The notes beneath the pieces are model-generated. The model was not told the DNA's origin, did not search any database, and saw nothing but the letters and a program-made list of their open reading frames with translations. Below are positions 1-22,224 of a stretch of 22,224 nucleotides of DNA, one piece after another. The translations under genes were made by a program, and so were the position numbers. The stretch is from a virus. Positions within the stretch are counted from its first letter, which is position 1; every line of letters starts with the position of its first letter. The DNA lies in the IMG/VR virus record IMGVR_UViG_3300006735_000297, positions 1-22,224 of that record; one strand, given 5' to 3'.

Positions 1-126
1 ATGTCTTGTTAGCCCAAACTCTTCCATGATATACGCGGTAGCACCGAACATATTCGTTTCGCCGCTTTCGCGAAGATCATCGAGAAACTTTTTATAGCTT
101 TTGCTAAGACCAGCAGAATTACCCAT
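1..126 (-). CDS. Small phage protein, 3' end outside window
   Basis: An open frame of 42 codons starts at the ATG at 126-124 and runs off the left edge without a stop, so only the N-terminus is visible. It reads MGNSAGLSKSYKKFLDDLRE and then a segment with the motif SGETNMFGATAYIMEEFGL. From memory, the pattern 'FLDxLRESGxTNMxGAxxYxxEEFGL' occurs in short uncharacterised proteins of many tailed phages; its function is unknown. An AGAAAGG Shine-Dalgarno lies 8 bases before the start, and a promoter-like element (see 150-193) sits just upstream. The last visible residues (LTRH) are polar and helical. No function is assigned. Confidence 0.7.
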   Translation of the reverse strand, partial: MGNSAGLSKSYKKFLDDLRESGETNMFGATAYIMEEFGLTRH

Positions 127-149
127 TTTGTAAACCTTTCTACTTTCTA

Positions 150-193
150 TTTACTATATTAGTATAAGAGATCAATTAAAATCAATATATAAC
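150..193 (-). promoter_or_regulatory. Promoter-like element, TTGA-N6-TTGA-N5-TATACT
   Basis: Read on the minus strand: a TATATA tract, TTGA (185-182), six bases, TTGA (175-172), five bases, TATACT (166-161), then AATATAGTAAA about 25 bases before the start codon of the gene at 126. The same order and spacing recur at 2374-2406. The 12-mer TAATATAGTAAA recurs at 1256-1245. TATACT fits a sigma70 -10 box, but neither TTGA lies at the usual 17-base distance. The element could be an extended phage promoter or a promoter overlapping an operator. Confidence 0.5.
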
Positions 194-213
194 AAAATAA
201 TCGGGTAAGTATT

Positions 214-310
214 CCACAGCTTCGCCCGTGCATGTTTAAGGCAAACTGAGCTTTAGATCTTTGTATCTCTATCAGACTCACTGAGGGTAAAGATACTTAG
301 ACAGCTGTGG
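214..310 (-). ncRNA. Possible structured RNA, three-way junction
   Basis: The minus strand can fold into a closed element. An 8-bp closing helix pairs CCACAGCT (310-303) with AGCTGTGG (221-214). One arm has GTATCT (296-291) with AGATAC (268-263), capped by TCAG/CTGA around a 5-base loop. A second arm pairs TTGCC with GGCGA next to the closing helix. The element lies in a roughly 400-base gap and upstream of the gene at 126-1, so it could be a leader RNA or a free-standing RNA. It matches no riboswitch I know. Short helices can form by chance, so confidence is low. Confidence 0.3.
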
Positions 311-371
311 CCTTGTGTTCCGCTTCCACACTTTAGAGTAAACAGCTGAGAAAACATTTCTTTATGAAAGG

Positions 372-440
372 TTATGGATAAAGACCCATAATTTTCTGTA
401 ATGTTATCTTCTGTGCAGTAGCTGTTCGAGAATTACTCAT
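372..440 (-). CDS. Candidate 22-aa sORF
   Basis: ATG at 440-438 is preceded by GGGGAG five bases upstream, a good Shine-Dalgarno for this genome. It opens a frame of 22 codons (MSNSRTATAQ then KITLQKIMGLYP) ending in TAA. The peptide is basic and polar with no recognisable motif. It lies between the 54-aa gene and the candidate structured RNA, so it could be a leader peptide or chance. The only support is the SD and spacing. Confidence 0.2.
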   Translation of the reverse strand: MSNSRTATAQKITLQKIMGLYP

Positions 441-537
441 ACTTACTCCCCAAACGCAAAAAAAGTAAGAAAGTGTTTTCACTAGGACGTCGATAAACTC
501 ACTGCTCGTCGCCCAGAAAGGAGATTTGTTTGCCCCC

Positions 538-702
538 TCAATTTCTATCCGCTTGTTGTGGAGCGAACTGTCCGTCGCCCCAATCTTTGCGGTCTTGTTC
601 TTCGTTCCAACCTCGCTTATATTCTTCTTCACTCATTCTAGGTTGGTACTTTCGACCATAATAACGATCAGCAGCCCCTTGTTTATAAGGCACACTAGAC
701 AT
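538..702 (-). CDS. Small phage protein, 54 aa
   Basis: ATG at 702-700 opens a 54-codon frame ending TGA at 540-538. The protein starts MSSVPYKQGAADRYYGRKYQ, followed by a stretch rich in E, W, D and K (EEEYKRGWNEEQDRKDWGDG). From memory, short proteins with an N-terminal 'NPYxQGxADAYYGR' pattern and an acidic, Trp-containing tail are common in tailed phages; their role is unknown. The start overlaps the end of the regulator-like gene upstream by eight bases, which suggests translational coupling and supports the call. Composition (E 7, R 7, aromatic-rich) fits a soluble charged protein. Confidence 0.75.
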   Translation of the reverse strand: MSSVPYKQGAADRYYGRKYQPRMSEEEYKRGWNEEQDRKDWGDGQFAPQQADRN

Positions 703-1204
703 GAATCATTCTTCCATATTTTTGACGATACTGGTTTAATATCACATCTGTTAAACGTATCGGAACCGTATCACTTAAATCTTTAGCAACAAATCTTCCG
801 AACTCTGATAATTTATAACAGTTGTCTGGTGTTCTTTCAACAAGACCTGATGAAACAGGTTTAGAAACTACACTATCAGTATTACGAAATTTATAATTCA
901 TAGCAGTTACAATTTGTTGTATAGAAAGAGAACCAAGCTCTCTATTTTTCCACAAACAAATCAAAAGTTGCCACGTCCTATACATAGAACGTGTATCATC
1001 TGCTATAAGAGCATGACGAACAGACTTTAGAGAATTATCCTCTTCAATCTCTTCTAGGTTTTGAAACAGGTCGGGGTAATGCTTATGGAGCATATAAGCG
1101 ATCTGTTTAGAGGGGGTACGAAACTCTCGTTCCGCAACCGTTTTTAAGACTTTGTATGTTGGTAGCTCAATAGCTACTGATTTATGACTTTCTGGCGTTG
1201 TCAT
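695..1204 (-). CDS. Putative DNA-binding regulator (RHH-like plus winged-helix-like)
   Basis: This 169-aa protein seems to have two parts. Residues about 8-45 (VAIELPTYKVLKTVAEREF, then TPSKQIAYML) look like a ribbon-helix-helix or Arc/CopG segment: a beta strand and two helices. Residues about 75-150 have the helix spacing of a winged helix (SIQQIVTAMNYKF, then SSGLVERTPDNCYKLSEFGR, as in an 'xGLV-R--D--Y-L-E-G' wing). That suggests a transcriptional regulator, but the family is not identified. It has a strong GAGGAGG SD seven bases before ATG and its own promoter-like TATAAT upstream, which fits an independently expressed, possibly autoregulated gene. It overlaps the 54-aa gene downstream by eight bases. 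Confidence 0.6.
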   Translation of the reverse strand: MTTPESHKSVAIELPTYKVLKTVAEREFRTPSKQIAYMLHKHYPDLFQNLEEIEEDNSLKSVRHALIADDTRSMYRTWQLLICLWKNRELGSLSIQQIVTAMNYKFRNTDSVVSKPVSSGLVERTPDNCYKLSEFGRFVAKDLSDTVPIRLTDVILNQYRQKYGRMIHV

Positions 1205-1234
1205 TTGACACCTCCTCGCGTATAAATGACATTC

Positions 1235-1285
1235 TTTCTAAAACTTTACTATATTATAACACATCATATTATAGAATAATAGATG
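1235..1285 (-). promoter_or_regulatory. Promoter-like region of the regulator gene
   Basis: The minus strand has TATAAT (1258-1253) followed by ATAGTAAA, about 50 bases before the ATG at 1204. It shares the 12-mer TAATATAGTAAA with the element at 150-161. An imperfect inverted repeat, CTATAATAT-N8-ATAATATAG, covers the -10 box and could be an operator for the adjacent regulator. ATGA-N5 before TATAAT partly matches the two-TTGA element seen at 172-161 and 2388-2374. There is no clear -35 box. Confidence 0.4.
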
Positions 1286-1290
1286 AAAGT

Positions 1291-1314
1291 GCTGGCGACT
1301 AATAAGCCGCCAGC
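1291..1314 (-). terminator. Hairpin after the 166-aa gene
   Basis: Perfect 7-bp stem GCTGGCG/CGCCAGC with a 10-base loop, 30 bases beyond the stop of the gene at 1844-1344 and before the promoter of the regulator gene. On the minus strand it is followed by ACTTTC, not a proper U-tract, so it would be a weak or factor-dependent terminator, or a transcript-end stabiliser. A smaller hairpin, CATAG-5-CTATG (1334-1348), overlaps the stop codon. Confidence 0.4.
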
Positions 1315-1343
1315 AAGTCTAAGGGAGGATTCACATAGGTTTT

Positions 1344-1844
1344 CTATGCACCTATTAGTTTGACACAATAATCGTCCATTATCAAGCCTGAATTTAATCG
1401 CTCCCAACCTCTTCTGTCACCAGTAACGTGCCAGTGCTTTAGGTCTTCCATATCTTTTACAGAGCTATCTCGATCGTGAATAACGATTACAGCGTCATCA
1501 CTCCACTTAATGCCCCATGCAACTCGAACCGTCCAAGACCAGACTAATCGCTGAACTTTATCGTTAAAGTCTTTGACACCGTAACCATTGAACCTACGGT
1601 CTTGTTTTATGGTCGGAGGTCCAAGGACGTTTTCTAAATCAGCGTAACTTGCGTCACCGAAGCCCAATAGTTTACTGTTAGAAGAACCAGATAAAGCCCC
1701 AAGTATCATCTTGGAGTCCATGTAATCGTAGTCCATAATCATCTTTTTGACTGCACCCATAACTTTTTCCTTTCTATCGGGATCCATCCATTGACGACGA
1801 GCTATACGAAGCTCACGCATTTCTTCATCTTCTTCAAGCGACAT
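1344..1844 (-). CDS. Hypothetical phage protein, 166 aa
   Basis: Function unknown. The N-terminus is charged (EEDEEMRELR, RRQWMDP). The second half has the order 'YADLENVLGPP ... KVQRLVWSWTVR ... GIKWSDDAVIVIHD ... LKHWHVTG'. From memory, this pattern (an 'LG-P' turn, a strand with W, a 'xVxIYD' strand, and 'WHxGG') occurs in small uncharacterised proteins of many tailed phages, probably a compact alpha/beta fold. No catalytic motif, P-loop or membrane segment is visible. The start at 1844 overlaps the previous gene's end by 11 bases, so the genes are coupled. ATG is preceded by a purine-rich stretch. Confidence 0.6.
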   Translation of the reverse strand: MSLEEDEEMRELRIARRQWMDPDRKEKVMGAVKKMIMDYDYMDSKMILGALSGSSNSKLLGFGDASYADLENVLGPPTIKQDRRFNGYGVKDFNDKVQRLVWSWTVRVAWGIKWSDDAVIVIHDRDSSVKDMEDLKHWHVTGDRRGWERLNSGLIMDDYCVKLIGA

Positions 1845-2097
1845 CTTGATACGGCTCCATTTGCGCTAAATAATCAATAAGATGTTGCTTTTTCATTTCA
1901 ACAACTTCATCCCACTTTAAAACTATTTCGACCCAATCATTAGCAGAATTAAGAAGCCAATGATGTTTATGGGGACAATAAAGAGTAGGGAATAAACGAG
2001 CTTCTCTAGCTTCGTTAATGTAATGACGCAGATAATCTTTTGCTTTTTGTTTTTGAGCGCAAGCCTTACCATATTCTTCTATATAATAGTCTATCAT
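1834..2097 (-). CDS. Hypothetical protein, 87 aa
   Basis: Not recognised. It is mostly helical and charged: residues 1-36 form a basic-acidic helix with many Y, K and R. A short Cys/His cluster (C41, H43, H45, H46) follows, then another amphipathic helix. With C13 and C41 as the only cysteines, the cluster is suggestive but insufficient for a zinc-finger call. The gene follows the 73-aa gene after 26 bases and overlaps the 166-aa gene by 11, so the three are probably one transcript from the promoter at 2374-2406. An AGAAAG SD precedes the ATG. Confidence 0.55.
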   Translation of the reverse strand: MIDYYIEEYGKACAQKQKAKDYLRHYINEAREARLFPTLYCPHKHHWLLNSANDWVEIVLKWDEVVEMKKQHLIDYLAQMEPYQDVA

Positions 2098-2123
2098 ATC
2101 TTTCTCGCTTTCTAATTTAGAGG

Positions 2124-2345
2124 TTAGTGTAATTTAGTCTCCTCGGGCATCTCATCAATAAGCCCGTTAACAATTAGATACTCACGATAAAAGTCTAGCG
2201 ACTCCTCGGCTGTAAGTATAGGCTCAAAGCCCTGACCTATAATAGCGGCGGCAAGAATATCTGCCTCCGGAGCCTCGGCCTCGTTTAGAATTTTCCACAC
2301 ACCCATAGCAAACTCTGCATTTATTTTAACACTGCCCTCTGACAT
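2124..2345 (-). CDS. Hypothetical acidic protein, 73 aa
   Basis: Not recognised. The protein is acidic and mostly helical (AEFAMGVWKILNEAEAPEAD, then ILAAAIIGQGF and a Glu-rich C-terminus). No membrane segment: the AILAAAII stretch is short and flanked by charged residues. It starts at ATG 2345 with an AGGAG SD seven bases before it, about 29 bases after a TATAAT box. It is therefore probably the first gene of a short unit with the 87-aa and 166-aa genes. Confidence 0.55.
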   Translation of the reverse strand: MSEGSVKINAEFAMGVWKILNEAEAPEADILAAAIIGQGFEPILTAEESLDFYREYLIVNGLIDEMPEETKLH

Positions 2346-2373
2346 AATTTTCTCCTCATAAAAATATAGATTT

Positions 2374-2406
2374 ATTATACGGTATCAAAAAACGTCAATA
2401 TATATC
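2374..2406 (-). promoter_or_regulatory. Promoter-like element, TTGA-N6-TTGA-N5-TATAAT
   Basis: On the minus strand: GATATATA, TTGA (2398-2395), six bases, TTGA (2388-2385), five bases, TATAAT (2379-2374), then AAATC, ending about 28 bases before the ATG at 2345. The same spacing is seen at 193-161, and 12 bases up to the first TTGA differ at only one position. It overlaps the end of the 59-aa gene. It is probably the promoter for the genes at 2345-1344. Confidence 0.5.
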
Positions 2407-2409
2407 AAA

Positions 2410-2589
2410 TTAGTGGCCAGCGAGCTTTTTGCCCCTCTTTGCGTTCATATATGTCCTTGTGTTCTTGGCGTTTTTTCTTTTATCTTTCACAGTTTTCTCA
2501 TATTCGTAATAGTGAGTCACTTTATGGTTTAATTCACTTAAATAATTAGAAAACTCATCGATTGTCATATTTATTGCATTCTTTTCCAC
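2410..2589 (-). CDS. Small basic protein, GTG start, 59 aa
   Basis: The GTG at 2589-2587 overlaps the polymerase stop codon by one base (TAGTG), and a clear GGAGGT lies nine bases upstream inside the polymerase gene. The frame runs 59 codons to TAA. The N-terminal half is acidic to neutral (DEFSNYLSELNHK), the C-terminal half strongly basic (TVKDKRKNAKNTR, KRGKKLAGH), which suits nucleic-acid contact. An internal ATG at codon 8 would give 52 aa but has a poorer SD. The family is not identified. It is the last gene of the chain that begins with the methyltransferase. Confidence 0.6.
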   Translation of the reverse strand: MEKNAINMTIDEFSNYLSELNHKVTHYYEYEKTVKDKRKNAKNTRTYMNAKRGKKLAGH

Positions 2590-4472
2590 TATATCTGTAC
2601 CTCCTTTGCATCACCCCAACTTGGTCCAAGATCAACATCCACTTTGCTAGGCACGTGCATCTCTACGCAAGTCTCCATAATTTCTTTTATCTTGTTAATT
2701 TGCTCTGGCGAGTTCACAGAAAAATCTAATTCATCATGCACTTGAATATGAGGGGTTATACCCTCTTCATACAACACCTTCATTGCCATCTTAGTCATAT
2801 CCGCAGCTGAACCCTGAATTAATCTATTCATCGCCTTATATGTAAATGCACGTTTAATACCGCCCATACCATACTCTGCAAAAGCAGTCTTATGATCCAT
2901 AATCTTACGACTACCGAACTGATTCGGTTCCCACTTATCGAAGCGACACCTCCGGCCTAACAGCGTTCTAATACTACCTTGTTGAGAGGCTCTCTGAGTT
3001 GCACGGTCGGCTAACGCTTTAACAAAAGGAACACGGTCATGATACTTAGCAAAAAGTTCTTTACCCTCTTCGAGAGTGAGACCAAGCTCTCTGGAAAGTT
3101 TAGTAACACCCATAGAATAAAACAAACCAAGGTTAATGTTCTTAGCTTGCTTACGCGGTATGTCAGCCATGTCTGCAACTATTTGGTGGAAATCTGCGTC
3201 TTTATTCTTAAGAGCCTCTACAGCCTCGTCTGCGCCCCTTAAACCCATTAAAGAAGCATAGTGGACTACGATCCGTGGCTCTTGCTGTGAGTAGTCAAAA
3301 GCCCCCCACTCACATCCTTCTTCAGGTATAAACAACGACCTTATTGCCTGACCTATTTCAGGGTCTCTAGCAGGAACCTGTTGTAAGTTTGGATTACTAT
3401 AACTAAACCGCCCAGTTACTGTCCCACCGTCGTCAGAGCGTAAAGGATGAAGCTCAGCATGTATTCGACCATTAATTTGGTTTGACATAATCATTCCATC
3501 AATGAACGTAGTCCTTGCTTTATTCATCTTTCTAGCTTTAACAATCATCTTGGGTACTTCATGTTGGTGATTCTCTAGCCATGTTTGTTGAAATGATGGT
3601 GCGCCAAGTTCTGTGCGTGGGAACTCGATCCCTAATTTGTTGAATGCTTTTTCGATAGAAGCATTAGCCCAGATCTCTACTTCTTCGCCACATGCTGACT
3701 TTATATGATGAAGGGCGTCCTCCTCCTTGGCTCTAAATCCTTTTGATAATTTTGCTGTTTTATCTAAGTCTACTCGAACACCGTCCCAACGCATATCTAT
3801 GAGCAAAGGAGTAATCCCAGATTCAAGATCAAAGATCGACCATAAGTCTTGTCGGGTCATCTCTGTCTTCTGCCAATCCCAAAGTTTAAGAGTTAGGAGA
3901 GCATCTTGTTCTGCGTATGGACCAACATACATAGGCGGAAGATGATGTAATCCTCCTTTAGCGTCTACGTTCCATGCTTCAGCGGCATCCCTAAGTAAGC
4001 TCTCATCTTTCCGTTCCTTTAAATATTCTTTACCGAGAGCGTTTAAAGCATAACTAAATCTATTTTCATCAATTAATGGAGCAGCAACCATAGTATCAAT
4101 TATTTTATTACCATGAAGTTTGATACCCTCTCGTCGCATCCAACCGATATCATAAGAAGCATTATGACAAATAATATCTGAGCCGCCTTTGATCTGATCT
4201 TGTAACCAGTTTTTGATTAACGTCTTATCAAGGTTGCCTCCTGCCTCATGAGCTACGGGTAAATACCCAGACCAAGATTCTGTAGCTACGGCATAGCCTA
4301 CAACATGGCCTTCTCCTCTTGCCCATCCAGCACCTTTTTCCCTAAGAGAAGGATCATGCGTTTCTAGGTCAATACAAATTTCTTTAGCCTTAGAAAGATC
4401 AGGTAAAAGCTCAGGAGGTGTCCACGAACTATCAGGACTAAACAATGGTTGTTGTAAAGGATTCTTTGGCAT
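2589..4472 (-). CDS. polA: Family A DNA polymerase with 3'-5' exonuclease
   Basis: Replicative phage DNA polymerase of the PolA type. Numbering here starts 26 residues earlier, at codon 4550. Exonuclease motifs: D61/E63 (IDLET), N130/D134 (HNASYD), Y212/D216 (YAEQD). Polymerase motif A is AFDYSQQEPR (D419), motif B runs from R466 and K470 to Y478, motif C is VHDE (H605, D606). The residue matching E. coli F762 is Leu474; Y766 is kept (Y478) and G767 is Ser. There is no 5'-nuclease domain, as usual in phages. The preferred start is ATG 4472 (MPKNPLQQPLF), with AAGGGAAAG upstream; earlier ATG starts at 4550 and 4520 are possible, the latter overlapping the previous stop by eight bases. It is the penultimate gene of a coupled chain. 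Confidence 0.93.
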   Translation of the reverse strand: MPKNPLQQPLFSPDSSWTPPELLPDLSKAKEICIDLETHDPSLREKGAGWARGEGHVVGYAVATESWSGYLPVAHEAGGNLDKTLIKNWLQDQIKGGSDIICHNASYDIGWMRREGIKLHGNKIIDTMVAAPLIDENRFSYALNALGKEYLKERKDESLLRDAAEAWNVDAKGGLHHLPPMYVGPYAEQDALLTLKLWDWQKTEMTRQDLWSIFDLESGITPLLIDMRWDGVRVDLDKTAKLSKGFRAKEEDALHHIKSACGEEVEIWANASIEKAFNKLGIEFPRTELGAPSFQQTWLENHQHEVPKMIVKARKMNKARTTFIDGMIMSNQINGRIHAELHPLRSDDGGTVTGRFSYSNPNLQQVPARDPEIGQAIRSLFIPEEGCEWGAFDYSQQEPRIVVHYASLMGLRGADEAVEALKNKDADFHQIVADMADIPRKQAKNINLGLFYSMGVTKLSRELGLTLEEGKELFAKYHDRVPFVKALADRATQRASQQGSIRTLLGRRCRFDKWEPNQFGSRKIMDHKTAFAEYGMGGIKRAFTYKAMNRLIQGSAADMTKMAMKVLYEEGITPHIQVHDELDFSVNSPEQINKIKEIMETCVEMHVPSKVDVDLGPSWGDAKEVQI

Positions 4473-4512
4473 AGTTTTCTTTCCCTTTTGTTTGGGAGAG
4501 TTTACTATGTTA

Positions 4513-4875
4513 TTAGTCATCCTGACTAGCCCTATTACACATTTCTGCATCTATTAGAAAGAGATAGCGTCTAAGGTCTCGTATATCGTCGAGGATGCCC
4601 TCTTCTCTTTGGTCAGCCTCCATAGCTGCGAAGACGTCGTAGTTATGGTTCTCAACCTGTTTTTCTAACCGATCCCATTTACGAGCCGCCATCATAAACG
4701 CACCTATACCGCCACGTTTTTTCCAACTGTCGCCATAAGACTGCTCGGCTTTATGAAGCTCATCTGGATCTTCTATACTAAGCTCCTGAACAGTGCTTAT
4801 AGTCTTAGAACGTCTATCTTCTAATTCTTGCGTCTTCATATATTCTTCGTGTCTCATCTTTTTCTTTCTAGCCAT
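4513..4875 (-). CDS. DUF1599-like phage protein, 120 aa
   Basis: A soluble, mostly helical protein with the sequence 'SYGDSWKKRGGIGAFMMAARKWDRLE' at residues 46-71 in two parts (SYGDSWKKRG, then GIGAFMMAARKWDRLE) and 'GILDDIRDLRRYLFLIDAEM' at 93-112. From memory, the 'SWKKRGGxGAFMMxARKWDRLE ... DIRDLRRYLLLxEAEM' pattern marks a phage family near DUF1599; the precise family is not certain. It sits between the TS-family gene (21 to 22-base overlap) and the polymerase. A role in nucleotide or modified-base metabolism is guilt by association only. The start is ATG 4875, preceded by GGAGAAAGG; a TTG at 4896 in frame is less likely. Confidence 0.65.
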   Translation of the reverse strand: MARKKKMRHEEYMKTQELEDRRSKTISTVQELSIEDPDELHKAEQSYGDSWKKRGGIGAFMMAARKWDRLEKQVENHNYDVFAAMEADQREEGILDDIRDLRRYLFLIDAEMCNRASQDD

Positions 4876-5837
4876 TCTACACACACCTTTCTCCAATCGG
4901 TTGCTTTTATAGTTTTAGCCATGTCTATGGCCTCAGAAAGCAATCCTTCTTTATACAGCCACCATGCTTCTACCATAGGCATAGCAGTTTTATTAAACAC
5001 AGAGTTTTTATAATCAAACCCAAAGTGGTCTCCTTCATGTAGCCACTCAAAAAATAAAGCCATTTCAATATCAAACCTATCTGGGTTATCTACCAGAGGT
5101 GATGGTTTAACTACTGAAGTTTCATAAAAGCAGCCGATTATACCTTTCGGTAATTTAAGATCTAATGGATCCCAAACTTCTTTATAGATATGAGCGTTAT
5201 TACTTACTTGATAATACTTACCTATCTTCATACCAACCATACTTGCTACATATTCTTGTACCATACTAAAGTGAACAGCATTCGCCCCATACATACCCCA
5301 GATCATATCGTTAGAGCGATTAGTAACCGTCATGTCTAAAGCATCGTTTACACATCTAAAATAAACTTGAGTATTACAAGGCACATCTTTAGAGTCTGAG
5401 CCAAGGTCTCTGAACGGATCCCACATTTGTAATACGATACGTCGATCTAATGGATTTTGTTTTAATAAATCTATAACTTTAGAAAGCTGGTCTCTACCAA
5501 ACCATTCTCGCCAACGATAGCCGTATGCTCCGTTAACATGCTCTCCATCATCAGAAAAGTCTGCCATCTTCTTAGCGAACATAGTCAAAGTTCCAAGGTC
5601 GTCACGACCCTCGATCATCCATAAGCCTTCAATAAAATGGAAAAAAGGATTACAGTTACGTTCTGGAGAAAATAAAACACGTTCATCAGGATATTTATAA
5701 ACACTTGTAACAGGCGTAGGGAAACTTAACACTTCTCCATTACGAGAGTCTTGCGCAAGTAAACTTTCTGGACTTCTAAAACTCATTGTAGCTATTTGAA
5801 ACAGCTCATTAACATTTCTACCTGATATTACTTTCAT
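4854..5837 (-). CDS. Thymidylate synthase family enzyme (TS or dUMP hydroxymethylase)
   Basis: Thymidylate-synthase fold, 327 aa (E. coli ThyA has 264). Family landmarks: HFIEGLWMIEG (E70, W73), NGAYGYRWR, the NPLDRR phosphate loop (R132-R133), catalytic Cys154 in VPCNTQ, RSND (174-177), a G-x4-N site (N186) and NNAHIY (H216, Y218). ThyA normally has PCH at the catalytic site; here it is PCN. The loop before N186 has one extra residue compared with GLPFN. The enzyme methylates or hydroxymethylates dUMP with a folate cofactor; the sequence cannot decide which. The next gene upstream resembles a DNA base-hypermodification protein, which favours 5-hydroxymethyl-dUMP. ATG 5837 overlaps that gene by four bases (ATGA). 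Confidence 0.88.
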   Translation of the reverse strand: MKVISGRNVNELFQIATMSFRSPESLLAQDSRNGEVLSFPTPVTSVYKYPDERVLFSPERNCNPFFHFIEGLWMIEGRDDLGTLTMFAKKMADFSDDGEHVNGAYGYRWREWFGRDQLSKVIDLLKQNPLDRRIVLQMWDPFRDLGSDSKDVPCNTQVYFRCVNDALDMTVTNRSNDMIWGMYGANAVHFSMVQEYVASMVGMKIGKYYQVSNNAHIYKEVWDPLDLKLPKGIIGCFYETSVVKPSPLVDNPDRFDIEMALFFEWLHEGDHFGFDYKNSVFNKTAMPMVEAWWLYKEGLLSEAIDMAKTIKATDWRKVCVEWLERKR

Positions 5838-6658
5838 GGGTATCTCCCCCTCGGTGCGCCCTCTCCATTACGGACACGCTCATACTTATCGAACTCACAT
5901 AAGCTATGCTCGATATCTCTCATTTCTAATTTAGGAAATCCTTCACTAAGATATTCTGAAGAGAACTTAAGAAGCTCAAGCATTTCTTCGTTCCAATCGT
6001 GCTTTCTACTTGTATAATTTAATTCTCTACCATATATGCGGTTAAGACCTCTCATGGCTCCTGGACCAGCATTTGCCCAAGTATAGATATCTTTAGCCTC
6101 GTTTAGAAGATATGTGTGTCGTAGGTCAGTAATTATTTCATACGACATGAATGGACCTTGGTACGGAAATTGCATAACAACATGCCAAGAGCGGTGAAGA
6201 CTACTATCTTTCAACTCGTTAATGAGGTTATCACGTTGTTCCCACATTTGATCAATGCACCATATAATCCCATCAACTTTATCCATTCCGTTTGGAGACT
6301 TAATTATATAACCTCCAGTTATATATTTTTGTTGTTTCTTTATCTCCTGACGCGCCAACTCTGGCTTCCAATCTACATGGAGATTGTTAGACAAAAGAGT
6401 CTCACCTGTTTCGATAAGATTAAACCATCGGAATATTATCGTAGCCATCAAGACCTCAGATCGGTTCTTCAATGGGTCTCGCATATTTTCCCTAAACCAA
6501 ATGGTTGTTTTGTCGTTTTCTCTAAATGGATTTGTAAAGCGATATGATTTTAAGATTTCGTCTTTAGTCCAGTCGTCGCGAGAGATACCAGCATTCCTTC
6601 TTCGAAAAATGCGGTGTCTCTCCTCGATCCACCAGAAGAACCTTTCAACAGGCTCCAT
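5834..6658 (-). CDS. DNA base hypermodification protein (HMUDK helical / aGPT-Pplase-like)
   Basis: 274 aa. Signature segments: EERHRIFRRR (12-21), SYRFTNPFRENDKTT (38-52), YQGPFMSYEIITDLRHT (166-182), TWANAGPGAMRGLNRIYG (193-210), and EMRDIEHSLCEFDKYERV (245-262) followed by GEGAPRG. I recognise this order as the helical, DNA-glycosylase-like family that includes the helical domain of 5-hydroxymethyl-dU DNA kinase and the aGPT-Pplase/amino-acid:DNA transferase group in hypermodified-thymine phages. No Walker A P-loop is present, so it is not itself a P-loop kinase. It probably acts on modified thymine in DNA. Its start shares one base with the methyltransferase stop (TAATG) and its end overlaps the TS-family gene by four bases. 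Family assignment is from memory; the reaction is inferred. Confidence 0.8.
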   Translation of the reverse strand: MEPVERFFWWIEERHRIFRRRNAGISRDDWTKDEILKSYRFTNPFRENDKTTIWFRENMRDPLKNRSEVLMATIIFRWFNLIETGETLLSNNLHVDWKPELARQEIKKQQKYITGGYIIKSPNGMDKVDGIIWCIDQMWEQRDNLINELKDSSLHRSWHVVMQFPYQGPFMSYEIITDLRHTYLLNEAKDIYTWANAGPGAMRGLNRIYGRELNYTSRKHDWNEEMLELLKFSSEYLSEGFPKLEMRDIEHSLCEFDKYERVRNGEGAPRGRYP

Positions 6659-7497
6659 TACTTCTTCCTCATAATCCAGTTTACATTATTAGCTGTTTCT
6701 GGATAAGCAGTAGCAAGGATAACTCTTTGCCAATGTTTATCGAAACGACCCTGAATATCATCAATCACATGCTGTGGCCAACGAGCAGTAGCACGATGGT
6801 TGTTTTTAAAATTATTCATTTGGGTAAACGTGCCGTAATGTCTTTCGATAACGAAGTATTTTTCGAGGAGTTCTTTGAGTTCTTGATACCCCCACTCGTA
6901 GACGTGGTCTTTTGGGAGGATATCGTTTGATCCGTCGTGGTTCGGCGTCGAGACATACGCAACGCCCCCTGTACGGAGTTTACGTGAGGCGGCTTCGATC
7001 CATGGCTCAATGAACTCTCTCCCCATATGCTCAATAACTTCAGTTGTCATAAATACATCTATAGACTCGTCCTCGACAGGAGGTTCAGGATCAAGAGTTA
7101 AATCTTGAAGGACGATACGACCTTTTCCCCCTGACATAGTTTGAAACCATTTATGTTCGTCGACAGGAAGATTATCGTCCACCCACCAGTCGTCAAGGCA
7201 AGCCGGATCAATATCCATGCCCGTGTAGCTGTTTACGATCTCGGCCTTACGAGATACGAACGCCTTATATAAATAACGTAGAGTCCAAACTTCCCCACAT
7301 CCTATTTCTAAGATATCCACAGGGCGACCAAGTTGTTTAGCCCTGCCCATAATTATCTGTCCCATTTTACAGAACCTAGATATATGAGCCAATTCATCAG
7401 GACGCCAGTTAGCCAATGTACCAGCACTAGCTATATCCATACGAGTGTTTTTTGAATTATTTGCGTTTACCGCAAGTTTCTTTCTAATAGATGCCAT
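6658..7497 (-). CDS. Class I SAM-dependent methyltransferase
   Basis: Rossmann-fold methyltransferase, 279 aa. Motif I is DILEIGCGEVW (61-71); an acidic loop GMDIDPACLDDW (93-104) follows and should hold the SAM ribose. The later strand and helix are DVFMTTEVIEHM (147-158), then LRTGGVAYVSTPN (174-186). The C-terminal part (EWGYQELKELLEKYFVIERH) is typical of this family's lid. There is no DPPY or PC motif, so this is not a usual adenine or C5-cytosine DNA methyltransferase. The substrate is unknown. As first gene of the coupled chain with the hypermodification and TS-family genes, it might methylate a modified base, nucleotide or side chain. AAAGGAG lies seven bases before the ATG. Confidence 0.85.
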   Translation of the reverse strand: MASIRKKLAVNANNSKNTRMDIASAGTLANWRPDELAHISRFCKMGQIIMGRAKQLGRPVDILEIGCGEVWTLRYLYKAFVSRKAEIVNSYTGMDIDPACLDDWWVDDNLPVDEHKWFQTMSGGKGRIVLQDLTLDPEPPVEDESIDVFMTTEVIEHMGREFIEPWIEAASRKLRTGGVAYVSTPNHDGSNDILPKDHVYEWGYQELKELLEKYFVIERHYGTFTQMNNFKNNHRATARWPQHVIDDIQGRFDKHWQRVILATAYPETANNVNWIMRKK

Positions 7498-7520
7498 TTA
7501 TTTCTCCTTTGGCAAAATGG

Positions 7521-7595
7521 GTGGAAAGGACGGCGAGTTTGTGAAGTTCATACACAGCAAGCTGTAGTAACCCCCAGTGTGACCGCCCTTTCCGC
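7521..7595 (-). ncRNA. Imperfect hairpin between two genes
   Basis: The 108-base gap between the 159-aa gene and the methyltransferase holds a long imperfect stem. GGAAAGG (7523-7529) pairs with CCTTTCC (7587-7593), and CGG (7531-7533) with CCG (7583-7585), with one A-C mismatch between them. Wobble and G-C pairs at 7521-7522/7594-7595 extend it. The loop holds a smaller bulged hairpin (ACAG-CAAG-CTGT, plus TAC/GTA). It may modulate read-through or RNA processing ahead of the modification genes; there is no U-tract for a standard terminator. Confidence 0.35.
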
Positions 7596-7605
7596 ATCGG
7601 CGAGA

Positions 7606-8085
7606 CTAGCTAAGAATACGGATGTATCCTTTGTCGACCATCTCACGATGATAGTGTTTATAGATTTTATCTACAGATTGTTTAGTTATGAGAACAGGTT
7701 CTAACTTTTCCCATAAAAGACCTATGGTTGTAGAGCCTTGAAAATCTTTATCTAAGACGTTTAGGATAGCCATCATTTGAGGCGCACCTTTTTCAGGATA
7801 TTTAACAAACTCCACCCTTGTGTTTACTTTTAAACGTCCTGTATTAGAACGACCCTGCGCTCTTAACATTTCTGTCCTGCGAGATTCGGCATTACTCATA
7901 GCCGCTTCTTTATCAAGCATAGCCACATGCTTTTGACCTTTATTATTAAACTGATCTGGTTCCATAATTAACTTTCCCTTATGAAATTTAGATTTGTATT
8001 TATGACGAGGAAACTTCTCCTGTTCACCAAAATCGTGGTCAGGAGACCACTGCCATGCGTCATGAGCTGTCTGTATCCATCCCAT
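7606..8085 (-). CDS. Hypothetical protein, 159 aa
   Basis: Not recognised. Residues 1-60 are rich in W, H and K (AHDAWQWSPDHDF, KFPRHKYKSKFHKG) and look disordered or nucleic-acid-binding. Residues about 60-90 form a charged helix. The C-terminal 60 residues have helix-turn-strand spacing (TTIGLLWEKLEPVLITKQSV, then IYKHYHREMVDKGYIRIL) that could be a winged helix, a guess from pattern only. The gene follows the helicase after a 68-base gap with repeats and precedes the methyltransferase after a 108-base gap. GAGGAG lies about nine bases before the ATG. Confidence 0.6.
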   Translation of the reverse strand: MGWIQTAHDAWQWSPDHDFGEQEKFPRHKYKSKFHKGKLIMEPDQFNNKGQKHVAMLDKEAAMSNAESRRTEMLRAQGRSNTGRLKVNTRVEFVKYPEKGAPQMMAILNVLDKDFQGSTTIGLLWEKLEPVLITKQSVDKIYKHYHREMVDKGYIRILS

Positions 8086-8153
8086 TCTTCTTTCTCCTCT
8101 TACTCTATTAAGATTTTAGACTTAATTTAGATTTTTTTAAATAACAAAATCTT
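8086..8153. repeat. AT-rich gap with inverted repeats
   Basis: AAGATTTT (8110-8117) is an 8-bp inverted match to AAAATCTT (8146-8153), and a nested AGATTTT (8129-8135) also pairs with AAAATCT (8146-8152) around a 10-base loop. On the minus strand the stem lies just after the helicase stop. It has no U-tract on that strand, so it would be a weak attenuator at best; the very low GC also permits chance pairing. Confidence 0.3.
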
Positions 8154-9656
8154 CTACAAGGGAAAATATTTATTGGTCATCGGCTGTACGATATGCAAAT
8201 TTTGTTTAGCTCTAGTTAATCCTACATAAAATACACGAGTATCATCGTCAGGATGTTTTTCATATTCTTTCCAAGTGCGGTGAGGAATATCAGTAAGTAA
8301 CAAAACATTGTCTGCTTCACCACCTTTAGCAGAGTGTATAGTAGATAGTTTAACGCGAGGTGTTTTAGTTATCTTCTCACCCCTACGAAGCATCGAAAGA
8401 ATATAACTTCTCTCTGCAGGGCTTATGGCATCAAACATGTCGTGCCAGATCAAAGGCTCACCAATGGAGGCTTTTTGCAAGACTTCCGCCAGAGTGAGCT
8501 TCTCGTCTTGCGGAGTATCTTCGAGTATCTTCTTTTTCGAACTTTTGATGTACGAAACAGCTGAAACCGCCTGTTCGGGATAAAGAGTGTATCCTTTTCG
8601 TAATTGTTCCCAGTTTTTAACGGCATTTATTTTCTTTTCAGAAATAGAGGGGTTTTCCTTACGCTCAAAATATACACCAAGACTGCGACAATGTGCGTCT
8701 ATTTCATTTAACAAATAATTAGACCGTGATAATATTAACCACTGCCCAGAAAGGAGATCAACATGCTCGAAACTTGCTTCGCTAATGACCTGTCCTTTTT
8801 CACTTCGGGGCTTCCAAGTTTTATTTGTTCTTGTCTTAACACGTCTTATCACTCTGTCGGCTATCTCATGGACGGAACTAGGGATGCGGTAACTTTGATC
8901 CAAAACTCTAGCATTCCCTTTACTTATAGAAACGAGATGATCCACGTCTGCCCCTGCCCATCTAAAAATAGCTTGATCATCATCTCCGGCAATATAGACT
9001 CTCTCCGAGTTTTGTGCCAATACATTTACTAGCTTCCACTGTAAAGGACTAAGATCTTGAGCTTCGTCTATGAACATAACTTCTAGTTTCGGAGACAATT
9101 CTTTTTCTACACAAAGTGAAAGCATGTCTGTGAAATCTAAAAGACCTCTCGCTTTTTTAAATTGTTGTAACCCCTTAGAAAATCTCTCTAATACGTGCCA
9201 ATCAACATCCTCGTCATAATGCTGATGCCATTGCTGTCTTAACTCTACGTTTCTTAAACGAGATAAACCTTCTATAAATCTAAGCCTATCATCTTTAGAT
9301 AGCATAGATATAGACCCCTCCTCCATTTTTGAATCACCAGTAAGACGCATACCCATTATATCGCTGAACTCACGATACTGTGGACCGTTCATAACGCCCT
9401 GACGAGAGAGACCTAACATCTTATAACAAAGAGAATGCAGCGTTCTAAAATTTGGTAATTCTTTTTCGTCTAAACCAAACCTATCTATCGTTCTCTCTCG
9501 TCCTTCTTTAGAGGCTTTTTTAGTGAAGGCAAAGTAGCCTATTCGATCAGGCGGAGTACCCTGCTCCATCTCCATTTCTATAAGGTTCAATATTGTTGTT
9601 GTCTTGCCTGTTCCAGGAGGACCAAGGATAATCGACCATGTGCTGGGGTCTTCCAT
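8154..9656 (-). CDS. UvrD/Rep-type superfamily 1 DNA helicase
   Basis: 500-aa SF1A helicase with the motifs in order: Walker A GPPGTGKT (12-19), motif Ia-like AFTKKASKEGRERT (43-56), Walker B IDEAQD (196-201), motif III AGDDDQAIFRWAGAD (223-237), motif IV DQSYR (253-257), motif V STIHSAKG near residue 438, and motif VI FYVGLTRAKQNLHIV near residue 475. It is shorter than cellular UvrD (about 720 aa) and lacks much of the 1B/2B regions. Such helicases act at forks or in recombination and repair. The ATG at 9656 shares one base with the primase stop (TAATG), so primase and helicase are coupled. Confidence 0.92.
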   Translation of the reverse strand: MEDPSTWSIILGPPGTGKTTTILNLIEMEMEQGTPPDRIGYFAFTKKASKEGRERTIDRFGLDEKELPNFRTLHSLCYKMLGLSRQGVMNGPQYREFSDIMGMRLTGDSKMEEGSISMLSKDDRLRFIEGLSRLRNVELRQQWHQHYDEDVDWHVLERFSKGLQQFKKARGLLDFTDMLSLCVEKELSPKLEVMFIDEAQDLSPLQWKLVNVLAQNSERVYIAGDDDQAIFRWAGADVDHLVSISKGNARVLDQSYRIPSSVHEIADRVIRRVKTRTNKTWKPRSEKGQVISEASFEHVDLLSGQWLILSRSNYLLNEIDAHCRSLGVYFERKENPSISEKKINAVKNWEQLRKGYTLYPEQAVSAVSYIKSSKKKILEDTPQDEKLTLAEVLQKASIGEPLIWHDMFDAISPAERSYILSMLRRGEKITKTPRVKLSTIHSAKGGEADNVLLLTDIPHRTWKEYEKHPDDDTRVFYVGLTRAKQNLHIVQPMTNKYFPL

Positions 9657-11191
9657 TAGAACGGCTCCTCTTTCATGTCTGGTATTTGATAACCCTCTTG
9701 CTGTAATGAATATTCAGGTATAAACCAAACTGTTACACCTTTACCCTTCACATGAAAAAAGTGATGACTACCGCCTAACTCACGAAGCCTCGCCGCAATA
9801 TGATTACGACCATATTCTCTAAACTGTTGTCTGTTAAAATAGTCTAATAGATCTTTAAGCCTGAAATATGTTTTACCTTCTTCTGTCCAAGGCTTACCTA
9901 AAAGTATTTCATCTCTGCTTTGAGCTTGCGCTCGCTCAGTACAGAACGCTTCTAAAAGCTCCATGAACTGTCCTTGCACCGATACGTCTTGTGGTACTTC
10001 GATTATCGACACGCTATCCAGTAACTGCTGTATCGTAGTTCGCCAGTTATTTTGACGTTGGGTAGGAGGCATGGTATTAATCGCATCCATACACCTACGT
10101 TGAAACTTCGTCTGGTTTTGTAACTCTTCTGTCGTAAGCTCTATCCTTTGCCCCTCGACATCTAAGAACCATATAGGCGGAGAAGAATCTTGTTTTTGAA
10201 GATTACCAAACTGTGGCAATCCTCCTGATGCCCCTACCCCATACTCACATGTTCTACAAACAGCTGCATTACAAAAAGCAGCGATAGGCTGATCATTACA
10301 TTTATATTGGTAGTCTTTATTTCCTAAAGCTCGAACAACAGTCAATACTTCTTGCGCACCGAGAGGTGGCTTCATGTACTTAAAATTAAATTCTTCTACT
10401 TTACGATCCCAGTCGTCTTGATGCTTTTTTCGTAGAAATACACCTAAATCAAATAAACCATTATTACGAGTTCCTTCGGGAAACCCCATAGAACAAAGAA
10501 CCTTGAGACAAGGTGGTGCGCCTACTAAATCAGGGTTATCTTCTGCATTAACAATAGATGGAGGAGCAAGGTTTTCTAATTCACGTTTAGAAATCTTTTT
10601 ATCGTTTGCGTGTTTTAAAAACACCTTAAGATCTAATATACCCTCGCCTTCATCGTTATGCGCATATCTTGTAGAATTAGATCCCCCAAAATAAGGCATG
10701 TTTAGAATGTTCCCTCTGTCTCCTTTTTCTAAAAGAAGTTTCGTTTGTTTAGGGAATATTTCAGCTGTTCCGTAACCAAAAGATGCCGCAATCTCTTTTA
10801 ACTTAGACTGCATGAGAGAGGCTGATACAGGCTCCGATACAAAACAAAATACATGCGCTCCTCCTGATTTAGAGCGAGCGACTATAAAAGGCATTTCGCC
10901 TCGTTTTACTAAACGCTCAATAAGCTCTGCAAGATTAAGAGGATAAGTATCAATATCTATAGCCCCCCAAACGCAAGTGTTATCCTCGCATATTGGAACT
11001 ATGCCTAGAGACTCTTTACCATCTAAATGATTAGTCCAAAGTTCTATAAGACGATCGTCGTCTATATCTTCTGATACGACACGATATTGTCCTTTTTGTT
11101 TTCCTGGACCATTATCTTCATTTGGCCTATAACTTCCATAGGCTAATTTTAAACCAGTAAATAAACTAGCGAATTCTGACGCAAGTGACAT
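9656..11191 (-). CDS. Archaeo-eukaryotic-type primase (PrimPol-like)
   Basis: 511-aa primase. Motif I is AIDIDTY (D79, D81, metal-binding), motif II SGGAH (109-113, with H113), and a later strand NMPYFGG (164-170) is in the place of motif III. A Cys cluster follows (C298, C307, C312, C315, in KCND...FCNAAVCRTCEYG), probably zinc-binding, as seen in phage PriCT-like regions. A long helical C-terminus ends in acidic MKEEPF. There is no fused SF3, SF4 or DnaB helicase: it would need a separate helicase. The gene is followed directly by the UvrD-like helicase and preceded by the SSB-like gene. The start at 11191 has an AAGGGAAGC SD. Confidence 0.85.
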   Translation of the reverse strand: MSLASEFASLFTGLKLAYGSYRPNEDNGPGKQKGQYRVVSEDIDDDRLIELWTNHLDGKESLGIVPICEDNTCVWGAIDIDTYPLNLAELIERLVKRGEMPFIVARSKSGGAHVFCFVSEPVSASLMQSKLKEIAASFGYGTAEIFPKQTKLLLEKGDRGNILNMPYFGGSNSTRYAHNDEGEGILDLKVFLKHANDKKISKRELENLAPPSIVNAEDNPDLVGAPPCLKVLCSMGFPEGTRNNGLFDLGVFLRKKHQDDWDRKVEEFNFKYMKPPLGAQEVLTVVRALGNKDYQYKCNDQPIAAFCNAAVCRTCEYGVGASGGLPQFGNLQKQDSSPPIWFLDVEGQRIELTTEELQNQTKFQRRCMDAINTMPPTQRQNNWRTTIQQLLDSVSIIEVPQDVSVQGQFMELLEAFCTERAQAQSRDEILLGKPWTEEGKTYFRLKDLLDYFNRQQFREYGRNHIAARLRELGGSHHFFHVKGKGVTVWFIPEYSLQQEGYQIPDMKEEPF

Positions 11192-11215
11192 ACGCTTCCC
11201 TTTCTATGGTCAAAC

Positions 11216-11243
11216 TAAGGGCAGAGCTTTCACCCTGCCCTTA
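11216..11243 (-). terminator. Hairpin between the SSB-like and primase genes
   Basis: A 9-bp perfect stem, TAAGGGCAG/CTGCCCTTA, with a 10-base loop, lies 14 bases beyond the stop of the SSB-like gene. On the minus strand it is followed by GTTTGACC, with no proper U-tract. It may partly terminate the SSB-like transcript, giving more SSB-like protein than primase, or protect the 3' end. Confidence 0.5.
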
Positions 11244-11257
11244 ATAAATTTACTAAC

Positions 11258-12040
11258 CTAGAAAGGCACTTCGTCAGAAGGTTCTTCTACCTCAGTTTCT
11301 TTTACAACAACTTCTCCGCCCTTTATCATACCGAGGAACTTTTTGCCCTCTTTCATTATATCAGGGTTGGTAGTTGGTCCTTCTAAACCAATCGAATATC
11401 CATACCAAGAGCCACGATCGTTTTGTTCAGCTACCGTTTTCACACGGTATTTGTACATGAACATAGGCGCGTCCACCATCTGTCCGTTATGCTGTACTTT
11501 CCGAGTTTTAAGCTGCATAACCCACTTCTTGGCCTTACTGAGCTGACTAGAAGACATGGCAATTACGGCTTCAGACCATTGAGACTCGTCCTCAGAACAA
11601 ATCATCACATAGAAGTTTGCTGTTTCTGCTATGTAATTACCGTTCTGTAAAACGAACTGACCCCTGTCGTTTTTTGTACACTCAGCAAGGATATCACGAC
11701 TCATGTGGTCATCTACTTTACCACCGCCACTTTCGCGTGGTTGCCACTCGACATACCTTTTTTCATAGTAACAAGGGACAACTATAATCCCCTCATCCCC
11801 ATCATGCGCATCACCTAAACCTGTATTATACAAATTACCTTGCTCTGCGCCTTGGATATATTTACCATCGTTTTTATTAAGCTGAGGACTTAGTGCCTGT
11901 AAGATGGTTAAATAAGGAACTGTAGTGTCATCCTGAGTAAGATGCTCTAAGCCTGTACCAAGTTCTAATAAATCATCTGTAATTACAGCTACTGATCCGC
12001 CCTCTGCTTTTACAGCTACTTCTGAAGTTTTTTGAGCCAT
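11258..12040 (-). CDS. Putative ssDNA-binding protein
   Basis: 260 aa. The central part has the strand-rich order 'YLTILQALSPQLNKNDGKY ... IQGAEQGNLYNTG ... GIIVVPCYYEKRYVEW ... FYVMICSEDESQWSEAVIAM ... MFMYKYRVKTVAEQNDRGSWYGYSI'. From memory this occurs in marine phages beside primase and helicase genes and is often annotated hypothetical or SSB. The C-terminus is VKETEVEEPSDEVPF, an acidic tail ending in PF, like the tip of bacterial SSB and T7 gp2.5. The OB fold is not proven. A strong AGGAGG lies six bases upstream of ATG 12040. A 9-bp hairpin follows the stop. Confidence 0.65.
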   Translation of the reverse strand: MAQKTSEVAVKAEGGSVAVITDDLLELGTGLEHLTQDDTTVPYLTILQALSPQLNKNDGKYIQGAEQGNLYNTGLGDAHDGDEGIIVVPCYYEKRYVEWQPRESGGGKVDDHMSRDILAECTKNDRGQFVLQNGNYIAETANFYVMICSEDESQWSEAVIAMSSSQLSKAKKWVMQLKTRKVQHNGQMVDAPMFMYKYRVKTVAEQNDRGSWYGYSIGLEGPTTNPDIMKEGKKFLGMIKGGEVVVKETEVEEPSDEVPF

Positions 12041-12049
12041 AGTATCCTC

Positions 12050-12454
12050 CTATTTGGCTATCGTGGTTTTGAGTCCAGTGTACAAGCCGAATAAATCGAC
12101 AGGCACATCTGTTCCCTTTTCAAGTTGTTCTTTTGCAAATGCTTTTAATCGCATATGATGCACGGCTTCTTTAGTAGTAAGTTTACAACCGTGAGAATGC
12201 AAATGGTCAAACATCTGATTGAACTTTTTTAGTTCTACTTCAGTCCTACCAAACTTCGCATTTATCTCTTTGTCGATTAAATCACCAAAGCCATTATCTT
12301 CAAGCCAAGCATGGGCTTGCTCTAAATTAGCCTTACTGATGTGTGCGTTTACAAAAGGTTCTACTTTTATTCTTGAACCGTCAGCTAGTTTTATCTCTGA
12401 TAAACCAGCTTCTGCCAAAGCATCTGGAAGATCATGCTCTCTTACGTTACGCAA
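12050..12454 (-). CDS. C-terminal part of a split phage protein, 134 aa
   Basis: The frame opens at a TTG (12454), not ATG, and no SD is near. Content: 'NVREHDLPDALAEAGLSEI', a beta strand 'KLADGSRIKVEPF', then helices with 'AHAWLEDNGFGDLI' and 'ELFGLYTGLK'-like C-terminal residues (DLFGLYTGLKTTIAK). From memory, T7-like and marine phage proteins have this layout behind a coiled coil ending 'ELxxVxExDLPxxMxEAG'. The preceding gene (12621-12442) supplies that coiled coil, in another frame. Reading the two as one by a -1 step in the A5 run at 12465-12461 gives QLKAKKEELRNVREHDLP, a natural join. The last two codons overlap the SD of the SSB-like gene. Confidence 0.6.
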   Translation of the reverse strand: MRNVREHDLPDALAEAGLSEIKLADGSRIKVEPFVNAHISKANLEQAHAWLEDNGFGDLIDKEINAKFGRTEVELKKFNQMFDHLHSHGCKLTTKEAVHHMRLKAFAKEQLEKGTDVPVDLFGLYTGLKTTIAK

Positions 12455-12621
12455 TTCTTCTTTTTAGCCTTCAGTTGATCCTCAAGCGTAGTTACACCAC
12501 GCTCTAATTCCAACTGTTTATTTGCCAGATCGGCAATGCGACGCATTTCTGTGTCGGTTGCTTCGACGGATAGAGTATTTATCTCCTCGCTCCCGAGGAT
12601 ATCGTCGAGATTTTCACTCAT
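12442..12621 (-). CDS. N-terminal part of a split phage protein, 59 aa
   Basis: ATG at 12621 opens a 59-codon frame: MSENLDDILG, SEEINTLSVEATDTEMRRIA, then a heptad-like helix DLANKQLELERGVTTLEDQL and KAKKKNCVT before TAA at 12444-12442. The coiled coil would continue in the frame of the 134-aa reading frame, so this end is probably an artefact or a frameshift product. It overlaps the end of the 109-aa gene upstream by eight bases, supporting real translation. See 12050-12454. If the frameshift is real, products of 59 and about 189 aa would be made. Confidence 0.55.
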   Translation of the reverse strand: MSENLDDILGSEEINTLSVEATDTEMRRIADLANKQLELERGVTTLEDQLKAKKKNCVT

Positions 12622-12943
12622 CTATGTCTCCATAGTTCTTAAGGTTTATGTTGATAGGATAATACATCCTTTCTTGTTTATCCCATTTTAGAAGATTTAA
12701 TTTACCGTTCAGATAATCTGAAACGATAGCGGATGCGACTCCAATCGCCGCAGGATCACCAGACAATAACAAATAATCATCGTCGGTAATTTCTCGTAGC
12801 TCTTGCCTCAACCTATTTACTGTTGGAGCTGAACTAAAAATAATCTGTCGTCGTGCTGGCAGTAAAACTTTTATATTCCCAAACTCAAGTGCAGGGGTCA
12901 AGTTCCATGTGCCAAAATCCTGTATGACGTAAACTGTGCTCAT
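12614..12943 (-). CDS. Small conserved-looking phage protein, 109 aa
   Basis: Starts at ATG 12943, MSTVYVIQDFGTWNLTPALE, with AGGAAAGAAG before it; an in-frame ATG at 13021 would add 26 basic residues but has no comparable SD. The rest contains FGNIKVLLPARRQIIFSSAP, 'DDDYLLLSGDPAAIGVASAI' and a C-terminal LLKWDKQERMYYPI. From memory, the patterns 'MSTVYVxQ', 'DYLLLxGDPAAIG' and 'LLKWDRQERxYYP' recur in short phage proteins of unknown function beside replication genes. It is a compact alpha/beta protein without catalytic motif. It probably opens the transcript that runs through the SSB-like, primase and helicase genes. Confidence 0.65.
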   Translation of the reverse strand: MSTVYVIQDFGTWNLTPALEFGNIKVLLPARRQIIFSSAPTVNRLRQELREITDDDYLLLSGDPAAIGVASAIVSDYLNGKLNLLKWDKQERMYYPININLKNYGDIDE

Positions 12944-13015
12944 TCTTCTTTCTTCCTCTTTTTTAATCCTATATTTATTTATACAGGTTTTAAAGTTTAA
13001 TTTGTTGTAAAAGCT

Positions 13016-13105
13016 CGTCATAATCTCATAATGTCATAATTTAGTAGGTAACTCTCTGAAAATATTATTAAACTATCCTATGAGATTAGTTATGAGATTA
13101 TGAGA
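13016..13105. repeat. Inverted clusters of TCATAA repeats
   Basis: Three TCATAA units at an 8-base period (13018-13023, 13026-13031, 13034-13039) face two tandem TTATGAGA units (13090-13105) plus one CTATGAGA (13078-13085). The arms contain a perfect 14-bp inverted repeat: 13018-13031 against 13090-13103. The centre is AT-rich. The cluster covers the gap between the HD-domain gene (whose stop codon is inside it) and the 109-aa gene. It could be an operator, an iteron-like replication origin, or a transcription attenuator. Confidence 0.6.
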
Positions 13106-13676
13106 TAGATAACACGTCGCAAGGCACTTTATGGTCTTTAGAAAATTTATCTGCTAGAAAACCACTATAGGCTTTTATATATTCCTGCACATCTACTGCT
13201 TGTGAAGGATGAAGTTTTAGCAAATCATCGTTTAGTTTTTCACGCACATTTTCAAAAACGTCAATCAATAGTAAATTACCCATATAGATTTGTTCTAAAC
13301 AATAAAACAAAAGCTCAACACGGTCTGCTATTCGTATATATGTTTTTTCTTCATGTTGATCTTTTAAATCTGTAGGCCAACCCATTCTTTCTAAAAACCC
13401 TTCCTCTATCCATTCTAAAGTATCTTGAAGTCCAGGATGTTGCCATTTCACATTAGCAGGAACATCGCCTGTCACTATTTCTGGAACATCGTGACGAAGA
13501 GCGAATACTAAACAACTTCTTGATACACAGGGGAAAAGATCTAATAGGATCATAGCCACGCCCCAACTATGAGCTGCTATATTCTGTTCGTCTCCGTTCA
13601 TAGGTTTTATATGTAACCTACGGATACGTCCTGCCATGCGGTGATTATACACCGCTTCGCTTCGAGAATACTCCAT
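13098..13676 (-). CDS. HD-domain nucleotidase (YfbR-like)
   Basis: 192-aa HD-domain phosphohydrolase. Metal ligands of the superfamily are in place: H36 (IAAHSWGVA), H62-D63 (LRHDVPEIVTGDVPANVKW) and D118 (IRIADRVELL). E66 and D71 of the 'HD..E...GD.P' pattern also match YfbR-type 5'-deoxynucleotidases, which dephosphorylate dNMPs. The basic N-terminus (RRLHIKP) fits substrate phosphate binding. Related HD proteins in modified-DNA phages (for example the DatZ type) remove canonical nucleotides; here the target is unknown. It has its own start region with AAAGGTAGAAAG before the ATG, and lies next to the divergent SNF2-type helicase gene. Confidence 0.85.
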   Translation of the reverse strand: MEYSRSEAVYNHRMAGRIRRLHIKPMNGDEQNIAAHSWGVAMILLDLFPCVSRSCLVFALRHDVPEIVTGDVPANVKWQHPGLQDTLEWIEEGFLERMGWPTDLKDQHEEKTYIRIADRVELLFYCLEQIYMGNLLLIDVFENVREKLNDDLLKLHPSQAVDVQEYIKAYSGFLADKFSKDHKVPCDVLSIS

Positions 13677-13751
13677 TACTTTCTACCTTTCTATACTTTA
13701 CTCACCCAACATACTTTAGTATAAGTAATTGTAGAAAGATAGGAGAAAGTA
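13677..13751. promoter_or_regulatory. Divergent promoter region
   Basis: 75 bases between two divergent genes. On the minus strand TATACTAAAG matches the -10-like TATACTAATA found at 166-157. On the plus strand TAGTATAAG lies at the same place, in the palindrome ATACT-TT-AGTAT (13711-13722). The TATACTTTA-type sequence occurs twice. Both genes have purine-rich SDs (AGGAG six bases before the plus ATG). The shared palindrome could couple both promoters to one regulator, perhaps the HTH protein at 15185-15403. Confidence 0.45.
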
Positions 13752-15197
13752 ATGTATAATTTCAAATTTAAAACGAAACCTTATGACCATCAATTAAAGG
13801 CGTTAGAAAACTCTTGGCAAAAAGAAGAGTTCGCATTGTTGATGGATATGGGTACTGGCAAGTCTAAAGTCTTAATAGATACGATAGCTGCACTTTATGA
13901 CGCAGGTAAAATAGATTCAGCTGTAATTTTTGCTCCGAAAGGGGTATATAAAAATTGGGTAGCTAAAGAGCTTCCTGCGCACATGCCAGAGCATATTGAA
14001 TGTAATATAGCTTATTGGGCTTCGCCTCTTACGGTAGCTCATAAGGACTCTATAAGAGCGATATGGATTCCAAATTATGACCTTCATATATTTGTTATGA
14101 ACATAGAGGCTTTATCCAGCGGTAAAGCAGAAGAGGTCGTAACTAAATTTATTAGAAGTCATCAAGGGAAAACTTTAATCGCTATAGATGAATCTACTGT
14201 TATAAAAAATCATAGTGCTAAAAGAACTAAGGCTTCGATAAGAGTATCTAAAACGGCAAAATATAAACGAATATTAACAGGTTCTCCAATTACTAAATCT
14301 CCTCTAGATCTTTACTCTCAGTTTTTATTCTTAAATGAAGAGCTACTAGGGTTTAGATCTTATTATGCATTCTGTAGTAGATATGCTGACATGGTCAGAA
14401 GAACATCTAGTTCACATAGTTATAATCAAATATTGGGATTTAGAAACTTGGAAGAATTAACCGAATCAATACAGCCTTTTTCTTATAGAGTTACGAAAGA
14501 TGAGTGTTTAGATCTACCTGATAAAAACTATATAAAAAGATCTATAGAACTAACACCCGAACAAAAGAAAATGTACAATCAAATGAAAAAGACTGCTGTA
14601 GCTTTACTGGACGATATGGAAATGGTTACAGCTAACGCAGTGATTACTCAGCTTCTTAGGCTACATCAAATAAGTTGCGGTTTTGTAAACACTGACGACG
14701 GTAATCTTGTTCGTTTTAAAAATAATAGAATGTCAGAATTACTTTCCATACTCGAAGAAGTAGACGGTAAAGTAATCATATGGGCTAATTACCGACACGA
14801 TATTATGGCGATCGAAATGGAACTTGCAAGAGCTTATGGTCCAAGTTCCGTAGCTACTTATTTTGGAGACACAGACGGAGAAGCAAGACAAGATATTGTT
14901 GAGCGTTTTCAAACGAGTGAAGATCTAAGGTTCTTTATAGGACAACCTAGAACTGGTGGATACGGTCTCACGCTTACAGCAGCAAAAACTGTAATTTATT
15001 ATAGTAATAGTTACGATCTTGAAGTAAGGTTGCAATCAGAAGACAGAGCGCACAGAATAGGGCAAACTTCTTCTGTTACCTACATAGACATCGTTGCTGA
15101 AAAAACAGTAGATGAAAAAATAGTTACTGCATTGCGAAAGAAGATAAATATCGCAACACAAGTTCTTGGAGAAAACTGGAAAAAATGGTTGATCTGA
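13752..15197 (+). CDS. SNF2-type superfamily 2 helicase
   Basis: 481-aa SF2 helicase of the SNF2 group. Motifs: Q-like 'YDHQLKALE' (11-19), Walker A MGTGKS (33-38), Walker B IDEST (145-149), motif III TGSP (176-179), and the C-terminal lobe with motif V-like RTGGYGLTLTAAK and motif VI SEDRAHRIGQT. DEST instead of DEAH and no extra domain suit phage-encoded members of roughly 450-500 aa. It might remodel DNA-protein complexes, help recombination or replication start. It is one of only two plus-strand genes and starts with AGGAG upstream of ATG 13752. Its last 13 bases overlap the HTH gene, so both are coupled. Confidence 0.9.
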   Translation: MYNFKFKTKPYDHQLKALENSWQKEEFALLMDMGTGKSKVLIDTIAALYDAGKIDSAVIFAPKGVYKNWVAKELPAHMPEHIECNIAYWASPLTVAHKDSIRAIWIPNYDLHIFVMNIEALSSGKAEEVVTKFIRSHQGKTLIAIDESTVIKNHSAKRTKASIRVSKTAKYKRILTGSPITKSPLDLYSQFLFLNEELLGFRSYYAFCSRYADMVRRTSSSHSYNQILGFRNLEELTESIQPFSYRVTKDECLDLPDKNYIKRSIELTPEQKKMYNQMKKTAVALLDDMEMVTANAVITQLLRLHQISCGFVNTDDGNLVRFKNNRMSELLSILEEVDGKVIIWANYRHDIMAIEMELARAYGPSSVATYFGDTDGEARQDIVERFQTSEDLRFFIGQPRTGGYGLTLTAAKTVIYYSNSYDLEVRLQSEDRAHRIGQTSSVTYIDIVAEKTVDEKIVTALRKKINIATQVLGENWKKWLI

Positions 15198-15403
15198 TTG
15201 AAGAATTTAAGACTTTACGAAAAAAATCTGGTTTAAGTCAAAAACAAGTTACCGATGACACTGGAGTTAGTGTAATCACGGTATATACTTGGGAGGCTAA
15301 ACAGAGACAGCCCACTCTTTCTAATTTTAATAAGGTACTAGAAACAATGGGCTACGAGCTTACTATTCAGCCAAAGACCTCATACGATCCACCAAACGTC
15401 TAG
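15185..15403 (+). CDS. Cro/CI-type helix-turn-helix protein
   Basis: 72-aa protein with an XRE-family HTH: helices at about 3-14 (LIEEFKTLRKKSG), 17-25 (LSQKQVTDD), recognition helix 28-36 (VSVITVYTW), then QRQPTLSNFNKVLETMGYEL. No C-terminal oligomerisation or peptidase domain. It may regulate transcription of the helicase/HD divergent region or an early/late switch. ATG 15185 overlaps the helicase end by 13 bases, with AGAAAAC upstream only a weak SD, so it depends on helicase translation. Its 3' end overlaps the opposite endolysin gene by 41 bases, so the two transcripts are antisense. Confidence 0.85.
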   Translation: MVDLIEEFKTLRKKSGLSQKQVTDDTGVSVITVYTWEAKQRQPTLSNFNKVLETMGYELTIQPKTSYDPPNV

Positions 15404-15809
15404 CTCGATTTGGTACTTGAGTATACCACTTTGAGTCTACCATTTCATCTGCGGCTTTATCCCAATCTCTAGCATCAACCCCTGCTTTCATGCCTTTAAA
15501 TTTAGACAATCTTGGTCTGCCCATATTGAACATCATGTTACAAATGATGTGTTGTGCTTCTTCTGGTAAGTCTTCAAAATCTTCATAAAGAACTTTGCAC
15601 TCATCAATAGTTACTGCCATGTCTAAAGAAAATAACTTTTTGACACGCTCTTGTTCTACTACTGTTCCAACAGGCTTACCATATTCTTCATCAGACTCGG
15701 TAATTAAATGTCCAATACCGCAAGTTGGTAAGCCAAGATGATCTAGATAGACCTCATACTTACAACCTTCGTCTTCAGCTATTTCTTCTCTTAATCTATC
15801 TTTGTTCAT
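15363..15809 (-). CDS. GH24 endolysin (T4-type lysozyme)
   Basis: 148-aa peptidoglycan muramidase. The catalytic triad of the family is spaced as in T4 lysozyme: E14 (DEG), D23 (YLD), T29 (PTCGIGH), i.e. E-x8-D-x5-T. The C-terminal half has the usual helix bundle ('AQHIICNMMFNMGRPRLSKF', then WYTQVPNRARRL). No signal peptide: it needs a holin, which lies directly upstream (four-base overlap, ATGA type). Transcribed minus; its 3' end is inside the HTH gene. Confidence 0.92.
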   Translation of the reverse strand: MNKDRLREEIAEDEGCKYEVYLDHLGLPTCGIGHLITESDEEYGKPVGTVVEQERVKKLFSLDMAVTIDECKVLYEDFEDLPEEAQHIICNMMFNMGRPRLSKFKGMKAGVDARDWDKAADEMVDSKWYTQVPNRARRLVDRMRSLAE

Positions 15810-16183
15810 TTTTTAAATCCTTTTAATCCACGAATACCAAAACTTGCACCTATCGAGGCGTACATCGCCCACTGGAACCATTCTGGTGTACGCGACAAAG
15901 CTGCAAAACCGTCCTCAACATATGGTTGAGTAAATGGAATGAAACACATTCCAATTATGACGATAAAGAGGATTGTCCACGCCTCGTCTTTCCATGAGTT
16001 ATCTGACGCTTGCGCCATAATTTTTTCCCAGCCAGCTTCGTGTGTTGCGGCTGTAACCATAACTTGTGCCTCTGCTTCAGCGCGAGCTTTAGCTACTGCG
16101 CCCTTGGCCTTAGTTTGCTCAACTTTTGATTCCATCCACGACCCAGCAAGATTCGCTATTGGTCCTATAAGAGCCTGTATCAT
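15806..16183 (-). CDS. Holin of the three-TM GTA type
   Basis: 125-aa membrane protein. The N-terminus 'IQALIGPIANLAGSWMESK' is a hydrophobic to amphipathic helix, followed by a charged KAKGAVAKARAEAEA stretch and 'WEKIMAQASDNSWKDEAWT'. Two TM helices are at about 69-84 (ILFIVIIGMCFIPF) and 104-120 (FQWAMYASIGASFGIRG). The order matches the 'Holin of 3TMs, gene-transfer release' family found in alphaproteobacterial phages and GTAs. It forms pores in the inner membrane and times endolysin release. It overlaps the endolysin by four bases and the 72-aa gene upstream by four bases. Confidence 0.85.
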   Translation of the reverse strand: MIQALIGPIANLAGSWMESKVEQTKAKGAVAKARAEAEAQVMVTAATHEAGWEKIMAQASDNSWKDEAWTILFIVIIGMCFIPFTQPYVEDGFAALSRTPEWFQWAMYASIGASFGIRGLKGFKK

Positions 16184-16398
16184 TCTATTATCCTTACAAT
16201 ATAGTTTGAACCATCATCATTCTTCTCAATCACAACTGTTTTGTTTTCACAAGCATACCTGACAGATGTTGATTTTTTGTATAGGTTTCTTTCTATCTTT
16301 CGTTTGGTCTTAAGACATTTAGATATTTTTTCAAATGCCGTATGTTCTGCAACATCACCGCCCATATAGAGTATCAATGTGATTGTTTCAGTTACCAC
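16180..16398 (-). CDS. Hypothetical small protein, 72 aa
   Basis: Not recognised. The first 15 residues are hydrophobic (TETITLILYMGGDVAEH), possibly a short export or membrane signal, and the rest is basic (KTKRKIERNLYKKS) with two Cys (C28, C50) and a strand-rich end (TVVIEKNDDGSNYIVRIIE). It lies between the TM-coiled-coil protein and the holin, with overlaps of 11 and four bases. It may belong to the lysis block, but no holin, antiholin or spanin feature is clear. Confidence 0.55.
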   Translation of the reverse strand: MVTETITLILYMGGDVAEHTAFEKISKCLKTKRKIERNLYKKSTSVRYACENKTVVIEKNDDGSNYIVRIIE

Positions 16399-16792
16399 GT
16401 TGTCCGTTCCTCATTTTTTCTATCTGTTCTTCAATATTAGTTAATCGTTTCTCATAGAAATCTAATGTTAGCTTTTGTTGTTGGTCATGGGGCGCACGAC
16501 CTTCATCAATTTGTTCTTGCAGTTTTGCAAGCTGCTCAGACAAATGTTCTATTAACATAAACTGCTCTGAGTCTGCTGGCAACGAACCAGCTTCACCTCT
16601 AGGCCACTTAATACGAAACTCTGTATTCTGTTCCAGGTCTGCTTCTATCAAGATAATTGTATTCTCTATACTATTTAATCTTTCTATGATTCCAAAATAA
16701 GCCCAAGTGCCAATGGCGGCCCCAACTACCATCGCAATTAAGTTGCGAATAGGCATGGATAATTCAGTATTCTCATTTAGTTTGGTTGCCAC
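16388..16792 (-). CDS. Membrane-anchored coiled-coil protein, 134 aa
   Basis: One TM helix (about 14-36, IRNLIAMVVGAAIGTWAYF) follows a short N-terminus. Then comes a helix, a 'NTEFRIKWPRGEAGSLPADSEQ' turn with WPRGE, and a Gln/Glu-rich coiled coil. The type (N-terminal TM, periplasmic coiled coil) recalls i-spanins, but the WPRGE segment is not a spanin mark and no partner lipoprotein is seen. Similar sequences exist in marine phages, from memory, without function. It begins one base beyond the 76-aa gene stop and overlaps it by one base. Confidence 0.6.
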   Translation of the reverse strand: MATKLNENTELSMPIRNLIAMVVGAAIGTWAYFGIIERLNSIENTIILIEADLEQNTEFRIKWPRGEAGSLPADSEQFMLIEHLSEQLAKLQEQIDEGRAPHDQQQKLTLDFYEKRLTNIEEQIEKMRNGQRGN

Positions 16793-17022
16793 TACTCAAC
16801 ACCTAGAACTTTTGACAACCCAAAAACTTCAAGCATTATAAAAGTAAAGAAAAGCAATAAGATTGAACCAGCTATTAATTTACCACTAAAATTAGTAGAC
16901 CCTATTTTTATAGCTACAAACTCATTACCAAGTATACGCAAAACGAGTTCAAAACTATTTTGACCAACATTAACAGAAACAGTCTTTTTCTTTTCTTCAG
17001 TCACAGCTTTCTTTTCCCGCAC
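16792..17022 (-). CDS. Small one-TM protein, 76 aa
   Basis: Basic N-terminus (KKAVTEEKKKTVSVNVG) and a strand-rich middle, then a single TM helix of about 19 residues (LIAGSILLLFFTFIMLEVF). Not recognised. The protein is probably in the inner membrane with the N-terminus in the cytoplasm. It overlaps the 74-aa gene by 26 bases, a long overlap for this genome, and shares the lysis block. Confidence 0.55.
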   Translation of the reverse strand: MREKKAVTEEKKKTVSVNVGQNSFELVLRILGNEFVAIKIGSTNFSGKLIAGSILLLFFTFIMLEVFGLSKVLGVE

Positions 17023-17221
17023 ACTCTTCTGGAAAACAATGCGCCATCATTCGATAATATTTATTTTCGTACGTTGCTTCCCACATATCTTCATCTATAA
17101 GGTAGACACATTGTTCTTCTGTCATTACTTGCTGCAGAACTATTTGATTACCAATATACTCCCAGTCGATACCGTTGTTGCCCCACATAGTTATTACTAA
17201 TAGGAACCCTTTATCCATCAT
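16997..17221 (-). CDS. Small protein with possible export signal, 74 aa
   Basis: Not recognised. A lysine near the N-terminus followed by GFLLVITMW might be a weak signal. The rest has four Cys (C38, C62, C67, C73), acidic residues and many aromatic residues, as expected for a small periplasmic or secreted protein with disulphides. ATG at 17221 overlaps the EF-hand gene by four bases (ATGA). A second ATG directly follows the first. Confidence 0.5.
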   Translation of the reverse strand: MMDKGFLLVITMWGNNGIDWEYIGNQIVLQQVMTEEQCVYLIDEDMWEATYENKYYRMMAHCFPEECAGKESCD

Positions 17222-17535
17222 TTTTTCGCCATATAAGCCTGTGCGCCAAAATAAAACCCTACAATAGATGCTTGACTAAGAAATAGCATATCACTTAAAC
17301 TAGCTAAAAACTCTAATCTCTTTTCTGGTATCCATGGTACAAGTGGCAAAAGTGCGAAACCAACCATACTAGCCACAGCAACCCAAGCCATTCGCTTTTG
17401 AGCATCAGCTTTCTCCTCTCGGAGTTCTAACTCAAGCATATCTTTAGAATGAGCGATCTCTTTGTCAGTTACAACACCGTCGTCATCTAAATCAAATTTA
17501 TTAAATCTAGAATCTTTTTCTAATTTTTTAGACAT
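17218..17535 (-). CDS. EF-hand protein with two TM helices, 105 aa
   Basis: A complete EF-hand loop lies at residues 15-26, DLDDDGVVTDKE: D15, D17, D19, G20 and E26 in the 1-3-5-6-12 positions. It is flanked by helices (KLEKDSRFNKF; IAHSKDMLELELREE). Two TM helices follow (about 49-70 and 76-98), with WVAVASMVGFALLPLVPWIP and a second helix containing LFLSQASIVGFYFG. Calcium-binding by the loop is predicted from the consensus. A two-TM phage protein in this place could be a holin or antiholin; a calcium link is speculation. It begins two bases after the 162-aa gene stop. Confidence 0.75.
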   Translation of the reverse strand: MSKKLEKDSRFNKFDLDDDGVVTDKEIAHSKDMLELELREEKADAQKRMAWVAVASMVGFALLPLVPWIPEKRLEFLASLSDMLFLSQASIVGFYFGAQAYMAKK

Positions 17536-17536
17536 A

Positions 17537-18025
17537 TTAATTTTTCGCTACTGAAATCATCATAAACAAGAATAACCCAACTACTACCATTACCAAAGCA
17601 AATATACCGACTCCTAGTTTTATGTTTTCTTCTAGTTCTCTAGCCTTTTTCATTTGTTCTCTATGTGCAGCTGCTGCAGCCTCTTTTGCTTCTCTTATTC
17701 TTCTTGCTCGTTCATCCACAATAGATCTCCATGTACCATGACCAAACCGCATATCAACCATAGTGGCTATTTCTTGCATCTGTTCTTGAGCTAATTTAGC
17801 GTCTATTATTTCTTGAGCGACATTTTTAATGCCAAACTGGTCTCCAACAGATTGTCCTGATTTTTGATTACGTTTTTGCTGAACTTGTTTTTCACCTTCA
17901 AACAAGTTGTCAATATAATGTGCAATGTCCGATACATCATTAGCTGTGCCAATCGCTGACTTTAGACCATCGACAGCTGCTTTAAATAAAGAGATACCAG
18001 CAAGTGCGGTAGAAATAGGTTCCAT
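17537..18025 (-). CDS. C-terminally membrane-anchored phage protein, 162 aa
   Basis: The N-terminus is mildly hydrophobic (PISTALAGISLFKAAVDGLK), a helical middle carries many Q, K and E, and a conserved-looking 'FGHGTWRSIVDERARRIREA' lies at about 93-112. A TM helix sits at about 137-158 (LGVGIFALVMVVVGLFLFMM). From memory, marine podo- and myophages have proteins of this plan ('xxQYGPxxWxxIxxxE...IRxxR' then a C-terminal TM) close to structural and lysis genes. Function unknown. It lies three bases from the 979-aa gene, and probably belongs to the virion or the lysis unit. Confidence 0.6.
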   Translation of the reverse strand: MEPISTALAGISLFKAAVDGLKSAIGTANDVSDIAHYIDNLFEGEKQVQQKRNQKSGQSVGDQFGIKNVAQEIIDAKLAQEQMQEIATMVDMRFGHGTWRSIVDERARRIREAKEAAAAAHREQMKKARELEENIKLGVGIFALVMVVVGLFLFMMISVAKN

Positions 18026-18028
18026 GTA

Positions 18029-20968
18029 TCATCTATTCCCCGCTTCTAATTCTTGTAAAATTGCTCTTGCGTTTCCAGGTTTATCTATTGTTTGATTATC
18101 ATCAATAGGGTAATCGTATCTTCCAAAAAGAACACGTCCTATAGTTTTTTCAAGCTCAGAGGATAAAGGTGACTTCATAGAGGCTTTAGCTGCTTCCGCC
18201 ATTGCTCTAGGGTTTGCAAGAGCCGTGGTTAAAGCATCTTCCTTTACGTTCCCTCGAACTTTATTAAAGGCTGTTAGAAAGCGTCCAGGACGGGTAAACA
18301 GACCAACGTAGCTTCTTATAAGACCTGTTAAAATATCACCTTCTTTTCTTGCCCCACGTGTCGGAACATCTGTAAGAGCCGCTTCAGTTGCGTCAACTAC
18401 AGTACGAAGATTTTGTACATACTCTTGACCAAATAAAGTAGATAATTTATCTTTATTTCCGTCTATATACTCGCGCATAGCAACAGGATCCATGACCTCT
18501 CGACCATTGACTGTTTTAGTTCTTCCTGCGGCAGGGTTCCATATATCTTTATAGACGAAGGCTTTATAGGTATCCAAAAGTTCTGGAGACTCACGAAGTA
18601 ATAGATGAACTTGATCGAATTTAGAAAACCTATCTGCTTTCCAAGTATTTTCAAATATTGTTTCTGGCTCTACAGCTTTACCGCCTCCTAAATCAAACTG
18701 ACGGTTTATTTTATCAAGGGTAGCTTTTTGTCTAGCCTGAACTTGAATAACTTGCTCTGAGAACTCTGAAGCTGAACCAAGAGCAGCTCTTTCGCCTTGA
18801 GATAAATAAGTATCCATTACCGCGCCATACTCGTCTATAAAACGATTATGAGCAGCAACATCTATTTTTTGTATCTGACCACGACTATCTCTTTTTACTA
18901 CTGTGTCTTGCCATTTTTTACGAACAGCCGCACCCACATCATAATACAAACTAGCATTAACAGGAGTTTTAAGTTCAGACGCTATGTCAAGAACAGCCGT
19001 TTTTCCTGTTCGATCCTTTTGAAATAATAGATTCCAAGCGGCTTCAGGATTTTTAGCATTGCGTAATTTAGCAACAGCTGAAAGTTGTGTATTTCTAAAT
19101 TTCCTAGAAAAGTCTGCAAACGAATCATCTAATACTTTTAATTCATCGGCTAACCCTGCCTGAGCATCTTTACGAGAGATAACACGACTACGGGCTTTTT
19201 CTAAAGCATCTACCATTTTTGATAATGTTTCAGGATAAGGAGCGTCTTCCCCTGTCAGTGTCTTTTTATATGCTTGTCTTTCAAGTCTTCTAAGGTCTCT
19301 AATATTTTCATTAATAGTACGGAGCGATACATTTTTTACTGAAATCGCTCCGCCTTTTTCTCCTGTTACAAAGTTGTCGTAAACTTTATTTACGACTTTA
19401 CGTTCTGCGTCATTTAAAAAAGGTCTATCAGCAAAAGTTTTACGAATATCTGCAGCAATACGTGCCGCTTCACTTGGCTTTATTCCGCCTTTACCAACAA
19501 TAACAGAATCCACACTAATACCAGTTGAATTAGACCAACGACTAAATAAATCCTCGTATTGTTTACCAATAGCAGCACTAGCATTTTCATAAGACTTTCC
19601 GATAGCTTCTTTAGCAGCGTTACCAATAGAAGAAGCATCAGCCACACTAGATGGTAAATTAACTGCGTCATCTATAGCTTTTTCGACATTCATTAAAGCG
19701 TCATCAGTAAGAACTTTCGTTTGCGCAGTTTGAACATTTAAACGAGTAGTCGCTTCTTCTTGTATACTTTCGCCTAAACGAAGACGTTCTACTTCGCCCA
19801 TACGAGCAGCTTGTCCTTCAACTCCTATGGGCATAGGAGCTTCTTGCGTAGCCTCTTTAACAGCTTTTTCAGCGGTAAGCGCGGCTGTTCTACTAGGCGT
19901 TAATACTGCTTCAGCTGTTTCTCGAGAAGGAGAAGTAGCTATTATAGCTTCACGTTCAGCAAGTTCTGTTGCTGCTGCTTGCATTGCACCCGCTTCAGCA
20001 GATCCAACTTCTTTTGATGCTGCTTCTAAAACTTGAGCAGAAGAAGGAGTGATACCTTTTTCCGTTGCCATTTTACCAGCAGGAGAGGCCATATATTTAT
20101 CATAGGCTCTAATAAATGTAGCTTCGTCAATATCAAAACTAAATTTCGGACTAGCTAAACCCACCGCCCTAAAAACAGGTTTTAATATTTTAAACGCAGC
20201 TGCACCACCTACGCCAAAAATAGCACTTAATTTTCCTTCTTGAATCGCTTGTTGTACGATTTGTTCATCACCAATTTCTTGAGGCAAATATCCTTGTAAT
20301 TGAGCAAATTTTAATCGTGCCATAGAGGAAACTGCTGCAGCAATAGAAGCAGCAGCAATAGAGGGTACACCTGTTTGACCAACTCCTGGAGTGAGTGCAG
20401 CTAAAGACCCTGCTGTAACTTCACTAACTATTGGTAAAATTGTATCGGCTGAAATATCCGCTAAATCTCCAGGAACATCCAAATAGTTTTCGAGAGTAGC
20501 AAAAGGATCAAGGACATTGTACTTACCTTCAAAGCGAGGGTCTTTAAATTCTAATTTACCACTTGATGGACCAATCCGAAGTCCAAGGTCATAAGAATCA
20601 TCTATCAGACCTTCATTTTTAAAATAACGCTGTAGATTAAATTCTATATTCTTTTTATTAAGCTCATCATCAAAAAGGCTAGTAGTGCTAATTTCAGCTC
20701 TTAATTTCGTAGGGATACCTTCGTTAAGGATTCCAGATTGTCGCGCAAGTTCAAATGCTGACGGTTCGTCTGGTTGACTACCGCTAGTTAATTCATCCTC
20801 TGGCATTAATGTTCCAGTAGGCGAAAACATGCCAGCTGTTCCCACTATGGCAGGACGTACCCCTGTTGCAGGAAGCCTTGCATTGACTTGTGGTAGAACA
20901 TTTGTCGAAGTAGCTTGTTGACTAGCTTGCATCAACCTTTGGTCAATAATATCGTCAAGCAGACCCAT
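18029..20968 (-). CDS. Large helical virion-type protein, 979 aa
   Basis: Probably a virion protein, internal or tail-associated. Residues 1-45 have a helical head; 130-175 hold 'LEFKDPRFEGKYNVLDPF' and a 'DLADISADTI' turn. Two Ala/Gly-rich hydrophobic stretches (about 179-215 and 247-270) could insert in membranes. Ala/Glu-rich coiled-coil helices cover about 295-430, and charged helices the rest. From memory, the 'LEFxDPRxxGKYxLVD...DxADI' pattern followed by a hydrophobic GAA-rich stretch occurs in structural proteins of marine phages. The size and hydrophobic centre suit an ejected internal protein of a podovirus. No enzymatic motif is seen. ATG 20968 has an AATAATT upstream, a poor SD, and lies three bases after the previous stop. 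Confidence 0.65.
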   Translation of the reverse strand: MGLLDDIIDQRLMQASQQATSTNVLPQVNARLPATGVRPAIVGTAGMFSPTGTLMPEDELTSGSQPDEPSAFELARQSGILNEGIPTKLRAEISTTSLFDDELNKKNIEFNLQRYFKNEGLIDDSYDLGLRIGPSSGKLEFKDPRFEGKYNVLDPFATLENYLDVPGDLADISADTILPIVSEVTAGSLAALTPGVGQTGVPSIAAASIAAAVSSMARLKFAQLQGYLPQEIGDEQIVQQAIQEGKLSAIFGVGGAAAFKILKPVFRAVGLASPKFSFDIDEATFIRAYDKYMASPAGKMATEKGITPSSAQVLEAASKEVGSAEAGAMQAAATELAEREAIIATSPSRETAEAVLTPSRTAALTAEKAVKEATQEAPMPIGVEGQAARMGEVERLRLGESIQEEATTRLNVQTAQTKVLTDDALMNVEKAIDDAVNLPSSVADASSIGNAAKEAIGKSYENASAAIGKQYEDLFSRWSNSTGISVDSVIVGKGGIKPSEAARIAADIRKTFADRPFLNDAERKVVNKVYDNFVTGEKGGAISVKNVSLRTINENIRDLRRLERQAYKKTLTGEDAPYPETLSKMVDALEKARSRVISRKDAQAGLADELKVLDDSFADFSRKFRNTQLSAVAKLRNAKNPEAAWNLLFQKDRTGKTAVLDIASELKTPVNASLYYDVGAAVRKKWQDTVVKRDSRGQIQKIDVAAHNRFIDEYGAVMDTYLSQGERAALGSASEFSEQVIQVQARQKATLDKINRQFDLGGGKAVEPETIFENTWKADRFSKFDQVHLLLRESPELLDTYKAFVYKDIWNPAAGRTKTVNGREVMDPVAMREYIDGNKDKLSTLFGQEYVQNLRTVVDATEAALTDVPTRGARKEGDILTGLIRSYVGLFTRPGRFLTAFNKVRGNVKEDALTTALANPRAMAEAAKASMKSPLSSELEKTIGRVLFGRYDYPIDDNQTIDKPGNARAILQELEAGNR

Positions 20969-20970
20969 AA

Positions 20971-22224
20971 TTATTGCTCGCTCTTATATTTTTTATAAAG
21001 TTCTAATTTATCAGCATCTACTTTATCAATAGCATTTTTTAACCCATTCGGGTCGTTCGCAAATATAACCCCGAGCTGATCTATAGCATTAAAAAGACTC
21101 AAATCTTCTTGCGAATAATTTGAAGGAGGCGGAGGATCAACAGCCCCTGCACCATCGCCGCGATATTTATCTAAACTTTGCATACGAATAATTTGACCGT
21201 TTGCTCCTGACGGATCATAAATAACACGGTCTACTATATTTTTACGAATACCTGAATTTTTCTTTAAAAAAGAATTTAAATCAAAATTTGTTCGATCTTC
21301 AATATCTGAGTCTTCTAGCTCCTCTACCTCTTTTAAATATTTAATATTTCCAGGAGATTGATGAACTTTATTATAGCGAACTGCATAATCGTTCGTTGCT
21401 GTAGTTAAGGCTTGATTAATACCTGTAACTAAAGTATCTGCATTAGCAAACCACTTACCTTCGGCTATATCGCCTCCGCCAAAAGTAACGAGAGCTGCTG
21501 CAACGTCTTTATCTGTTAATTTACCTGTTTCGCGACTACCTGCTAAAGCATATGCAAAACTCATTAATTGACTTTGTAATTCAGTATTACCTTTAGCCAT
21601 TTTTTGTAAATTTGAAAACACTTGACCTACTGTATATTTAGAACTTCCAAGCCCCGACGAAGATACAGCTTTTTGAGTGCTACCTGTCATGGCATTTGTT
21701 ATAGCACCGCTAGTATAACTACTTTGATTATCAGAAGCGTTTTCACCGTAGGCATTATATAGTGCGGTAAGTTGACCTTTAACACCACCCGTGTATCTTC
21801 CAAGCCTAGCTAAAACACCAACATTATCTCCAGGAGTCTCTCCTGAAGAAAGAGAACGCATAAGACCGTCTGCAAGACCGAAAGCAGAAGCTAAAGCATT
21901 TCCTTGTTTACTTAATGCATTAGCTTTTTCAATCGCGTCAGAAGCTGCGTAAGCTCCTGCTGCTCCCTCACCTGCCGCAACCATTTGACCGTCTGCAAAA
22001 ACATACGACATTGGGATTTTACGTGAAGTTAAATTAGTAATAGCTCCATCTACTTCTGATTCTTGCTCGACTAGAGCTTTATATTCTGGAGTATTTTCTT
22101 TACCCTCTAAGCCTTGAATAGCTTTTCTAAGATCAGCTCTTTGTACAAAAAATCGTTGAAGCTGATCGGTAGGCTGATCACCAATAGATCGTTTAATACC
22201 AAGAATACTTACTAATCCACTTCC
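20971..22224 (-). CDS. Virion-type protein, 5' end outside window
   Basis: The frame continues upstream of ATG 22011 without a stop to the window edge: 71 more codons, starting GSGLVSILGIKRSIGDQ and including LRKAIQGLEGKENTPEYKAL. The visible part is 417 aa. An Ala/Gly/Ser-rich N-terminal part follows ATG 22011. A segment 'LMSFAYALAGSRETGKLTDKDVAAAL' resembles, from memory, the 'YALAR...GRLSDxDVxxAL' pattern of phage internal or tail proteins. A Pro-rich DPPPPS stretch precedes the C-terminus, which is helical and charged. The ATG at 22011 has no SD and is an internal Met. The gene probably belongs with the 979-aa protein in one structural unit (3-base spacing). Confidence 0.75.
   Translation of the reverse strand, partial: GSGLVSILGIKRSIGDQPTDQLQRFFVQRADLRKAIQGLEGKENTPEYKALVEQESEVDGAITNLTSRKIPMSYVFADGQMVAAGEGAAGAYAASDAIEKANALSKQGNALASAFGLADGLMRSLSSGETPGDNVGVLARLGRYTGGVKGQLTALYNAYGENASDNQSSYTSGAITNAMTGSTQKAVSSSGLGSSKYTVGQVFSNLQKMAKGNTELQSQLMSFAYALAGSRETGKLTDKDVAAALVTFGGGDIAEGKWFANADTLVTGINQALTTATNDYAVRYNKVHQSPGNIKYLKEVEELEDSDIEDRTNFDLNSFLKKNSGIRKNIVDRVIYDPSGANGQIIRMQSLDKYRGDGAGAVDPPPPSNYSQEDLSLFNAIDQLGVIFANDPNGLKNAIDKVDADKLELYKKYKSEQ

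Follow-up and report, generated by a model that had tools for sequence, protein, structure and literature searches.

A methyltransferase in the position of the 5-hmdU DNA kinase: a candidate kinase-free thymidine modification cassette in a phage related to HTVC023P

Introduction

Thymidine hypermodifications of the M6 and PaMx11 type go via phosphorylation of 5-hydroxymethyldeoxyuridine (5-hmdU), and the DNA of phage M6 contains the base 5-(2-aminoethyl)-dU. The M6 module includes gp51, gp52, gp53, the kinase gp54, the helical-domain protein gp55 (HEL) and the thymidylate synthase (TS) family enzyme gp58. That of PaMx11 runs from the 5-PmdU glycinyltransferase gp46 through the FAD enzyme gp47, the acetyltransferase gp48, the kinase gp49 and the HEL protein gp50 to the TS-family enzyme gp51.

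Two further systems are relevant for comparison. In Brevibacterium phage LuckyBarnes, gp38-gp41 correspond to HEL, two glycosyltransferases and TS, and are found near the family A DNA polymerase gene (PolA). In Stenotrophomonas phage AXL3, gp27-gp31 correspond to a dCMP deaminase, a TS-family enzyme, a thymidylate kinase, an NTP-PPase and a methyltransferase, and the DNA of this phage resists 35 of 37 enzymes, cutting being seen at A/T-only sites alone (PMC7504290). Furthermore, a study on HTVC023P-type pelagiphages describes TS and aG/PT-PPlase1 beside PolA in clades V, VIII and IX, from which thymidine hypermodification was inferred; no methyltransferase occurs in its text, and the passages considered here leave both the missing kinase and the swap of partner unremarked (PMC9599517).

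Results and discussion

Gene order and phage affiliation

The window, i.e. the whole stretch of 22,224 nucleotides that was analysed, carries a three-gene set which an ORF check places on the - strand at 4854-7497. It consists of a class I SAM-dependent methyltransferase (MT; 279 aa, 6658-7497), a stand-alone HMUDK_hel or 'aGPT-Pplase1' protein (HEL; 274 aa, 5834-6658) and a TS-family enzyme predicted to be a dUMP 5-hydroxymethylase (327 aa, 4854-5837). The ORF coordinates agree with the overlaps given in a previous sequence-only reading of this DNA, namely one base between MT and HEL (6658) and four bases between HEL and TS (5834-5837), and the segments EERHRIF, SYRFTNPFREND and SLCEFDKYERV to which that reading pointed are all located in the 274-aa HEL. 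The set had also been described as lying straight upstream of PolA (2589-4550, - strand; PF00476, E=5e-63), which is incorrect since a gene for a 127-aa protein (4513-4896, - strand) intervenes and overlaps both TS and PolA. This small protein has homologues at 60 of 84 loci and is a constant companion of HEL-TS in the HTVC023P-type group, with the conserved motif YGDSW-RRGG-GAFM. It matched no Pfam family, and M6 gp61, considered as a relative, was rejected as it is a DUF3310-like protein. Dozens of contigs, at identities as low as ~ 50%, keep the MT-HEL-TS-127-PolA order; hence, the grouping of these genes is not due to chance.

The conserved left border of the module is formed by a UvrD-family helicase gene (8154-9656, - strand; PF00580, E=2e-35), found at the equivalent position in nearly all MT-type loci. 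Upstream of MT, a 159-aa protein, possibly of winged-helix type, is encoded at 7606-8085 (- strand); it matched no family among the Pfam and PHROG profiles, and its gene is present at 26 of 84 loci, confined to a subset of the MT-type ones. An HD-domain YfbR-like 5'-deoxynucleotidase (PF12917, E=5.5e-15; phrog_7076 'dATP triphosphohydrolase', E=3e-17) is encoded at 13098-13676 (- strand). A homologue of this enzyme adjoins TS in both M6 and PaMx11, and it could possibly clear a competing dTMP/dTTP pool. M6 resembles the window in having an HD nucleotidase in its module, and its HEL and TS share the location upstream of PolA.

Regarding the affiliation of the phage, PolA shows 55% identity to 023Pt_psg01 and 50% to HTVC023P, while TerL of a relative, the 56 kb contig G003, shows 61% and 56% identity to HTVC023P-type phages. 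Judged by the sequences of PolA and of this TerL, the window phage is of HTVC023P type, and it probably belongs to clade V, VIII or IX. PolA and TerL place the pelagiphages of PMC9599517 in one group with the window phage, and they likewise have TS and HEL adjoining PolA.

The TS-family enzyme

The enzyme matches PF00303 (E=7e-25) and phrog_5131 (E=1e-104). A TS-family hydroxymethylase had been proposed for this gene, and sequence comparison is consistent with one of M6 type: it shows 46% identity across 100% of its length to the M6/YuA enzymes, falls in phrog_5131 as stated and has the Asn of the uracil type. Asn or Asp, at the position of TS Asn177 and dCMP hydroxymethylase Asp179, corresponds to uracil or cytosine specificity, respectively. 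The window enzyme has Asn at this position, within GMYGANAVHFS, and so do all readable HEL-linked TS proteins (121/121), while Asp is found in the hydroxymethylases of AXL3, ctUtU524, L121 and L122. The window enzyme is thus predicted to be a 5-hydroxymethylase of dUMP rather than of dCMP.

The family name, together with phage annotations that read thymidylate synthase, would suit an ordinary thymidylate synthase in a set that boosts dTMP, with HEL and MT as unrelated neighbours. We consider this highly improbable, given that T4-type td enzymes match just 35-40% of the window enzyme's length, as against the full-length similarity to M6/YuA, that its scores are below the NCBIfam thymidylate synthase cut-offs, and that the His following the catalytic Cys is replaced by Asn.

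The HEL protein

The sequence-only reading had assigned the 274-aa protein to the base-hypermodification proteins, and it is indeed a bona fide HMUDK_hel protein, matching PF18723 over residues 4-265 of 274 (E=2.1e-44, 152 bits vs a cut-off of 25) as well as phrog_2396 (E=2e-56). EFDKYER falls in its most conserved stretch when 50 relatives are compared. The nearest HEL of an isolated phage is that of PaMx11 (42.7% identity), with which the HEL-TS order is shared, and identity to the M6 protein is 35%. The other family that had been put forward, aGPT-Pplase2/amino acid:DNA transferase (ADDT), does not apply: there was no PF18724 match, and hhalign against 11 ADDT proteins gave a probability of 3.9%. 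HEL is for this reason not claimed as an amino acid transferase.

As phmmer against the PDB found no matches for HEL, a fold search was used. The AF2 model (pLDDT 95) has as its best PDB folds the 5-PmdU glycinyltransferase PaMx11 gp46 (prob 0.97, E 0.2) and the HhH 8-oxoG glycosylases, in a match that is weak (E 0.2, TM ~ 0.45), and a DNA-glycosylase-like fold is predicted from this model.

Search for a kinase and a transferase

In M6 a 5-hmdU DNA kinase is found directly upstream of HEL, the position that is occupied by MT in the window. M6 further has an amino acid:DNA transferase, a PLP enzyme and a radical SAM enzyme, and the window is without all three. PaMx11 differs likewise, since neither its gp49 kinase nor its gp46 was found in the MT-type phages. 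The window being a 22 kb fragment, the absence of the kinase was concluded from the contig of L002 and from longer relatives.

PF18748 proved too narrow as the sole kinase test; it misses the kinase of L066, and therefore a profile was built from 14 HEL-linked kinases. This profile recovered 5 of 5 kinase-type controls and had no match in the MT- and glycosyltransferase (GT)-type records searched, in which PF18748 and PF18724 gave no match either. Moreover, two MT-type contigs of 56 and 60 kb contained no kinase, amino acid:DNA transferase, glycosyltransferase or other P-loop kinase candidate. Genes for terminase, portal, capsid and tail proteins and for a lysozyme are present on the 56 kb contig G003, which showed no further modification family, with no radical SAM, PLP, FAD or acetyltransferase Pfam family. 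Both contigs are without end repeats, so that their near-completeness rests on gene content and length. Within the window, neither the HD gene nor the 159-aa gene was accepted as a candidate for the missing kinase.

By these profile searches the 5-hmdU DNA kinase is absent, which the sequence-only reading had missed, and the window is consequently not simply an M6-type pathway to which a methyltransferase has been added. It could still be imagined that an M6-type route operates with a kinase that was overlooked or is supplied by the host, an amine being installed on the phosphorylated 5-hmdU and MT methylating the appended group, given that M6 and PaMx11, with HEL and TS homologous to the window proteins, own a kinase and an amino acid:DNA transferase. 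This explanation is strongly disfavoured, as the kinase and PF18724 were absent from all MT-type records searched, including contigs of 49-60 kb.

The methyltransferase and the proposed pathway

MT matches PF13489 (E=4e-9) and PF08241 (E=1.5e-6). Searches of Pfam and NCBIfam assigned it to no N6A, N4C or C5 DNA methyltransferase family, just to the generic Methyltransf_23/11/25/12/31, and sequence comparison with the PDB gave chance matches only. For its AF2 model (pLDDT 79.5) the nearest solved folds are class I methyltransferases of UbiG, TehB and cap type, a generic fold which does not fix the substrate. Its membership of the cassette, as claimed previously, is borne out: MT immediately precedes HEL in every one of the 74 MT-type loci. 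It takes the position that the kinase has in M6 and PaMx11, and within the clade its conservation (87%) exceeds that of PolA (78%).

From the directly established gene content, operon conservation, absence of kinase and transferase, exclusion between partners and specificity residue, we infer activities and a base as follows. By homology and residues, TS would convert dUMP to 5-hmdUMP; this would be brought to the triphosphate, and the phage PolA would insert 5-hmdU at a fraction of the thymine positions. HEL, as its fold and context suggest, would recognise or evert 5-hmdU in DNA and hand the base to its partner enzyme, and MT, to judge by context, would cap its hydroxymethyl group, the simplest such reaction being O-methylation to 5-(methoxymethyl)-dU. 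Such capping would replace the phosphorylation by the kinase of M6 and PaMx11. We give this kinase-free 5-hmdU modification cassette an even chance of being correct. We know of no methylated 5-hmdU derivative as a DNA base, and none was found in the literature searched.

Distant MT homologues are present in AXL3 and ctUtU524 (~ 30% identity) and in L121 and L122, without HEL and near an Asp-type TS-family hydroxymethylase and a dNMP-kinase-like gene. AXL3 shares with the window a homologous methyltransferase (31%) adjoining a TS-family hydroxymethylase, but the latter is of the Asp (cytosine) type. In these four, MT clusters with an NTP-PPase, the dNMP-kinase-like gene, the hydroxymethylase and a dCMP deaminase, an arrangement which would fit methylation of 5-hmdUMP, or of its di- or triphosphate, before replication; the polymerase would then insert the finished base, and HEL would be otherwise employed, e.g. 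in shielding 5-hmdU DNA from host glycosylases. This seems quite unlikely for the window, as the MT-HEL-TS phages couple MT to HEL and not to pool enzymes, and MT sits where the kinase, an enzyme acting at the DNA level, stands.

Alternatively, plain 5-hmdU could be the end product, as in the known phage SP8 (PMC6449724), with HEL serving in replication or protection and MT an operon passenger acting on RNA, protein or a small molecule. The generic fold, near small-molecule and cap methyltransferases, would be compatible with this, as would L119, where a 47%-identical MT has neither HEL nor TS nearby and the 26 kb contig contains no TS. This too is unlikely, considering that MT always abuts HEL and never accompanies a kinase or a GT, and that the distant homologues independently adjoin hydroxymethylases.

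Partner genes beside HEL

Among 132 distinct HEL loci, 74 have MT as neighbour, 36 a GT, 18 a kinase and 4 none of these, and the three partners are mutually exclusive, with co-occurrence at 0 of 132. LuckyBarnes is like the window in its non-kinase partner and proximity to PolA, and unlike it in its glycosyltransferases, which replace the methyltransferase, and in its actinobacterium host. When the partner labels are mapped on a tree built from 73 non-redundant HEL proteins, 10 changes are required, with at least 2 for MT, 5 for GT and 3 for the kinase. The partner has thus switched repeatedly, and what is new here is that HEL has no fixed link to the 5-hmdU DNA kinase.

More tentatively, with somewhat less than an even chance, the phage DNA would hold 5-methoxymethyl-dU or another methylated 5-hmdU derivative and HEL would be a general module for 5-hmdU in DNA whose partners are exchanged in evolution, which would make the name '5-hmdU DNA kinase helical domain' too narrow. 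The kinase-free set, widespread in marine phages, predicts a second, direct thymidine route, with a new methylated base here and new glycosylated bases in sister phages. The HMUDK_hel family would gain a testable role, with HEL constant and a kinase, a methyltransferase or a glycosyltransferase as its variable partner. In ecological terms, the abundant HTVC023P-type phages may thereby be shielded from restriction at low cost and in a single step.

Apparent fusions of HEL, seen as long ORFs in GC-rich loci, were rejected, their extra N-termini appearing to be over-extended starts. Searches for viral relatives gave just one locus for the HEL of PaMx11 and two loci for that of LuckyBarnes.

Cassette organisation and phage type

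On the minus strand of the window, a gene (MT, 6658-7497) that by profile match encodes a generic class I SAM-dependent methyltransferase overlaps by 1 base the HEL gene (5834-6658), whose product matches HMUDK_hel (PF18723) over its whole length (E=2e-44). HEL in turn overlaps by 4 bases the gene of a thymidylate-synthase-family enzyme (TS, 4854-5837; PF00303; phrog_5131, E=1e-104), which is followed on the same strand by a gene for a 127-aa protein (4513-4896) and then by PolA (2589-4550). The ORFs, overlaps and family matches show that the MT-HEL-TS cassette proposed in the sequence-only reading is real. Homology gives good support to the thymine modification attributed to it there, every enzyme step of which is one that we infer. 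Part of it has been published: TS and aG/PT-PPlase1 near PolA were interpreted as thymidine hypermodification in clades V, VIII and IX of the HTVC023P type (PMC9599517). The word "methyltransferase" is absent from that text. What is new is the methyltransferase and the absence of a kinase.

The window phage belongs to the HTVC023P type, judging by its PolA (55% to 023Pt_psg01, 50% to HTVC023P) and by TerL of G003, a related 56 kb contig (61% and 56% respectively). It is 99.8-99.9% identical to IMGVR_UViG_3300010148_000041 across their overlap. Within the window clade MT is on average 87% conserved, compared to 78% for PolA, 69% for HEL and 61% for TS, which suggests that MT is either under strong constraint or was recently transferred. 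At 13752-15403 the opposite strand encodes an SNF2-type helicase of 481 aa and, overlapping it, a small HTH protein, next to an HD nucleotidase.

Absence of a kinase in MT-type phages

By HEL, the closest isolated phages are PaMx11 (42.7%) and Ab18, while YuA and M6 (35%) are more distant. In M6 and PaMx11 a P-loop kinase annotated as "terminase small subunit" (gp54 and gp49 respectively) lies directly upstream of HEL, whereas in the window type MT abuts HEL instead. M6 gp54 matches the 5-hmdU DNA kinase family PF18748 (E=8e-18) and PaMx11 gp49 does so weakly; the two align together and with twelve relatives. M6 also encodes an amino acid:DNA transferase (gp51, PF18724), and its DNA contains 5-(2-aminoethyl)-dU, thought to arise from 5-hmdU via the kinase (PMC6449724).

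In twelve records with MT beside HEL (31-60 kb), no match was found to PF18748, to PF18724 or to a profile of 14 HEL-linked kinases, the last of which recovered the kinase in 5/5 kinase-type records in the same search. Two of the longest MT-type contigs, of 56 and 60 kb, hold no P-loop candidate besides a UvrD helicase and one chance motif. These two contigs display no end repeats, and are considered near full length because HTVC023P-type genomes of the collection measure 57-61 kb. A Pfam scan of the 56 kb contig at E<=0.001, with helicases, PolA and MT left out, detected no family of kinases, glycosyltransferases or tailoring enzymes. Genes present on this contig include those for a primase, an HD nucleotidase, lysozyme, portal, capsid and tail proteins and the terminase subunits.

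Partners of HEL

Among 132 distinct HEL loci, drawn for the most part from similarity searches with a small number of HEL and MT queries and examined over flanks of 5-8 kb, the partner is an MT relative in 74, a glycosyltransferase (GT) in 36, a kinase in 18 and none of these in 4, with zero overlap; GT labels derive from BLAST to six representatives, and two among the GT-like types have no Pfam match. MT abuts HEL in all 74 MT loci. Besides the window order (MT-HEL-TS-127-PolA) and the kinase types, we observed HEL-[CTP_transf/MannoseP_isomer]-GT-like-radical SAM-TS, HEL-GT-like-radical SAM-TS, HEL-FkbM methyltransferase-127-GT-TS-Cas4-like and HEL-TAGT-TS-Cas4-like-127-PolA, where TAGT is the TET-associated glycosyltransferase PF20691. 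A second large MT-type clade (L163-L207) has an additional conserved ORF of ~73 aa between HEL and TS. Among isolated phages, LuckyBarnes has the order HEL-GT-GT-TS, and Microbacterium phages carry HEL, TS and a glycosyltransferase.

Mapped onto a tree built from 73 HEL proteins, the partner labels require 10 changes, with a minimum of 2 for MT, 5 for GT and 3 for the kinase imposed by starred branches. By these changes, the HEL partner has been exchanged several times. HEL itself retains 35 invariant residues across 50 relatives covering all types.

HEL is present twice in some phages, the copies being tandem or a short distance apart (L081:7977-9709; L071:7905-11391). TAGT occurs by HEL and TS without a kinase in marine phage contigs (L062:8843-9619; L241, upstream of HEL), and BLAST places it likewise in a contig binned as Methylobacter; this predicts glycosylated 5-hmdU in such phage DNA. 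At L035:8831-11704, the genes between HEL and TS encode a fusion of a cytidylyltransferase with a mannose-6-phosphate-isomerase-type cupin, then a GT-like protein and a radical SAM/SPASM protein, as though a nucleotide sugar destined for DNA were made on site. Outside phages (L224:4103-7727; L234:4980-7818), the Hyphomicrobium sp. CS1BSMeth3 chromosome carries a run of a UDG-superfamily gene, then HEL, TS and a duplicated gene of the 127-aa type. Beside it lie host genes, recA-like among them, and neither a kinase nor MT nor GT adjoins the set. A Hyphomonadaceae MAG also carries HEL-TS-127.

Predicted structures and proposed pathway

The best PDB match of the HEL model (pLDDT 95) is the PaMx11 gp46 5-PmdU glycinyltransferase, a weak one (prob 0.97, TM ~0.45, E 0.2); HhH 8-oxoguanine glycosylases also match (prob 0.91), and the top eight matches are all PaMx11 gp46 or DNA glycosylases. 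This hints that HEL may bind DNA and evert a base. A profile-profile test of HEL against the amino acid:DNA transferases did not confirm common descent. The MT model (pLDDT 79.5) has the fold of a Rossmann methyltransferase, and neither family profiles nor the model revealed a DNA-methyltransferase signature.

In the pathway that we propose as the economical one, TS would yield 5-hmdUMP, which would be incorporated into DNA, HEL would present the 5-hmdU base and MT would cap its hydroxyl. We give even chances to a kinase-free cassette with MT acting on 5-hmdU at the DNA level; that the base is a methylated 5-hmdU and, together with this, that HEL is a general partner-swapping module is a more tentative proposal, with the odds somewhat against it. 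The exact end product is the pathway's least certain part.

TS substrate and distant MT relatives

The position that we take to separate uracil from cytosine specificity (Asn177 in TS, Asp179 in T4 dCMP hydroxymethylase) aligns as Asn in the window TS and in 121/121 readable HEL-linked enzymes. MT homologues of the phages AXL3 and ctUtU524 (~30% identity) and of loci L121 and L122 adjoin TS-family enzymes with Asp there, and these loci contain dNMP-kinase-like genes and no HEL. From this split and the neighbours, the MT family would track two kinds of hydroxymethylated pyrimidine and HEL the uracil kind, a correlation that for cytosine draws on few independent cases. In the region L084:5851-8993 of AXL3, a Stenotrophomonas phage, gp28 is named a "thymidylate synthase" and has the Asp of cytosine hydroxymethylases. 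AXL3 DNA resists 35/37 restriction enzymes, and the two that do cut it are those with A/T-only sites (PMC7504290), a pattern that fits a modified cytosine. Together, the gp28 Asp and this pattern suggest hydroxymethylcytosine-derived DNA, perhaps methylated by gp31.

A 47%-identical methyltransferase (L119:4998-5849) adjoins a gene reading like a zinc-finger/toprim primase, on a contig where neither HEL nor TS was found. The LuckyBarnes TS gp41 (L127:1825-3378) is extended at its C-terminus by a long segment, part of which (YGKSWRKRGE...RKIDRL) resembles the window 127-aa protein, and is possibly a natural fusion tying TS to a protein of this type.
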